From NCBI RefSeq assembly GCF_003014555.1, contig NZ_PYGE01000024.1, positions 1 to 64,000 of the forward strand: a stretch of 64,000 nt of DNA. Direction: 5' to 3'. Numbering within the stretch: the stretch's first letter is position 1; each line of letters starts with the position of its first letter. Origin of the DNA: Haloactinopolyspora alba. Lineage in GTDB: Bacteria > Actinomycetota > Actinomycetes > Jiangellales > Jiangellaceae. The notes beneath the pieces are model-generated. The model saw nothing but the letters and a program-made list of their open reading frames with translations, was not told the origin of the DNA and did not search any database. Shown here one piece after another: positions 1 through 64,000 of this stretch. The position numbers and the translations under genes were made by a program.

Positions 1-66
1 CCCCTCATCGCCCTCACCATGCTCAACCTCGGCGGCTACCGCCCCAACCTCCCAGGCCGAACCTGA
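1..66 (+). CDS. C-terminal end of an unidentified protein (partial)
   Basis: The first frame reads 21 codons to a TGA at 64-66 and ends in ...GGYRPNLPGRT. The fragment enters from outside the window, so its true length is unknown. I do not recognise the family. A repeat element core follows 24 bases after the stop, in the same orientation. The call rests only on an open frame running from base 1 and its position converging on the next gene. Confidence 0.35.
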   Translation, partial: PLIALTMLNLGGYRPNLPGRT

Positions 67-89
67 CCCACGGATCAGTCACAACAGCC

Positions 90-113
90 GGAATTCCATG
101 GTGAACGTGGTCA
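90..113 (+). repeat. Repeat element core, copy 1
   Basis: The 20-base core GGAATTCCATGGTGAACGTG lies at 90-109 and is followed by GTCA. It is identical to the cores at 34461-34480 (inverted) and 52955-52974. This copy lacks the upstream hairpin arm seen in the other two. Its end overlaps the reverse-complement stop codon of the amidohydrolase gene at 111-113. Confidence 0.75.
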
Positions 114-848
114 TTCTCGAGGGGCGGGGAGGGTGAAGAGGGTGGTGGCGTTCTGCCACATGACGAGGCGTTCCTCGTCGGCGCTGAGCCCGGCCGCGCG
201 GACCGCGCCGAGGGTCACCGCCGGGTCGATGAGCGTCGAGTCGCTGCCGAACAGCATCCGCTCGGCACCGATGCGGTCAAGGACCCAGCGGACCCGGCCG
301 GGCTCGGCGACCGAGTAGCAGGGCTCGAACCACAGCCGGTCGGTCACGGCGGCCGCCTCGGGCGCGAGCCGCCAGTCCGGCCCGCCCATGTGCGCGGCGA
401 TCACCCGCGCGTCGGGGATCGCCGCGACGTTCTCGGCCAGGCCCACGATCTCCTCGCCCCAGGTGTGCACCAGGACCGGGAGCCCGTACCTGGCGAGCAG
501 CCGCAGCGCGTCGGCCATGGCGGGCGAGCCGCCCGGCGAGCGCGCGTAGTCGGTGTGGATCTTCGCGCCGACGAACTGCCCGGTGGCCAGCAGCCCGGGC
601 AGCTCCGCGGCCGCCACGTCGAGCTCGCGCGGATCGACCACCGCCAGGCCCTTCAGCCGCGGCTCGGTGCGGATCTCGTCGGCCAGGCGCCGGTTGCCCG
701 AGACCGGGTCGTACACGACCGCCTCGACCGCCGAGACGAGCTGGATGTCGATGCCGTGTGCGTCCATCCGGCGGATGTTGTCCGCGGCCGACGCGTCCGC
801 CGCGGAGAAGAACCACGGCCCGACGTGGCCGTGCACGTCGACGATCAT
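111..848 (-). CDS. Amidohydrolase family protein (metal-dependent TIM-barrel hydrolase)
   Basis: This 245-residue protein has the amidohydrolase-2 pattern: the HxH pair H6 and H8 in the first strand, a lysine-histidine pair K96/H98, H128 in VLVHTWGE, H153 in AAHMGG and D203 in FGSDS. These would bind one catalytic metal ion. The family cleaves C-N, C-O or C-C bonds of small cytoplasmic molecules, and the substrate cannot be read from sequence. Its ATG at 848 overlaps the upstream gene's stop (ATGA), so translation is probably coupled. It is the last gene of the importer operon and a diverged relative of the gene before it. Confidence 0.85.
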   Translation of the reverse strand: MIVDVHGHVGPWFFSAADASAADNIRRMDAHGIDIQLVSAVEAVVYDPVSGNRRLADEIRTEPRLKGLAVVDPRELDVAAAELPGLLATGQFVGAKIHTDYARSPGGSPAMADALRLLARYGLPVLVHTWGEEIVGLAENVAAIPDARVIAAHMGGPDWRLAPEAAAVTDRLWFEPCYSVAEPGRVRWVLDRIGAERMLFGSDSTLIDPAVTLGAVRAAGLSADEERLVMWQNATTLFTLPAPRE

Positions 849-1552
849 CGGTCCTCCCCGATCAGCCGGAGCAGGTTCCGCGCCGTCACCAGCTCACGCG
901 CGTCGGCGTCCAGGCCGGCGACGTCGAGGCGGGTGAGCACGGACCGTGCTTCGAACCATCCGGTCCGGGCGCCGAAGACCAGCCGCTGCGCACCCAGCTC
1001 GGCGAGCACCGTCTCCCAGCCGTCCGGGTTGCCCAGCAACCGCGTGGACGCGTGGAATCCGGGCTCGTCACGGCCGAGCACCACGAAGTCGCCGAGCTGG
1101 TAGAAGTGCAGGTCGACGAAGACCACGGCCGCGTCGAGCCCGGCCAGCGGCGGCCCGTACAGCCGGACGTCGCCTTCGACCAGCAGCAGCATGCCGGCCC
1201 GTGTCGCACGGCGTGCGCACGCGCGCAGCCCCGGTGCGCTCGCGGGGACGCCCTGCCGTGCGGGTGCGAGGCGCACGATCCGCACGCCGGCGTCGCGTTG
1301 CCGGTCGATCTCGCGTTCTGCGCCGAGCGGATCACGCAGGTCGACGCCGGCGACGGTGCGGGCACCGCACGTGGGCGCGGCGGCGTGCGCCTCGTCGTTG
1401 CCGCTGGGCGGGTCGAACGACAGCGCCCGCAGCGACCCCACGGCTCCCCCGTCGATGCCGGCCTCGGCCATCGTCGTGGCCAGGTCGGCAGGGCTCAGTC
1501 GTGCCGACGTGGTGACGTCGCGGCCCACGAGCAGATCGCAGTCGAGGATCAC
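845..1552 (-). CDS. Amidohydrolase-like protein lacking metal ligands (probable pseudoenzyme)
   Basis: This 235-residue protein aligns along its length with the next gene's amidohydrolase: the same xVG first strand, a PxSGN segment and a C-terminal (V/L)FG strand. The metal ligands are gone: HxH has become D-L-L, the LVH and AAH histidines are missing, and FGSD is FGAR. I infer a non-catalytic partner or regulatory subunit of its neighbour. The chosen start is GTG at 1552, whose GTGA overlaps the aminotransferase stop. A longer open frame upstream reads as arginine-rich nonsense and overlaps the aminotransferase, so it is rejected. Confidence 0.7.
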   Translation of the reverse strand: MILDCDLLVGRDVTTSARLSPADLATTMAEAGIDGGAVGSLRALSFDPPSGNDEAHAAAPTCGARTVAGVDLRDPLGAEREIDRQRDAGVRIVRLAPARQGVPASAPGLRACARRATRAGMLLLVEGDVRLYGPPLAGLDAAVVFVDLHFYQLGDFVVLGRDEPGFHASTRLLGNPDGWETVLAELGAQRLVFGARTGWFEARSVLTRLDVAGLDADARELVTARNLLRLIGEDR

Positions 1553-2802
1553 GCCGCGCCTCCGGTGGCGAGCCGGGTGTGGACCTTGCGCACCGCCGCG
1601 GCGACGTCGTCGACGTCCGCGTCGGTGAAGTTCTCGTTGCACGGCAGCACCACGAGCCGCCGATACACCAGCGACTCCGCCACCGGGCACAGCCCGTCGG
1701 AGTACTCGGTCGATCCGCGCAGCGGGTACCCGGACATGCCGTAGGTACGCGGTTCACGCAGCACCGGCTCGGCGTAGAGCGGACGGCGCAGGTAGCCGGG
1801 GACCGCCGGTACACCCTCCGACGTGAGCGCCGCGGCGTATCGCTGCAGCCCGGGCTCGTCGAGACCGTCGATCAGCAACGGGTAGTACCAGTACGAATGG
1901 TCTCCGGCGTCGGCCGGAAGCGTCGCTCCGGGCAGATCGGCGAGCTGTGCGGTCAGCCGCGCGGCGTGCCGGCGGCGGGCCGTCACCACGTCCGGCAGCT
2001 TACGCAGCTGTTCGCGTGCGACCGCGGCGACGAGCTCCGTCATCCGGTAGTTGAGCGCGAAGTGCAGGTAGGCGCGTTCGCCGGTCTCGCGCGGCCATCC
2101 CTTGTCGGCGAAGCGCCGCATCCGTTCGGCGAGGCCCGCGTCGTCGGTCACGACCAGGCCGCCGTCGCCGGCGGTGACGTGCTTGTGCTGCTGCAGGCTG
2201 AAGCAGCCCAGATGGCCGGCGGTCCCGGCCAGGGCGGAGCCCGCGCTCACCGGGGTCAGGTAGGCCTGGGCGCAGTCCTCGATCAGCATGACGCCGTTCG
2301 CGTCGGCGAGCGCGCGCAGCCGTGTCACGTCCGCGGCCTTGCCGAACAGGTGGACGACGACGATGGCGCGGGTGCGCGGGCTGACCAGCTCGGCCACGCG
2401 GTCCGGGTCGAGACAGCCGGTGACCGGGTCGACGTCGGCGAAGACCGGCACGGCGTTCTGCGCCAGGACCGGCGCGACCGAGCCGATGTCGGAGATCGGC
2501 GGCACGATGATCTCGTCGCCGGGCTCGGGATCGACGGCGGCGACGGCCAGGTGCAGTGCCGCCGTGCCGCTGCTGCACGCGACGGCGTGCCCGGAGCCGA
2601 CCTGCTCGGCGAACTCGCGCGCCAGCGCCGGGACCTCCGGGCCCCACACCCCCGAGAGCATGCCGCTGCGCAGCACCCGCAGAACGGCGGCTTCCTCTTC
2701 CGCGCCGATGCGGCGCCCGTCGGCCGACATCGCGGACGGCAGCGGCGGTCCCGTCCGCACCGCCGGTCCGCCGTCGACGGCGAGATCCTGCCCGTCCGTC
2801 AT
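1549..2802 (-). CDS. DegT/DnrJ/EryC1/StrS family PLP-dependent aminotransferase
   Basis: This 417-residue fold-type I enzyme carries SSGTAALHLA (about 77-86, phosphate binding), the PLP-nitrogen aspartate D176 in IEDCAQ, and the Schiff-base lysine K207 in QQHKHVTAGDGG. Family members aminate keto-sugars or keto-cyclitols; some instead act as dehydratases or work in the deaminating direction. The start ATG at 2802 overlaps the permease stop (ATGA). Being inside a sugar-importer operon, and not a biosynthetic cluster, suggests transamination of an imported amino-sugar or amino-cyclitol. That role is inferred. Confidence 0.88.
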   Translation of the reverse strand: MTDGQDLAVDGGPAVRTGPPLPSAMSADGRRIGAEEEAAVLRVLRSGMLSGVWGPEVPALAREFAEQVGSGHAVACSSGTAALHLAVAAVDPEPGDEIIVPPISDIGSVAPVLAQNAVPVFADVDPVTGCLDPDRVAELVSPRTRAIVVVHLFGKAADVTRLRALADANGVMLIEDCAQAYLTPVSAGSALAGTAGHLGCFSLQQHKHVTAGDGGLVVTDDAGLAERMRRFADKGWPRETGERAYLHFALNYRMTELVAAVAREQLRKLPDVVTARRRHAARLTAQLADLPGATLPADAGDHSYWYYPLLIDGLDEPGLQRYAAALTSEGVPAVPGYLRRPLYAEPVLREPRTYGMSGYPLRGSTEYSDGLCPVAESLVYRRLVVLPCNENFTDADVDDVAAAVRKVHTRLATGGAA

Positions 2803-3671
2803 TTCATTCCGGTCATCGTGATGCTGTTGACCAGGTACCGCTGCAGCACGAAGAACACCAGGATGCACGGCACGACGCTGATGAACGCCGACGCCATCAG
2901 CTCGGGTGTCGACACGTTCGCCGAGCGCAGGCTCGCCAGCCCGACGGTCAGGGTGCGCATGTCGTCGGACTGCGCGATCACCAGCGGCCACAGGAAGTCG
3001 TTCCAGTGCCACAGGAAGACGAAGATGCCGAGCGTCGCGAGGATCGGTTTCGTCAGCGGGAGCACGACCTGGAAGAACACCCGCCATTCCGGCGCGCCGT
3101 CGACCTTCGCCGCGTCGAACAGCTCGTCCGGCAGGTCCCGGATGAACTGGCGCATCAGGAACACCGCCTGCGCGTTCGCCAACGTCGGCACGATCAGTCC
3201 CCAGTAGGTGTCGACCCCGCCCATGTTCGAGATCATGACGAAGTACGGGATCAGCATCGCCTGGACCGGCACCATCAGGGTGGCCACGAACGACCACAGC
3301 AGCGCCTCCCGGCCCGGGAATCGCTTGCGCGAGAGCGCGTAGCCGGCCATCGCCGCGGTCAGCAGCACGATGACCACCGACACCACGGAGTAGATCACCG
3401 TGTTCGTCGTCCACCGGACGAAGCCCGAGGCCTGGAACATCCTGGTGATGTTGTCCAGCGTGAAGCTGTCCGGGAACTGTTCCGGCAGCCCGACCGCGTT
3501 GGACGGCGTCAGCGCCAGCAGGATCATGAAGAAGAACGGGAGCACCGTGATCAGCGACACCACGGCCAGCAGTGCGGTCAGCGGCCAGCTCTGGCCGTTG
3601 CCGCGCCGGCCCTTGGCGCGCCCGGCCGGTGCCGTGGTGGACTCCGGCGCTGTCGTCATCGTCGCGGTCAT
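2799..3671 (-). CDS. Carbohydrate ABC transporter permease (MalG-like)
   Basis: This 290-residue inner-membrane protein has a Thr/Ala-rich cytoplasmic N-terminus and six predicted membrane segments starting near residue 33. A typical EAA loop lies at about 192-211, where AAKVDGAPEWRVFF is readable. It would form half of the channel, and its EAA loop should contact the ATPase. The ATG at 3671 lies in an ATGA overlap with the other permease. The operon encodes no ATPase; many actinobacteria use a shared MsiK-type ATPase instead, which is inferred here. Confidence 0.92.
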   Translation of the reverse strand: MTATMTTAPESTTAPAGRAKGRRGNGQSWPLTALLAVVSLITVLPFFFMILLALTPSNAVGLPEQFPDSFTLDNITRMFQASGFVRWTTNTVIYSVVSVVIVLLTAAMAGYALSRKRFPGREALLWSFVATLMVPVQAMLIPYFVMISNMGGVDTYWGLIVPTLANAQAVFLMRQFIRDLPDELFDAAKVDGAPEWRVFFQVVLPLTKPILATLGIFVFLWHWNDFLWPLVIAQSDDMRTLTVGLASLRSANVSTPELMASAFISVVPCILVFFVLQRYLVNSITMTGMK

Positions 3672-4582
3672 GCGTCGGACTCCCGGTCGAGGAAGCGTCG
3701 TTGGATCAGCGAGATCACCAGGATGATCAGGAACAGCGCGACGCCCAGGGTGGCGGCGTAGCCGAAGTCGAAGAACTGGAAGCCCTGGTCGTACAGCGCG
3801 TAGACGAGCGTGTAGCTGGCCCGGGTGGGCCCGCCTCCGGTCATCACGTAGATGGTGTCGAACACCTGGAAGGCCGCGATCGTCTCGATGACGACGACGA
3901 AGAACATCACCGGTCGCAGCAGCGGCAGCACGATCATCCGGAAGCGCTGCCAGGCGTTCGCACCGTCGACGCGCGCCGCCTCCAGGTACGAGGTGGGGAT
4001 GCTCTTCAGCCCGGCGAACAGGATGAGCATCGAGTAGCCGAAGCCCTTCCAGGACGACACGACGGCCAGTGACGGCAGCACGAGGGACGTCTCCTGCAGG
4101 AAGCCCACCGGGCCGGTGCCGAGCCACCCGAGGATGCTGTTGATCATGCCGTCGATCTCGTACATCCAGCGCCAGATCAGGCCGGCGAGGACGAAGCTCG
4201 TGACGTAGGGCAGGAACAGCGCACCGCGGAACACCGCCCTGCCCCACAACACCGAGTTCAGCAGCATCGCCGTCGCCAGCGCGACGATCACGGTCATCGG
4301 CACGTAGATCGCCGCGTACAGCAGCGTCGTCCAGAGGCTGTCCAGGAACACCTGGTCGGAGAACATCCGGGAGTAGTTCTCCGCGCCGATGACGTCCCAG
4401 CTGCCGCCGATCTTGTAGTTCGTGAAGCTCAACCCGACGGATCCGAAAACCGGCAGGAACCGGAACAGGATGAACAGGGTCAGCATCGGCAGCAGGAAGA
4501 TCAGCGCGCTGATCGGATCATGGAACCGCTGGCGCCACGATGCGTGTGTGCGCCTGCGATCCGTTCTGACCTGGTCGGTCAT
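3668..4582 (-). CDS. Carbohydrate ABC transporter permease (MalF-like)
   Basis: This 304-residue permease has a charged N-terminus and several hydrophobic segments from about residue 29. The family EAA motif is visible as EAARVDGANAWQRFR in the C-terminal third. It pairs with the downstream MalG-like permease and lies 51 bases after the binding-protein gene. Length and layout match the sugar-uptake (CUT1) class. The ligand cannot be derived from the permease. Confidence 0.92.
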   Translation of the reverse strand: MTDQVRTDRRRTHASWRQRFHDPISALIFLLPMLTLFILFRFLPVFGSVGLSFTNYKIGGSWDVIGAENYSRMFSDQVFLDSLWTTLLYAAIYVPMTVIVALATAMLLNSVLWGRAVFRGALFLPYVTSFVLAGLIWRWMYEIDGMINSILGWLGTGPVGFLQETSLVLPSLAVVSSWKGFGYSMLILFAGLKSIPTSYLEAARVDGANAWQRFRMIVLPLLRPVMFFVVVIETIAAFQVFDTIYVMTGGGPTRASYTLVYALYDQGFQFFDFGYAATLGVALFLIILVISLIQRRFLDRESDA

Positions 4583-4633
4583 CGAAGCGGAGCCCTTCCG
4601 GACGGCTTGTCGGGGTTACGGCAGATCGTGCGG

Positions 4634-5896
4634 TCAGGACCCGCCACTGGACAGTAGCGCGTTGGCCTCCTCCGCGGCGGCGGTCAGCGCTTCCTCGGCG
4701 GTGGCGTTGCCGAGCAGCGCGGCCTGGATCTGCGACGCCAGGACGGCCATGACCTGCCGCGACATCGGGTGGATGGGCCCGGGGTTCGCGTACTCCAGCG
4801 CCGCGGAGAACGGCTCCACCAGCGGGCCCGCGTCCGGCACCTCGACCTCGTTGCTCGGCGGGAAGAACCCGGACTCGGCGGCCAGCCCGGCGAGTACGTC
4901 CGGCTGGAGCATGTAGTTCAGGAACGCCTTGGCGCCGTCGTTGTCCTTCGCCTTCTCCGCGAGCGTGAGTGGGCCGGGGATGCCGAAGACCGCCTTGCCG
5001 CCTGGTCCCTCGATCGGTTCACCGACGGTGATCTTGTCGGGGCCGACCGCCTCGGCGATCCGATTCGTCATGGTGAGGTCGGCGAAGTGCGTCATCGCCG
5101 CGTCGGACGTGGCCATGGCCCGGTTCTCGAAGCTGCTGCCGACGGTGGGAGCGTCCGCCGTGAGCCCGCCCGCGGCCTGCAGGTCGAGGAGGAACTGCAG
5201 CGCCTCGACACCCTCGGGGCTGTCGAAGGCCACCTCGCTGCCGTCGTCGCTGAAGACCTGTCCGCCGGCCTGCCAGAGCAGTGGGTAGAACGTCAGGTTC
5301 AGCGACTCCTCCGGGCCACCGAAGTAGTCGTAGATCGCGACGTCGTTCGCCGCAAGCTTCGGCGCGGCCTCGAGGATCGCGTCCCATGTCTGGGGCATCT
5401 CGTTGATGCCCGCCTGCTCGAACAGCGCGGTGTTGTAGATCGGCGCGTTCACCGTCTGGTAGATCGGCACGCCGTAGACCTCGTCGTTGACGGTCATGGC
5501 CTCGACGGCGTTGGGCAGCAGCTTGGTGGGGCTGTTCTCGACGATGTCGCCGACCGGTGTCAACGTGCCCTGTTCGACGTACTGCGGGATCATGTCCGGC
5601 ACGAGCAGGACCACGTCGGGGCCGGTGCCCGAAGCCAGGGCGGTCGTGATCTTCTCCTGCCGGCCCTCCCATGGCAGCAGCTCGACCTTGAGGTCGACAC
5701 CGTCGTTCTTCGACTCGAAGTCGGTCTCGATGCCCTTCCAGTACTCGGCGCTCGCCTGCTCGTCGGCGATGACCGGATACATCCACAACGTCACGGAGCT
5801 GCCGTCGGACGACGTGCCGTCACCTGACCCGCCACACGCCGCCAGCACCAGCGCGCCGCCGGCTGTCGCAGCGACGGCTACACCTCGAAGTCGCAC
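4634..5896 (-). CDS. Extracellular solute-binding lipoprotein of a sugar ABC importer
   Basis: This 420-residue protein starts with a basic N-region and hydrophobic core ending in LVLAAC, so Cys21 should be lipidated after signal peptidase II cleavage. The rest is a type-1 (maltose-binding-like) solute-binding protein, with WEGRQEKITTALASGTGPDV and a C-terminal ladder of helices typical of the family. It would capture the substrate outside the membrane and hand it to the two permeases. The GTG start at 5896 has a strong AGGAGGGG site upstream. It is the first gene of the operon. Confidence 0.92.
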   Translation of the reverse strand: MRLRGVAVAATAGGALVLAACGGSGDGTSSDGSSVTLWMYPVIADEQASAEYWKGIETDFESKNDGVDLKVELLPWEGRQEKITTALASGTGPDVVLLVPDMIPQYVEQGTLTPVGDIVENSPTKLLPNAVEAMTVNDEVYGVPIYQTVNAPIYNTALFEQAGINEMPQTWDAILEAAPKLAANDVAIYDYFGGPEESLNLTFYPLLWQAGGQVFSDDGSEVAFDSPEGVEALQFLLDLQAAGGLTADAPTVGSSFENRAMATSDAAMTHFADLTMTNRIAEAVGPDKITVGEPIEGPGGKAVFGIPGPLTLAEKAKDNDGAKAFLNYMLQPDVLAGLAAESGFFPPSNEVEVPDAGPLVEPFSAALEYANPGPIHPMSRQVMAVLASQIQAALLGNATAEEALTAAAEEANALLSSGGS

Positions 5897-5922
5897 GAGG
5901 ATCCCCTCCTGTCGGTCTACCC

Positions 5923-5934
5923 GGATAATACCGG
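5923..5934 (-). promoter_or_regulatory. Candidate -10 box and operator of the importer operon
   Basis: On the minus strand a TATTAT hexamer (5930-5925) sits about 29 bases before the GTG of the binding-protein gene, flanked symmetrically by CCGG. It is the only AT-rich -10-like sequence in the leader. No convincing -35 is visible, which would suit an activated promoter, and the symmetric flank could be an operator. No regulator gene is adjacent in the window. Confidence 0.4.
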
Positions 5935-6067
5935 TCCAGGCCGAAACTACAGAGGCGTCCCCCCTCCGTCAACACCGACGCGGGACGGCCACGGACCGGC
6001 GGAGGGACCGTCGCCGGATCGTGACCCCACCGCAACGTCGGTGCGCGCCGTGTTCGGCAGCCCGGCG

Positions 6068-7705
6068 TCAGGTCACGAGCTCACCGGCCACGACGGCGGC
6101 CGTCGCGTGCTGCCAGCGCCGCCGCGCCCACCGATCGTGGGTGACGACGACCACCGGCAGCCCGGACACGCCCACCGCCTCCTCGAGCTCCTCCACCAGG
6201 TCGAGCGAGAGGTGGTTCGTCGGTTCGTCGAGCAGCAGCAGCTGCGGGCGCGACGCGATCAGCCGGGCCAGTGCCAGTCGCCGCTGCTGCCCCACCGACA
6301 GCCGGCCCACCGGGGTCCGGAGGTCCCTGCCGGGCACCAGCCCCAGCCGGGCGAGCTCGGCCTGGTGTTCGCTCGGCGGCCCGGGACGTCCCGCGGCGAA
6401 CACCTCGAGCGCCGTCGCCTCGAGGTCCGGGAACACGCCCGTCTGCGGCAGCCACCCGATGCGCAGCCGGTCGGCGCGCAGCACCCGCCCGGACTCCGGT
6501 TCGAGGGCGCCGGCCAGCACCGCCAGCAGTGACGTCTTCCCCGAGCCGTTGCGCCCGGTCACCATCAACCGGGTGTCGGCCGCGATGTCGAGCGCCGGCA
6601 CCCGCACACGGCCCGGCACGCGGGCCTCGCGCGCCGACACCAGCACACCCGGCGGCACCGGCGCGTCCAGGGTGGCGTCCAGGCGCAGCTCGCGTGGCGG
6701 TTTGGGTACGCGCTGCCGCTGCAGCTGTTCGAGCCGGTTCTCCGCGTCCCGGACCCGCCGGGACACGGCCGCGTCGACCTTCTGCCCGAAGAAGTGCGGC
6801 TGGAACTTGTCGCCGTCGCGGCGTGCCCGGTTGGTGTGGCCCACCTGTCGCGCGGTCTGCCGGATCGCCGCCCGGGCCTCGGCGCCCTCGTCGTTCCAGG
6901 TCGCGTGCGCCTGTTCCCAGCGCGCTCGGGCGGCGGCCTTGCCGTGCAGGTAGTCGCTGTAGGCGCCGGTGTAGCGGGCCGGGCCGATCACCGGCACGCC
7001 GTCGCCGCCGATGGTCAGCGACGGGTCGAGGTCGAGGATCCCGGTGCACACCGCGTCCAGGAACGCGCGGTCGTGCGACGCGGTCAGCACCGCACCCCGG
7101 TGCGTACGGAGGGCTTCCTCGAGGAACGCGAGCGCGTCGTCGTCCAGATGGTTGGTCGGCTCGTCCAGCAGCAGGACGTCCGGGGCGCGGGCGAGCGCCA
7201 GCGCCAGTGCCAGCCGGGAGCGCTGCCCGCCGGACAGGGTGTCGACCGAGCGCGTGGCGTCGACGTCGCCGAGTCCCAGGCCCGCGAGCGCGCGGGACGC
7301 GCGGGCGTCCGCCGACCAACCGTCGCGCGCCTCGTACTCGGCGAGCAGTTCACCATAGTGCTCGAGCACGGACTCGTCGCCCTCGGCGAGGCGCTTCTCA
7401 GCCGCGCGCATGCCCGCTTCGAGCTCGCGGAAGTCCGCCAGGGCGGCGTCGACGGCATCCGTGACGGAGCCGGCGACCGGCAGATCCGGCTCCTGGCCCA
7501 GATAGCCGACACTGCCGACCAGATGCACGGAGCCGGAGTCGGGCGCCTCGATCCCGCTGACCAGGCGGAGCAGTGTGGACTTGCCGACACCGTTCTCGCC
7601 GACGAGACCGAGACGTTCCCCGGCTCCGACGTCCAGATCGACACCGTCCAGGACCGTACGGTCGGCGTAGGAGCGGCAGAGAGTGCGAACAGACAGCTGC
7701 GACAC
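6068..7705 (-). CDS. ABC-F family ATP-binding protein, TlrC-like
   Basis: This 545-residue soluble protein has two ABC domains and no membrane segments. Walker A motifs are GENGVGKST (about 36-44) and GRNGSGKTS; signature motifs are LSGGQRSRLAL and LSVGQQRRLAL; both LLLDEPTNHL Walker B motifs are present. The inter-domain linker is long and basic. Overall form and many segments resemble TlrC-type ribosome-protection proteins of antibiotic producers. ABC-F proteins act on the ribosomal E site; antibiotic resistance is plausible but a housekeeping role cannot be excluded. It lies alone downstream of the aspS terminator. Confidence 0.9.
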   Translation of the reverse strand: MSQLSVRTLCRSYADRTVLDGVDLDVGAGERLGLVGENGVGKSTLLRLVSGIEAPDSGSVHLVGSVGYLGQEPDLPVAGSVTDAVDAALADFRELEAGMRAAEKRLAEGDESVLEHYGELLAEYEARDGWSADARASRALAGLGLGDVDATRSVDTLSGGQRSRLALALALARAPDVLLLDEPTNHLDDDALAFLEEALRTHRGAVLTASHDRAFLDAVCTGILDLDPSLTIGGDGVPVIGPARYTGAYSDYLHGKAAARARWEQAHATWNDEGAEARAAIRQTARQVGHTNRARRDGDKFQPHFFGQKVDAAVSRRVRDAENRLEQLQRQRVPKPPRELRLDATLDAPVPPGVLVSAREARVPGRVRVPALDIAADTRLMVTGRNGSGKTSLLAVLAGALEPESGRVLRADRLRIGWLPQTGVFPDLEATALEVFAAGRPGPPSEHQAELARLGLVPGRDLRTPVGRLSVGQQRRLALARLIASRPQLLLLDEPTNHLSLDLVEELEEAVGVSGLPVVVVTHDRWARRRWQHATAAVVAGELVT

Positions 7706-7803
7706 GTGAGCGACCTCGTGGAGGGTCGATGGAAGCCCGCCGGGTCGATTGACCGCGGAAACGGGCAGAGCACGTGTCAGTTGCGCATGATGTGCCCATC
7801 ATC
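7706..7803 (-). promoter_or_regulatory. Leader of the ABC-F gene with a three-codon upstream frame
   Basis: The 98 bases upstream of the ABC-F ATG contain, on the minus strand, a minimal frame ATG-CGC-AAC-TGA (7788-7777). Overlapping its 5' end is a small hairpin (7787-7792 with 7797-7802). Resistance-type ABC-F genes are often controlled by ribosome-mediated attenuation in their leaders. The match here is suggestive only and no ribosome-binding site is clear for the small frame. Confidence 0.25.
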
Positions 7804-7843
7804 GCAGCCGGCGGCGGTCACGATCAAATCCGCCGCCGGCTGC
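7804..7843 (-). terminator. Hairpin terminator of aspS
   Basis: A perfect 14-bp GC-rich stem (7804-7817 with 7830-7843) and a 12-base loop begin 6 bases after the aspS stop on the minus strand. There is no U-tract, as is common in high-GC actinobacteria. Confidence 0.8.
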
Positions 7844-7848
7844 TCGGG

Positions 7849-9603
7849 CTACGGCTTCTCCGGGACCGCGTCGACGCCGGCCTCCTTGCGCTGCTGCGGC
7901 GTGATCGGCGCCGGCGCGGCCGTCAGCGGGTCGTAGCCGCCGCCCGTTTTCGGGAACGCGATGACGTCCCGGATCGAGTCCGACCCCGCGAGCAGGGCGA
8001 CGATACGGTCCCAGCCGAAGGCGATACCGCCGTGCGGCGGCGCGCCGTACTTGAACGCGTCGAGCAGGAACCCGAACTTCTCCTGCGCCTGCTCGGGGGT
8101 GAGTCCCATGACGTCGAACACCCGCTGCTGCACGTCCCGGCGGTGGATACGGATCGACCCTCCGCCGATCTCGTTGCCGTTGCAGACCAGGTCGTAGGCG
8201 TAGGCCAGCGCGTTGCCCGGGTCGGTGTCGAAGCTGTCCAGCCACTCCGGCTTCGGCGAGGTGAACGCGTGGTGCACGGCCGTCCAGGCGCCGGACCCGA
8301 CGGCGACGTCGTCGGTGTCGGCCACGGACTCGAACAGCGGGGCGTCGACCACCCACGCGAACGCCCACGCGGATCCGTCGATCAGCCCCGCCCGCCGGCC
8401 GATCTCGAGCCGCGCCGCCCCCAGCAACTGCTGGGACGAGCGCCGCGTCCCGGCCGCGAAGTAGATCGCGTCGCCGACCTCCGCGCCGACCAGCTTCGGC
8501 AACCCGGCACGTTCGGTCTCGGACAGGTTCTTCGCCACCGGACCGGTCAGCTCGCCGCCTTCGCCGACCAGGACGTAGGCCAGCCCCTTGGCGCCGCGCG
8601 CTTTCGCCCACTCCTGCCAGCCGTCGAGCTCCTTGCGGGTCTGGCCCGCGCCGCCCGGATGCACCACGGCACCCACGTAGGCGGCCTGGAAGACCCGGAA
8701 CGTCGTGTCGGCGAAATGGTCCGTGACCTCGGTGATCTCCTGGCCGAACCGGAGGTCCGGCTTGTCCGAGCCGAAGCGGTCCATGGCGTCGCGATACGTC
8801 AGCCGCGGGATCGGCGTGTTCAGCTCGTACCCGATGAGCCGCCACAACGCGGCGACGACCCGCTCGGCCAGCGCGATGACGTCGCCCTGCTCGGCGAAGC
8901 TCATCTCGATGTCGAGCTGGGTGAACTCCGGCTGCCGGTCGGCGCGGAAGTCCTCGTCGCGGTAGCACCGCGCGATCTGGAAGTACCGCTCGAGGCCGGC
9001 GACCATCAGCAGCTGCTTGAACAGCTGCGGGGACTGCGGCAGCGCGTACCAGGACCCCGGGCGCAGCCGCGCGGGCACGAGGAAGTCCCGCGCCCCCTCC
9101 GGCGTGGACCGGGTCATCGTCGGCGTCTCGACCTCGACGAAGTCCTCGCTGAGCAGCACCTCGCGCGCGACCCGGTTCACCTCGCTGCGCAGCCGGATGG
9201 CCGCCGCCGGCGCGGAGCGGCGCAGGTCCAGGTAGCGGTGCTTGAGCCGCACCTCCTCGCCGACATCGACATGATCGTCGATCTGGAACGGCAGCGGCTC
9301 GGCTTCGCTGAGCACCTCGACGTCGGTGGCGATGACCTCGATGTCGCCGGTGGGCAGCGCGGGGTTCTCGTTGCCGGCGGGCCGCTGCTCGACCGAACCG
9401 GTGACCTTGATGCAGAACTCGTTGCGCAGCCCGTGCGCGACCGCCTCGTCGCGGACCACCACCTGGGCGACGCCCGACGCGTCGCGCAGATCCAGGAACG
9501 CCACTCCCCCGTGATCACGGCGGCGGGCCACCCAGCCGGTGAGGGTGACGGTCTGGCCGGCGTGACCGGCGCGCAGCGCGCCGGCCTCGTGGGTGCGAAG
9601 CAC
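7849..9603 (-). CDS. aspS: Aspartate--tRNA ligase
   Basis: This 584-residue class II synthetase has an N-terminal OB-fold anticodon domain ([15 protein letters not shown]), the class II motif 2 [21 protein letters not shown], a bacterial-type insertion domain, and motif 3 [13 protein letters not shown] near the C-terminus. It charges tRNA-Asp, and possibly tRNA-Asn if the organism uses GatCAB. The GTG at 9603 follows a GAGAGGAAA site and matches the usual N-terminus (LRTHEAG). A longer open frame upstream is rejected because it reads into the symporter gene. Confidence 0.97.
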
Positions 9604-9659
9604 GGGGTGTTTCCTCTCGAGGTCGTCGGTCAAGGTGGGGCCATCGCGGCGCGCGTGGA

Positions 9660-9700
9660 CCGGCGCGCCGCTTACAGATCCTACGTAAGCGGCGCGCCGG
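9660..9700 (-). terminator. Hairpin terminator of the symporter gene
   Basis: A perfect 16-bp stem (9660-9675 with 9685-9700) with a 9-base loop follows the symporter stop by 40 bases on the minus strand. It is long and GC-rich with no U-tract. It should insulate aspS from readthrough. Confidence 0.8.
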
Positions 9701-9740
9701 CAGGCGAGGCGATTGGTGTTGGAGGCAGGCGTGGCGCGAG

Positions 9741-11138
9741 CTACTGCTGCCCCGCCGTCTTGCCACCCTTCTGCTTGAGCAGCATCCCCTCGGGGCTGTT
9801 CAGGTACTCCCTGGTCTCCCGTGCGACCATCCCGGACAGGATCAGCAGCCCGATCAGGTTCGGCAGCGCCATCAGCCCGTTCATGATTCCCGCGAACGTC
9901 CACACCGTGCTGAGTTCGGCGACGGCGCCGACGAACACCATCACGACGAAGACCGCCCGATACGGCACCACCCCCCGGCGGCCGACGAGCCGCTCGATGT
10001 TGCGCTCGCCGTAGTAGGACCACCCGAGAAGGGTGGAGAAGGCGAAGAACGCGACGCTGATGGCGACGATCTGCCCGCCCCAGTCGCCGACGAGCCCTTC
10101 CTCGAAGGCGGAGGACGTCATGATGGAGCCCTCGGCGCCACTGGTCCACTGACCGGTGACGACGATCACCAGGGCAGTGAACGTCACCACGACGAGGGTG
10201 TCGATGAACGTCTGCGTCATGGACACGAGCGCCTGCCGGACCGGGTGCGTGGTCTTGGCCGCCGCCGCCGCGATTCCGCCGGTGCCCAGGCCGGACTCGT
10301 TCGAGAAGATGCCGCGCGCGACGCCGTACTGCAGCGCCAGCAGGAAGCCGGACCCGGCGAATCCACCGGCCGCCGCCGTACCCGTGAACGCGTCGGTGAC
10401 GATGAGCTCGAACGCGTCAGGGATCTCGCCGATGTTCGCCAGCAGGACCCACACGCCGGCGGCGACGTAGATGACGACCATGACCGGCACGAACGCGGAC
10501 GTGACCCGTCCGATGCTCTTGATCCCACCAAGGATGACCGCGGCCGCGGCAACGGTGAGGATCAGGCCGGTGACGACCGTGGGTATGCCCCACTGCTCGT
10601 CGGCCTGGGCCGCGACGGTGTTGGACTGGGTCATGTTGCCGATGCCGAAGCTGGCGACGACGGCGAACACCGCGAACGCGATGCCGAGTACCGGGCCGAG
10701 TCGGCCCTTGATTCCCCGGCTCAAGTAGTAGGCCGGACCGCCGCTCTGTTCCCCGGCCGCGTCGGTGTGCCGGAACTTCACCCCGAGGAACGCCTCGGTG
10801 TACTTCGTGGCCATGCCGACAAGGCCGGTGACCCACATCCAGAAGATGGCGCCGGGACCACCGAGCTGGATGGCACCGGCCACACCGGCGATGTTGCCGA
10901 CGCCGACGGTCGCGGCCATGGCCGTGGCCAGCGCCTGATAGTGCGAAATGTCGCCTTCGGCCTCGGGGTCCTTCCGTGTGAGGAAGGCCAGGCGAAACGC
11001 ACGCCCGAACGCCCTGAACTGCACGCCGGTCAGCCGAACGGTGAGGAACACACCGGTGCCCAGCAGCAACGGGATGAGCAGCCAAGGCCCCCACACGACA
11101 TCGTTGATCTCGTTCAGGGCATCGTCGACCGCGTCCAT
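9741..11138 (-). CDS. Alanine/glycine:cation symporter family protein (AGCS)
   Basis: This 465-residue membrane protein has roughly ten to eleven hydrophobic segments and hallmark AGCS stretches: [17 protein letters not shown], and the [17 protein letters not shown] segment that contributes to substrate and Na+ binding. Members import alanine or glycine with sodium. The ATG at 11138 has a GAAGGAGA site 8 bases upstream. It is monocistronic, with a hairpin on its 3' side. The exact amino acid is not determinable from sequence. Confidence 0.93.
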
Positions 11139-11225
11139 GCATGTCTCCTTCGTGAATGACTGTCGGACATGGTGTACGGAATGGAGCGGTTTGACCAGAG
11201 CGACAGTCGGTGCGTCACAAGACTG

Positions 11226-12782
11226 TTACGCGGGCGGCTCGAACAGTGCCTGCTGCACCGGTGGCGACGCGCGCGCCCCGGCTTCGGTCCCGTCGGGCGC
11301 ATCCGGCGTACCGGTGGCGTGCCGCCGCTCGGCCGGACGGTCCACACCGTGCCGGCGCAGCAACGGTGCGGTGCGCTGCTGCAGCCAGGTGCGGTACCGC
11401 CGGTGCGCGTAGGCGCCGGTGCCGTAGAGGCGATGGTACCGGGCGACGAGGTCGGGGTACTGGGCTTCGAGCCAGCGCAGGTACCACTCGCGCGCGCCGG
11501 CGCGCAGGTGCAGCGGGATGACCGTGACGTCGCCGGCGCCGGCCTCGGCGACCGCGCCGATCAACGAATCCAGTTGTTCGACCGAGTCGGTGAGCCCCGG
11601 CAGCACCGGCGCCACGAGAACATTGCAGGGCAGGCCGGCGTCACGGATGGCACGGATCATGTCGAGGCGTGCCCGCGGCGTCGGTGTTCCAGGCTCGACG
11701 GACCGGTGCAGACCGTCGTCCAGCATCGCCAGCGACACACCGACGCCGACCTCGACCGAACCCGCCGCAGCCGCCAGCTTCGGGAGGTCCCGGCGCAGCA
11801 GCGTCCCCTTCGTGAGCACGCTGAACGGAGTGCCGGAACCGGCGAGCGCGTCGATGATGCCGGGCATCAGCCGATAGCGGCCCTCCGCCCGCTGATACGG
11901 GTCGGTGTTGGTGCCCATGGCGACGTGCTCACGCGTCCAGGAGCTCTTCGCGACCTCGTTCCTGACGACCTCGGCGATGTTGGTCTTGACCACGACCTGC
12001 CGGTCGAAGTCGTCTCCGCTGTCGAGGTCGAGGTAGGTGTGTGTGCCGCGGGCGAAGCAGTTGTGACTGACCACCCCGTCGGCGACGAAGTCGCCGGTGC
12101 CGGTGGTGATGTCGTACATCGGCATCAGCGTGCCCAGCTCCTGCACGGACCGCACCCGAAGCCCCGGGGACGTGTCGACACTCACCCGTGTCTGCGCCCC
12201 GGCCCGCAGTCCGTCGTCGCCGACCTCGGGTGGGGCGCCGGCCGCCCCGAACCCCATCAACTGGTCGCCGTCGACCAGATGCGCGCGTCGTAGCGCCCGG
12301 CCGGATGCGGTGACGTGTTGCCAACCCCGGGTCGTCAGGAACCGGTGATCGCCGCTGGCGGTCAGGGTGGTCCCGTCGGCGAGCGAGAGCCGGACAGCGG
12401 GCTTGCGGGTCTCCCAGTGGTCGAGCACCACGGTGACGACGTAACGGCGCCGCCCGCCGGCGGCGCGGGTGCCGATGATCCGGTCGCCGACCCGCAACCG
12501 CGCCAGCGGGCGCTGCCGCCCGTCGCTCATGAGCACCGGCGTGTCGCCGGCGAGGCAGTAGGTGCACGCGTGACTGCACCCCCGGTACGGGTTGATGGTC
12601 CACCGGAACGGCACCCGCGCTGCCGCGGGCACCCGGTTCAACGCCGAGCGGCACATGACCTCGTGGAAGGTGATGCCCTCGAACTGCGGAGTCTGCACGC
12701 TGCGCACCAGCCCGGCCATGCGCTGCAACCCGGGCAGCGCTTGGCCGTCCGACGTGCTGACCCCCCGGGACTCCCAACGCAT
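11226..12782 (-). CDS. Intein-containing radical SAM protein of the Rv2578c family
   Basis: This 518-residue precursor is a radical SAM enzyme interrupted by a 166-residue mini-intein. The extein (352 residues) has the family N-terminus QFEGITFHEV and the CxxxCxxC cluster motif: C69 and C73 precede the intein, and the third Cys (C242) is the first residue after it. Later segments GTNTDPYQRAEGRYRLMPGI and PVLPGLTDS are typical of the family. It should bind [4Fe-4S] and SAM only after splicing. Its function is unknown. The family is often adjacent to hisS, as here. The start is ATG 12782 (MRWES); ATG 12800 is an alternative. Confidence 0.9.
   Translation of the reverse strand: MRWESRGVSTSDGQALPGLQRMAGLVRSVQTPQFEGITFHEVMCRSALNRVPAAARVPFRWTINPYRGCSHACTYCLAGDTPVLMSDGRQRPLARLRVGDRIIGTRAAGGRRRYVVTVVLDHWETRKPAVRLSLADGTTLTASGDHRFLTTRGWQHVTASGRALRRAHLVDGDQLMGFGAAGAPPEVGDDGLRAGAQTRVSVDTSPGLRVRSVQELGTLMPMYDITTGTGDFVADGVVSHNCFARGTHTYLDLDSGDDFDRQVVVKTNIAEVVRNEVAKSSWTREHVAMGTNTDPYQRAEGRYRLMPGIIDALAGSGTPFSVLTKGTLLRRDLPKLAAAAGSVEVGVGVSLAMLDDGLHRSVEPGTPTPRARLDMIRAIRDAGLPCNVLVAPVLPGLTDSVEQLDSLIGAVAEAGAGDVTVIPLHLRAGAREWYLRWLEAQYPDLVARYHRLYGTGAYAHRRYRTWLQQRTAPLLRRHGVDRPAERRHATGTPDAPDGTEAGARASPPVQQALFEPPA
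12060..12557 (-). other. Mini-intein inserted in the radical SAM motif
   Basis: The inserted 166 residues begin with Cys (CLAGDTPVL, block A) and end with His-Asn before a Cys +1 residue (VVSHN|C, block G). Block B carries SGDH, an SxxH variant of the usual TxxH, and block F reads MYDITTGTGDF. There is no homing-endonuclease domain, so it is a Hint-only mini-intein. All nucleophiles needed for class 1 splicing (C1, N-terminal His, penultimate His, Asn, Cys+1) are present. Removing it restores the CxxxCxxC motif exactly. Confidence 0.93.
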
Positions 12783-12882
12783 GACCACATTCGAACACAC
12801 GTTCGCCCACGTGGCAACCCGACCGGCGGCCGCACGGCGCCCTCAGCGGCGGTCGTACTGCGCAATATCGGGCCGCGTCACC

Positions 12883-12936
12883 GTGATGGGGGCGTGGCTA
12901 CTGGCGCTATCACGCCACCAACCGCGCCCCCATCAC
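12883..12936 (-). terminator. Hairpin terminator downstream of hisS
   Basis: An inverted repeat of 12 perfect base pairs (12883-12894 with 12925-12936), extended by three more pairs including one G-U, begins 16 bases after the hisS stop on the minus strand. It separates hisS from the radical SAM gene. Confidence 0.7.
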
Positions 12937-12951
12937 ATACGGCCGCGGCCA

Positions 12952-14220
12952 TCACGACGAGGTGGCGGTGATGAGGTGCGAGCGGACGTCGCCGAGAGCG
13001 ACGGGCTCCTGTTCACCGGAGCGCAGGTCCTTGACCTGGGCCACGCCGTCGGCCAGATCGCGCTCGCCGACGACGACCGCATACCGGGCGCCGCTGCGGT
13101 CGGCGGCCTTCATCGCGCCCTTGAGTCCGCGCCCGCCGGTCGCCACGTCGGCGGCGACCCCGGCACGGCGGAGCTCGGTCACCAGCCCGAACGCGTGCCG
13201 CTCGGCGTCGTCGCCCAGCGGCACGAGGTACACGTCGACGCCGGGGGTGCCGGGCAGCGGCAACCCCTCGGCCTCCATGGCCAGCAGTGTGCGCTCCGCG
13301 CCGAGGGCCCAGCCGACGCTGGGCAGCCGCGGCCCGCCGAGCAGCTCGGACAGGCCGTCGTAGCGGCCGCCGCCGCCGACCGCGGACTGCGAGCCGAGCC
13401 CGTCGTGGACGAACTCGAACAGCGTGCGGGTGTAGTAGTCGAGCCCGCGGACCAGGCGTGGATCGTCGTCGTACGGCACACCCGCGTCGGTCAGCAGCCG
13501 GCGCACCCGATCGTGGTGGGCACGGTCACCGTCCGACAGGAAGTCCGTGACCAGGGGCGCGTCCGCCAGCGCCTTCTGCACGTCGGGACGCTTGTCGTCC
13601 AGTACCCGTAACGGGTTGATCTCGACCCGGCTCGCGGTGTCCTCGTCGAGATCGAGGCCGCGCAGGAACTGCTGCAACGCGTCGCGGTAGGCGGGGCGGG
13701 ACTCGCTGGAACCGAGCGAGTTGATCAGCACCCGAACCTCCGTGAGCCCCAGCGCGCGGTACGCGTCCATGGCCAGCACGATCAGCTCGGCGTCGACCGC
13801 CGGGTCCTCGGTGCCGAGCACCTCCGCGCCGACCTGCGAGAAGTGCCGGAAGCGGCCCTTCTGCGGACGCTCGTAGCGATAGTACGAGCCCCCGTACCAC
13901 AGCTTCACCGGCAGCGCGCCGCGGTGCAGCCCGTTCTCGAGGGCGGCGCGCAGCACCGGCGCCGTCCCCTCGGGGCGCAGCGAGACGTCGTCGCCGCCGC
14001 GCGTGGTGAACGAGTACATCTCCTTGGTGACGATGTCGGTCGACTCGCCGACGCCCCGGGCGAACAGGCCCGTCTCCTCGAAGCTCGGCGTCTCGACGTA
14101 GCCGTACCCGGCCCGGCGGACCGGACCGGCCATCGCGTCGCGCACCGCCAGGACCGCCTCTCCCCGCGGCGGGACGAGGTCGAACGTGCCTTTCGGGGCG
14201 CGGAACGTCGGTTGATTCAC
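12952..14220 (-). CDS. hisS: Histidine--tRNA ligase
   Basis: This 422-residue class II synthetase shows motif 2 in [16 protein letters not shown], the histidine-binding segment [14 protein letters not shown], and motif 3 [15 protein letters not shown]. The C-terminal ~95 residues form the anticodon-binding domain. It charges tRNA-His in the cytoplasm. The GTG at 14220 gives the usual N-terminus ([13 protein letters not shown]). The open frame extends upstream through the neighbouring gene and that part is not coding. It lies 28 bases after the metallo-hydrolase gene and is probably co-transcribed with it. Confidence 0.97.
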
Positions 14221-14248
14221 TGGTTCATCCCATTGACCGGACCGGTCG

Positions 14249-14941
14249 TCACGGCCCGAGTTGTCGAAGGTACGGGTTGGTGGTGCGCTCCTGGCCGAGG
14301 GTCGACGACTCGCCGTGGCCGGGCAGCACCGTGGTCGCGTCCGCGAGCCCGCCGTCGGCCTCCGGCCGGGCGAGCTCGCCGAGCGTATGTCGCATCCGCT
14401 CGTCGTCGCCGCCCGGCAGGTCGGTGCGGCCGATCGTGCCGGCGAACAGCACGTCCCCGGTGAAGCACATCGATCCGTCGGAGCCGTCCTGAGACGGGAC
14501 GTGGTACAGCGTCGACCCCTCGGTGTGCCCCGGAGAGTGCACCGGTTCGATCCGGATGCCGGCGAGCCACAACGGCGAGCCGTCGGAGAACGTCCGCACG
14601 TCTGGCGGCTCGACCCAGTCGTCGGCCAGGGCAGCCAGCATGGGCGCCAGATCCGGCCCGAGCGTGCCGATGGGGTCGGCGAGCCGGTAGGCGTCCGCCT
14701 CGTGCAGGTAGACCGGCAGGTCACGTCGCTGGCACAGCTGGGCCAGCGCGAACGTGTGATCGACGTGTCCGTGGGTGACCAGCGCCGCCACCGGTTCCAG
14801 CAAGTGCTCCGCGAGCAGGGCGTCGACCTGCTCGTCGACCGCGATGCCTGGATCGACGAGGACGCATTGACGGCCGCCGTCGGGTGCGAGCACATAGCAG
14901 TTGGTGCCCAGCACGGGTGCGGTCAGCGAGTGGAGGAGCAC
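14249..14941 (-). CDS. MBL-fold metallo-hydrolase (glyoxalase II-like)
   Basis: This 230-residue protein has the metallo-beta-lactamase signature THGHVDH (H57, H59, D61, H62), H139 in SPGHT, D163 in FTGD and H209 in LPGHG. These form a two-metal site like that of hydroxyacylglutathione hydrolases, which hydrolyse thioesters. Actinobacteria lack glutathione, so the substrate is probably another thioester. Its place beside hisS and the cyclophilin is the same in mycobacteria (the Rv2581c position). Confidence 0.9.
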
Positions 14942-15084
14942 TCGGTGAAGGGTACCGGCGCTGCATCATTGCCGCGAACTCGTTATCTGACAGCGGCGTT
15001 GTACTGCCTAGACTGTCCCCCCGTAGTACGTGTAGCGGGGGCGCCCGGACTCCCGCCCGTGGTCGTGGTTGGTTGGGAGGACCG

Positions 15085-15909
15085 GTGGCCGACAGCGCCA
15101 AGCGCCGGCGCGCACTGGAGCGGCAGCGACAGCAGCGACAGCAGGCCCGTCGGGCCGAACGTGCCGCCCGGAGGCGTCGAAACGCACTGCTCGGAGGGGC
15201 GCTCGCCCTGGTCGTCGTGGTCGTGGGTGCGACGCTGCTCGCGACGGGCGTGCTCGGCGGCGAGGACGAGACGACCGCGTCGACCGGCGACAACTCCCAG
15301 GAGGACACCGACCCCGCCAGCGCTTCCGGCGCGTGCGCGTACCGAGAGGCCGGCGAGCCGGCCGTACCGGACATCGGGCTGCCCCCGGAGCTGACCGGGA
15401 AGGCCCCCAAGGCGCGCACCGCGACCCTGACGCTGAACGGATCACCGGTGAAGGTGCAGCTCGAGTCCGCGGCGGCACCGTGCACGGTGCACTCGTTCGC
15501 GTTCCTGGCCGGGTCCGACTACTTCGACGGCACCGAGTGTCACCGGCTCACCACGTCGGACAGCCTGAAGGTCCTGCAGTGTGGCGACCCCACCGGCAGC
15601 GGCTCCGGCGGACCCGGCTACGAGTTCGACAACGAGAACACCGACGGCGCGTCCTATCCGGCGGGCACGGTCGCGATGGCGAACTCGGGCCCCGACACCA
15701 ACGGCAGCCAGTTCTTCCTGGTCTACGGCGACTCCGACCTGCCGCCGAAGTACACCGTGTTCGGGCACATCACCGACGGCCTCGACGTCGTCACCGGGAT
15801 CGCCGACGCGGGTACCGACAATGGAAGCGAAGACGGCGCGCCGGCCGAGCCGGTCACCCTGGACGACGTCACCACAGCCGCTGCGAACCTGGATGAGGAC
15901 TCACAGTGA
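15085..15909 (+). CDS. Membrane-anchored cyclophilin-type peptidyl-prolyl isomerase
   Basis: This 274-residue protein has a basic, coiled N-terminus rich in Arg and Gln, one membrane segment (about 33-54), an acidic linker and a C-terminal cyclophilin domain on the outside. The core is clear: CHRLTTS, VAMANSGPDTNGSQFF and YTVFGHITDG. It would catalyse proline isomerisation in exported proteins. The GTG at 15085 follows GGGAGG. Several usual active-site residues are changed (CHRLT instead of FHRVI), so activity may be modest. Its stop overlaps the next start. Confidence 0.9.
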   Translation: MADSAKRRRALERQRQQRQQARRAERAARRRRNALLGGALALVVVVVGATLLATGVLGGEDETTASTGDNSQEDTDPASASGACAYREAGEPAVPDIGLPPELTGKAPKARTATLTLNGSPVKVQLESAAAPCTVHSFAFLAGSDYFDGTECHRLTTSDSLKVLQCGDPTGSGSGGPGYEFDNENTDGASYPAGTVAMANSGPDTNGSQFFLVYGDSDLPPKYTVFGHITDGLDVVTGIADAGTDNGSEDGAPAEPVTLDDVTTAAANLDEDSQ

Positions 15910-17210
15910 CCCACACCCCTGGTAGCCCCGAGCCCGCCGAGCCGGGAGCCGGCAGCTCCGAGTCGACGTCTCCCGCCACGGTCGCATCCAACGAATGGGG
16001 ACGCGTGGACGAGACCGGCGAGGTCTTCGTCCGCACCTCCGCGGGCGAGCGCAGCATCGGCTCGTGGCAGGTGGGCAAGCCCGAGGAAGCGCTGGCGTTC
16101 TTCGCGCGCAAGTACGACGACCTCGCGGTCCAGGTCGACCTGCTCGAGAAGCGGCTGGAGTCGGGCGCCGCGGCGCCGGACGACACCGCGTCCAGCGCGG
16201 CGAAACTGCGCTCGGCGGTGGCCGAGGCGCACGCGATCGGCGACCTCGACGCGCTCTCCGCCCGGCTCGACGCGATCGACGAGCGGGTCGCGCAACACCG
16301 CGCCGAACGCAAGGCCGCGCGGGCCCGTGCCCAGGAGGACGCCCGGGCCCGCAAGGAACAGATCGCGGAGCAGGCCGAGGCGATCGCCGAAGGCAACGAC
16401 TGGAAGTCCGGCGCCGACACGCTGCGGAGTCTGCTCGACGAGTGGAAGTCGCTCCCCCGCCTCGACCGGGCCACCGACGACGAGCTGTGGCGCCGGTTCT
16501 CCTCCGCCCGGACGCACTACACCCGGCGGCGCAAGGCACACTTCGCCGAACTCGCCGAGCGGCGCGAAGAGGCCCGCGCCGTCAAGGAGCGCATCCTCGC
16601 CGAAGCCGAACAGCTCAGCAGCTCCACCGACTGGGGGCCGACGTCACGGCGTTACCGCGAGCTCATGTCGCAGTGGAAGGCCGCCGGCCCGGCGCCGCGC
16701 AACGTCGAGGACAGCCTCTGGAAGAGGTTCCGCGCAGCCCAGGACACGTTCTTCGGCGCGCGCAACGCACACCAGGCGCAGCGCGACGACGAACAGCAGG
16801 CCAACCTCCGGGCGAAGGAAGAGATCCTCACCGAGGCCGAGGCGCTGTTGCCGGTGACCGACTGGAAGGCGGCCCGGCGGGCGTTGCGCGCTCTACAGGA
16901 CCGCTGGGAAGGAATCGGTCACGTGCCCCGCGACTCCATGCGCTCGGTCGAGGGCCGGATGCGCCGCGTCGAGGACGCGATCCGCGACGCGGAGCGCAGC
17001 GAGTGGCAGCGGTCCAACCCGGAGGCCCGGGCCCGCGCGGAGGCCACCGTCCAGCAGCTCGAGTCGTCCATCGCCGACCTGGAGGCGAAGGCCGTGAAGG
17101 CCCGCGAGTCGGGCAACGAGCGCAAGCAGCGCGAGGCGGAGGAGGCGCTGGCGGCGCGGCGCTCCTGGTTGGATCAGGCGCGGCAGGCACTGGACGAGTT
17201 CTCCGGCTGA
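15906..17210 (+). CDS. DUF349 domain-containing protein
   Basis: This 434-residue, strongly charged protein contains repeated helical DUF349 units, each with a WK...W or DW...R pattern (DWKSGADTLRSLLDEWKSL, DWGPTSRRYRELMSQWKAAG, DWKAARRALRALQDRWEGIG). Long Glu/Arg-rich coiled coils fill both the N-terminal third and the last 60 residues. DUF349 proteins are poorly understood and some are linked to RNA or ribosome metabolism. The GTG at 15906 overlaps the cyclophilin stop, so the two are coupled. No catalytic motif is visible. Confidence 0.85.
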   Translation: MTHTPGSPEPAEPGAGSSESTSPATVASNEWGRVDETGEVFVRTSAGERSIGSWQVGKPEEALAFFARKYDDLAVQVDLLEKRLESGAAAPDDTASSAAKLRSAVAEAHAIGDLDALSARLDAIDERVAQHRAERKAARARAQEDARARKEQIAEQAEAIAEGNDWKSGADTLRSLLDEWKSLPRLDRATDDELWRRFSSARTHYTRRRKAHFAELAERREEARAVKERILAEAEQLSSSTDWGPTSRRYRELMSQWKAAGPAPRNVEDSLWKRFRAAQDTFFGARNAHQAQRDDEQQANLRAKEEILTEAEALLPVTDWKAARRALRALQDRWEGIGHVPRDSMRSVEGRMRRVEDAIRDAERSEWQRSNPEARARAEATVQQLESSIADLEAKAVKARESGNERKQREAEEALAARRSWLDQARQALDEFSG

Positions 17211-17223
17211 ACTGTCGTTGGGG

Positions 17224-17320
17224 CTGGCGGGGTTGTGTGTCGCCGGCCCCCCGCGGCTCGCTCGTTCCTCGCTCGCCGATGCCCGTCCGAACCCTGGCCG
17301 GCAACACACAACCCCGCCAG
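17224..17320. terminator. Long inverted repeat between convergent genes
   Basis: A 17-bp perfect repeat (17224-17240 with 17304-17320) continues as 7 more pairs after one mismatch, closing a loop of about 47 bases rich in CTCGC. It sits between the convergent DUF349 and rel genes and probably terminates both. The stem is longer than a usual terminator. Confidence 0.6.
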
Positions 17321-17369
17321 ACACGTCAGCTGCAGTCGGCGCCTCGCTCCGCCCGTCGGCGGGCTCGGG

Positions 17370-19676
<2,307 letters not shown>

Positions 19677-19710
19677 GGGCCCCCTCTCGTCCCTACGAAG
19701 GAGACAACAC

Positions 19711-19741
19711 AGTGTAGGCCGTCAGTGATTCCGAGAGTCAA
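19711..19741 (-). promoter_or_regulatory. Candidate promoter of rel
   Basis: On the minus strand TTGACT (19741-19736) and TACACT (19716-19711) are separated by 19 bases, upstream of the rel GTG at 19676. Both hexamers are close to the vegetative consensus; the spacing is slightly long. This would let rel be transcribed independently of apt. Confidence 0.55.
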
Positions 19742-19807
19742 TCCGTCCAGGAACCACTGATCATCGGCACTGACGCGCCGGACGTGCGGGGCCGGAGCGC
19801 GAGCCGG

Positions 19808-20386
19808 TCAGACCGTCAGCAGGGCGTGCACGTCCACGTCGGGAAGGCGCTCGCGACCGTTCAGGAAGCCGAGCTCCATCAGGACTGCCACCCCCACGGC
19901 CTCGGCGCCGGCCGCACGGACCAGATCGACGGTGGCACGCACCGTGCCGCCGGTGGCCAGCACGTCGTCCACGACCAGGACCCGCTCGCCCGGGGCGATC
20001 GCGTCCTTGTGCACCTCGACGGTCGCCTGCCCGTACTCGAGTTCGTAACTCATCGCCGACGTGGCCGAGGGCAACTTGCCCTCCTTGCGGACCGGCACGA
20101 AGCCCGCGCCCAGCGCCTGCGCCACCGGCGCGCCCAGGATGAACCCGCGCGCCTCGATGCCGACCACCACGTCCACCACGCCGGAGGCGTCGCGGCCCAC
20201 ATCGGCCAGCAGTTCGGTGGCCGTGCCGAACGCCTCCGGATCACGCAACAGCGGCGTGATGTCCTTGAACATCACGCCCGGTTCCGGCCAGTCCGGGACG
20301 TCGCGGATCCGGGAGAGCAGGAGATCCACGGCCGCCGGGTCGATGGCGGTGCCGCGCGTCGCACGCACCGGTCGAGAGTCAGTCAC
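19808..20386 (-). CDS. apt: Adenine phosphoribosyltransferase
   Basis: This 192-residue type I phosphoribosyltransferase converts adenine and PRPP to AMP. It has the PRPP motif VLVVDDVLATGGT (about 138-150) and the APT hallmark GIEARGF. The N-terminus through DVPDWPEPGVMFKDITPLL is conserved. The GTG at 20386 is the first plausible start. It follows yajC by only 51 bases; in most actinobacteria secD and secF lie in that gap. Confidence 0.96.
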   Translation of the reverse strand: MTDSRPVRATRGTAIDPAAVDLLLSRIRDVPDWPEPGVMFKDITPLLRDPEAFGTATELLADVGRDASGVVDVVVGIEARGFILGAPVAQALGAGFVPVRKEGKLPSATSAMSYELEYGQATVEVHKDAIAPGERVLVVDDVLATGGTVRATVDLVRAAGAEAVGVAVLMELGFLNGRERLPDVDVHALLTV

Positions 20387-20437
20387 GTTGCCCGAGGCTA
20401 CCGCCCACGGCGTCGACCGAGCCGAGCCGGGGGCGGC

Positions 20438-20794
20438 TCAGCGGGAGTCGTCGCCGTTGGTCCGGTCCTCCTGCGGCGCAGCCGGCTCGCTACTGCCGAG
20501 CGTGTCGTCGTGAATGCCGGCGGACGGCTCCTGCGAGTCGTCGTTCAGCACGTTGACGATGGCTCGGCGGACGAAACGGCTCTGTACGCCGGGGGCGACC
20601 TCGAGCACGACCTCGTCGTCGTCGGCCGACACCACGGTGGCGAACATGCCGCCGCTGGTCATCACGCGGGCGCCGGGCCCGACGGACCGCTGCAACTCGG
20701 CCATCTGTCGCCGCTGCTTCTGCTGCGGCCTGATGAGCAGGAAGTAGAAGACGGCGATCAGCAGGACCGGGAGCAGCAGAGATGCAGCATCCAT
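20438..20794 (-). CDS. yajC: Preprotein translocase subunit YajC
   Basis: This 118-residue protein has a single N-terminal membrane segment (about 3-20), then the YajC signature FYFLLIRPQQKQRR, a small beta domain (GARVMTSGGMFATVV) and an acidic disordered tail. YajC associates with SecDF and SecYEG. ATG 20794 puts the membrane segment at the extreme N-terminus as in the family; an in-frame GTG at 20818 is the alternative. Its usual partners secD and secF are not in the window. Confidence 0.92.
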   Translation of the reverse strand: MDAASLLLPVLLIAVFYFLLIRPQQKQRRQMAELQRSVGPGARVMTSGGMFATVVSADDDEVVLEVAPGVQSRFVRRAIVNVLNDDSQEPSAGIHDDTLGSSEPAAPQEDRTNGDDSR

Positions 20795-20897
20795 GAGGGT
20801 TTCAGATGTCCTTCCCACGCGCTATACGAGCGCACCACAAGACGGGTGACCAGGTCGGCCACCGTCTTCCGAGTGTACCCACCATGACCGCCCCGGA

Positions 20898-21992
20898 CTA
20901 CGCCTCGTCAACCGAAGAGAACAGGTCGGGCTCCGTCGTGCCCGCGCCGAACGCCGCCGACGGCGGCACGGACAGACCGAGATGGTGCCACGCAGCCGGC
21001 GTGGACACCCGGCCACGCGGCGTCCGCGCCAGCAGGCCGGCTCTGACCAGGAACGGCTCGGCGACCTCTTCGACGGTCTCGCGCTCCTCGCCCACCGCCA
21101 CCGCCAGCGTGCCCAACCCCACCGGGCCGCCGCCGAAGTTCTTGCACAACGCCCGCAGCACCGCCCGGTCCAGCCGGTCGAGGCCCAATTCGTCGACGGC
21201 GAACACCTGGAGGGCCGCCCGCGCGACGTCACCGGTGACGACACTGTCGGCGCGGACCTCCGCGAAGTCGCGCACCCGGCGCAGCAGGCGATTGGCGATA
21301 CGCGGGGTTCCACGCGAACGGCCGGCGATCTCGCGCGAGCCGTCGTCGCGCAGGTCCACCGCCAGCAGCTGCGCCGAGCGGACCAGGACCTGCTCCAGCT
21401 CCGCGGGCTCGTACAACTCCAGATGCCCGGTGAAGCCGAACCGGTCGCGCAGCGGGCCCGGCAACAGTCCCGTCCGGGTCGTGGCACCGACCAGCGTGAA
21501 CGGCGGCAGGTCCAGCGGGATCGCCGTGGCGCCCGGGCCCTTGCCCACCACCACGTCCACCCGGAAGTCCTCCATGGCCGTGTAGAGCATCTCTTCGGCC
21601 GGCCTGGCCATCCGGTGGATCTCGTCGAAGAACAGCACGTCACCCTCGGTGACCGACGAGAGAATCGCCGCCAGGTCGCCGGCGTGCTGGATGGCCGGGC
21701 CGCTGGTGATGCGCAGCGGCACGCCCATCTCGGCGGCGACGATCATCGCCAGGGTCGTCTTGCCCAACCCCGGCGGACCCGACAACAGCAGATGGTCCGC
21801 GCTGCGTCCGCGCGCCTTGGCGGCGTCGAGCACCAGCGACATCTGCTCGCGCAACCGCTCCTGCCCCACGAACTCGGCCAGTGTCCGCGGGCGCAACGCC
21901 GCCTCGACGGTGCGCTCGTCCGGCTCGGCCTCGCCGCCCACCAGCCGGGTCACGGATTCGTCGTCCGCCCAGGGATCCGGCTCGCTCATCAC
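20898..21992 (-). CDS. ruvB: Holliday junction branch migration DNA helicase RuvB
   Basis: This 364-residue AAA+ motor has Walker [10 protein letters not shown], Walker B LFFDEIHR, sensor I VGATTRTG, the arginine-finger segment GPLRDRFG and the C-terminal winged-helix DNA-binding domain. RuvB hexamers drive branch migration with RuvA at recombination junctions. Its ATG at 21992 overlaps the ruvA stop (ATGA), so the three ruv genes form one coupled unit. Confidence 0.98.
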
Positions 21993-22600
21993 TTCGCCAG
22001 GGTACGCAGCGCTGCCTTCAACATGGTCGCGACGTCCGGGGCGGACCCGTCCGCCGACTGCGCGACGGTGTCGACCGCGCGCTCGGCGTCGCGCGCCGGC
22101 CAGCCGAGCCCGAGCAGCGCCTCGTGCACCTGCGACTGCCAGCTACCCGCCGCCGGTGCGGCACCCGCCGACACAGGCGCCGTCGCCGGAACCGAGCCCG
22201 CCGGGCCCAGCTTGTCCTTGAGCTCGATGACGATGCGCTGGGCGCCCTTCTTGCCGATGCCCGGCACCTTGGTCAGTGCCGTCAGGTCCTCGGTGGCGAC
22301 GGCGCGGCGCAGCTCGTCCGGCGAGTGCACCGACAGCATCGCCTGCGCGAGCCGCGGCCCGACCCCGCTGGCGGTCTGCACCAGCTCGAACACCGAGCGT
22401 TCGTCGTCGTCGGCGAATCCGTAGAGGGTCAGCGAGTCCTCGCGCACCACCAGGCTCGCCGCCAGCTGAGCCGACTGGCCGAGGTGCAACGTGGACGTCG
22501 TCGCCGGCGTGCAGTGCAGCGCCAGCCCCACGCCGCCGACGTCCAGCACCGCCTCGGTGGGACGGACGGCGGCCACCTCGCCGCGGACGAACGTGATCAA
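21989..22600 (-). CDS. ruvA: Holliday junction branch migration protein RuvA
   Basis: This 203-residue protein has the N-terminal OB fold ([11 protein letters not shown]), tandem helix-hairpin-helix motifs ([10 protein letters not shown] and [16 protein letters not shown]) and the C-terminal domain III that contacts RuvB. It forms the tetramer that binds Holliday junctions. The chosen start is TTG at 22600: it gives the canonical N-terminus and sits in a TTGA overlap with the ruvC stop, with GGAGG 8 bases upstream. A longer frame upstream overlaps ruvC and is arginine-rich. Confidence 0.95.
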
Positions 22601-23118
22601 CGTGGCCTCCCTCCGGCCGCCGCGGCGGCGCGTAGCCGTTGGTCGGCCGCCCCACGCCACACCTGACAGATCGCCAGCGCCAGGGCGTCGCTGGCATCGG
22701 CCGGCTTGGGCCGGGCATCGAGCCGCAACAACCGGGTCACCATCGCCGCCACCTGCGCCTTGTCCGCCGTTCCGTTGCCGCTGACGGCCGCCTTGACCTC
22801 ACTCGGCGTGTGCGTCACCACCGGGACCCCGCGGCGGGCCGCCACCAACGCCGCCACGCCGCTGGCCTGCGCCGTACCCATGACGGTGCGGACGTTGTGC
22901 TGGCTGAAGACGCGTTCCACAGCCAGCGTGTCCGGGGCGTGCGAACGTAGCCACTCGTCGACGCGCTGCTCGATGGACAGCAGCCGCTCCCCCAGGTCCG
23001 CGTCCGCGGACGTCCGGACGACGTCGACGGCGACCAAGGTCAACGGGCGTCCGGGTGATCCCTCGACGACGCCGAGACCGCACCGGGTCAGCCCCGGATC
23101 GACCCCCAGTACCCGCAT
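22597..23118 (-). CDS. ruvC: Crossover junction endodeoxyribonuclease RuvC
   Basis: This 173-residue resolvase has the RNase H-like catalytic acids: D in [10 protein letters not shown] (residue 7), E in AVERVF, and the C-terminal [12 protein letters not shown] pair. It cleaves Holliday junctions symmetrically. ATG 23118 follows GGAAGGG and removes a non-conserved upstream extension. It is the first gene of the ruvCAB operon. Confidence 0.97.
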
Positions 23119-23281
23119 GTACGACCCTTCCCGGCGAACACCAGTTCGCACCGCAGCCTACCGGGGCGCGAATCAGGCGTCGGCTCCGACGCGCCGCACC
23201 ATCCGCGATGATCACCAGGGATCGACCGTCACAGCGACACCACCGCCCTGACGACCACGTCGCAGTGTGCTCGGCGAGCGT

Positions 23282-23287
23282 TAAAGT
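23282..23287 (+). promoter_or_regulatory. Candidate -10 box for a leaderless transcript
   Basis: TAAAGT lies six bases before the GTG at 23294. In actinobacteria a TANNNT box 6-7 bases before a start codon usually means that transcription begins at the start codon. No ribosome-binding site is visible, which agrees. Confidence 0.5.
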
Positions 23288-23293
23288 GGCGAC

Positions 23294-23731
23294 GTGAGCG
23301 AAACACCGGACACCGGCGGCGGTGAGCCGCGCGAAACCACCCAGCCCAGTGAGGACGAGCTGCGCGCCTACCTCGAGCAGCTCCGCCCGCTGCCGGCCGA
23401 ACAGGTCCTGGCCGAGGTGTTCTCCACCGTTCTCACGGCCGCGCAGGCCAAACTGGGCCGGCACGACGCCCGATTGCTGATCGACACCGCGGGGCTCGCG
23501 TTCGAGCACACGCGGGCGCACCTCGGCGACGAGGCCGCCGACCAGTTCGAGCAGGTGCTGAACCAGCTCCGGATGGCACAAGTGCAGGCCGAGCGGCAGA
23601 CAGGCGGCGAGGGCGAGGAGAACGACCTCCCCAGTGCCCCAGCTGCGCCCCAAACGTCTCAGCCGACCGCGGCACAACCGCAGCAGCCCGAACAGCCCGC
23701 GACCTCCAAGCTCTGGCTCCCGGGCTCCTGA
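23294..23731 (+). CDS. Small acidic protein of unknown function
   Basis: This 145-residue protein has a helical core (about 17-101, LRAYLEQLRPLPAEQVLAEV) and a low-complexity Pro/Gln/Ala tail. The spacing of helices faintly resembles DUF1844 proteins of actinobacteria, but I am not confident of that assignment. There is no signal peptide or membrane segment. It is divergent from ruvC and appears to have its own leaderless promoter and its own downstream hairpin, so it is probably monocistronic. Confidence 0.75.
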   Translation: MSETPDTGGGEPRETTQPSEDELRAYLEQLRPLPAEQVLAEVFSTVLTAAQAKLGRHDARLLIDTAGLAFEHTRAHLGDEAADQFEQVLNQLRMAQVQAERQTGGEGEENDLPSAPAAPQTSQPTAAQPQQPEQPATSKLWLPGS

Positions 23732-23832
23732 CGCCTCCCGGGGGACGCATCGCAGCGCTCGCGATCGCAGGACGTCGAGTCCGATGGGGCCGGCTCCGAG
23801 CACGAGAGACACGACCGCGGCCGCATGCCGAG

Positions 23833-23873
23833 GGCGTGACACAAGTGGCAACGGTTGACCGTTGTGTCACGCC
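23833..23873. terminator. Hairpin between convergent genes
   Basis: A perfect 12-bp stem (23833-23844 with 23862-23873) with a 17-base loop lies about 100 bases after the small acidic protein gene. It is the best terminator candidate for that gene. Confidence 0.6.
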
Positions 23874-23908
23874 GAGAGAACGACGGCCGTCTGCTGCGGG
23901 CACGCGCA

Positions 23909-24177
23909 CCCGATGACGCTGTGGCCTCGCCTCCGCCTCCGGCACACCTCGCTGCGCTCGGCGTACCTCCGGCTACAGCTCAGCCCACGGCCACAGCGTC
24001 ATCGGGTCGGCCGTGGCCTCGCCTCCGCCTCCGGCACACCTCGCTGCGCTCGGCGTACCTCCGGCTACAGCTCAGCCCACGGCCACAGCGTCATCGGGTC
24101 GGCCGTGGCCTCGCCTCCGCCTCCGGCACACCTCGCTGCGCTCGGCGTACCTCCGGCTACAGCTCAGCCCACGGCCT
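23909..24177. repeat. Tandem 92-bp repeat, nearly three copies, with an inverted-repeat boundary
   Basis: Units begin at 23921, 24013 and 24105, each starting GTGGCCTCGCCTCCGCCTCC, giving an exact 92-base period. The third unit stops at 24177. The first unit is bounded by an 18-bp perfect inverted repeat (23909-23926 with 23989-24006). The yebC stop codon (24164-24166) lies inside the third unit, so the last yebC codons are repeat sequence. Together with 23732-23908 this fills the 432-base space between two convergent genes; no gene is seen in it. Confidence 0.9.
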
Positions 24178-24925
24178 CCATGACCTCGTCGGACACTTCG
24201 AAGTTCGCGAACACGTTCTGCACGTCCTCGCTGTCCTCGAGCGTGTCGATCAGCCGGAAGATCTTGCGGGCCGTGTCCTCGTCGAGCGGCACCGTGACCG
24301 ACGGGATGAACGACGACTCGGCGGACTCGTAGTCCAAGCCGGCCGCCTGCACCGCCTTACGCACGGCCACCAGGTCGCTGGCCTCACTGCGTACCGCGAA
24401 CGACTCGCCCAGGTCCTCGACCTCGTCAGCGCCGGCCTCGAGGACCGCCTCGAGCAGGTCGTCCTCGGTGAGCTCGCTGCCGTCCTGCTGCCGCGGCACC
24501 ACGACGACACCCTTACGGTCGAACAGGTACGACACCGACCCGGGGTCGGCCATGGACCCGCCGTTGCGGTTCATGGCCGTGCGGACCTCGGACGTCGCCC
24601 GGTTGCGGTTGTCCGTCAGGCACTCGACCAGCACGGCCACGCCGTTCGGGCCGTAGCCCTCGTACATGATGGTCTGGTATTCGGCCGCGCCGGCCTCGGC
24701 ACCGGAGCCCCGCTTGACGGCGCGTTCGATGTTGTCGTTCGGAACCGACGCCTTCTTCGCCTTCTGGATGGCGTCGTACAGCGTCGGGTTGCCGGCCGGG
24801 TCGCCGCCGCCGGTGCGGGCCGCCACTTCGACGTTCTTGATGAGCTTCGCGAAAAGCTTGCCCCGCTTGGCGTCGACCAGGGCCTTCTTGTGCTTCGTGG
24901 TCGCCCACTTGGAATGCCCGGACAT
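24164..24925 (-). CDS. YebC/PmpR family DNA-binding regulatory protein
   Basis: This 253-residue protein shows the family start [27 protein letters not shown] closely, followed by [16 protein letters not shown] and [18 protein letters not shown]. It is full length. Members bind DNA as regulators, and recent work also ties some to translation of difficult sequences; either role is possible. It lies 4 bases after pdxT, the usual actinobacterial order. Its last codons are embedded in a tandem repeat. Confidence 0.95.
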
Positions 24926-24929
24926 GGGG

Positions 24930-25562
24930 CTAAGCCTCCTTCACGATATCGAGGAACAGCGCGTGGACACGCGCGTCAGCTGTCAACTCCGGATGGAAGG
25001 ACGTCGCGAGCAACGCTCCGTGCCGGACCGCCACGATCCTACCCGCGTCCGGCCCGCCGGCCGTGGCCGAATCGGCCCGGTCGGTGGCCACCCTGGCGAG
25101 GATCTCGACGTCCGACCCGACCTTCTCGACCCACGGTGCGCGGATGAACACCGCGTGCAGAGGCGGTCCGTCCGCGAGCGCCGGGAAGTCCAGATCCGAC
25201 TCGAACGAGTCGACCTGGCGGCCGAACGCGTTGCGGCGCACGACGATGTCCATCCCGCCGACGGTCTCCTGCCCCGTGACGCCACCCTCGAGCTGGTCGG
25301 CCAGCATGATCATCCCGGCGCAGGAGCCGAACGCGGGCATCCCCGCCGCCACCCGGCGGCGCAGCGGCTCGAGAAGGCCGAACGATCGGGTGAGGCGCCA
25401 CATGGTGGTCGACTCCCCGCCGGGCAACACCAGCGCATCGACCCGGTCGAGCTCGTCCGCGGTGCGTACCGGCACCGTGCCGGCGCCGAGAGCGGCGAGC
25501 ACACGCTGGTGTTCCCGGACGTCGCCCTGCAGGGCGAGCACGCCCACGACGGGTGTTGGCAC
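24930..25562 (-). CDS. pdxT: Pyridoxal 5'-phosphate synthase glutaminase subunit PdxT
   Basis: This 210-residue class I glutamine amidotransferase has the nucleophile C81 in GSCAGM and the catalytic pair H190/E192 in SFHPE. It hydrolyses glutamine and passes ammonia to PdxS for the ribose-phosphate route to vitamin B6. GTG 25562 matches the N-terminus [15 protein letters not shown]; the open frame continues upstream into the divergent promoter region. pdxS lies about 2.2 kb away, separated by three unrelated genes. Confidence 0.96.
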
Positions 25563-25674
25563 GGTTCGGCAGACCTCTCGTCGAACATCAAGGGGGTTGA
25601 CACCCCATTCTATCGGCCGGACAGCCTGCGAGAATGCGACCGGTTCCGTGTTGCTGTCCGACCAGGAGGTCCCT

Positions 25675-26265
25675 GTGCGTGTCGCCGTGTTCACCGGCTC
25701 GTCGTTCGGCCGGTCCGAGCAGTACACGAAGGCCTGCGTCGCCCTCGCCGAACACCTCGTCGCTCAGGACGTCGGCATCGTGTACGGCGGAGCCCATGTC
25801 GGTCTCATGGGCACGCTCGCCGACGCGGCCCTGCGCGCCGGCGGCGACGTCGTCGGCGTCATCCCGGACACGCTGGTCCAGGCCGAGATCGCGCACGGCG
25901 GGCTGACCGAGCTGCACGTCGTCGACTCGATGCACGAGCGCAAGGCGAAGATGGCCGCCGCCGCGGACGCGTTCGTCGCCCTTCCCGGCGGCCTCGGCAC
26001 ACTCGAGGAGCTGTTCGAGATCTGGACCTGGCAGCAGCTCGGGCTGCACCGGAAACCGGTCGCGGTGCTGAACACCGGTGGCTTCTGGGATCCATTGCTC
26101 GACGCGCTCGACAGGATGACCGCCGCAGGGTTCGTCAAGCCCGAGAATCGCGCGTCGCTGCTGGTCGTCGACGAGCCGGACGGCCTGCTCGACGCGTACG
26201 CGTCCTGGCAGGCACCTGTCGGCGACAAATGGAGCCCGTCACCGGCCACCGACGAACGACGGTGA
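25675..26265 (+). CDS. LOG family protein (cytokinin riboside 5'-monophosphate phosphoribohydrolase-like)
   Basis: This 196-residue Rossmann-like protein carries the LOG signatures SMHERK (about 85-90) and PGGLGTLEE (104-112), which bind the nucleotide phosphate and position the catalytic glutamate. Enzymes of the family release free base from nucleoside monophosphates; in bacteria the physiological substrate is usually unclear. GTG 25675 follows AGGAGG. The gene is divergent from pdxT and interrupts the pdxS-pdxT pair. Confidence 0.93.
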
Positions 26266-26349
26266 CGGCTGCCGAGCGGCTCACCGTCGTTCTCGACCCG
26301 CTCACGGCCGGGACGGAGACGGGATCGTTCGGCGCCCCGAGCGCCTGGC

Positions 26350-27138
26350 TCAGCCGTGCAGCGCCAGATACGGAGCCAACGCGAGCAGGACCACGACCAG
26401 CGCCAACTTGAGCCGGCGCGCGGGTAGCGCCCGCGCGACCCGCCACCCCACGAGGACGCCGACCAGTTCGGGCAGGCCGATGACCGTCGCGAGGGACCAG
26501 TCGACGGACCCGTCCAGCACATATCCCACGGTCCCGGTACCGGCGACGACGACGGATTGGACCTGGGCGGCGGCCAGTGACGTCAACACCGGGAATCCGA
26601 GCGCGACCAGCAGCGGCACCGCGAGCATCGGCCCGCCGACCCCGACGACACCACTCGCCGCGGCGACGACGAACCCCACCCCCGCCAGGACCGGCGTCGA
26701 CCGGGCCCGGTGCACCCGGGAGCCTGCCGGTGGATCCGTGGCGGCGCTCGCCCGGCGCTCACGGTGCCACACCAGAACGGCCACCCAGACCATGAACCCG
26801 GCCAGCACGACACCGAAGGCCGACTCCGAGACCATGCCGTTGACCAGCACGCCCGTCGGGGTGCCGACGACCGCGGCGCCGGCCAGGACCAGTGCCGTCC
26901 GGCGGGTCCGGTGCTCACGTAGCTGACCGGATCTGGTGTAGGCGACGGTGCCGACGACGCCCGTGGCGACGTGCGTCACGATGGCCGTGCCCGCCACCTC
27001 CGCCGGCGCCGCGTCCGTCAGCGCGAACAGTCCGATGGTCGGCAGCACACCCCCGGGCCCGACGGCTGTGATACCGACTCCCCCGACGAGCCCGAACAGG
27101 GCGAGCAGGACGGTTACCGTCGTCGTCGATTCGATCAT
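26350..27138 (-). CDS. Sulfite exporter TauE/SafE family (TSUP) permease
   Basis: This 262-residue membrane protein has about eight hydrophobic segments in two similar halves, with the GxGGGVLPTIGLF-like and VGVGGPMLAVPLL repeats typical of TSUP. Members export small sulfur or organic anions. The neighbouring genes give no hint of the substrate. ATG 27138 is the first start. Confidence 0.88.
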   Translation of the reverse strand: MIESTTTVTVLLALFGLVGGVGITAVGPGGVLPTIGLFALTDAAPAEVAGTAIVTHVATGVVGTVAYTRSGQLREHRTRRTALVLAGAAVVGTPTGVLVNGMVSESAFGVVLAGFMVWVAVLVWHRERRASAATDPPAGSRVHRARSTPVLAGVGFVVAAASGVVGVGGPMLAVPLLVALGFPVLTSLAAAQVQSVVVAGTGTVGYVLDGSVDWSLATVIGLPELVGVLVGWRVARALPARRLKLALVVVLLALAPYLALHG

Positions 27139-27183
27139 GCCCGGACGAGCGCACCCGTCCGCGACGGGCCGTCGGACGGACCG

Positions 27184-27717
27184 TCAGTCGACGGTCCGGG
27201 TGGCGCCGTCCCACCCGTGCTCGAGTAGCGCCGTGACGAGCGACGCGAGGGCGGGCGGGTAGATCGTCGTCTCGGTGGTGCTGAGTTCATCCACGTCCCA
27301 CCACGCGATGTCGGCCACCGACGCGCGCTCGACCTCCGTCCATCCGTCGGTGCGCAGCGCCGTCCCGCCGTCCAGCCGGACGTGGAACAGCGCCTCGTGC
27401 TGACGGCACGGCCGGCCGAAGTACGTGAACTCGGCGTCGCGGACGGCCACCGGACCGGCGAGATCGTCCGGCGGTACGTCCAGTCCGCTCTCCTCGAACA
27501 GCTCGCGGGACGCCGCGGTGCGCTCGGACTCCCGCGGCTCGACCCCGCCGCCCGGGGTGAACCAGCGTGCCCTGGCGGAATCGTCGACGTCCACCCCGAC
27601 CAGCAGCACCCGGCGGGCGGCGTCGACGACGATCACCCGCGCGGCGTCGCGTTCCCAGACACCGTCGTCGGCGAGACGCCACTCGGCGAAGACGGTGTCC
27701 GGGTCGATCGCGCTCAT
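27184..27717 (-). CDS. NUDIX hydrolase
   Basis: This 177-residue protein contains a complete Nudix box at 57-79 (G-x5-E-x7-REL-x-EESGL), the Mg2+-binding and catalytic helix that hydrolyses nucleoside diphosphates linked to another moiety. The rest is a single Nudix fold with an N-terminal strand and a C-terminal helix. ATG 27717 is preceded by a short intergenic gap from pdxS. The substrate is not inferable. Confidence 0.92.
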   Translation of the reverse strand: MSAIDPDTVFAEWRLADDGVWERDAARVIVVDAARRVLLVGVDVDDSARARWFTPGGGVEPRESERTAASRELFEESGLDVPPDDLAGPVAVRDAEFTYFGRPCRQHEALFHVRLDGGTALRTDGWTEVERASVADIAWWDVDELSTTETTIYPPALASLVTALLEHGWDGATRTVD

Positions 27718-27736
27718 GCCGCGAGGTGTCCGGCGG

Positions 27737-28663
27737 TCACCAGCCCCGCTCGGCGAGCCGGTGCGGCTCGGGCACGTCCTCGACGTTGATGCCGACCATG
27801 GCGTCACCGAGTCCGCGCGAGACCTTCGCGACGGTGTCGGGGTCGTTGTAGAAGGTCGTGGCCTTGACGATGGCCTCCGCCCGACGCGCCGGATCGCCGG
27901 CCTTGAAGATGCCGGAGCCGACGAAGACGCCCTCGGCACCGAGCTGCATCATCATGGCGGCGTCGGCGGGCGAGGAGATGCCGCCGGCGGTGAACAGCAC
28001 CACCGGGAGCTTGCCGGCCTGCGCGACCTCGTGGACCAGCTCGTACGGAGCCTGCAGCTCCTTGGCGGCCACGAACAGCTCGTCCTGCGGCAGCGACGTC
28101 AGCCGGGTGATCTCGTCGCGCAGCTTGCGCATGTGCGTGGTGGCGTTGGAAACGTCGCCGGTGCCGGCCTCGCCCTTGGAACGGATCATCGCCGCACCCT
28201 CGGTGATGCGCCGCAGCGCCTCGCCCAGGTTCGTGGCGCCACACACGAACGGCACGGTGAACTGCCACTTGTCGACGTGGTGTTCGTAGTCGGCGGGTGT
28301 CAGCACCTCGGACTCGTCGATGTAGTCGACGCCGAGGCTCTGCAGGATCTGGGCCTCGACGAAGTGCCCGATACGCGCCTTGGCCATGACCGGGATGGAC
28401 ACGGCGTCGACGATGCCGTCGATCAGGTCCGGATCGCTCATCCGTGCCACGCCGCCCTGCGCCCGGATGTCCGCCGGAACCCGCTCGAGCGCCATGACGG
28501 CGACGGCGCCGGCGTCCTCGGCGATGCGCGCCTGCTCGGGGGTGACGACATCCATGATGACGCCGCCCTTGAGCATCTCGGCCATCCCGCGCTTGACCCG
28601 GGCCGTGCCGGTGGCAGGGCTCGTGGCGGACGTGGCCTGGGTGGACTGCGGCTGTTCGGACAC
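27737..28663 (-). CDS. pdxS: Pyridoxal 5'-phosphate synthase synthase subunit PdxS
   Basis: This 308-residue TIM barrel has the two catalytic lysines in [10 protein letters not shown] and RSKGEAGTG, plus [11 protein letters not shown] and [27 protein letters not shown]. It condenses ribose 5-phosphate, glyceraldehyde 3-phosphate and PdxT-derived ammonia to PLP. GTG 28663 has a GAGG site about 9 bases upstream; ATG 28714 is an alternative with no good site. The N-terminal ~20 residues are Ser/Thr-rich and not conserved. Confidence 0.96.
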
Positions 28664-28792
28664 TGCGGCAACCTCGTGAGTCGATGGTGACGTGGTGGAC
28701 TTGGCGCCTTCCATCCTACGTCGGCGGGAATGTCGCCCGCGTCGGAGGGAACGCCGCATGGCCCGTGAGGAGGCCCGTGCGTGCGTCACGGG

Positions 28793-29332
28793 CTACTCGC
28801 GGGTGGCGTCGAGGCCCTTCGGGACGCGGTCGTCGAGCTCGACGGTCTCGGGCATGGGGGCGTAGCCGGCCAGGCGCAGCCAGCGGACCAGAGCCTTGCG
28901 GCGCAGCCGCACGGCGCCGCGGACCAGCTCGTTGTGGAAGCGGCGGGCGTGCGCCGCCCGCTGGCACGCCATCGCCAGCTCGTCCAGGGCCGTCGCCGCG
29001 TCCGCATCGGCGCGCAGCTCGGACACGTCGTCGGGGTCGTCCATCACCGCCGTGAGCACGGCGGTGAGGTCGCTCTCGGCCTGGTCGCGCTCGTCGTCAC
29101 CGGCGGTGCGCGCCCGCGACGCGGCATCGGCGAGGATCACCGACGTCGCCGGGTCCATCAGCCCGGACGAGGCCAGCTCGAGCACGGCGCCGGAGCGGCG
29201 CAGGTACTCGGCGTCGAGCACGGCCCGCGCGGCGTCGATGCGGGCGTGCCGCCGGTCCAGCCTGCCGGCCGTCCACGACAGGTACACCCCGAGCACTGCC
29301 AGCACGGCGATGATGACGAACAGCAGTTCCAC
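28793..29332 (-). CDS. Membrane-anchored protein of unknown function
   Basis: This 179-residue protein starts with one membrane segment (about 3-20, LLFVIIAVLAVLGVYL) followed by a helical cytoplasmic region rich in Arg, Asp and Ala. No catalytic motif is visible. The single N-terminal anchor plus helical bundle recalls LemA-type proteins, but that is only a resemblance. It ends 13 bases before pimA ends upstream of it and occupies the same place as conserved membrane proteins next to pimA in mycobacteria, so a role in the cell envelope is possible. Confidence 0.75.
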   Translation of the reverse strand: MELLFVIIAVLAVLGVYLSWTAGRLDRRHARIDAARAVLDAEYLRRSGAVLELASSGLMDPATSVILADAASRARTAGDDERDQAESDLTAVLTAVMDDPDDVSELRADADAATALDELAMACQRAAHARRFHNELVRGAVRLRRKALVRWLRLAGYAPMPETVELDDRVPKGLDATRE

Positions 29333-29344
29333 GGCACCCGCCTC

Positions 29345-30481
29345 TTACGTCCCGGACAGCCGGGACGTCCCCGACTCCGGAGTCATCGCCACCGCCATGT
29401 CGTACACCGCCAGTACCTCGTCGGTGATGCGGGACCAGTCGTAGCGGCGCACGCCCACCGACGCGGCCTGCCGGTACCGGTCGCGCAGCGCCGGGTCACC
29501 GAGCATTTCGACCGCTTTGCGGCCCAGCGCCTCGGCGTCGCCGACCGGGACCAGCGCCCCCAGCCGGCCGCCGTCCAGCACGACACGGAACGCCTCGAGG
29601 TCGCTGGCCAGCACCGGCGCGCCGGCGGCCATGGCCTCGGCGAGGACGATGCCGAACGACTCGCCACCGATGTGCGGGGCGATGTAGATGTCGCTGCTGG
29701 CGAGCATGGCCGCCTTGTCCTCGTCGCTGACACCGCCGAGGAACTCGACCGCGTCGCGGTGCCGCTCCGGGATGCCGGAGCGGATCTCGTCGATCTCGCC
29801 GCGCCCGGCCACGAGCAGCCGCGAGTCCGGGAACGCGTCGTGAATGGCCGGCCATGCTTCGAGCAGGATCTGCAGCCCCTTGCGCGACTCGTCCAGCCGG
29901 CCCAGGAACGACATCGTCCCGTCCGGTGACCACCAGTCCGGGCGCGCGGGCACGTTGAAGCGGTCGACGTAGAGCCCGTTCGGGATCAGCACCGCGTCGC
30001 CGCCCAGGTGATGCACGAGCGTGCGGCGCGCCTCCTCGGACACCGCGATGTGCGCGGTGAGCTTCTCGAACGCCGACTGCAGGATGCCGTGCGCGGCGCT
30101 CATCGCCCGGGACCGGCGCTGCGCGGAGTGCGACGTCGCGACCACGGGGGCGTCGGCCCACCACATGGCGAGCATGCCCAGGCTCATCGACGCCGGCTCG
30201 TGCACGTGGACGACGTCGAACTCGCCGTCGACGAGCCACCTGCGAACGCGTGCCGCGACCCTGGGGCCGAAGCTCACCCGTGCGACCGAGCCGTTGTACG
30301 GGATGGACACCGGCCGGCCGACAGTGACGACGTACGGCGGCAGGTCGTCGCTGTCGTCGCCGGGCGCCAGGACCGACACGGTGTGCCCGCGCCGCTGCAA
30401 CTCCTCGGCGAAGTCGCGGATGTGGATCTGCACGCCTCCGGGGACGTCCCAGGCGTACGGGCACGCGATGCCGATCTTCAT
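29345..30481 (-). CDS. pimA: Phosphatidylinositol alpha-mannosyltransferase PimA
   Basis: This 378-residue GT4 glycosyltransferase transfers mannose from GDP-mannose to phosphatidylinositol at the inner face of the membrane. Visible signatures are the N-terminal GGVQIHIRDF, HVHEPASMSLGM, IPNGLYVDRF, GRLDESRKGL and the sugar-nucleotide motif GESFGIVLAEAMAAG. ATG 30481 overlaps the acyltransferase stop (ATGA). Gene order pgsA-acyltransferase-pimA matches mycobacteria. Confidence 0.95.
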   Translation of the reverse strand: MKIGIACPYAWDVPGGVQIHIRDFAEELQRRGHTVSVLAPGDDSDDLPPYVVTVGRPVSIPYNGSVARVSFGPRVAARVRRWLVDGEFDVVHVHEPASMSLGMLAMWWADAPVVATSHSAQRRSRAMSAAHGILQSAFEKLTAHIAVSEEARRTLVHHLGGDAVLIPNGLYVDRFNVPARPDWWSPDGTMSFLGRLDESRKGLQILLEAWPAIHDAFPDSRLLVAGRGEIDEIRSGIPERHRDAVEFLGGVSDEDKAAMLASSDIYIAPHIGGESFGIVLAEAMAAGAPVLASDLEAFRVVLDGGRLGALVPVGDAEALGRKAVEMLGDPALRDRYRQAASVGVRRYDWSRITDEVLAVYDMAVAMTPESGTSRLSGT

Positions 30482-31410
30482 CGTGTCACCGGCTCGGCGC
30501 GGCGGGGATCGTCCGGTTCGAGATCGGCCAGGAACAGCCGCTGGGTCATGTGCCAGTCCTCCGGATGCGCCCGGATCCCCGCCTCGAACGCGTTCGCGAT
30601 CTGCTGCGTCATGACGGCAAGACGGTCCCGTGGCTGCTCGGGGATGTCGATGCGTTCGTGGAATTTGACGACCAACCGGTGGCCGGGTTCGCGTCCCTCG
30701 TACGAGAGCGTGACCGGAACCAGGTCGGCGCCGGTGCGCAGGGCGAGCATCGCGCTGCCCGCCGGCATCCGGGTGGCCTGCCCGAACAGCGTGACCCCCA
30801 CGCCGCGACGCGAGAGGTCGCGTTCTGCCGGCAGGCACACCAGGCCGCCGCCGTGCAGATGGTTGGCGAGCGAGCCCATGATGTCGCCGTCGCCCCCGGT
30901 CAGCGGCAGCACCGTCATACCGAGCGCTTCGCGGTAGCTCACGAACCGCTCGAACAGCCGTTCCGGGCGCAGCCGCTCGGCCACCGTGGCCAGCCGCGCA
31001 CCGGTCAGGCACGCCCAGGCGCCGGCCCAGTCCCAGTTGCCCATGTGCGGCAGCGGCACGATGACGCCGCGGCCGGCGGCCAGGGGCTCGCGGAGCCGTT
31101 CCTCGTTGACGGTGCGCACACTGTCGATGATGCGCTCGTGCCGCCATTCCGACATGCGGAACGCGTCGCACCAGTACCGCATGTACGAGCGCGCCCCGGC
31201 GCGGGTGAGCTCACGCAGCTCGCTCGGGCTCCAGTCGTTCACCCGCGCGAGGTTCATCTCGAGCCGGCGCACCGACGGGCTGCGCCGGCGCCACGACAGG
31301 TCCGCGATGGCACGGAAGCTCGCGTACGCAGCGCGTTCGGGCATGTTCTGCACGGCCGACCAGCCGGTGCTGTACAGCCAGAGTTGCCGTTGCTCGCTGA
31401 ACGCGCTCAT
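30478..31410 (-). CDS. Phosphatidylinositol mannoside acyltransferase
   Basis: This 310-residue protein belongs to the HtrB/LpxL-like lysophospholipid acyltransferases. It has PLPHMGNWDWAG (the H-x4-D-type catalytic motif), LPAERDLSRRGV and an N-terminal hydrophobic patch for membrane association. Its place between pgsA and pimA identifies it as the enzyme that acylates PIM mannose (the PatA position). ATGA overlaps at both ends show tight coupling. Confidence 0.93.
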   Translation of the reverse strand: MSAFSEQRQLWLYSTGWSAVQNMPERAAYASFRAIADLSWRRRSPSVRRLEMNLARVNDWSPSELRELTRAGARSYMRYWCDAFRMSEWRHERIIDSVRTVNEERLREPLAAGRGVIVPLPHMGNWDWAGAWACLTGARLATVAERLRPERLFERFVSYREALGMTVLPLTGGDGDIMGSLANHLHGGGLVCLPAERDLSRRGVGVTLFGQATRMPAGSAMLALRTGADLVPVTLSYEGREPGHRLVVKFHERIDIPEQPRDRLAVMTQQIANAFEAGIRAHPEDWHMTQRLFLADLEPDDPRRAEPVTR

Positions 31411-32018
31411 TCGTGGGTCACCTGTCGTCGCACCTCACGAACACGCTGGTACACGGTCCACACGCTGGCGGCCGCCAACAACCAGAGTACGACCTCCAGG
31501 ACCGCGACGGGCAGATCGAACCATCCGACCAGCCCGGTCGTCACGAGAACCGCCAGCAACCGGTCGGCGCGTTCGGCGATGCCCCCGCCCGCGGTGTAGC
31601 CGAGACTCTCGGCACGGGCCTTGGCGTAGGACACCACCGCCCCGAACGAGAGACAGACGATCAGCAGCGCCACCATCCGCATGTTGTCGCCGGTGCCGGC
31701 GAACCACATCGCCAGGGCGCCGAAGATCGCCGCGTCGGCGACCCGGTCGAGCACCGAGTCGAGGAAGGCCCCCCATCGGCTGGTACGACCCGAGAGCCGG
31801 GCCATGATGCCGTCGACGTTGTCGGCGAACACGAACGCCGTGATCACCAGGGTCCCCCACAAGAACTCGCCCCGCGGGTAGAAGCCGACGGCCCCGCCGA
31901 CGACGCCGAGGGTGCCGAGAACCGTGACGGCGTCCGGGCCGATGCCCAGGCGGAGCAGCCCACGCGCGGTCGGGGTGAGGATGCGGGTCCAGTAGACCCG
32001 CGTGTACTTGTCGAGCAT
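31407..32018 (-). CDS. pgsA: Phosphatidylinositol phosphate synthase (CDP-alcohol phosphatidyltransferase)
   Basis: This 203-residue integral membrane enzyme has the CDP-alcohol phosphotransferase motif DNVDGIMARLSGRTSRWGAF with the final Asp residues in LDSVLD, which bind the metal and CDP-diacylglycerol. In this gene context the acceptor is most likely inositol phosphate, giving PI-phosphate. It is the first gene of the PI-mannoside operon, and ATG 32018 is the only plausible start. Confidence 0.94.
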   Translation of the reverse strand: MLDKYTRVYWTRILTPTARGLLRLGIGPDAVTVLGTLGVVGGAVGFYPRGEFLWGTLVITAFVFADNVDGIMARLSGRTSRWGAFLDSVLDRVADAAIFGALAMWFAGTGDNMRMVALLIVCLSFGAVVSYAKARAESLGYTAGGGIAERADRLLAVLVTTGLVGWFDLPVAVLEVVLWLLAAASVWTVYQRVREVRRQVTHE

Positions 32019-32292
32019 CGCCGTCCGTTCGATGTCTGCTTGGGTTCCACTCGGATGTCAACCGTGTGGATGGGCGCCCCGACCGGCAAAGCTGGCCGCC
32101 CGGCGTCGCCATGCTACTGATGTCGAGTGGCTGGTCCTTGCGCATCCCGGCTTCGGGCACCAAAGTGGCCTTCACCACACGGCTCGCGACGGCGGCCGCT
32201 GTCGTTGGCCGGACAGGCACGGACCAGGGGGCGGCGCAACGGCGCGCAGGCACGCCCGCACGGCGCCGCCGCGGAAGCTGGAGGCTGGCGCC

Positions 32293-34440
32293 ATGGCGAC
32301 ACGCAACGTGACAGGGGGGCCGGCCGAGTCCGGCGCACCATCGGCCGACGAGCTCGACGTCCGCAACGTCGTTCTCGTCGGCCACGCCGGATCAGGCAAG
32401 ACGACACTGGTCGAGGCGCTGCTGTTCGCCTCGGGCACGATCCACCGCACCGGCACCATCGTGGACGGCACCACGGTCAGTGACCACGACGACACCGAGA
32501 TCCGCCAGCAGCGCTCGGTCAACCTGTCGGTGGCGCCGCTCGTGCACGACCAGGTCAAGATCAATCTGCTGGACACACCCGGATACGCCGACTTCGTCGG
32601 CGAGCTGCGCGCGGGCCTGCGGGCGGCGGACTGCGCGCTGTTCGTCGTCTCGACGGCGGAGCCACTGGACGGCGCGACCCGGCTGCTGTGGGACGAGTGC
32701 ACCGCCGTCGACATGCCGCGTGCGGTCGTTCTCACCAAGCTCGACCATCCCCGCTCGGACTACGAGGGAACGCTCGCCGCGGTGCGCGAGGCGCTTGGCG
32801 ACAAGGCACTCCCGCTGTACCTGCCCACCGCGCACGCCGGCGAGGCGAACGTGCCCACAGCACTGATCGGCATGCTCAGCGGGCGGGTGTTCGACTACGC
32901 GTCCGGTTCACGGGCGGAACGCGACCCGGACGCCGACGAGTCCGCGCGGCTCGCCGCGGCGCGTGGCGAGCTGATCGAGGGCGTCATCGAGGAGTCCGAG
33001 GACGAGACCCTGATGGACCGGTACCTCGCCGGCGACGAGATCGACCCGAACGTGTTGATCGACGACCTGGAGCGGGCGGTGGCGCGGGGGTCGTTCCACC
33101 CGGTCGTCCCGGTGTGCGCCGACACCGGCCTGGGCACGCAGGAGCTCCTCGAGGTGATGGCGGGGGCGTTCCCGTCGCCGGCCGAGCACCCGATGCCGGA
33201 CGTGACCACGGTCGGCGGCCGCCAGCGCACGGACCTGAGCTGCGACCCGTCCGGGCCGATGATGGCCGAGGTCGTCAAGACGACCTCCGACCCGTACGTC
33301 GGCCGCCTCAGCCTCGTGCGCGTGTTCTCCGGCTCGCTGCGCCCGGACGCCACCGTGCACGTCAGCGGGCACTTCCTGACCGAGCGCGGGCACGAGGAGC
33401 ACGACGAGGACGAACGGATCGGCGCGTTGTCGTGCCCGCTCGGCAAGACGCAGCGCACGGTCGCCTCGGCGCGCGCCGGCGACATCGTCGCGGTCGCGAA
33501 GCTCTCACGCGCCGAGACCGGCGACACGTTGTCCGGCGTCGACGATCCGTTGCTCATGCGGCCGTGGACGATGCCCGATCCGCTGTTGCCGGTCGCCGTG
33601 GTGCCGCGTGCCAAGGCGGACGAGGACAAGCTCTCGCAGGGGCTGACGCGGCTCGCCGCCGAGGACCCGACGCTGCGCATCGAGAACAACCCCGAGACGC
33701 ACCAGCTCGTGCTGTGGACGATGGGCGAGGCGCACGCCGACGTGGTCATCGAGCGCCTCGTCGCACGGTTCGGTGTCCACGTCGACCGGGTCGACCTGCG
33801 GGTTCCGCTGCGCGAGACCCTCTCCGGGCACGGTGCCGGGCGCGGCAAGCACGTGAAACAGACCGGCGGGCACGGGCAGTACGCCGTCTGCGAGATCGAG
33901 GCCGAGCCGTTGCCGGAGGGGTCCGGGTTCGAGTTCGTCGACAAGGTCGTCGGCGGCGCGGTGCCGCGCCAGTTCATTCCGTCGGTCGAGAAGGGCGTCC
34001 GGGCGCAGATGGAGCGCGGCACCAGCGCGGCGGCCTACCCGATGGTCGACATCCGGGTGACGCTGGTCGACGGCAAGGCGCACAGCGTCGACTCGTCGGA
34101 CATGGCGTTCCAGACCGCGGGCGGTCTCGCCCTGCGCGAGGCGGCCGCGGCCGCGGGGGTGAGCCTGCTCGAGCCGCTGGACGAGGTCGGCATCATGGTT
34201 CCGGACGACTACGTCGGCACCGTCATGGGTGACCTCGCGGGCAGGCGCGGCCGCGTGCTGGGCACCGAGTCGGTGGGTCTCGGCCGCACCGTCGTGCGCG
34301 CGGAGGTGCCGCAGACCGAGATCGTGCGCTACGCCGTCGACCTGCGCGCGATGAGCCACGGCACCGGCACCTTCACCCGCCACTACGCCCGCTACGAGCC
34401 GATGCCGCGCACGATCGCCGACAAGCTCCTCACCGCCTGA
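32293..34440 (+). CDS. Elongation factor G-like protein EF-G2
   Basis: This 715-residue GTPase has the EF-G domain order: G domain with GHAGSGKTTL, DTPGYADF and LTKLD, then domains II-V. The G3 motif reads DTPGY and not DTPGH, so the histidine that activates water in EF-G is missing, as in the actinobacterial EF-G2 branch. It is a paralogue; the true fusA is not in the window. Function is uncertain, perhaps ribosome-associated without ordinary translocation. ATG 32293 follows GGAGG. Confidence 0.93.
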   Translation: MATRNVTGGPAESGAPSADELDVRNVVLVGHAGSGKTTLVEALLFASGTIHRTGTIVDGTTVSDHDDTEIRQQRSVNLSVAPLVHDQVKINLLDTPGYADFVGELRAGLRAADCALFVVSTAEPLDGATRLLWDECTAVDMPRAVVLTKLDHPRSDYEGTLAAVREALGDKALPLYLPTAHAGEANVPTALIGMLSGRVFDYASGSRAERDPDADESARLAAARGELIEGVIEESEDETLMDRYLAGDEIDPNVLIDDLERAVARGSFHPVVPVCADTGLGTQELLEVMAGAFPSPAEHPMPDVTTVGGRQRTDLSCDPSGPMMAEVVKTTSDPYVGRLSLVRVFSGSLRPDATVHVSGHFLTERGHEEHDEDERIGALSCPLGKTQRTVASARAGDIVAVAKLSRAETGDTLSGVDDPLLMRPWTMPDPLLPVAVVPRAKADEDKLSQGLTRLAAEDPTLRIENNPETHQLVLWTMGEAHADVVIERLVARFGVHVDRVDLRVPLRETLSGHGAGRGKHVKQTGGHGQYAVCEIEAEPLPEGSGFEFVDKVVGGAVPRQFIPSVEKGVRAQMERGTSAAAYPMVDIRVTLVDGKAHSVDSSDMAFQTAGGLALREAAAAAGVSLLEPLDEVGIMVPDDYVGTVMGDLAGRRGRVLGTESVGLGRTVVRAEVPQTEIVRYAVDLRAMSHGTGTFTRHYARYEPMPRTIADKLLTA

Positions 34441-34456
34441 CCGCTTGCCCTGAGAT

Positions 34457-34512
34457 TGACCACGTTCACCATGGAATTCCATGCGTCACCACCCGTACAG
34501 GCCTCGTGACGC
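34457..34512 (-). repeat. Repeat element copy 2 (hairpin plus palindromic core)
   Basis: On the minus strand, a hairpin (34506-34512 with 34483-34489) leads into the CATGGAATTCCATG palindrome and the shared core (34480-34461). It shares 34 identical bases (34494-34461) with the copy at 52941-52974. It lies 3' of and co-oriented with the HIT gene, between two convergent genes. Confidence 0.85.
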
Positions 34513-34544
34513 GTGCACTCGCCTTGTGATGGCCGGCTACGGCG

Positions 34545-35060
34545 TCACTTCGGCCAGTGCGCGGTGAGCAGTTCCCGGGTCTCGCCGAGCAGTTGCGGCA
34601 TGATCTTGGTGTCGTCGAGGACGGTCATGAAGTTCGCGTCGCCGCCCCACCGTGGCACGACGTGCTGATGCAGGTGAGCCGACAGCGACCCGCCGGACAC
34701 GCCGCCGAGGTTGATGCCGACGTTGAAACCGTGCGGGTTCGACGCCGCCTTGATGGCCCGGATCGCGTCCTGGGTCATGGTGGTCACCTCCAGCGTCTCG
34801 GCGTCGGTCAGCGCCTCGAACTCGCCGACGTGCCGGTAGGTGACCACCATCAGGTGCCCGGGGTTGTACGGATGTAGGTTCAGCACCGAATAGGTCGTGG
34901 CGCCGCGGGCCAGCACCAGCGCGTCGTCGTCCGGCAACGTCGGGATGCGGCACAGCGGGCAGCTGTCGTCGCCGTCGCCCGACTCGCCCGCCGAACCGGG
35001 CTCGCCCTTGATGTAGGCCATCCGGTACGGCGTCCACAGCCGCTGCAGCCGATCGGACAC
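34545..35060 (-). CDS. HIT family hydrolase (AP4A phosphorylase-like)
   Basis: This 171-residue protein has the histidine triad HLHQHVV near the C-terminus, plus CPLC, which binds zinc in this subgroup, and the N-terminus LQRLWTPYRMAY. Relatives such as mycobacterial Rv2613c phosphorolyse diadenosine tetraphosphate. GTG 35060 has a GAGGG site at good spacing; an in-frame GTG at 35066 overlaps the vapC stop but has almost no spacing. The gene normally follows thrS, and here vapBC sits between them. Confidence 0.93.
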   Translation of the reverse strand: MSDRLQRLWTPYRMAYIKGEPGSAGESGDGDDSCPLCRIPTLPDDDALVLARGATTYSVLNLHPYNPGHLMVVTYRHVGEFEALTDAETLEVTTMTQDAIRAIKAASNPHGFNVGINLGGVSGGSLSAHLHQHVVPRWGGDANFMTVLDDTKIMPQLLGETRELLTAHWPK

Positions 35061-35062
35061 AC

Positions 35063-35494
35063 TCACCCCTCGATCAACGTTCGTACAGCATCCGGGACGG
35101 GCAGGACGTGCCGCAGCCCGTCGACCTCGCCGAAGGCCTTGTCCGCCGAGATGAGTGCTCTCGCTCCGATCGACGTCGCGGCTGCCGCCAAGACCGCGTC
35201 GAATGCGCCCAGCCGTTCTGTCTGGCGGTAGATCGTGAGACCTGTGCGAAGATCGCGTTCCTCGACATGGATCAAAGGTGCCAGCGCGTCGGCGACGGCG
35301 CTGGCAAGCGACGCCGCGTCCTGGCGTCCACGCCGCCGGGCGCGGACGTGGGCGAACTCCTGGACCACCTCGACCGTCGTGGTCGCGGCCAACTTGCCGT
35401 CGCGTACGGCCTCGACGATCCGCCGGCACGGTTCACGGTACGGATGATCCGTCCCGACGGCGTACACGAGGACTGTGGTGTCGAGAACGATCAC
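35063..35494 (-). CDS. PIN-domain toxin (VapC-like)
   Basis: This 143-residue PIN ribonuclease keeps the acidic site: D5, E46, D99 in FDAV and D118 in SADKAF. VapC toxins cleave specific tRNA or rRNA sites until held by their antitoxin. ATG 35494 overlaps the antitoxin stop (ATGA), the standard arrangement. Its 3' end abuts the HIT gene start, so the toxin gene is threaded into the thrS-HIT gene pair. Confidence 0.93.
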   Translation of the reverse strand: MIVLDTTVLVYAVGTDHPYREPCRRIVEAVRDGKLAATTTVEVVQEFAHVRARRRGRQDAASLASAVADALAPLIHVEERDLRTGLTIYRQTERLGAFDAVLAAAATSIGARALISADKAFGEVDGLRHVLPVPDAVRTLIEG

Positions 35495-35739
35495 GCTCGG
35501 TGGCCTCGCAACTCGTCCAACTCCTCGAGCAGTTCGTCGACGTCCGGGACCTCCATACTGCTCGCGTCGAGCAGCCTGCGGGCTGCATCCGATCGATGTG
35601 TCTCAGTGTCCGGCAGTCCGCGGTCGATCGCCTCCCGGACCACCGTAGCCACGGAGACATGGCGGGCCTGCGCGATCGCAACGACACGCTCGTGTCGCTC
35701 GTCGTCGAGCAGGATCTGCAGCCGGTGCCTCAGAGACAT
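35491..35739 (-). CDS. VapB-like antitoxin (ribbon-helix-helix)
   Basis: This 82-residue protein has an N-terminal RHH-type DNA-binding part (LRHRLQILLDDERHERVVAIAQ, VSVATVVREAIDRGL) and an acidic C-terminal tail (DVDELLEELDEL) that should fold onto the toxin. Two ATGs are possible, 35745 and 35739. I choose 35739 because a TAATGT -10 box ends seven bases upstream, which would place the transcript start on this ATG. It autoregulates its own promoter in related systems. Confidence 0.88.
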   Translation of the reverse strand: MSLRHRLQILLDDERHERVVAIAQARHVSVATVVREAIDRGLPDTETHRSDAARRLLDASSMEVPDVDELLEELDELRGHRA

Positions 35740-35745
35740 GCACAT

Positions 35746-35751
35746 ACATTA
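35746..35751 (-). promoter_or_regulatory. Candidate -10 of vapBC (leaderless)
   Basis: TAATGT on the minus strand lies between thrS and vapB, inside the interrupted repeat CACAT...ATGTG. The repeat is a plausible VapB operator. The 30-base gap after thrS holds nothing else. Confidence 0.5.
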
Positions 35752-35775
35752 GCATGTGTAGTAAATGGTCGGGTA

Positions 35776-37770
35776 TCACACCTGGATACGGCGTTGGACG
35801 GCGTCCACGATCTCGGCCACCGCGTCGGCCACCGACACACCGTTGTTCTGCGTGCCGTCTCGGTACCGGAACGACACCGCGTCCTTCGCGACGTCGTCGT
35901 CGCCGGCGATGAGCATGTACGGCACCTTCTGCTTCTGCGCGGTGCGGATCTTCTTCTGCATCCGGTCGTCGGACGTGTCGACCTCGACGCGGATGCCGTG
36001 CTCGGCGAGCTTGTCGGCGACGTCGCGCAGATGCGGGACGTGCTCGTCGGCGATCGGGATGCCCACCACCTGCACCGGCGCCAGCCAGGGCGGGAACGCG
36101 CCGGCGTAGTGCTCGAGCAGGATGCCGAAGAACCGCTCGATGGACCCGAACAGCGCACGGTGGATCATGTACGGGCGCTGCCGGCTGCCGTCGGCGGCGG
36201 TGTACTCGGCGTCCAGCCGGGTCGGCATCTGCAGATCGACCTGCAGCGTCGAGAGCTGCCAGCTGCGGCCGATGGCGTCGGTGACGTGCACGTCGATCTT
36301 CGGGGCGTAGAACGCTCCGTCGCCTTCGTTGACGACGTACTCGACGCCGGCCTGCTTCAGCGCCGCCTCGAGCGCCGCCTCGGCCTCGTTCCAGTCCTCG
36401 ATCTCGCCGACGAACTTCTCCGGGCGGGTGGACAGCTCGGCGCGGAACTCGGACAGGCCGTAGTCGCGCAACAGCCCCAGTACGAACTGCAACAGGCTCG
36501 CCAGCTCGTCGGCCAGCTGGTCCGGGGTGCAGTAGATGTGCGAGTCGTCCTGGGTGAACCCGCGCGAGCGGGCCAGGCCGTGCACGACACCGGAGCGCTC
36601 GTACCGGTACACCATGCCGAACTCGAACAGCCGCAGCGGCAGCTCACGGTACGACCGGCCGCGCGCGTTGAAGATCATGGTGTGCATCGGGCAGTTCATC
36701 GGCTTCAGGTAGTAGTCCTGACCCTGCCTGCGCAGGTTGCCCGCGCTGTCGTGCTCGGCGTCGACGTGCACCGGCGGATACAGGTCGTCCTTGTAGAAGT
36801 GCAGGTGGCCCGAGTTCTCGAAGAGGGTCTCCTTGGTGATGTGCGGGGTGTAGACGAACTCGTAGCCGGCCGCCTCGTGGCGCAGCCGCGAGTACTCCTC
36901 CATCACCCGCCGCACGACACCGCCCTTCGGGTGCCACACCGCCAGGCCCGAGCCGATCTCCTCCGGGAACGAGAACAGGTCGAGCTCCGCCCCGAGCCTG
37001 CGATGGTCGCGCTTCTCGGCCTCGGCCAGGAAATCCAGGTAGGCCTTGAGCGCGTCCTTGCTCTCCCACGCGGTCCCGTAGATCCGCTGCAGCTGGCGGT
37101 TCTTCTCGTCGCCACGCCAGTAGGCCGCGGCCACCCGCATCAGCGTGAACGCCGGGATGTGCCGGGTGGTCGGTAGGTGCGGGCCACGGCACAGGTCGCC
37201 CCAGGCCCGCTCGCCGCCGCGACGCACGTTGTCGTAGACGGTCAGCTCGCCGGCACCGACCTCGGCGGAAGCTCCTTCCGCGGCTTCTGCCGCTCCGCCC
37301 TTCAACCCGATCAGTTCGAGCTTGTACGGCTCCCCCGCCAGTTCCGCCGCCGCGTCGTCGTCGGAGACGGGCCGCCGGACGAAGGCCTGCCGCTCCTTGA
37401 CGATCTGCTGCATCTTCTTCTCGATGCGCTTGAGATCGTCCGGGTGGAACGGTTCGGCGACGTCGAAGTCGTAGTAGAAGCCGTTCTCGACCGGGGGCCC
37501 GATGCCGAGCTTCGCGTCCGGATACAGCTCCTGCACCGCCTGCGCCAAGACGTGGGCGGTGGAGTGGCGCAGGATGGCGCGTCCGTCGACGGAGCCGATC
37601 TCGACCGGCTCGACGGTGTCGCCGTCGGCCAGCTCTCGGCTGAGATCGACCAGCGTCTCGCCCACCCGCGCCGCGATCACCTCCGGCGCGTCGAAGAGGT
37701 CGCCGGCCGTCGTGCCCGCAGCCACCTGTCGCTCGTTGCCGGCGACGACGATGCGGATCTGATCGGACAC
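35776..37770 (-). CDS. thrS: Threonine--tRNA ligase
   Basis: This 664-residue class II synthetase has an N-terminal TGS domain, an editing domain ([11 protein letters not shown] and CRGPHL), and a catalytic core with motif 2 [22 protein letters not shown] and zinc ligands such as Cys in KPMNCPMH. The anticodon-binding domain is at the end. It charges tRNA-Thr and removes mischarged Ser. GTG 37770 with GAGGAG upstream is preferred to the open extension. No T-box-like leader was seen. Confidence 0.97.
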
Positions 37771-37853
37771 GACTACTCCTCGAAAGACGGAACGCACATG
37801 GTTGTTCGAACGAAGCGATGGTACCCGGGCGCTCTCGCGCGCCGCACCGGCAT

Positions 37854-38738
37854 TCAGGGCAGGCGGGCCGACTCGCTGACCCGGGCCGCGACGGCGTCGG
37901 CGAAGCGCGCCGGTGCGGCGGCGTCGTGGTCCAGGAACAGGCTGGGCTCGGTCAGTTCGACCTCGAGCACGACCGGCGCGCCGTCCGCTCCGGGGATCAT
38001 GTCGACGCGCGCGTACAGCAGGTCCGCACCATCAGCCGGCAACGCGTCCAGCGTCCGCCGCGCGAGGTCCAGCTCGGCGGACGACGGGTTACGCGCGTCG
38101 ATCTGCTCGGGGCGGAACAGCTCACCACTGCCCTGGTCCGGGCCGTCCAGCATCGGCCCCTTGCGGATCGCGTGGCTGAACCGGCCGCCGAGGTACAGCA
38201 CGGCGGTCTCGCCGGCCTCGTCCACCGCGGCGAGATACGGCTGCAGCATCACCGTCCTGCCCTGCGCGGTCAGCCGTTCAACGTGCGCTGCTGCCAGCTC
38301 GCGGTGCGCGGACTCGTCCAGCCGGTAGCGGCCGGTGTCGAGCGAGCCCGCGCCGACGGCCGGCTTGACGACGTACTCGCCGTCCGCCGGCAGCGCGACC
38401 GCCTCGCCCGGGTCGACCCAGGTGGTCGGGACGACCGGCACGCCGGCGGCGGCGAGCTCGCGCAGGTAGGTCTTGTCGGTGTTCCACTCGACCAGCTCGG
38501 CCGGGTTGGCCAGGCTGGGCACGTGACGCGCCCACGCCAGGAACTCGTCGCGCCGGCGCGCGTAGTCCCACGTCGACCGGAGTACGACCAGGTCGAAGGA
38601 GGCCCAGTCGGCCTCGGCGTCGTCCCACGGGACGGGCGTCGCATCGATGCCACGTTCGCGCAGCGGTTCCAGCAGCAGGGCGTCGTCGTCCTGCAGGTCC
38701 GGCATCTGCGCGCACGTGGCGAGAGCAACCCGGGTCAT
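37854..38738 (-). CDS. ATP-grasp domain protein (RimK/glutathione synthetase-like)
   Basis: This 294-residue protein looks like an ATP-grasp ligase: an N-terminal pre-ATP-grasp domain ([16 protein letters not shown]), the glycine-rich nucleotide loop around [15 protein letters not shown], and C-terminal metal-binding residues in YARVDMIPG and [11 protein letters not shown]. Such enzymes join a carboxylate to an amine through an acyl-phosphate. The substrate is unknown and no partner genes are adjacent. ATG 38738 removes a non-conserved upstream stretch. Confidence 0.88.
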
Positions 38739-38924
38739 CGCGGTCCTTCCGGTCGGTCTGCGTCGCGCACGACGGTACCGAACCCGCGTGCCGACCATCG
38801 GTGGGCTGCCGACCATTGACGGACGGCCGTCGTGTGCGGTAGGCCACTGTCGATCGGCACGTCAGCGGCTTTTCGGAAACCATCGCGGGTCCAGCGGCTG
38901 AGCAGCCGGCAAGGGGGGATCACC

Positions 38925-40106
38925 ATGGGTGTCGCCAGCACGCGGTACACACGGATCATCGCGGTCGCGGCCACGGGCCTGCTCGTCACGGCGACCGCTC
39001 AGGCGGCGAGTGCACAGCAGGAACCGGACCACGGCTCCGCCGGGCACCAGCCACGGGTGCAGGTCGTCGCCAGCGGACTCGATGCGCCGCGCGGCCTGAG
39101 TTTCGCGCCACACGGCGCGCTCTACGTGGCCGAGGCCGGCACGGGCGGCGCCGGCCCGTGCGCTTCCGGTCCGGAAGGCGACGAGGTGTGCTTCGGCGAG
39201 ACCGGGGCCGTCACGGTGCTCTGGCGCGGCGAACAACGGCGGGTGGTGGACGACCTGCCGTCCCTCGCGGACGAAGCACAGTTCGCGGTGACCGGTCCGC
39301 ACGATGTCGCGTGGAGTGCGCGCGGGCTGGTCGTCCCGATCGGGCTCGGCGCCGACCCCGCCGGACGGGCGGCCTTCGGCGACGACGGCGCGGCACTGGG
39401 CACCGTGGTCCGGGTCGACCGTGCGGGCTCGTGGGCACCGATCGCCGATCTCGCGGGGTTCGAGGCCGACAACGACCCGGACGCCGGCCGGCCGGGCGTC
39501 GAGCACCCGGACAGCAACCCGTTCAGCGTCGTCGTCCACGGCGACAGGGTGACCGCGGTCGATGCCGGCGGGAACTCGGTGCTCCGGTTCGCTCAGCACG
39601 GTGCTGCCGACGACGTCGGCCTGGTGACCACGCTGCCGTTCCGCTTCGAGGACGCCCCGTCGTTCCTCGGCCTGCCTCCGGGCACGCAGATCCCGATGCA
39701 GCCGGTGCCGACGGGCCTCACCCGGCACCGCGGCGACTACTACGTGGGCCAGCTCACCGGGTTCCCCTTCCCCGTTGGCGGCGCCAACGTCTATCGGGTG
39801 AACGAAGGCTCCGAGCCGTCGGTGTACGCCAGCGGGTTCACCAACATCATCGACGTCGCCTTCGACCGGCAGGGCCGCCTGCTGGTGCTGGAGATGTTCA
39901 CCGGCGGCCTGCTGGGTGCCGAGGAGGACCCGAGCGGCGCGCTGTGGCGGGTCGACCGGGACGGCGAGAAGACGCTCGTCGCCGACGGCAGCGACGGCCT
40001 GCTCGCGCCGGGCGGTGTCGCGGTGGCGCGGGACGGGTCGTACTACGTCACCAACAAGACCGTCTTCGGCGACGGCGCGGGCGAGGTCCTGCGGATCCGT
40101 CCGTAA
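38925..40106 (+). CDS. ScyD/ScyE family secreted beta-propeller protein
   Basis: This 393-residue protein has a signal peptide (residues 1-30, ending near AASAQ) and NHL-like beta-propeller blades, with repeats such as GLDAPRGLSFAPHGALYVAEAG and FDRQGRLLVLEMF. Cyanobacterial relatives lie in scytonemin clusters, but actinobacterial members have no known role. ATG 38925 follows AAGGGGGGA. It is divergent from the ATP-grasp gene. Confidence 0.88.
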   Translation: MGVASTRYTRIIAVAATGLLVTATAQAASAQQEPDHGSAGHQPRVQVVASGLDAPRGLSFAPHGALYVAEAGTGGAGPCASGPEGDEVCFGETGAVTVLWRGEQRRVVDDLPSLADEAQFAVTGPHDVAWSARGLVVPIGLGADPAGRAAFGDDGAALGTVVRVDRAGSWAPIADLAGFEADNDPDAGRPGVEHPDSNPFSVVVHGDRVTAVDAGGNSVLRFAQHGAADDVGLVTTLPFRFEDAPSFLGLPPGTQIPMQPVPTGLTRHRGDYYVGQLTGFPFPVGGANVYRVNEGSEPSVYASGFTNIIDVAFDRQGRLLVLEMFTGGLLGAEEDPSGALWRVDRDGEKTLVADGSDGLLAPGGVAVARDGSYYVTNKTVFGDGAGEVLRIRP

Positions 40107-40156
40107 CTGCGGCGTCCACACCGGCATCGACGCCGACCTCGGCGTACGCTGCCGGT

Positions 40157-41239
40157 GTGGACGACGAAGATCGCATCGCAGTGTTCCTGGACTACGAGAA
40201 CCTCGCCATCGGCGCTCGGGAGAACCTCGGCGGGATGGACTTCGATGTCCGCCCGATCTCCGACGCCCTCGCCGAGCGCGGGCGGGTCGTGGTCCGGCGC
40301 GCGTACGCGGACTGGTCGTACTTCGACGAGGACCGCCGGATGCTCACCCGGTCACACGTCGAGCTGATCGAGATGCCGCAGCGCATGGGGGCGTCGCGGA
40401 AGAACGCCGCGGACATCAAGATGGCCGTCGACGCGGTCGAGCTGGCCTTCGTCCGCGACTACGTGTCGACGTTCGTCGTCTGTACCGGCGACAGCGACTT
40501 CACGCCGCTCGTGCACAAGCTGCGCGAGCTGAACAAGAGCGTGATCGGCGTCGGCATCCGCGCGTCGACGTCGGCGCTGCTGCCGCCCGCGTGCGACGAG
40601 TTCCTCTACTACGACGACCTGGAGGGCATCGAACAGCCCGGGCCCGTGCGCCCGTCCGCCCGGCGCTCGCGACAGACTCCGCCGCCCGCCGAGCCCGAGG
40701 CCCCGGCAGCGGCCGAACCCCCGGAGGCGCAGGACGCGCAGGAGGCCCGTGACCTCGACGCCCTCGCCGTCCTGGTGGCGCAGACCATGTCCGGTCTCGA
40801 GCGCGCCGGCGGCCAGGTCACCGCGTCAACGTTGAAACGCACCCTCGTGCGTAAGGATCCCACGTTCAACGAAGCGGCCTACGGGTTCCGTGCGTTCGGT
40901 GAGCTGCTGCGTCACCTGGCCGAACGGCAGGTCGTCGAGCTGACCGAAGGACCCACGAAAGGTGACCCCGGGGTGTTGCTGCCTGCGCTCGACGGGCAGG
41001 AGGAGGCGTTCGGCCTGCTCCGTTCGGTGGTGCAGGACCTCATCGACAGGAACGGCAGAGCCGGCCTGTCCGGCCTGAAGAACCAGATCCGGCGGGTCCG
41101 GCCCGCCTTCAGCGAGAAGAAGCTCGGGTACCGCAGCTTCCTGCAGTTCTGCCGCGCTGCCGACACGAACGGCACCATCCGCCTCGAGTGGGACGACGAC
41201 GCCGAGGACCACGTTCTGACCATCCCGGCCCCGTCCTGA
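40157..41239 (+). CDS. NYN domain protein with two OST-HTH/LOTUS domains
   Basis: This 360-residue protein starts with a NYN (PIN-like) nuclease domain: D9-Y-E-N in FLDYENLAI, D95 in NAADIKMAVDA, D119 in CTGDSDF. A Pro/Ala-rich linker leads to two LOTUS modules (about 198-260 and 284-345), each with the F-x-x-YGF/LGYRSF pattern. NYN-LOTUS proteins are thought to be RNA-binding nucleases; eukaryotic MARF1 is one. The bacterial target is unknown. GTG 40157 is the start. Confidence 0.9.
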   Translation: MDDEDRIAVFLDYENLAIGARENLGGMDFDVRPISDALAERGRVVVRRAYADWSYFDEDRRMLTRSHVELIEMPQRMGASRKNAADIKMAVDAVELAFVRDYVSTFVVCTGDSDFTPLVHKLRELNKSVIGVGIRASTSALLPPACDEFLYYDDLEGIEQPGPVRPSARRSRQTPPPAEPEAPAAAEPPEAQDAQEARDLDALAVLVAQTMSGLERAGGQVTASTLKRTLVRKDPTFNEAAYGFRAFGELLRHLAERQVVELTEGPTKGDPGVLLPALDGQEEAFGLLRSVVQDLIDRNGRAGLSGLKNQIRRVRPAFSEKKLGYRSFLQFCRAADTNGTIRLEWDDDAEDHVLTIPAPS

Positions 41240-41369
41240 ACCTCCTGGCCCGGACATCTCGCCGTCCGGCTTGCAGTGGTGTGGCGCCACTGGGGCTCGC
41301 ACGCCAGCAACCCGGCACCGTTGATCCGGCAGACCGTCGGCATCGGGTGACCTGCCGGGACATGGTTGG

Positions 41370-41441
41370 TGGGCGATGCTGGGTTCGAACCAGCGACCTC
41401 TTCGGTGTGAACGAAGCGCTCTCCCGCTGAGCTAATCGCCC
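41370..41441 (-). tRNA. tRNA-Val (anticodon CAC)
   Basis: A 72-base cloverleaf: acceptor GGGCGAT (41441-41435) with ATCGCCC, D arm TTAGCTCAGCGGGAGAGC, anticodon stem CTTCG/CGAAG around the loop TTCACAC giving CAC, and T arm GGTTCGAACCC. No CCA is encoded. Confidence 0.97.
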
Positions 41442-41599
41442 GGGCGCGTGCAGAACTGTACCGCACTCCGGCCGCGGATCCGAAACGCCCCGAACGCTTC
41501 GCGTTGCGGACGTGCCGAATTGGGCCGACACTACTGCCGGAGTATCCGACGTAGCGTCACCCGCCGATCACCGCGGCGGCCTACCGGCAAAGGACGGCC

Positions 41600-42019
41600 A
41601 TGCACGCGTCGACCATCTCGTACCCGCTGGCCCTTCGTCTGCTCGACGGCGTGGACGACGACCGCTACATCCAGGCCGAACTGCGTTATCGCACCGGCGA
41701 TCCGGTCGCGGTGACCGCCGTGTTCGACACCGCCGGCCACGAGCCGGTGCCGTGGGTCTTCGCCCGCGACCTGCTCAGCGGCGGACTGGACGAGCCGACG
41801 GGCGACGGCGACATCCGGGTGTGGCCCGGCCTGGACGGGCACGGCACCCGCACCGTTCGGTTCCGGCTGCGCTCACCGGACGGTGACGCACTGCTCGAGG
41901 CCCCGGCGCACGCCGTCGAGGATTTCCTGATCCAGACGTGGTCGCTGGTCCCGACCGGCGCCGAGGGACGCCTGCTCGGCATCGACGCGCTGCTTGACTC
42001 GTTGCTCAACCGAACGTGA
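41600..42019 (+). CDS. SsgA family sporulation/cell division regulator
   Basis: This 139-residue protein has the family core YRTGDPVAVTAVFDTA, VPWVFARDLLSGGLDEPTGDGD and VRFRLRSPDGDALLEAP. SsgA-like proteins are found in morphologically complex actinomycetes, where they guide septum placement and spore-wall remodelling. No DNA-binding motif is present. This supports a filamentous lifestyle for the host. ATG 41600 is the family start. Confidence 0.93.
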   Translation: MHASTISYPLALRLLDGVDDDRYIQAELRYRTGDPVAVTAVFDTAGHEPVPWVFARDLLSGGLDEPTGDGDIRVWPGLDGHGTRTVRFRLRSPDGDALLEAPAHAVEDFLIQTWSLVPTGAEGRLLGIDALLDSLLNRT

Positions 42020-42111
42020 CGCTCCGCTCACGCCGATGGCTGTTGTGCAGCACGCACCCGTGGTTTACGGTCAGCTGCACCCATGACCCCCGGCATACGA
42101 GGTAGGAGCCT

Positions 42112-42669
42112 GTGACCTTCAGCCACGACGTCGAACACTCCCTCGGCGTCGTCGTCGATCTGGTGAACTCCGACCCCGAGAGCGGCGGCGGCGAGCAGCT
42201 GCCCGACCTCGCCGCGCTCCGGGCGTTCGTCGACAACCACCGGATCAGCGACGTGAACACGTTGACCGAGGCCGACCTGCGGGCCGTGCACGCGCTGCGG
42301 CCCCGGTTACGCGCGGTCTTCCGGGCCGACGGCACGGCCGCCGCGGCCGCGCTGGTGAACGAGCTGCTGCGAGACGCCACCATGTGTCCCCGGCTCACCG
42401 ACCACGACGGCTACGACTGGCACATCCACTATTTCGCGCCGGGCTCCGCCCCGGCCGACCACCTACTCACCGACGGGGGCATGGCGCTGTCGTTCGTCGT
42501 GGTCGCCGGCGAGCACGAGCGGCTGCAGGTGTGCTCCGCGCCGGACTGCCGGCGGGTGCTGGTCGACCTGTCCCGCAACCGTTCGAAGCGCTACTGCGAC
42601 AGCCGCACCTGCGGCAACCGCCTGCACGTCGCCGCCTACCGCGAGCGACAACGCGCCGCAGCCGTGTAG
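42112..42669 (+). CDS. CGNR zinc finger protein with ABATE domain
   Basis: This 185-residue protein has an N-terminal stress-linked ABATE region and a C-terminal CGNR zinc finger: C in CSAPDCRR, then RYCDSRTCGNRLHVAAYRERQ. CGNR proteins are predicted transcription regulators. The GTG at 42112 follows GGTAGGAG. It is convergent with the pabC gene, 25 bases away. Confidence 0.9.
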   Translation: MTFSHDVEHSLGVVVDLVNSDPESGGGEQLPDLAALRAFVDNHRISDVNTLTEADLRAVHALRPRLRAVFRADGTAAAAALVNELLRDATMCPRLTDHDGYDWHIHYFAPGSAPADHLLTDGGMALSFVVVAGEHERLQVCSAPDCRRVLVDLSRNRSKRYCDSRTCGNRLHVAAYRERQRAAAV

Positions 42670-42694
42670 GCCGCGGGCGCGAGGCCGCCGCACC

Positions 42695-43528
42695 TCAGGG
42701 GTCGAGGTCCGCGGCGCTGCGCTCGGCGAACGTCGCGGCGATGCGCGCCGTGACCGGCCCGGGAGCTGGCAGGTCACGGCGCCGGGTGTCGCCGCGCACC
42801 GACTCGACCGCCTGCACGTCGCGGGTGCTCGACGTCAGGAAGATCTCCTCGGCGCTGTTCAGGACGTCGAGGTCGAGGTCGGTCTCGGTGGCTTCGGTCC
42901 ATTCCAGGACCAGCGCCCGCGTGACACCGGCCAGGCATCCGGACGACAGCGACGGCGTCAGCGCCTGCCCGTCGACGACGACGAAGACGTTGCTCCCGGT
43001 GCCTTCGCACAACCGGTCGCGCGTGTCGGCGAACAGCGCCTCGCTGGCGCCGGCCGCGTGCGCCCGGGCCAGAGCCACCACGTTCTCGCCGTACGACGTC
43101 GTCTTCAGGCCGGTGACCGCGCTGCGCTCGTTGCGCCGCCACGGGACCACCGCGACCGGCGTGGTGGCGGGCATGTCGGCGGCAGCCGCGATGGCGACCA
43201 CGAGGGTCGGTCCCGCGTCGCCACGCTGTGAGCCCAGCGGCGAGGGCCCGCCGGTGTAGGTGATCCGGAGCCGGTGCATCGCCTGACCGCGTGCCTGCGC
43301 GGCGACCTCCGTACAGGCCTTGCGGACGATCTCGGCGTCCGGCCGCGGCAGGCCGAGCCCGGTCGCCGAGCGCTCCAGCCGCGCGATGTGCCGGCTCAGC
43401 GCAAACGGCACGCCGTCGACCACCTTCGCGGTCTCGAAGACGCCGTCGCCGACCGTGAGGCCGTGGTCGAAAACACTGACCCGCGCCTCGGACTCCTCGA
43501 TCAGTTCACCGTTCAGCCATATGAGCAC
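42695..43528 (-). CDS. pabC: Aminotransferase class IV (4-amino-4-deoxychorismate lyase-like)
   Basis: This 277-residue fold-type IV PLP enzyme has the Schiff-base K142 in GLKTTSYGENV and the cofactor-binding GTGSNVF segment. Next to a PabB homologue it most likely makes 4-aminobenzoate for folate by releasing pyruvate from aminodeoxychorismate. GTG 43528 lies 16 bases inside the end of the pabB gene, so translation is coupled. A branched-chain or D-amino-acid role is less likely given the context. Confidence 0.88.
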   Translation of the reverse strand: MLIWLNGELIEESEARVSVFDHGLTVGDGVFETAKVVDGVPFALSRHIARLERSATGLGLPRPDAEIVRKACTEVAAQARGQAMHRLRITYTGGPSPLGSQRGDAGPTLVVAIAAAADMPATTPVAVVPWRRNERSAVTGLKTTSYGENVVALARAHAAGASEALFADTRDRLCEGTGSNVFVVVDGQALTPSLSSGCLAGVTRALVLEWTEATETDLDLDVLNSAEEIFLTSSTRDVQAVESVRGDTRRRDLPAPGPVTARIAATFAERSAADLDP

Positions 43529-44520
43529 GAGGCCAAGCCTACGAGCCGTTCGGCCTTGAGCTCCGTCTCGGCCCACTCCTTCTCGGGGTCCGAGCCCCAC
43601 GTGATGCCGGCCCCGGTGCCGAACCGGAGCATCCCGTCGTCGGCCCAGAACGTGCGGATGCCGACGGCGAGCTCGCCTTCGCCGGTGTCGGCGTCGACCC
43701 AGCCGACGGCGCCGCAGTAGGGACCGCGCGCGGCGGGCTCCAGGTCGGTGATGGCGCGCAGCGCACTGGACTTCGGCGCGCCCGTCACCGACCCCGGCGG
43801 GAACGTGGCGTCGAACAGCTCGGGCCAACCGGCCCCGGGCCGCAGGGTCCCGGAGACCGTCGACACGAGGTGCACCAGCCCGGGGTGGTGTTCCACGCTC
43901 AGCAGCGCGTCCACCGCGATGCTCCCGGTGACGCACACGCGGGAGAGGTCGTTGCGGACCAGGTCCACGATCATCACGTTCTCGGCGGAGTCCTTGGGCG
44001 ACAGGTCGGCGAACGTGCGGCCGGTGCCCTTGATCGGAGACGACACCACGTGGTCGCCCGAACGTCGCAGGAACAGCTCCGGCGACGCGGTCGCGACGCG
44101 CAATCCGGGGACGTCGATCAGCCCGGCATGTGGCGCCGTGTGCCGGGCCTGCAGCAGTGCCGCGAGCGGCGCCAGGCCGCCGTCCGGCTCGGGCAGTGCG
44201 GCGGACATCACCCGGCAGACGTTCACCTGGTACACCGTCCCCGCGGCGATCATCTCGCGCACCGCGCGGACGGCTCCGACGTATCCGTGCTGGTCCAGCG
44301 AGGTCGACCAGTCCTGTGGCCGCGGGCCGCGCCACGGCGGCTGCTCCGGCAGCGGGCGCCGTTCCCATCGATCGAACCGGGCGCAGGTGACCGCTCCCTC
44401 GAACGTCACGACGACGGCCCATCGGCCCGAACGCTCGAGTACGGACGGGTCGTGCGACACCTCCGTCAGGCCCGTTGCCAGCTGTCCGCCGAGGTGTGCG
44501 AGCCCTCCGTCGGTTTTCAT
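43513..44520 (-). CDS. pabB: Aminodeoxychorismate synthase component I (chorismate-binding enzyme)
   Basis: This 335-residue protein keeps the chorismate-utilising domain: PIKGTG, DLVRNDLSRVC, SVTGAPK and GAGITWGSDP. The PIKGT motif and partner PabC favour PabB over anthranilate synthase. It lacks most of the usual N-terminal domain. ATG 44520 with GGAGGGG upstream is preferred over GTG 44532. Confidence 0.9.
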   Translation of the reverse strand: MKTDGGLAHLGGQLATGLTEVSHDPSVLERSGRWAVVVTFEGAVTCARFDRWERRPLPEQPPWRGPRPQDWSTSLDQHGYVGAVRAVREMIAAGTVYQVNVCRVMSAALPEPDGGLAPLAALLQARHTAPHAGLIDVPGLRVATASPELFLRRSGDHVVSSPIKGTGRTFADLSPKDSAENVMIVDLVRNDLSRVCVTGSIAVDALLSVEHHPGLVHLVSTVSGTLRPGAGWPELFDATFPPGSVTGAPKSSALRAITDLEPAARGPYCGAVGWVDADTGEGELAVGIRTFWADDGMLRFGTGAGITWGSDPEKEWAETELKAERLVGLASCSYG

Positions 44521-44624
44521 GCGCCCCTCCACGACGCGCGACGCTACCGCGTTTGGATCTGGCGGCCCCGATGGGCTAATGTTTCACCCGCACCGCGGTT
44601 CGGGGCACCGGGCCGGGTGAGCAC

Positions 44625-44696
44625 GCGGACGTGGCGCAGCGGTAGCGCATCACCTTGCCAAGGTGAGGGTCGCGGGTTCGAATCCCGTCGTCCGCT
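44625..44696 (+). tRNA. tRNA-Gly (anticodon GCC)
   Basis: A 72-base cloverleaf with acceptor GCGGACG/CGTCCGC, anticodon loop TTGCCAA and T arm GGGTTCGAATCCC. The discriminator is T and no CCA is encoded. It is the first of three clustered plus-strand tRNA genes. Confidence 0.97.
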
Positions 44697-44723
44697 CGGA
44701 GCGAGGCCTCCCGGCCTCATCTC

Positions 44724-44794
44724 GGTGGAGTGGCCGAGAGGCGAGGCAACGGCCTGCAAAGCCGTCTACACGGGTTCAAATCCCGTCTCCACCT
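44724..44794 (+). tRNA. tRNA-Cys (anticodon GCA)
   Basis: A 71-base cloverleaf with acceptor GGTGGAG/CTCCACC, anticodon loop CTGCAAA and T arm GGGTTCAAATCCC. No CCA is encoded. Confidence 0.96.
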
Positions 44795-44806
44795 CGGCAA
44801 CAGTAC

Positions 44807-44878
44807 GGGCGATTAGCTCAGTGGGAGAGCGCTACCTTGACACGGTAGAGGTCGCTGGTTCAATCCCAGCATCGCCCA
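44807..44878 (+). tRNA. tRNA-Val (anticodon GAC)
   Basis: A 72-base cloverleaf with acceptor GGGCGAT/ATCGCCC and anticodon loop TTGACAC. Bases 44879-44881 read CCA, so unlike its neighbours this gene happens to encode the 3' CCA. It closely resembles the Val-CAC gene at 41370-41441 outside the anticodon arm. Confidence 0.97.
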
Positions 44879-44894
44879 CCACATTGCTGTGGTC

Positions 44895-44930
44895 AGCCCC
44901 GGCTCCGGCCGGGGCTTTCGTTTTCATTTC
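44895..44930 (+). terminator. Intrinsic terminator of the tRNA cluster
   Basis: A 9-bp stem AGCCCCGGC/GCCGGGGCT (44895-44903 with 44908-44916) with a TCCG loop is followed by TTCGTTTTCATTTC. This is the only hairpin noted in the window with a clear U-rich tail. Confidence 0.88.
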
Positions 44931-45310
44931 CGCTCCGGGCAAAACGCCCGCAGTAGCGGCCTACCGACAGCACGAGACTGCGGCGGTTCACCTCGGCGGC
45001 GCGACCGTCACGGATCCGGCGGCTCAGCCGGCGGATGGATCCGCTTTCCAGGCCGCCTCCGATGTCCAAGCGGCGCCGACTTCGATACCGCCACGTGCGC
45101 CGAAGGGCGAACGCATCCTCCGAAGTGCAGCTGCCGGTATCGAAGTCAGTCGGTCTAGGCGTTCTCCGTCGTAGGCACGTGTGGCTTCGTGGTCTGACGT
45201 AACGCAGGGAGGCCGTTCGAGGCCGTTGAGCGTGACTTGAGACCACGACGTGACGTGGGGCCACGAAGCACCCCGCACCGGTCGTACCGGCCTCACCGGC
45301 CTCACCGACC
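44917..45310. other. Gene-free stretch downstream of the tRNA cluster
   Basis: These 394 bases hold no convincing gene. Two open frames exist but they overlap one another and neither has recognisable composition. A 9-bp inverted repeat TCGTGGTCT/AGACCACGA (45187-45195 with 45240-45248) lies on the rsgA 3' side. It could be an old integration scar next to tRNA-Val, but no integrase or attachment repeat is seen. Confidence 0.6.
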
Positions 45311-46327
45311 TCAGCGGCGCCTGCGTGCGGCGGAGCGGCGCGCGTGCCGGTCGGCCTCCCGGGCCAGCTTGCGCCACCTGTGCAGCCGGTCCTCGCCGAG
45401 GTCACCGTCGTCGACCGCGGCCAGGACGGCACAACCCGGCTCGGCCTCGTGGGCGCAGTCCCGGAAGCGGCACCGCGCCGCCAGCTCGTCGATGTCCGGG
45501 TAGGCGCCGGCCACCGCGTCCGCGTCGGCGACCAGGCCGACGGAGCGCAGGCCGGGCGTGTCGAGAATGACTCCCCTGTGCGGCACCGTGATCAGCTCCC
45601 GGTGTGTGGTCGTGTGCCGGCCGCGGCCGTCGTGTTCGCGGATCGGGGCCGTCGCCATCAGGTCGGCGCCGGCGAGCAGGTTGATCAGTGTGGACTTCCC
45701 GGCGCCCGACGGGCCGAGGAACGCCAGCGTCCGCCCCGGGGACATCACGCGCCGCACCTCGTCGATGCCGTCGCCGGTGTGGGCGCTGGCGACCACCAGG
45801 TCGACGCCGGGCGCCAGCGCCGCGATCTCGTCGCGCATGGCGGTGGGGTCGGGGACGAGGTCGGTCTTCGTCAGCACGATCAGCGGAACCGCCCCGCTGA
45901 CTCGGGTGAGCACCAGTAGCCGCTCGATTCTGCCCGGGTCGGGCTCGGGCTCGAGATGCTCGACGATGACGACGACGTCGACGTTGGCCGCGATCGCCTG
46001 TCCGTGCGAGGTGCGGTCCGCGGCGTCGCGGACGATCGCGGTCCGCCTCGGGAGCAGGGCTTCGACGGTGACCCTGCCGTCCGACCAGTCGCGCACGGCG
46101 GCCCAGTCGCCGACCGCGGGGGTCGAGGCGCGCTCCTGTGCCGACCGGCGCAGCAGGGCGCCTCCCGGCGTCGCGCGGATCGCTCCGGCGGCGCCGACGA
46201 GGTCGAGCCCGCCGCGGTTCACCCGGCACACCCGGGCGGGACAGTGCGACGACTCGTAGGGGCGGAACTGCTCGGCCGTCGGCGCGGCCCAGCCGAGGTC
46301 GGACAGCCGGTCCTGTGGATCAGACAT
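45311..46327 (-). CDS. rsgA: Ribosome small subunit-dependent GTPase A
   Basis: This 338-residue circularly permuted GTPase has an N-terminal OB domain, then G4 LTKTD (151-155) before G1 GPSGAGKST (205-213) and G3 DTPG (256-259). The C-terminal zinc knuckle is C286, C291, H293, C299. It helps 30S maturation by releasing assembly factors. The arginine-rich tail fits rRNA binding. Confidence 0.95.
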   Translation of the reverse strand: MSDPQDRLSDLGWAAPTAEQFRPYESSHCPARVCRVNRGGLDLVGAAGAIRATPGGALLRRSAQERASTPAVGDWAAVRDWSDGRVTVEALLPRRTAIVRDAADRTSHGQAIAANVDVVVIVEHLEPEPDPGRIERLLVLTRVSGAVPLIVLTKTDLVPDPTAMRDEIAALAPGVDLVVASAHTGDGIDEVRRVMSPGRTLAFLGPSGAGKSTLINLLAGADLMATAPIREHDGRGRHTTTHRELITVPHRGVILDTPGLRSVGLVADADAVAGAYPDIDELAARCRFRDCAHEAEPGCAVLAAVDDGDLGEDRLHRWRKLAREADRHARRSAARRRR

Positions 46328-46561
46328 GGTGAGACCCTCCGTCTGCCGGGCCCCACGACGGCCTCAGCGGCGTGCGCGTCCCGGCGGGTGAGTGAGTACG
46401 AGCGAGCGTTGGGCGGACACGGGTACTCACCTCCTCCGGACCTGACTGACGCGCCCTGTCGGTCAGTGACGTTACCGGCCGGCGCGATCCCGGCGCCACC
46501 GGATATTCCGGGCGGCGCACGGACGCTCGTCAGCCGGCCCCGGCCGTCGTACGGTGAGGAA

Positions 46562-48199
46562 ATGGCAGGCACGCACGAGGTGACGAACCAGCCACCACCA
46601 CTGGTCGATCATGACGTGTTCAGCACCGACGCCGCCCTGACCGAGGCGTTCGACCGCTACGGCACCGCAGGCGAGCGGGCCGAGCTCGAGGGCCTGGGGC
46701 GGCTGGCCGGGTCCGGGCAGGCCCAGCAGTGGGCCCGCGACGCCGACCGGAACTCCCCCGTGCTGCGCACGCACGACCGGTACGGGCATCGCATCGACGA
46801 GGTCGAGTTCCATCCGTCGTGGCACCGGCTCATGGACACCGCGGTCGAACACATGATCCACGCGCCCTGGAGCTTCCGCTCCCCCGGCGCCCACGCCACC
46901 AGAGCCGCCAAGTTCCTCGTCTGGAGCCAGCTGGAGTCCGCGCACCTGTGCCCGATCTCGATGACGCACGCCGCCGTGCCCGCCCTGCGGACCGATCCGG
47001 CGCTCGCGGCCGTGTGGGAGCCGCGGTTGATGTCCGGGCCGTACGACCCGGGCCCGCGCCCGCCGGCGTCCAAGACCAACGCACTCGCGGGCATGGCGAT
47101 GACGGAGAAGCAGGGCGGCTCGGACGTGCGGGCCAACACGACGCGCGCCGAGCCCGCCGGTGACGGCTGGTACCGCCTGACCGGGCACAAATGGTTCTGC
47201 TCGGCGCCGATGAACGACGTGTTCCTCGTGCTCGCGCAGGCGGACGACGGGCTGAGCTGCTTCGTCGTCCCCCGGATCCTGGACGACGGCGCCCGCAACC
47301 CGTTCGCGATTCAGCGGCTCAAGGACAAGCTCGGCAACCGGGCCAACGCGTCGGCGGAGATCGAGCTGGACGGCACTCTCGGACAGCGCCTCGGCGCGGA
47401 GGGCCGCGGTGTCGCCACCATCATCGAGATGGTCGCCGCGACCCGCCTCGACTGCACGTTGGGCTCGGCCGCCCTGATGCGCCGGGCGGTGACCGAGGCC
47501 TGCTGGCATGCCGCGCACCGCTCAGCGTTCGGTACGAGGCTGGCCGACGCCGCGCTCATGCGCAACGTGCTGGCCGACCTCGCCGTCGAGTCCGAGGCGG
47601 CGACGGCGCTGGCGATGCGGCTGGCGGCGTGTGTCGACGCCGCCGACGACCCGCACGAGCAGGCGCTGCGGCGCATCGGGTTGCCACTGGCGAAGTACTG
47701 GGTGTGCAAGCGCACGCCCGGCGTCGTCGCCGAGGCGCTCGAATGCCTCGGCGGCAACGGCTACGTCGAGGACAGCGGTATGCCGCGGCTGTACCGGGAG
47801 GCGCCGTTGAACTCGATCTGGGAGGGCGCCGGCAACGTCCAGGCACTCGACCTGGTGCGCGTGCTGTCGCGAGAGCCCGACGCCGTCGCCGCGTGGCGCC
47901 ACGAGGTCGAGCAGGCCAAGGGCCAGGACCGGCGTCTCGACGAGGCGCTCGCCGCCACCGGCGCGCTGGTGGCGCAGCTGAGCACGGCGGCCGGTACCGG
48001 GCAAGCCCGGGCCGTCGCCGGGCGGATGGCGCTGCTGTTGGAGGCGAGCCTGCTGGTCCGGCATGCGCCCGCGCCCGTCGCCGACGCCTTCTGCGCGTCC
48101 CGGCTGGGCGGCGACCACGCAATGTTCGGCACGCTGCCCGACGCCGTCGACGCGGCCGCCGTCGTCCGACGCGCCACCCCGAGCGTGGAACGGGGGTGA
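46562..48199 (+). CDS. Acyl-CoA dehydrogenase family protein, AidB-like
   Basis: This 545-residue flavoprotein has the acyl-CoA dehydrogenase fold with GMAMTEKQGGSDVRANTTRA, GHKWFCSAP, ECLGGNGYVEDSGMPRLYREAP and SIWEGAGNVQALDL. The size and these motifs match the AidB subgroup, whose E. coli member is induced by alkylation stress. Its in vivo substrate is not known. ATG 46562 is the conserved start. The long open frame 5' of it lies opposite rsgA and is not coding. Confidence 0.92.
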   Translation: MAGTHEVTNQPPPLVDHDVFSTDAALTEAFDRYGTAGERAELEGLGRLAGSGQAQQWARDADRNSPVLRTHDRYGHRIDEVEFHPSWHRLMDTAVEHMIHAPWSFRSPGAHATRAAKFLVWSQLESAHLCPISMTHAAVPALRTDPALAAVWEPRLMSGPYDPGPRPPASKTNALAGMAMTEKQGGSDVRANTTRAEPAGDGWYRLTGHKWFCSAPMNDVFLVLAQADDGLSCFVVPRILDDGARNPFAIQRLKDKLGNRANASAEIELDGTLGQRLGAEGRGVATIIEMVAATRLDCTLGSAALMRRAVTEACWHAAHRSAFGTRLADAALMRNVLADLAVESEAATALAMRLAACVDAADDPHEQALRRIGLPLAKYWVCKRTPGVVAEALECLGGNGYVEDSGMPRLYREAPLNSIWEGAGNVQALDLVRVLSREPDAVAAWRHEVEQAKGQDRRLDEALAATGALVAQLSTAAGTGQARAVAGRMALLLEASLLVRHAPAPVADAFCASRLGGDHAMFGTLPDAVDAAAVVRRATPSVERG

Positions 48200-48206
48200 G
48201 CGATCG

Positions 48207-48341
48207 ATGATCTGCACGGCCTGCCGCGAGCAGAACCACGACGAGTGCCGTGCCCGGGCGACGGACCGTTCGTGGTGCGACTGCCAGCACCAGAGCCCCG
48301 GCCGTCCGGTGGAGCCGGCTACCGGCTACGCCTCGGAGTGA
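48207..48341 (+). CDS. Small cysteine-rich protein
   Basis: This 44-residue protein reads MICTACREQNHDECRARA... with C3, C6, H11, C14, C24 and C26. The spacing suggests a small zinc-binding knuckle. ATG 48207 lies 8 bases after the acyl-CoA dehydrogenase stop with GGGGGTGAG upstream. Short proteins of this kind are scattered in actinobacteria without assigned function. Confidence 0.7.
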   Translation: MICTACREQNHDECRARATDRSWCDCQHQSPGRPVEPATGYASE

Positions 48342-48354
48342 CCGGCTCCGCGTG

Positions 48355-48720
48355 TCACAGCGAGACCGAGCAGTCCGGGATCTGGTCGAGCTGCGCGATG
48401 CTCTGGTCGTCGACGTACAGCTCCAGCGACCCCTCGCAGCCGGAGCCGGACAGCGTCCCGTCGAACTCGGCGCGCACCGCCCGCCCGTCGGTGGCCGTGC
48501 CGTCACAGTTGGCGGTGCCGGTGAGCTCGGAGCCGTCCCGGGTGACGTCGGTGTCGCAGTCCGGACCGTCCTGCAGGTTGATACCCGCTTCGCTCAACCG
48601 GGCCGAAACCGCGCTTTCGAGCGCCGACGCAGCCACGTCGTTCACGGCTGCGTCCACCTGTTCCGAACAGGACGTGAGGGCAATGACCAGGAGGGGCACG
48701 AGGGCCAGTGTTCGACGCAC
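48355..48720 (-). CDS. DUF4333-type lipoprotein
   Basis: This 121-residue protein has a signal peptide ending in the lipobox IALTSC (Cys18) and an exposed domain with CDTDV, GTANCDG, GCEGSLELYVDD and a final DCSV, i.e. paired cysteines. This pattern fits small secreted DUF4333 lipoproteins of actinobacteria. The GTG at 48720 starts the signal peptide. It is convergent with the small Cys-rich gene. Confidence 0.78.
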   Translation of the reverse strand: MRRTLALVPLLVIALTSCSEQVDAAVNDVAASALESAVSARLSEAGINLQDGPDCDTDVTRDGSELTGTANCDGTATDGRAVRAEFDGTLSGSGCEGSLELYVDDQSIAQLDQIPDCSVSL

Positions 48721-48835
48721 ACGGGCATCGTAGGACGGGCGGACCGCCGTGTGCACGTCCTCAATTTGAGACGGTGCCGTCCATATGGTGAACGACGTCT
48801 CGTCCGAACTGCGGCGACGTGCCACCATCAACGGC

Positions 48836-48922
48836 ATGCTGTCCGTATCGCCCCTGCTGCTGGTGAGTCGACGCCACGTCGACTACGGCCGCATGGACAG
48901 CATGTTGTGTCAAGCGCGTTGA
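48836..48922 (+). CDS. Putative regulatory leader peptide of the sulfur-assimilation operon
   Basis: A 28-codon frame reads MLSVSPLLLVSRRHVDYGRM...CQAR and stops at 48922, 118 bases before the sulfite reductase. The RRHVD-x-GR core followed by a late Cys codon (TGT, codon 25, rare in this genome) matches the actinobacterial putative leader peptides found upstream of sulfur-assimilation genes. Stalling at Cys when charged tRNA-Cys is scarce would change folding of the downstream RNA. That mechanism is an inference. Confidence 0.8.
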   Translation: MLSVSPLLLVSRRHVDYGRMDSMLCQAR

Positions 48923-48948
48923 CCGCCCCCTGGTCTCACGTCCAGCCG

Positions 48949-48965
48949 GGCGCGCGGGCCGCGCC
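48949..48965 (+). promoter_or_regulatory. Hairpin between leader peptide and sulfite reductase
   Basis: A stem GGCGCG/CGCGCC with loop CGGGC lies 27 bases after the leader peptide stop. It could be the structure switched by ribosome stalling on the leader. Confidence 0.4.
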
Positions 48966-49040
48966 GACACCGAGGTCACCGTCTTTCCTGACGGCACACG
49001 CGCGGGACGTGCGTCCCCGACCTGTCGAGGACAGCACCGC

Positions 49041-50717
49041 ATGCCACCCAACGACGCACCGACGACACAGGCCAGCCGTTCACGCCCTCGCGGACAGGGG
49101 CAATGGGCGCTCGGTCACCTCGAACCCCTCAACGGCAACGAGCGGACGAAGAAGGACGACGACGGCCTGAACGTCCGCAGCCGCATCGAGCACATCTACA
49201 GCAAGGGCGGCTTCGCCAGCATCGACCCGCAGGATCTGCGCGGCCGATTCCGCTGGTGGGGTCTGTACACCCAACGCCGTCCAGGCATCCCCGGCGGCAG
49301 GACGGCCGTGCTGGAGCCGCACGAGCTCGACGACGAGTACTTCATGCTGCGGGTGCGCATCGACGGGGGCGCGCTCAGCATCGAGCAGCTGCGCACCATC
49401 GCCGAGATCTCGACCACCTACGCGCGTGACACCGCCGACGTCACGGACCGACAGAACATCCAACTGCACTGGATCCGGGTCGAGGACATGCCGGCCATCT
49501 GGGAAAAGCTCGAGAACGTCGGGCTGTCGACCACCGAGGCCTGCGGCGACACACCGCGGGTCGTGCTCGGCTCGCCTGTCGCCGGAATCGCCGCGGACGA
49601 GGTGCTCGACCCCACCTGGGCGATCGACGAGATCGGGCGCCGCTACATCGGCTCGCACGAGTTCTCCAACCTCCCCCGCAAGTTCAAGACCGCCGTCAGC
49701 GGGCTGCCGGACATCGTGCACGAATCCAACGACGTCGCGTTCGTCGGAGTCGATCACCCCGAGCACGGACCCGGTCTCGATGTCTGGGTGGGCGGCGGCC
49801 TGTCGACCAACCCGAAGCTCGCCGTCCGCCTGGGCGCGTGGATCCCGCTCGAGGACGTCCCCGAGGTCTGGGCCGGCGTCACCGCGATCTTCCGTGACTA
49901 CGGTTACCGGCGGCTGCGGAACCGTGCGAGGCTGAAGTTCCTCGTCGACGACTGGGGCGCGGAAACGTTCCGCGAAGTTCTCGAATCCGACGAGTATCTG
50001 GGGCGCAAGCTGATCGACGGTCCGGCTCCGCCGCAGCGCGCCGAGCCGTACGACCACGTCGGCGTGCACGCACAGAAGGACGGCAGCTACTACGTCGGCG
50101 TCGCGCCCACCGCCGGCCGGGTCTCGGGCACCGTGCTGTCCCGGCTCGCCGATGCCCTCGAGGCCGCCGGCTCCGCGCGCGTCCGCACCACGCCACACCA
50201 GAAGCTGGTCGTCCTGGACGTTCCCGGCGACCGCGTCGAGCCGCTGATCACGGAACTCGACGGCCTCGGCCTGCAGGCGCGTCCGAGCGTGTTCCGGCAG
50301 CACACCATGGCCTGCACCGGGCTGGAGTACTGCAAGCTCGCGATCGTCGAGACGAAGGGGCTCGCCGCCGACACCGTCGCCGAGCTCGAGAAGCGGCTGT
50401 CCGACGTCGACGACCAGCTGGACGTGCCGATCTCGCTGAACGTCAACGGCTGCCCGAACTCGTGCGCGCGCATCCAGGTGGCCGACATCGGGCTGAAGGG
50501 CCAGATCGTCAAGGGCGAGGAAGGCTTCCAGGTCCACCTCGGCGGCGGACTCGGTCTCGACTCCGGGTTCGGCCGCAAGCTGCGCGGGCACAAGGTCACC
50601 GCCGCCGAGCTGCCGGACTACGTCGAGCGTCTGGTCCGGCGCTTCCTCGCCGAACGCGGCGACGGCGAGCGGTTCGCCCAGTGGGCGGCGCGCGCCGACG
50701 AGGACGCGCTGCGATGA
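49041..50717 (+). CDS. Ferredoxin-dependent sulfite/nitrite reductase (siroheme)
   Basis: This 558-residue enzyme has the siroheme-[4Fe-4S] motifs MACTGLEYC (C-x5-C) and NVNGCPNSC (C-x3-C). Tyr in GLYTQRRPG is the position that is covalently crosslinked to a Cys in mycobacterial NirA/SirA. It reduces sulfite to sulfide with electrons from ferredoxin. Being in one operon with CysH and a siroheme synthase-like gene points to sulfite as the substrate. ATG 49041 follows GAGGA. Confidence 0.95.
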   Translation: MPPNDAPTTQASRSRPRGQGQWALGHLEPLNGNERTKKDDDGLNVRSRIEHIYSKGGFASIDPQDLRGRFRWWGLYTQRRPGIPGGRTAVLEPHELDDEYFMLRVRIDGGALSIEQLRTIAEISTTYARDTADVTDRQNIQLHWIRVEDMPAIWEKLENVGLSTTEACGDTPRVVLGSPVAGIAADEVLDPTWAIDEIGRRYIGSHEFSNLPRKFKTAVSGLPDIVHESNDVAFVGVDHPEHGPGLDVWVGGGLSTNPKLAVRLGAWIPLEDVPEVWAGVTAIFRDYGYRRLRNRARLKFLVDDWGAETFREVLESDEYLGRKLIDGPAPPQRAEPYDHVGVHAQKDGSYYVGVAPTAGRVSGTVLSRLADALEAAGSARVRTTPHQKLVVLDVPGDRVEPLITELDGLGLQARPSVFRQHTMACTGLEYCKLAIVETKGLAADTVAELEKRLSDVDDQLDVPISLNVNGCPNSCARIQVADIGLKGQIVKGEEGFQVHLGGGLGLDSGFGRKLRGHKVTAAELPDYVERLVRRFLAERGDGERFAQWAARADEDALR

Positions 50718-50727
50718 GGTGGTCCTC

Positions 50728-50955
50728 ATGAGCGAGACGCGGGCCGCGATCCTGCACTGCCCCTTCTGCGGCGAGGAGGACCTGTTCCCTGCCGAGGCCG
50801 TCGCCTCCGACGAGGGCGGCGCGCCGGTCGCGCAGGACAGCGGCTGGGAGTGCCGGTCCTGTCTGCGGGCGTTCTCGGTGAAACTGCTCGGTCTCTCGGC
50901 CCGGGCCGCACGTGCCCCCCGGCCGCGGTCGGCGCACGACCAGGAGGAGTCCTGA
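50728..50955 (+). CDS. Small zinc-ribbon protein
   Basis: This 75-residue protein contains CPFC and CRSC, a CxxC-x~31-CxxC zinc-ribbon pattern, and a basic tail. Homologues of this size often sit between the sulfite reductase and CysH genes in actinobacteria. Its function is unknown; electron transfer or metal delivery is only a guess. ATG 50728 has GAGGTGG upstream. Its stop is adjacent to the cysH start. Confidence 0.8.
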   Translation: MSETRAAILHCPFCGEEDLFPAEAVASDEGGAPVAQDSGWECRSCLRAFSVKLLGLSARAARAPRPRSAHDQEES

Positions 50956-51690
50956 ATGACGCTCACACTGACCCGCCAGCCACCCCGACCGGCCATTCCC
51001 GACGAGGCGGCCGGGCACCTGCAGGCGCTCGCACTGGACGCGGCCCGCAACTTGGAGGGATCGACCGCGGAAGAGATCGTGCGCTGGGCGCACGAGACGT
51101 TCGGTGACCGGTTCGCGGTGACCGCCTCGATGGCCGACGGCGTCCTGTCGCACGTCGCCGCGCGTGCGGTGCCGGGCATGAAGGTGCTGTTCCTCGACAC
51201 CGGTTACCACTTCGCCGAGACCATCGGCACGCGGGACGCGATCGCCGCGGCGTACAACATCGACGTCGAGACGGTCACGCACCCGCTGCGGGTGCCCGAG
51301 CACGAGGCCGAGTACGGCAAGCTCTACGACATCGACGCCGACCTGTGCTGCACCCTCCGAAAGGTGTGGCCGCTGGACCGGGCACTGCGTCCTTACCACG
51401 CCTGGGCCGGAGGCGTACGGCGTTCGGAGTCGCCGTCGCGCGCGGACACGCCGGTCGTCGCGTGGGACGCCAAGCGCCGGAAGGTGAAGGTCAACCCGCT
51501 GGCAGCGTGGAGCGACGAACAGGTCGAGGACTACGTCAACCGGCACGGCATCCTCGTCAACCCGCTGCGCGAGGTCGGGTACACCTCCATCGGATGCGAG
51601 CCGTGCACCCGCCCGGTGGCGCCCGGCGAGGACGCTCGCGCGGGGCGCTGGGCCGGTACCTCGAAGACCGAATGCGGGATCAACTTGTGA
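50956..51690 (+). CDS. cysH: Adenylylsulfate/phosphoadenylylsulfate reductase (CysH)
   Basis: This 244-residue reductase has the paired cysteines LCCTLRK and the CEPC pair that bind a [4Fe-4S] cluster, plus the catalytic Cys in TECGINL at the C-terminus. The cluster is typical of APS-specific enzymes. It converts activated sulfate to sulfite for the reductase encoded upstream. Confidence 0.95.
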   Translation: MTLTLTRQPPRPAIPDEAAGHLQALALDAARNLEGSTAEEIVRWAHETFGDRFAVTASMADGVLSHVAARAVPGMKVLFLDTGYHFAETIGTRDAIAAAYNIDVETVTHPLRVPEHEAEYGKLYDIDADLCCTLRKVWPLDRALRPYHAWAGGVRRSESPSRADTPVVAWDAKRRKVKVNPLAAWSDEQVEDYVNRHGILVNPLREVGYTSIGCEPCTRPVAPGEDARAGRWAGTSKTECGINL

Positions 51691-52898
51691 CTCCCGACAG
51701 CGCGGCCCGGTATCCGCTGCTGCTCGACCTCACCGCGCGGGCGGTGCTGGTGGTCGGTGGTGGGCCGGTCGCCGCGCGCCGGGTGGACGGGCTCGTGCAG
51801 GCGGGCGCGGATGTCACCGTCGTGTCACCGTTCGTGTGCGAGCGGCTGACGGAGCTGATCGACCGCGGCGAGATCACCTGGATGCCGCGCGACTACCGTG
51901 ACGGCGACCTCGACGGGGCGTGGCTGGTCCACACCGCCACCGGCGATCGGCACGTCGACGACGCCGTCGCCGCGGCGGCCGACGAGGCCCGGGTGTGGTG
52001 TGTCCGTGCCGACGACGCCGCGTCCTCGGCCGCGTGGACACCGGCGGTCGCGCGCCTCGGCGACGTCACCGTCGCGGTCAGCGGCGGAGGCGACCCGGTC
52101 CGCGCCGTCCGGGTGCGCAACGCGGTGCAGTCGATGCTGGAGTCCGGCGAACTGCCGACACATCCCATGCGGCGTGGGCGGCCGCCGGCCTCCGGCTCGG
52201 TGGCGCTGGTCGGCGGCGGACCCGGCGATCCGGGCCTGATCACCACCCGGGGCCGGCGCCTGCTGTCCGAGGCCGACGTCGTGGTCGTCGACCGGCTGGC
52301 GCCGCGCGCGCTGCTGGACGAGCTGGACCCGCACGTCACCGTCGTCGACGTCGGCAAGACACCGGGGCACCACCCGGTTCCGCAGGACGAGATCAACCGG
52401 GCGCTCGTCGACCATGCCCGGGCGGGCCGGCGGGTGGTACGCCTGAAGGGCGGCGACCCGTTCGTGCTCGGACGCGGCGGCGAGGAGGCGGTCGCCTGCC
52501 GCGAGGCCGGCGTTCCCGTCGAGGTCGTCCCCGGCGTGACCAGCGCCGTCGCCGTCCCCGCTGCGGTTGGCATCCCGGTGACACACCGTGGCGTCGCCAA
52601 GCAGTTCACGGTCGTGTCCGGGCACGAAGGGCTGAACTGGCCGGCGCTGGCCGCGACCGACGGCACGCTGGTGTTCCTCATGGGCGTCAGCCTGCTCGCG
52701 GACACGGCGGCGAACCTGATCGAGGCCGGCATGGCGCCGCGGACGCCTGCCGCCGTCATCGAGAACGGCTACGGCCCGGGCCAGCGGGTCACCACCGCTC
52801 CCCTGTCCGGCATCGCGGCTCGGGCCGCCGAGGTCGGCGCGCGCCCGCCGGCGGTCATCGTCGTCGGCGACGTGGTCTCCGTCCCCACGGGCTCCTGA
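51687..52898 (+). CDS. cysG: Siroheme synthase-like: precursor dehydrogenase plus uroporphyrinogen-III C-methyltransferase
   Basis: This 403-residue fusion has an N-terminal NAD-binding precorrin-2 dehydrogenase-like part (LVVGGGPVAARR) and a C-terminal SUMT methyltransferase (VGGGPGDPGLITTRG, VVRLKGGDPFVLGRGGEE). Together they make the first two steps to siroheme, the cofactor of the sulfite reductase. Iron insertion may need another enzyme. GTG 51687 is in a GTGA overlap with the cysH stop; ATG 51672 is possible. Confidence 0.93.
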   Translation: MTPDSAARYPLLLDLTARAVLVVGGGPVAARRVDGLVQAGADVTVVSPFVCERLTELIDRGEITWMPRDYRDGDLDGAWLVHTATGDRHVDDAVAAAADEARVWCVRADDAASSAAWTPAVARLGDVTVAVSGGGDPVRAVRVRNAVQSMLESGELPTHPMRRGRPPASGSVALVGGGPGDPGLITTRGRRLLSEADVVVVDRLAPRALLDELDPHVTVVDVGKTPGHHPVPQDEINRALVDHARAGRRVVRLKGGDPFVLGRGGEEAVACREAGVPVEVVPGVTSAVAVPAAVGIPVTHRGVAKQFTVVSGHEGLNWPALAATDGTLVFLMGVSLLADTAANLIEAGMAPRTPAAVIENGYGPGQRVTTAPLSGIAARAAEVGARPPAVIVVGDVVSVPTGS

Positions 52899-52922
52899 CC
52901 CGACATCACCAGGATCGTCCCC

Positions 52923-52978
52923 GCGTCACCATGGCTGCAGGGGTGGTGACGCATGGAATTCCATGGTGAACGTGATCA
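52923..52978 (+). repeat. Repeat element copy 3 (hairpin plus palindromic core)
   Basis: An 8-bp hairpin GCGTCACC/GGTGACGC (52923-52930 with 52945-52952) runs into the palindrome CATGGAATTCCATG and the shared 20-base core (52955-52974). It follows the cysG stop by 24 bases in the same orientation. The match to copy 2 is 34 consecutive bases. Confidence 0.88.
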
Positions 52979-53054
52979 TTTCGGCGCACCTCGGGCGGGG
53001 TGTGACGGCGGGTGTTGCCGGCGGTGACGCCGGGGCGAAGGCCGGTGCAAACGA

Positions 53055-53135
53055 AGGACTTAAGTCCTCTTGACGCTGCCCGAGCAGAGGAACAGACTGG
53101 TTGCGTAATGCAGAACGGTTGTTGAGAGCGCAACC
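53055..53135 (+). promoter_or_regulatory. Promoter and operator region of the C1 operon
   Basis: The perfect 14-base palindrome AGGACTTAAGTCCT (53055-53068) abuts TTGACG (53070-53075); 17 bases later CAGACT (53093-53098) could be the -10. Just after it, GGTTGCG...CGCAACC (53099-53105 with 53129-53135) forms an inverted repeat around the likely transcription start. An IclR regulator encoded at the operon end is the natural candidate to bind here. Confidence 0.5.
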
Positions 53136-53179
53136 GGCACGCCGGGTTTTGCGCCCCACTCTCCGCCTCAGGAGGCGCC

Positions 53180-54421
53180 ATGTCCGACGTCCTCGACACC
53201 CCCGTCCCCGCCGCTGTGTCGCCGGAACCGGCGACGCCGTCGACCGGCTCCCAGCTCGTGACCGACCCGAAGGTCATGCTCTACACACGGCTGCGCAAGT
53301 CCCCGTACTTCTGGAAGTCGCGCGAACACGGTGTGGCCATGTACAGCGTGTACAACCACACGTACCACCCGCGTCACTACGGTGACCCGGTCGGCGAGTA
53401 CTGGGCGCTGCTGGAAGGCGTCACCCTGTGGGACGTCGGTGTCGAGCGCCAGATCGAGATCAGCGGGCCGGACGCCTTCGACTTCACCAACATGCTCGTC
53501 CCACGCGACCTGCACAAATGTGACGTGGGCCAGTGCAAGTACGTCTTCATCACCGCGCCCGACGGCGGCATCGTCAACGACCCGGTCCTGCTGCGGGTCG
53601 AGGAGGACCGGTTCTGGCTCTCGCTGGCCGACAGCGACGTCGGGCTCTGGGCGCTCGGCCTGGCGCACGCCGGCGGCTGGAACGTCACCGTCCGCGAGGT
53701 CGACGTCGCGCCGCTGCAGATCCAGGGGCCGAAGTCGAAGGACGTCATGGTCGACCTGTTCGGCGAGTCCATCCTCGACGTCCCGTACTACTACCTGCGC
53801 GACTACACCATCGACGGGATGAACGTCGTCGTCAGCCGCACCGGCTACACCGCCGAGATCGGCTACGAGATCTACCTGTACGACGCCACCCAGAACGCCG
53901 GCCGGCTGTGGGACGCGGTCTGGCAGGCCGGGCGCGCGCACGGGATCCGTCCGATCGGGCCGTGCCACATGCGGCGGATCGAGGCCGGGATGCTCGCGTA
54001 CGGCAGCGACATCAGCCTGAGCACGAACCCGATGGAGGTCGGCTACGACTACCGCTGGATGGTCGACCTCGACCAGGACGCGGACTTCATCGGCAAGGAC
54101 GCGCTGCGCCGGGTCCGCGACGAGGGCATCTCCCGGCTCATGGTCGGTCTCGAGATCGACGGCGCGCCCCTGGGCACGTACAACGACGGCTCCATGATCG
54201 ACACGTTCCCGGTGCACACCTCCGACGGCACCGGCGTCGGGTCGGTGACCAGCGCGTGCTACTCCCCCAGGCTCCAGCGCAACATCGGCCTGGCGATGGT
54301 GCCGATCGAGTTCAGCTCGCTCGGCAGCACCGTGACCGTCGAGACCCCGTCCGGGCTGCGCGGCGCGGTCGTCGTCCAGAAGCCGTTCATCGATCCGCTG
54401 AAGGAGACACCGAAGGGGTGA
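53180..54421 (+). CDS. GcvT/DmdA-family THF-dependent demethylase
   Basis: This 413-residue aminomethyltransferase-fold protein resembles dimethylsulfoniopropionate demethylase DmdA more than glycine cleavage T: VYNHTYHP, LWDVGVERQIEI, LVPRDLHKCDVGQCKYV, NDPVLLRV and SLADSD all have DmdA counterparts. It would move a methyl group from a methylated substrate to tetrahydrofolate. The substrate is not certain. ATG 53180 follows GGAGG. It is the first gene of the operon, with MTHFR next. Confidence 0.87.
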   Translation: MSDVLDTPVPAAVSPEPATPSTGSQLVTDPKVMLYTRLRKSPYFWKSREHGVAMYSVYNHTYHPRHYGDPVGEYWALLEGVTLWDVGVERQIEISGPDAFDFTNMLVPRDLHKCDVGQCKYVFITAPDGGIVNDPVLLRVEEDRFWLSLADSDVGLWALGLAHAGGWNVTVREVDVAPLQIQGPKSKDVMVDLFGESILDVPYYYLRDYTIDGMNVVVSRTGYTAEIGYEIYLYDATQNAGRLWDAVWQAGRAHGIRPIGPCHMRRIEAGMLAYGSDISLSTNPMEVGYDYRWMVDLDQDADFIGKDALRRVRDEGISRLMVGLEIDGAPLGTYNDGSMIDTFPVHTSDGTGVGSVTSACYSPRLQRNIGLAMVPIEFSSLGSTVTVETPSGLRGAVVVQKPFIDPLKETPKG

Positions 54422-54449
54422 GACCGGGCCACGAGGAAAGGTGAGCGCC

Positions 54450-55376
54450 GTGACCGTCAGCATGCCGAAGGTCCGGGGGTCCCGGGCGCGACGGGTCTCC
54501 TCGCCGTTGCCCGGAGAGCCCCGCTACGAGATCCTGCCGCTCCCGGGTGTCCTCGACGCCCTCGCCGAGCTGCCCGCCGGCGCCGCGGTGACGGTGACCG
54601 CCTCGCCGCGGCACGGAGTCGACGCCACCGTCGAGCTCACCGAACGGCTGGCCGCACAGGGACTACGGGCGGTCCCGCACCTGGCCGCCCGGCAGATCCA
54701 CGATCACACCGAGCTCGCACTGGTCGTCGAACGGCTGACCGCCGCGGGCGTGCTCGACGTGTTCGTCGTGGGCGGCGACGCGACCGAGCCCGCCGGCGAG
54801 TTCCCGGACGGCCTCGCGCTGCTGCGCGGTCTGGACGCGCTCGGCCGGCCGTTCGAACACGTCGGCGTTCCCTCGTACCCCGAGGGTCACCCGCTGATCG
54901 ACGACGACACCCTCTGGACCGCTCTCGCCGACAAGGAGCCGTACGCGACGTACATCGTCACCCAGATGTGCTTCGACGCCGACACGATCTGCGACCACGC
55001 GGCCGAGATCCGGCGTCGCGGCATCACGCTGCCGATCGTCGCCGGTGTCCCCGGCGTCGTCGACACCGCGAAGCTGCTGCGGGTCAGCCTGCGCATCGGC
55101 ATCGGCGACTCGGTGCGGTTCATCCGCAAGAACCGGTCGACGACGGTGCGGCTGCTCGATCCGCGCGGGTTCCGGCCGGACGCGCTGACCCGTCGCCTGG
55201 GCGAGCACGTCCGGGCCGGCCGCTGCGACATCTCCGGCCTGCACGTCTACACCTTCAACCACATCGGGCCGACCGTCCGCCGGATGGCACGGCTCCACAG
55301 CCCTGAAACGGAGGTGACGGGATGGTCTTCCCCTCGGACCTCGAGATCTCCCGCAGCGCGGTCCTCCAGCCGCTGA
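54450..55376 (+). CDS. Methylenetetrahydrofolate reductase-like protein
   Basis: This 308-residue protein has the MTHFR barrel: catalytic-type Glu in PRYEILPL, PHLAARQI, VVGGDATEP, GVPSYPEGHP, TYIVTQMCFD and LPIVAGVPG. It interconverts 5-methyl- and 5,10-methylene-THF through FAD. In a demethylation operon it could run in the oxidative direction. GTG 54450 has a GAGGAAAGG site; GTG 54441 is too close to it. Its 3' end overlaps fhs by 55 bases and the last ~20 residues are low-complexity. Confidence 0.87.
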   Translation: MTVSMPKVRGSRARRVSSPLPGEPRYEILPLPGVLDALAELPAGAAVTVTASPRHGVDATVELTERLAAQGLRAVPHLAARQIHDHTELALVVERLTAAGVLDVFVVGGDATEPAGEFPDGLALLRGLDALGRPFEHVGVPSYPEGHPLIDDDTLWTALADKEPYATYIVTQMCFDADTICDHAAEIRRRGITLPIVAGVPGVVDTAKLLRVSLRIGIGDSVRFIRKNRSTTVRLLDPRGFRPDALTRRLGEHVRAGRCDISGLHVYTFNHIGPTVRRMARLHSPETEVTGWSSPRTSRSPAARSSSR

Positions 55377-57019
55377 CCGAGGTCGCGGCCGGCGTCGGAA
55401 TCGACGAGCAGCTGCTCGAGCCGTACGGCCGAACCGCCGCGAAGGTCTCGCTCGACGCGATCGACCACCTGGCCGACCGGCCGAGAGCGAAGTACGTCGT
55501 GGTCACGGCCATCACGCCGACTCCGCTGGGCGAGGGCAAGACGACGACGACCGTGGGGCTCGGGCAGGCGTTCGGCCAGCTGAGTCTGCCCGGCATGGTC
55601 GCCGTGCGGCAGCCGTCCATGGGTCCCACGTTCGGCATCAAGGGCGGCGCGGCCGGCGGCGGCTACGCCCAGGTCGCCCCGATGGAGGCGCTGAACCTGC
55701 ACCTCACCGGCGACATGCACGCGGTCACCGCCGCGCACAACCTGCTCGCCGCGATGGTCGACAACCACCTGCACAAGGGCAACGCGCTCGGGCTGGACCC
55801 GCACGCCGTGAGCTGGCGGCGCGTGATCGACGTGAACGACCGCGACCTGCGCCAGATCGTGTCCGGGCTCGGCGGGCGCGCCGACGGCTCGCCGCGGCAG
55901 ACGGGCTTCGACATCACCGCCGCCAGCGAGGTCATGGCCATCCTGGCGCTGTGCACGTCGCTGCAGGACCTGCGCGCCCGGCTCGGCCGCATCGTCGTGG
56001 GCTACGACTACGACGGACAGCCGGTGACCGCGGAGATGCTGCGCGCGGCCGGGGCGATGTGCGTCATCCTGCGTGACGCGATCAAGCCCAACCTGATGCA
56101 GACCGTCGAACAGACGCCGGTGCTGGTGCACTGCGGACCGTTCGGCAACATCGCGCACGGCAACTCCTCGATCGTGGCCGACCGCATCGGCATCCGCGCC
56201 GCGGACTACCTGGTCACCGAGGCCGGGTTCGGCGCGGACATGGGCGCGGAGCGGTTCTTCAACATCAAGTGCCGTGCTTCCGGGCTCACCCCCGACGCGG
56301 CAGTCGTGGTCGCGACGGTGCGCGGGCTCAAGGCCCACTCCGGCAAGTACACCGTCGTCGCCGGGCGCCCGCTGCCGGAGGCGATGCTCGAGGAGAGCCC
56401 CGACGACGTCCGCGCCGGCGCGGAGAACCTGCGCCGCCAGATCGCCAACGTGCGCCGGCACGGCGTGACGCCGGTGGTCGCCGTGAACGCCTTCCCCACC
56501 GACCACGACAGCGAGCAGCGCGCGATCCTCCACGTCGCCGCCGAGGAAGGGGTGCGGGCCGCGGTCAGCACGCACTTCACCGAGGGCGGCAAGGGCGCGA
56601 TCGAGCTCGCCGAAGCCGTCATCGACGCCTGCGACGAACCGTCGGGGTTCGACCTGCTCTACCCGGACGAGCTCCCCCTCGTGGACAAGATCGACACCGT
56701 CGCGCGGCAGATCTACGGCGCCGACGGCATCGACGTCTCTCCCACGGCCGCGCGGCAGCTGGAGACCTACGAACGCAACGGTTTCGGCTCGTTGCCGGTC
56801 TGCATCGCCAAGACCCACCTGTCACTGTCCGCCGATCCGGCCCTGAAGGGCGCGCCGTCCGGGTGGCGGCTGCCGGTACGGGAGGTTCGGGCCTCCGCCG
56901 GGGCCGGGTTCGTCTACCCGATCTGCGGCGAGATGCGCACCATGCCGGGCCTGTCGTCGTCGCCGGCTGCCGAGCGCATCGACATCGACGCGAACGGAGA
57001 GGTGGTCGGTCTGTCATGA
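55322..57019 (+). CDS. fhs: Formate--tetrahydrofolate ligase
   Basis: This 565-residue enzyme has the P-loop TPLGEGKTTTT (67-77), GPTFGIKGGAAGGGYAQV and the ligand segment FGNIAHGNSSI. It joins formate to THF with ATP, and in a catabolic operon may run in reverse to release formate and save ATP. ATG 55322 with GGAGGTGA upstream gives the normal N-terminus (PSDLEIS). Confidence 0.96.
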   Translation: MVFPSDLEISRSAVLQPLTEVAAGVGIDEQLLEPYGRTAAKVSLDAIDHLADRPRAKYVVVTAITPTPLGEGKTTTTVGLGQAFGQLSLPGMVAVRQPSMGPTFGIKGGAAGGGYAQVAPMEALNLHLTGDMHAVTAAHNLLAAMVDNHLHKGNALGLDPHAVSWRRVIDVNDRDLRQIVSGLGGRADGSPRQTGFDITAASEVMAILALCTSLQDLRARLGRIVVGYDYDGQPVTAEMLRAAGAMCVILRDAIKPNLMQTVEQTPVLVHCGPFGNIAHGNSSIVADRIGIRAADYLVTEAGFGADMGAERFFNIKCRASGLTPDAAVVVATVRGLKAHSGKYTVVAGRPLPEAMLEESPDDVRAGAENLRRQIANVRRHGVTPVVAVNAFPTDHDSEQRAILHVAAEEGVRAAVSTHFTEGGKGAIELAEAVIDACDEPSGFDLLYPDELPLVDKIDTVARQIYGADGIDVSPTAARQLETYERNGFGSLPVCIAKTHLSLSADPALKGAPSGWRLPVREVRASAGAGFVYPICGEMRTMPGLSSSPAAERIDIDANGEVVGLS

Positions 57020-57501
57020 CACCCGCAGGCTGGGAGCGCGGCGACTACCTGGACCGCCCGCTGCGCGATCTGCTCGACGACACCGGCGGTCACGACGCCC
57101 TGCCGGCGGCAGGCACGGTCGTGGCCACCACTGCCGCGCTCGCCTCGGCGCTCGTCGTCAAGATCGCCAGACGCTCCCGGTCGTACCGGCCGGACGCCGA
57201 CGAGCTCGTCGCCCGCGCCGAGAAGCTGCTGGCCACGGTGGTGCCGCACATCAGTGGCGACGCCGCCCTGTACGCAGCCGTGTTGCACGAGCGCAGCGCG
57301 GCGAACCTGCGAGCGGCCATGATCCCGCCCCGCGTCGTGGCCGAGACGAGCACCGCCGTCGCGGAGCTCGCCGCCGACCTCGCCGACACCGGTAACCCCG
57401 CGCTGGCCCACGACGCGGCCGCCGCGCACCGCCTCGCCACCACCGCCGCGGACGTCGCGGCGTCCCTCACGGCCGCCAACGACCCACGGGAGGACTCATG
57501 A
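57016..57501 (+). CDS. Cyclodeaminase/cyclohydrolase family protein
   Basis: This 161-residue helical protein belongs to the formiminotransferase-cyclodeaminase C-terminal family (LPAAGTVVATTAALASALVVKIARRS). Some members deaminate formimino-THF, while others (FchA) hydrolyse 5,10-methenyl-THF. Next to Fhs the second role fits best. ATG 57016 overlaps the fhs stop (ATGA). It is shorter than typical FchA proteins. Confidence 0.82.
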   Translation: MTPAGWERGDYLDRPLRDLLDDTGGHDALPAAGTVVATTAALASALVVKIARRSRSYRPDADELVARAEKLLATVVPHISGDAALYAAVLHERSAANLRAAMIPPRVVAETSTAVAELAADLADTGNPALAHDAAAAHRLATTAADVAASLTAANDPREDS

Positions 57502-60050
57502 GCAGCCTGCCGGAACGAGCCGACGTCGTCGTCATCGGCGCCGGAATCGTCGGGAACTCCATCGTCCACCATCTCGCCGACCGCGGGTGGCGCAACATCG
57601 TGCTACTGGACAAGGGACCGCTGCCGGACCCCGGCGGGTCGACCGGGCACGCGTCCAACTTCATCTTCCCGGTGGACCACTCGAAGGAGATCACCGCGCT
57701 GACGCTGGACTCGATGCGCCAGTACGAGAAGTTCGGCACGCTGACCACCTGCGGCGGTGTCGAGATCTCGCGGACCGAGGAACGCGACCAGGAGCTGCTG
57801 CGCCGGATGTCCTCGGCGACGTCGTGGGGCGTGCCCGCCGAGATGATCTCGCCGGCGCGGGTCGGCGAGCTGGTCCCGTTCGTCGACACCAGCCTGATCC
57901 GGACGGCGTTCTGGACGCCGTCGGTCGCGGTCGTCGACCCCCTGCAGACCGGCGCGCTGATGCGCGAGCACGCCCGTGCCCTCGGCGCGCTCACCGTGTC
58001 GGCCAACACCGAGGTGCTGGGCATCGACACCGAGGAGGCCGGCACGCCGGGGACGCGTACCGTCCGCACCGTCCATACCGACAAAGGCGACATCGAGACC
58101 GACACGGTCGTCGTGGCCTGCGGCGTCTGGAGCCGCCGCATCGCCGGGATGGCCGGGGCCAGCATCCCGTTGACACCCGCGGTGCACCAGATGATCGACG
58201 TGGGTCCGATCCCCGAGCTCGCCGCCACCGGCCAGGAGATCGCGTACCCGATCGTCCGCGACATGGACCCGCTGATGTACGAGCGGCAGAGCGGGGCCGA
58301 CCTGGAGGTCGGCTCGTACGCCCACCGGCCGATCCTGCACGACCCGGACGACATCCCGTCGATCGCCGCTTCTGCGCTGTCGCCGACGCAGCTGCCGTTC
58401 ACCCAGGAGGACTTCGACCCGCAGCTGGCGACCGCCCTGGAACTGTTCGGGCCGATCCTCGACCGCGAGGAGGTGGGGGTGCGCCACGCCATCAACGGGC
58501 TGCTGTCACTGACTCCCGACGGCTCCCCCGTCCTCGGTGAGACGCCAGAGGTGCGCGGGCTGTGGTCGGCCGCCGCTGTGTGGATCAAGGAGGGCCCGGG
58601 CGTCGGCCGGATGGTCGCCGAGTGGATGACGGACGGCTCGGCCGAGATCGACCTGCACAGCGCCGACATCGCGCGCTTCTACCCGAACCAGCGCGCCGCC
58701 ACGCACGTCCGTGCGCGGGCGTCCGAAGGGTTCAACAAGACCTACGGCATCGTGCACCCGCGGGAGCAGTGGGAGTCCAGCCGCGGGCAGCGGTTGTCGC
58801 CGTTCTTCGCCCGCGAGCGTGAGCTCGGAGCGCAGTTCTTCGAGGTCGGCGGCTGGGAGCGACCGCACTGGTACGAGTCCAACAGGCATCTGCTCGAGGA
58901 GATGCAGCCGCACGCTCCGGCCCCGGAGATGCTGCGCGAACGGCCCGCGGAGTGGGACGGGCGCTGGTGGTCACCGATCACCAATGCCGAGCACCTGGCG
59001 ATGCGCGAACGCGCCGCGATGATCGACCTGAGCGCCTTCGCCCACTTCGACGTGGCCGGCCCGGGTGCGCTCGACTACGTCCAGCGGATGGTCGTGGCGC
59101 AGGTGGACCGCCCGGTCGGGCGGATCATGTACACGCCGGTTCTCTCCCCCGGCGGCGGCTTCCGCAGCGACCTCACGGTGGTCCGGCTGGGCACGCGGCA
59201 CTTCCGCATCGTCACCGGCGGCGCGGACGGCGCACGCGACCTGCAGTGGTTCACGACGCACCTGCCGTCGGACGGCTCCGTGACGCTCACCGATCTCACC
59301 TCCGCGACGTGCACCGTCGGCCTGTGGGGACCACGGGCGCGGGACATCCTCGGCGAGCTGACCGCCGACGACGTCAGCCACGAGGGGTTCGGGTTCGGCA
59401 CCGCCCGGTGGCTGACCGTCGACACCGTGCCGGTCCTGGCGCTGCGGATCTCCTACGTCGGCGACCTCGGTTGGGAGCTGCACGCACCGTTCGACCAGGG
59501 CCGGCGGCTCTGGGACGCCGTCGAGGAGGCCGGCCGCCCGCACGGGGTGGTCCCGGCGGGCATCGGCGTCTACGGCACGACCGGCCGGCTCGAGAAGGGC
59601 TACCGGCTGATGGGCGCGGAGCTCGAAGCCGAATACGACCCGGTCGAGGCCGGTCTGGCGCTGCCGAAGGTGAAGGACGCCGACTTCGTCGGCCGGGACG
59701 CCTACCTGCGTGCCCGCGGGCACGACCCGGTCGCCACCCTGTGCACGCTGACCGTCGACGACCACCACGACAGCGGTGGCACCCGGCGCTACCCGCAGGG
59801 CGGCGAGCCGATCCTCACCCCGGACGGCGAGCGCATCGTCGACCGCAAGGGCCGCGGCTCGTACGTCACCAGTGCCGGCTCCGGGCCCTCGGTGGGCCGG
59901 TACCTGCTCATGGCGTACCTGCCGCCCGAGCACGCGGTGGAGGGCACCGCGCTGACGGTCGGCTACATGGGCGAGCGCTACCCGGTGACCGTCGCCCGCG
60001 CCGGCCGGACGCCGCTGTTCGACCCGGACGACGAGCGGATGAAGAGGTGA
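57498..60050 (+). CDS. FAD-dependent dimethylglycine/sarcosine dehydrogenase-like protein with GcvT domain
   Basis: This 850-residue two-part enzyme has an N-terminal DAO oxidoreductase with VVVIGAGIVGNS (G14, G16, G19) and H51 in STGHAS, the position that binds FAD covalently in dimethylglycine dehydrogenase. The C-terminal ~400 residues form the FAO-M and GcvT THF-binding domains. It would oxidise an N-methyl group to 5,10-methylene-THF and pass electrons to ETF. ATGA coupling to the previous gene. Confidence 0.9.
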   Translation: MSSLPERADVVVIGAGIVGNSIVHHLADRGWRNIVLLDKGPLPDPGGSTGHASNFIFPVDHSKEITALTLDSMRQYEKFGTLTTCGGVEISRTEERDQELLRRMSSATSWGVPAEMISPARVGELVPFVDTSLIRTAFWTPSVAVVDPLQTGALMREHARALGALTVSANTEVLGIDTEEAGTPGTRTVRTVHTDKGDIETDTVVVACGVWSRRIAGMAGASIPLTPAVHQMIDVGPIPELAATGQEIAYPIVRDMDPLMYERQSGADLEVGSYAHRPILHDPDDIPSIAASALSPTQLPFTQEDFDPQLATALELFGPILDREEVGVRHAINGLLSLTPDGSPVLGETPEVRGLWSAAAVWIKEGPGVGRMVAEWMTDGSAEIDLHSADIARFYPNQRAATHVRARASEGFNKTYGIVHPREQWESSRGQRLSPFFARERELGAQFFEVGGWERPHWYESNRHLLEEMQPHAPAPEMLRERPAEWDGRWWSPITNAEHLAMRERAAMIDLSAFAHFDVAGPGALDYVQRMVVAQVDRPVGRIMYTPVLSPGGGFRSDLTVVRLGTRHFRIVTGGADGARDLQWFTTHLPSDGSVTLTDLTSATCTVGLWGPRARDILGELTADDVSHEGFGFGTARWLTVDTVPVLALRISYVGDLGWELHAPFDQGRRLWDAVEEAGRPHGVVPAGIGVYGTTGRLEKGYRLMGAELEAEYDPVEAGLALPKVKDADFVGRDAYLRARGHDPVATLCTLTVDDHHDSGGTRRYPQGGEPILTPDGERIVDRKGRGSYVTSAGSGPSVGRYLLMAYLPPEHAVEGTALTVGYMGERYPVTVARAGRTPLFDPDDERMKR

Positions 60051-60055
60051 TGGCG

Positions 60056-60826
60056 ATGGACATCTGCGTCTGCGTGAAACGGGTCCCGGGCACCGGCTCG
60101 ACGATCCTGCTGACCGACGACGGCATGAACGTCGACACCCGGCACCTCGGCTTCACCATCGGCCCGCACGAGGAGTGCGCGGTCGAGGAGGCGGTGCAGA
60201 TCGTCACCGCGCACGGCGGCAGCGTCACGGTGCTGACCGCCGGCCCGCCGGAGGCCGAGGAGCAGCTGCGCTACGCACTGTCGCTCGGCGCCGACCGCGG
60301 CGTGCTGATCGACACCGGGCCGGAGGAGCTCGACGCCGAGCAGACCGCTTCGGCGCTGACCCAGGCGATCCGGCAGCTCGAGTCCGGCGGCTCCCGGTTC
60401 GACATGCTGCTGTTCGGCAACGAGTCGGCCGACGCGAGCCACTACCAGGTCGGCATCCGGGTGGCGTGCGCTCTGGAGCTGCCGATGGTCGGCGGCGTCA
60501 AGGGCATCCAGATCGACGAGGCGGCCGGAACCCTGGACCTGCGCCGCGACGCCGCCGGCGGCATCGAGGTGTACCGGACACCGCTGCCCGCGGCCGTCGC
60601 CGTCGCCGAGGGCCTCAACCTGCCGCGCTACCCGAGCATGCGCGGCCGGTTGCGCGCCATGAAGGCGCGGCTGGACACCGTCGAGGTGCAGCTGGAGCCC
60701 GGCGGGCTGCGCAAGCGCGGACTGCGTCGGCCGGCCGAGCAGGGTTCGCAGACCGTGATGTTGGGCACCGGCCCCGAGGCCGCGGACGCGGTCGCGGACG
60801 TGCTCGAAGAGCTGGGGGTGGTGTAG
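60056..60826 (+). CDS. etfB: Electron transfer flavoprotein beta subunit
   Basis: This 256-residue protein has the ETF-beta features CVCVKRVPGTGS, NTDDGMN-like segment, LFGNESADASHYQVG and the final PSMRGRLRAMKA loop that binds AMP. It forms a heterodimer with the next product. ATG 60056 has GAGGTG 6 bases upstream; ATG 60050 overlaps the previous stop. Confidence 0.94.
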   Translation: MDICVCVKRVPGTGSTILLTDDGMNVDTRHLGFTIGPHEECAVEEAVQIVTAHGGSVTVLTAGPPEAEEQLRYALSLGADRGVLIDTGPEELDAEQTASALTQAIRQLESGGSRFDMLLFGNESADASHYQVGIRVACALELPMVGGVKGIQIDEAAGTLDLRRDAAGGIEVYRTPLPAAVAVAEGLNLPRYPSMRGRLRAMKARLDTVEVQLEPGGLRKRGLRRPAEQGSQTVMLGTGPEAADAVADVLEELGVV

Positions 60827-61840
60827 ATGACCGTGCTGGCGATCGTCGAGCACGACGGTGGTGTCCCGACGGCCGGGTCGCTGCAGGCCGTGGCCGTGGC
60901 CGCCCAGGTGGGCGGCACCGGCTCGGCCGAGGCGGTGGCGTTCGGCCCGGGCGCCGAGCTGCTGCGTCCCCGATTGGTCACAGCCGGGGTCGCGCGGTTG
61001 CATGTCCTCGAGCACGACCTGCTGGACGACTACTCGCCGGAGACGTGGGGTGAGTCGCTGGCCCAGCTGGTCGGGCAGTTGCGCCCGGACGGGGTCGTCG
61101 CCGCCGGCACCGACCGCGGCAACGAGCTGATGGCCCAGGCCGCCGCCCGGGCAGGGCTGCCGTTCGCCGCGAACTGCGTGGCTGTCGACGGCGGAACCGG
61201 CACATCGCCGGCATGGCAGCTCACCCGCGCCCGCGTGGGCGGGCTGCTGTACGAGGACGCCGATCTGACGGCTTCGGTGAAGATGCTCTCGCTGGCCGCG
61301 GGGGTCGAGGTCGCCACGGCGCCGTCGGCCGCCGACTCGCACGAGCTGCCGGTGGAGGTCTTCACGCCGGAGCTGCCCGCGGACTTCGCGTACAGCAGGG
61401 TCGTCGAGCGGGCCGGGCACACCACCGGCGTGACGTTGGCCACGGCACCGGTGGTGGTCTCCGGCGGTCGTGGCGTGGCCAGCGCCGAAGGGTTCGCCCC
61501 CCTCGAGGAGCTGGCCGAGCTGGTCGGCGGCGCGGTCGGCTGTTCGCGTGTGGCGACCAACAACGGCTGGCGCCCACACAGCGACCAGGTCGGGCAGACC
61601 GGCACCAGGATCGCGCCGGACCTGTACATCGCGTGCGGCATCAGTGGAGCGACGCAGCACTGGGTCGGCTGCATGAACGCCAAGGCCATCCTCGCGATCA
61701 ACACAGATCCCGAGGCGCCGATGGTCACCCGCGCGACGTACGCGGTCATCGGCGACGTCCAGGACGTTCTCCCGGCCGTCATCGCCGCCGTCCGGCGTCG
61801 CGCGGGGGCCTCCACCGGACGTCGACCGGCGTTGACGTGA
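60827..61840 (+). CDS. etfA: Electron transfer flavoprotein alpha subunit
   Basis: This 337-residue protein ends in the FAD-binding ETF-alpha domain: VVSGGRGV, VGQTGTRIAPDLYIACGISGATQH and INTDPEAPM. With EtfB it would carry electrons from the DAO/GcvT dehydrogenase to ETF:quinone oxidoreductase, which is not in the window. It starts directly after the etfB stop. Confidence 0.95.
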   Translation: MTVLAIVEHDGGVPTAGSLQAVAVAAQVGGTGSAEAVAFGPGAELLRPRLVTAGVARLHVLEHDLLDDYSPETWGESLAQLVGQLRPDGVVAAGTDRGNELMAQAAARAGLPFAANCVAVDGGTGTSPAWQLTRARVGGLLYEDADLTASVKMLSLAAGVEVATAPSAADSHELPVEVFTPELPADFAYSRVVERAGHTTGVTLATAPVVVSGGRGVASAEGFAPLEELAELVGGAVGCSRVATNNGWRPHSDQVGQTGTRIAPDLYIACGISGATQHWVGCMNAKAILAINTDPEAPMVTRATYAVIGDVQDVLPAVIAAVRRRAGASTGRRPALT

Positions 61841-61858
61841 CCATCGGGTCGGTACACT
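61832..61858 (+). promoter_or_regulatory. Candidate internal promoter of the IclR gene
   Basis: TTGACG (61832-61837) and TACACT (61853-61858) are separated by 15 bases at the etfA 3' end. The expected transcription start falls near GTG 61867, so the regulator mRNA could be leaderless. Confidence 0.45.
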
Positions 61859-61866
61859 CGCCAGAT

Positions 61867-62673
61867 GTGGACCCCGACAACAACGCCCGCGCGCCCGGCC
61901 ACGTGCAGTCGGTCGAGCGCGCCATAGCGATCCTGGAGTTTCTCGCCGGCAACGAATGGTCGGGGGCCACCGACGTGGGCAACGAGCTCGGTGTCCACAA
62001 GTCGACGGCGTTTCGCCTGCTCAACACGTTGGAGAGCAGGGGGTTGGTCGAGCAGCACATCGAGAGCGGCAAGTACCGCCTGGGGTTCGGCCTGGTGCAC
62101 CTGGCCAACTCGGTCACGGTGGGCCCGGACGTCACCCGGCAGGCACAGCCGGGGTGCACCTGGCTGGCCGGTCAGACCGAGGAAACCGTGACGTTGTCGG
62201 TGCTGGAAGATTTCGAATCGGTCACGATCGACCAGATCATGTCCACGTCCACGGTCGCGAGCCGTAGCTGGCTGGGCCGGCGCACACCGCTGCACTGCAC
62301 GTCGCCGGGCAAGGTCTTCCTGGCGTACCTGCCCGAGGACAAGCAGGCCGAGATCATGGCCGGCCCGCACACCGGATTCACCGAGTACACCATCACCGAC
62401 CCGGCCGCGCTGCGCGACGAGATCGACCGGGTCCGCCTCGACGGGTTCGCGTCGAGCTACGAGGAGTTCGAGGAGGGACTCAGCGCAGCCGCGGCGCCGG
62501 TGTGCGCGGTCGACGGCACCGTCGTGGCCGCCATCGGCATCTCCGGCCCGTCGTACCGCCTCGACCACGAGCAGCTCAAAGCGCTGGCACCGATCGTGCG
62601 CGAAGCCGCCGACCGGGCCTCGACCGGGTTCGGCTACGCGCAGCTGTCCGCGGACATCGCCCGGGAGAACTGA
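61867..62673 (+). CDS. IclR family transcriptional regulator
   Basis: This 268-residue protein has an N-terminal winged helix (about 14-75, with HKSTAFRLLNTLESRGL) and an IclR effector domain with PLHCTSPGKVFLAYL and the final helices. It likely senses an intermediate of the methyl-group pathway and controls the operon. The GTG at 61867 fits the internal promoter; GTG 61837, in a GTGA overlap with the etfA stop, gives 278 residues. Confidence 0.92.
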   Translation: MDPDNNARAPGHVQSVERAIAILEFLAGNEWSGATDVGNELGVHKSTAFRLLNTLESRGLVEQHIESGKYRLGFGLVHLANSVTVGPDVTRQAQPGCTWLAGQTEETVTLSVLEDFESVTIDQIMSTSTVASRSWLGRRTPLHCTSPGKVFLAYLPEDKQAEIMAGPHTGFTEYTITDPAALRDEIDRVRLDGFASSYEEFEEGLSAAAAPVCAVDGTVVAAIGISGPSYRLDHEQLKALAPIVREAADRASTGFGYAQLSADIAREN

Positions 62674-62685
62674 CGACGCCGCGGG

Positions 62686-63552
62686 CTACGACGCCCGCAG
62701 CTTCGCCCGCTCGGCGGCGACGTCGAAGTCGGCGGGCGGCCAGTCCAGGTCCATGGCCCGCAGCCGGTCGACCACCAGGTGCGCCACCGCCAGGTTGCGG
62801 TACCACTTGCGATCGGCCGGCACGACGTGCCACGGCGCGGCGTCGGTGTGACAACGGCTCAACGCCAGCTCGTAGGCGTGCTGGTACTCGTCCCACAACG
62901 CGCGGTCGGCGAGGTCGCTCGGTGCGTACTTCCAGTGTTTCTCCGGGTTCTCGAGCCGTTCGCCGAGCCGTTCCTTCTGTTCCGCGCGAGAAATGTGCAA
63001 CATGACTTTGAGCACCGAGCAGCCGGACTCGACGAGTTCGGCCTCGAACGCGTTGATCGCGGCATACCGTCGCTCGATGACGTCAGGGGTGGACAGCTTG
63101 CGCACACGCGCGGCGAGCACGTCCTCGTAATGGCTGCGGTCGAACACGCCCACCTGGCCGGGCCGCGGCAGCGCCTGCCGGATGCGCCACAGGAAACCGC
63201 GGCGGCGCTCCTCGGGCGTCGGCGCCCCGAACGCCCGGATGCTGACGCCCTGCGGATCCATCAGCCCCACCGTCTTGCGCATGGTGCCGCCCTTGCCGGA
63301 GGTGTCCATGCCCTGCAGCACCAGCAACAGCCTGCGGTGTCCGCCGGTGCGTCCGTGCGCGTAGAGGCGCTCCTGCAGCTCGTCGATGGCCGGTTCCAGC
63401 GCCTGCAGCGCCGCGCGCCCGTCGGATTTGCCGCCGTCGAACCCCGGTGTGGCACGCGTGTCGAGCGCGCTCAGCTCGAGGTGGTCCGGATCGACGCGCA
63501 GCAGCTGCGACCAGGTGCGCTTCTCCGCCGGGTTCGTCGCCTTCTTCGGCAC
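62686..63552 (-). CDS. ppk2: Polyphosphate kinase 2 family protein
   Basis: This 288-residue PPK2-type kinase has Walker A GMDTSGKGGT (81-90), Walker B DRSHYEDVL and the lid segment around R119. It transfers phosphate between polyphosphate and nucleotides. GTG 63552 has GAGAGGAG upstream; a longer frame overlaps the divergent gene's promoter and is rejected. It converges with the IclR gene, 12 bases apart. Confidence 0.93.
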   Translation of the reverse strand: MPKKATNPAEKRTWSQLLRVDPDHLELSALDTRATPGFDGGKSDGRAALQALEPAIDELQERLYAHGRTGGHRRLLLVLQGMDTSGKGGTMRKTVGLMDPQGVSIRAFGAPTPEERRRGFLWRIRQALPRPGQVGVFDRSHYEDVLAARVRKLSTPDVIERRYAAINAFEAELVESGCSVLKVMLHISRAEQKERLGERLENPEKHWKYAPSDLADRALWDEYQHAYELALSRCHTDAAPWHVVPADRKWYRNLAVAHLVVDRLRAMDLDWPPADFDVAAERAKLRAS

Positions 63553-63646
63553 CCGACTCCTCTCGGTGATGCTCGCGGCGAATTCGCTAAACTGAGCGAT
63601 TCGAAAACCGCCGAAATGGCCGGACGAGGAGATCTTCTTCCAAGTT

Positions 63647-64000
63647 ATGGATACTGACGTCACGCTGTCAAATCGCCCCGCGGGGGCCCAGGACGACGCG
63701 GTTCGCGCGGAGCAGCCGTACATTTCCCGCCTGTACGAACGGCTCGATCTGCTGCGGGAACGGACCGCCGCCCGGCTGGCGGAGCTGTACAAGCAGCGCG
63801 GCGGCACGCACCAGGCGGTCTGGGACCGCGAGGCCTTCGTCGCCCGCGACGTCGAACGGCTGGAGCGCCTCGGGACGGTCGACCGCGGGCTGTGCTTCGG
63901 CCGGCTGGACTTCGACGGCCGGGCGACGTCCTACATCGGCAGGATCGGCCTGTCCGACGACGACTACGAGACCATGCTCGTCGACTGGCGTGCTCCGGCG
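63647..64000 (+). CDS. HelD/HelR-type RNA polymerase-associated ATPase (N-terminal part)
   Basis: The 118 visible residues begin MDTDVTLSNRPAGAQDD and include ISRLYERLDLLRERTAARLAEL, QAVWDREAFVARDVERL and YIGRIGLSD...DWRAPA, the conserved opening of UvrD-like HelD proteins that eject stalled RNA polymerase. The ATPase motifs lie beyond the window. Some relatives give rifamycin tolerance. ATG 63647 is likely but its ribosome site is distant. Confidence 0.85.
   Translation, partial: MDTDVTLSNRPAGAQDDAVRAEQPYISRLYERLDLLRERTAARLAELYKQRGGTHQAVWDREAFVARDVERLERLGTVDRGLCFGRLDFDGRATSYIGRIGLSDDDYETMLVDWRAPA

Follow-up and report, generated by a model that had tools for sequence, protein, structure and literature searches.

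The gene for an Rv2578c-family radical SAM enzyme in the window (the whole 64,000-nucleotide stretch of Haloactinopolyspora alba DNA analysed here) carries a mini-intein lodged exactly between the second and third cysteines of its iron-sulfur motif, and the insertion is real, precisely placed and most readily interpreted as a homing intein that has degenerated. We consider it very probable that this intein descends from a homing family, has lost the endonuclease, splices by the class 1 route, is retained mainly by vertical inheritance and is sensitive to redox conditions as a by-product. A previous interpretation made from the letters alone (the sequence-only reading) had suggested redox- or metal-controlled splicing; that regulatory idea has precedent, but the distribution of the intein does not favour it. 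Although proteins of this kind are already catalogued, we establish here the identity and exact site of the window intein, and we add fidelity to one insertion site across the family (80/80 loci, the best 80 of 403 relatives), full-length forms at that same site, descent within the Jiangellaceae and the near-invariance of the SxxH block B.

The intein and its insertion site

The features on which the analysis rests are as follows.

11226..12800, minus strand: precursor open reading frame, 524 aa counted from GTG, an Rv2578c-family radical SAM enzyme with an in-frame intein
12558..12782, minus strand: N-extein, ending CSHACTY and holding Cys-7 and Cys-3, the first and second motif cysteines (aligned with empty alleles)
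12060..12557, minus strand: class 1 mini-intein, 166 aa, with Cys1, block B SGDH (68-71), block F Asp149, penultimate His165 and terminal Asn166; endonuclease absent
12159..12251, minus strand: linker, intein residues about 103-133, at the position of the LAGLIDADG domain in the full-length loci L025, L126, L131 and L120 (alignment with the 339-aa form)
11226..12059, minus strand: C-extein, beginning CFARG, with Cys+1 as third cluster cysteine and the remaining radical SAM barrel

Translation of 12060-12557 on the minus strand yields exactly 166 residues (CLAGDTPVLM...GVVSHN), with PYRGCSHACTY before them and CFARGTHTYL after, so that the position given by the sequence-only reading is exact to the base. 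The insertion point, CSHACTY^CFAR, lies between the second and third motif cysteines (CSHACTY^C1...N166^CFAR). Asn166 is followed directly by CFAR, which opens with the third motif cysteine, bearing out the claim that the last iron-sulfur cysteine is also the +1 nucleophile. The class 1 residue set is complete (C1, S68GDH71, D149, H165, N166 and C+1), with a block B, ASGDH, of the SxxH type. Cysteines of the precursor stand at positions -7, -3, 1 and +1, the first three of these being C75, C79 and C82; Cys-3 (residue 79) is thus the second iron-sulfur cysteine of the motif, and residue 82 is Cys1.

The absence of an endonuclease, also claimed earlier, agrees with the short length and with a domain search that found no LAGLIDADG match in the 166-aa window intein, the same-site 339-aa form having PF14528. 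Matches of the isolated intein to the Pfam Hint and Intein_splicing models were below threshold. The isolated intein, modelled with AlphaFold2 (pLDDT 94), matched NpuDnaB (4o1r, E 9e-9), Mtu RecA and gp41-1 in Foldseek (structure ids 4o1r, 2imz and 6qaz), and the modelled window intein has the Hint fold. Chance is not an issue as a source of the intein signature.

The host enzyme

The open reading frame at 11226-12800 (minus strand) scores 780.5 bits against NF038136, "intein-containing Rv2578c family radical SAM protein" (cut-off 700), and 523.7 bits against the intein-free model NF038135 (cut-off 430). The window protein is a member of NF038136 and differs from it in nothing essential; this model describes exactly such proteins, as the sequence-only reading had recognised in calling intein-bearing members known. 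Because the family consensus opens with MRW, the ATG at 12782 is likely to be the start codon in preference to the upstream GTG. In a fold search with a model of the whole precursor, there were matches to inteins, and the rest of the protein matched spore photoproduct lyase.

Upstream, at window positions 12952-15909, the neighbours resemble hisS, a metallo-beta-lactamase-fold hydrolase and a peptidyl-prolyl isomerase; aspS lies on the opposite side of the precursor gene from these hisS-like neighbours. This gene order resembles that of Rv2572c-Rv2582 in M. tuberculosis and fits orthology to Rv2578c. The MoaA-like gene of the same genome, a 332-aa frame, contains no intein. The genome has a large LAGLIDADG-like intein in the P-loop of its replicative helicase DnaB (L147, G000:C14:47090-47437, an 858-aa open frame; AVGK^ALALDTPLPTP ... 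PTHN^STLG), which looks like a class 3 intein from its sequence because its first residue is Ala.

A family of inteins at one cysteine codon

An intein alignment was used to scan named genomes of bacteria and archaea; 403 relatives were confirmed, and the 80 best among them were retained. In every one of these 80 the intein begins at the third-cysteine codon of a radical SAM motif, RGCxxxCx[YFW]^C. The 80 loci were gathered with intein-only patterns, and the site fidelity was therefore not built into their selection; among rows gathered later by script, selection on the motif may be a source of bias. Hosts among the best 80 of 403 span many actinobacterial orders and include single metagenome genomes of Myxococcota, Betaproteobacteria and Omnitrophota. 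Non-actinobacteria contribute hosts of the PA0069 type, a different radical SAM family (467 bits for Betaproteobacteria and 375 for Myxococcota, cut-off 360), and a viral contig (L120) has a 345-aa homologue at the third-cysteine codon of a radical SAM protein of yet another, unassigned type.

C1, H71, D149, H165 and N166 are invariant in the 91 unique inteins, 64 of which have no cysteine other than Cys1. The comparison of block B across genomes proposed by the sequence-only reading found SxxH to be near-invariant: the Ser is present in 92/94 inteins (89/91 unique ones plus three later ones), a count somewhat inflated because one of the two search patterns behind the locus collection included this Ser; the loci supplied by whole-genome protein searches were free of that selection. 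Gly replaces the Ser in two inteins (L007 and L079). Full-length same-site forms already have this Ser, whose side chain retains the hydroxyl of the Thr usual at this position. We rejected SxxH as a mark of special tuning or regulation, the motif being a near-invariant trait of the whole family.

Three loci showed peculiarities of their own. In L094 (Nonomuraea dietziae) the same-site intein retains an endonuclease remnant where the frame shifts, leaving the extein halves in two frames, through either decay or sequencing error. L086 (recorded as Bacillus sp. AZ43) groups inside Blastococcus/Geodermatophilaceae by both extein and intein, and L106 (recorded as Sphaerisporangium cinnabarinum) likewise groups inside Cellulosimicrobium; these two records are probably misnamed or contaminated.

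Probable origin by homing and loss of the endonuclease

Full-length alleles of 291-346 aa occupy the same codon. One of 339 aa (L025) contains a LAGLIDADG_3 domain (PF14528, E 1.3e-8), and further full-length forms are found at L108, L111, L126, L131 and L120. L025, L126, L131 and the viral L120 share with the window intein the codon, the splicing blocks and SxxH; they differ in being 339-346 aa long, with LAGLIDADG_3 found in L025, whereas the window copy is without such a domain. Because full-length LAGLIDADG forms hold its site, the window copy appears to be a former homing intein minus its endonuclease.

Inteins have apparently also moved between radical SAM families. The exteins of L096 (PA0069 family, 467 bits) and L025 are 36% identical, and their inteins are 66% identical; for the viral L120 the corresponding values are about 24% for the extein and up to 57% for the intein. 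Such disagreement between extein and intein histories is a signature of homing, and full-length LAGLIDADG alleles together with jumps between families would account for the shared insertion site. The site is uninterrupted in L139, an intein-free homologue of the L120 protein. The site is found in each of its three states around Microbacterium: full-length in L126, mini in L067 and L066, empty in L135. L126 and L067/L066 form one intein clade (99/95), and the empty L135 shares a genus code with L126; this represents the usual cycle of gain, endonuclease loss and intein loss.

The contig carrying L120 (IMG/VR contig 3300007775_000023, coordinates 2836-4830) is a possible vehicle between radical SAM families. 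A phage origin of the mini-intein itself was rejected, as no match was found among 50,697 phage records and L120 is not a near source. The virus Rctr197k (H22), annotated "radical SAM protein-like", proved irrelevant, its intein interrupting a helicase-like protein.

Descent in the Jiangellaceae

Within the Jiangellaceae, 17 of the 21 genomes that have the gene carry the intein: both genomes of the window's genus, 12/12 of Jiangella, one genome of another genus and 2/5 of Phytoactinopolyspora. One further genus has the gene without the intein. Outside the family, the intein was present in only 5 of the ~54 gene-bearing genomes of the class sample, three of them with full-length forms. A careful intein tree unites the window copy with that of its congener (98/94) and joins both with Jiangella (93/87); support for all Jiangellaceae inteins together is weak (41/76), as it is for the deeper branches. 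Separate acquisition by the window's genus and Jiangella, on which a quick tree was undecided, is not needed, given that the careful tree joins the two.

A simple counting method gave the Jiangella intein a dN/dS of 0.30, against 0.17 for its extein. The intein is thus constrained, evolves faster than its extein and is retained vertically, and across the Jiangellaceae its inheritance is mostly vertical. In the extein tree, L010 (with the intein) and L022 (without) are sisters (92), so a close relative gets by with an intein-free enzyme.

Splicing and the question of regulation

The homing target would be the third-cysteine codon of the CxxxCx(Y)C motif in SplB-like radical SAM enzymes. In the proposed route, an N-S acyl shift at Cys1, aided by Ser68 and His71 of block B, would be followed by transfer onto Cys+1, cyclisation of Asn166 aided by His165, and an S-N shift that would leave an unscarred CSHACTYCFAR. 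We infer from sequence that the window precursor splices: the class 1 residues are present and invariant, and splicing should therefore restore this motif, so that a [4Fe-4S] cluster can be assembled and SAM bound. Until then the enzyme is presumably inactive, in line with the impairment of SufB and RadA precursors before splicing (PMC8529194). With the endonuclease gone, spread of the intein would be over, and it would be kept mainly vertically, because its removal must be exact.

It is very unlikely that the insertion has instead decayed into a non-splicing form, such that the gene yields only dead precursor. Variability of the first intein residues in some relatives, and the frame break within the endonuclease region of the Nonomuraea relative L094, are consistent with decay. 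However, the window reading frame is intact with every catalytic position present, dN/dS of the Jiangella intein is below 1, and the extein is conserved on either side of the intein.

The sequence-only reading held that the enzyme cannot bind its cluster until splicing occurs. This is not certain, because Cys1 occupies the place of the third cysteine (C75, C79, C82) and the precursor thus still reads CxxxCxxC. The same Cys-7/Cys-3/Cys1 arrangement is common to all inteins of this family. If Cys1 were to serve the precursor as a ligand for iron or an iron-sulfur cluster, holding splicing until the metal was lost or moved, splicing would read out iron-sulfur status directly, a scheme that strikes us as highly improbable.

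The window intein would probably splice more slowly in the presence of oxidants, nitric oxide or zinc, like other Cys1 inteins, because Cys-7, Cys-3, Cys1 and Cys+1 lie together. Oxidative arrest is chemically plausible, given that Cys-3 is the second cluster cysteine and that there are two disulfide precedents: in P. abyssi MoaA, a disulfide between Cys-3 and Cys1 is reported to prevent the intein from splicing and to place it under redox control (reviewed in PMC3922620 and PMC10663303), and for Mtu SufB a Cys1/Cys+1 disulfide and oxidation-sensitive splicing are reported (PMC8529194). We think it unlikely, though not negligibly so, that such chemistry serves as an adaptive switch, in which oxidised, nitrosylated or zinc-bound Cys1, Cys-3 or Cys+1 would keep the enzyme as a protected precursor until reducing conditions, as has been proposed for P. 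abyssi MoaA. In addition to these precedents and the four precursor cysteines, the switch draws support from a fold match to 3nzm, a DnaE intein "with N-extein in redox trap", and from retention of the intein in every Jiangella genome; indeed, a useful regulatory role would likewise predict both purifying selection and retention of the intein.

What argues against a switch is that any intein inserted before the third radical SAM cysteine has both partner cysteines, and so the partners are not evidence of selection for sensing; Cys-3 and Cys+1 come with the motif. Most of the inteins have no cysteine beyond Cys1, so no sensor residue has been added, SxxH is not special, and not every class 1 intein shows redox inhibition (PMC6195587). 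The gene also lacks the intein in the sister of L010 and in three of five Phytoactinopolyspora genomes, and few gene-bearing genomes outside the Jiangellaceae carry it. We concluded that sensitivity to redox or metals most likely just comes with the insertion site and did not evolve as a switch, and that adaptive regulation is not favoured.

Comparison with known systems

The intein itself is ordinary; it is the setting that makes it testable whether inteins in iron-sulfur proteins are sensors or leftovers. Empty, full-length and mini forms of one site co-occur in related culturable soil actinobacteria, and in the host enzymes each splice-junction cysteine, the intein's own Cys1 excepted, is also a cluster ligand. 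A literature search found no papers on inteins in Rv2578c or in spore-photoproduct-lyase-like enzymes. The P. abyssi MoaA intein resembles the window intein in its radical SAM host and in the pairing of a Cys at -3 with a catalytic Cys1, and, judged by the reported spacing, the -3 position fits insertion before the third motif cysteine; it differs in coming from an archaeal hyperthermophile and another radical SAM family, and redox control was tested in MoaA. The Mtu SufB intein is likewise a class 1 intein with Cys1 and Cys+1 in an iron-sulfur protein (PMC8529194), but it is 359 aa long, has an endonuclease and interrupts an assembly factor (PMC8891592), outside any radical SAM motif.
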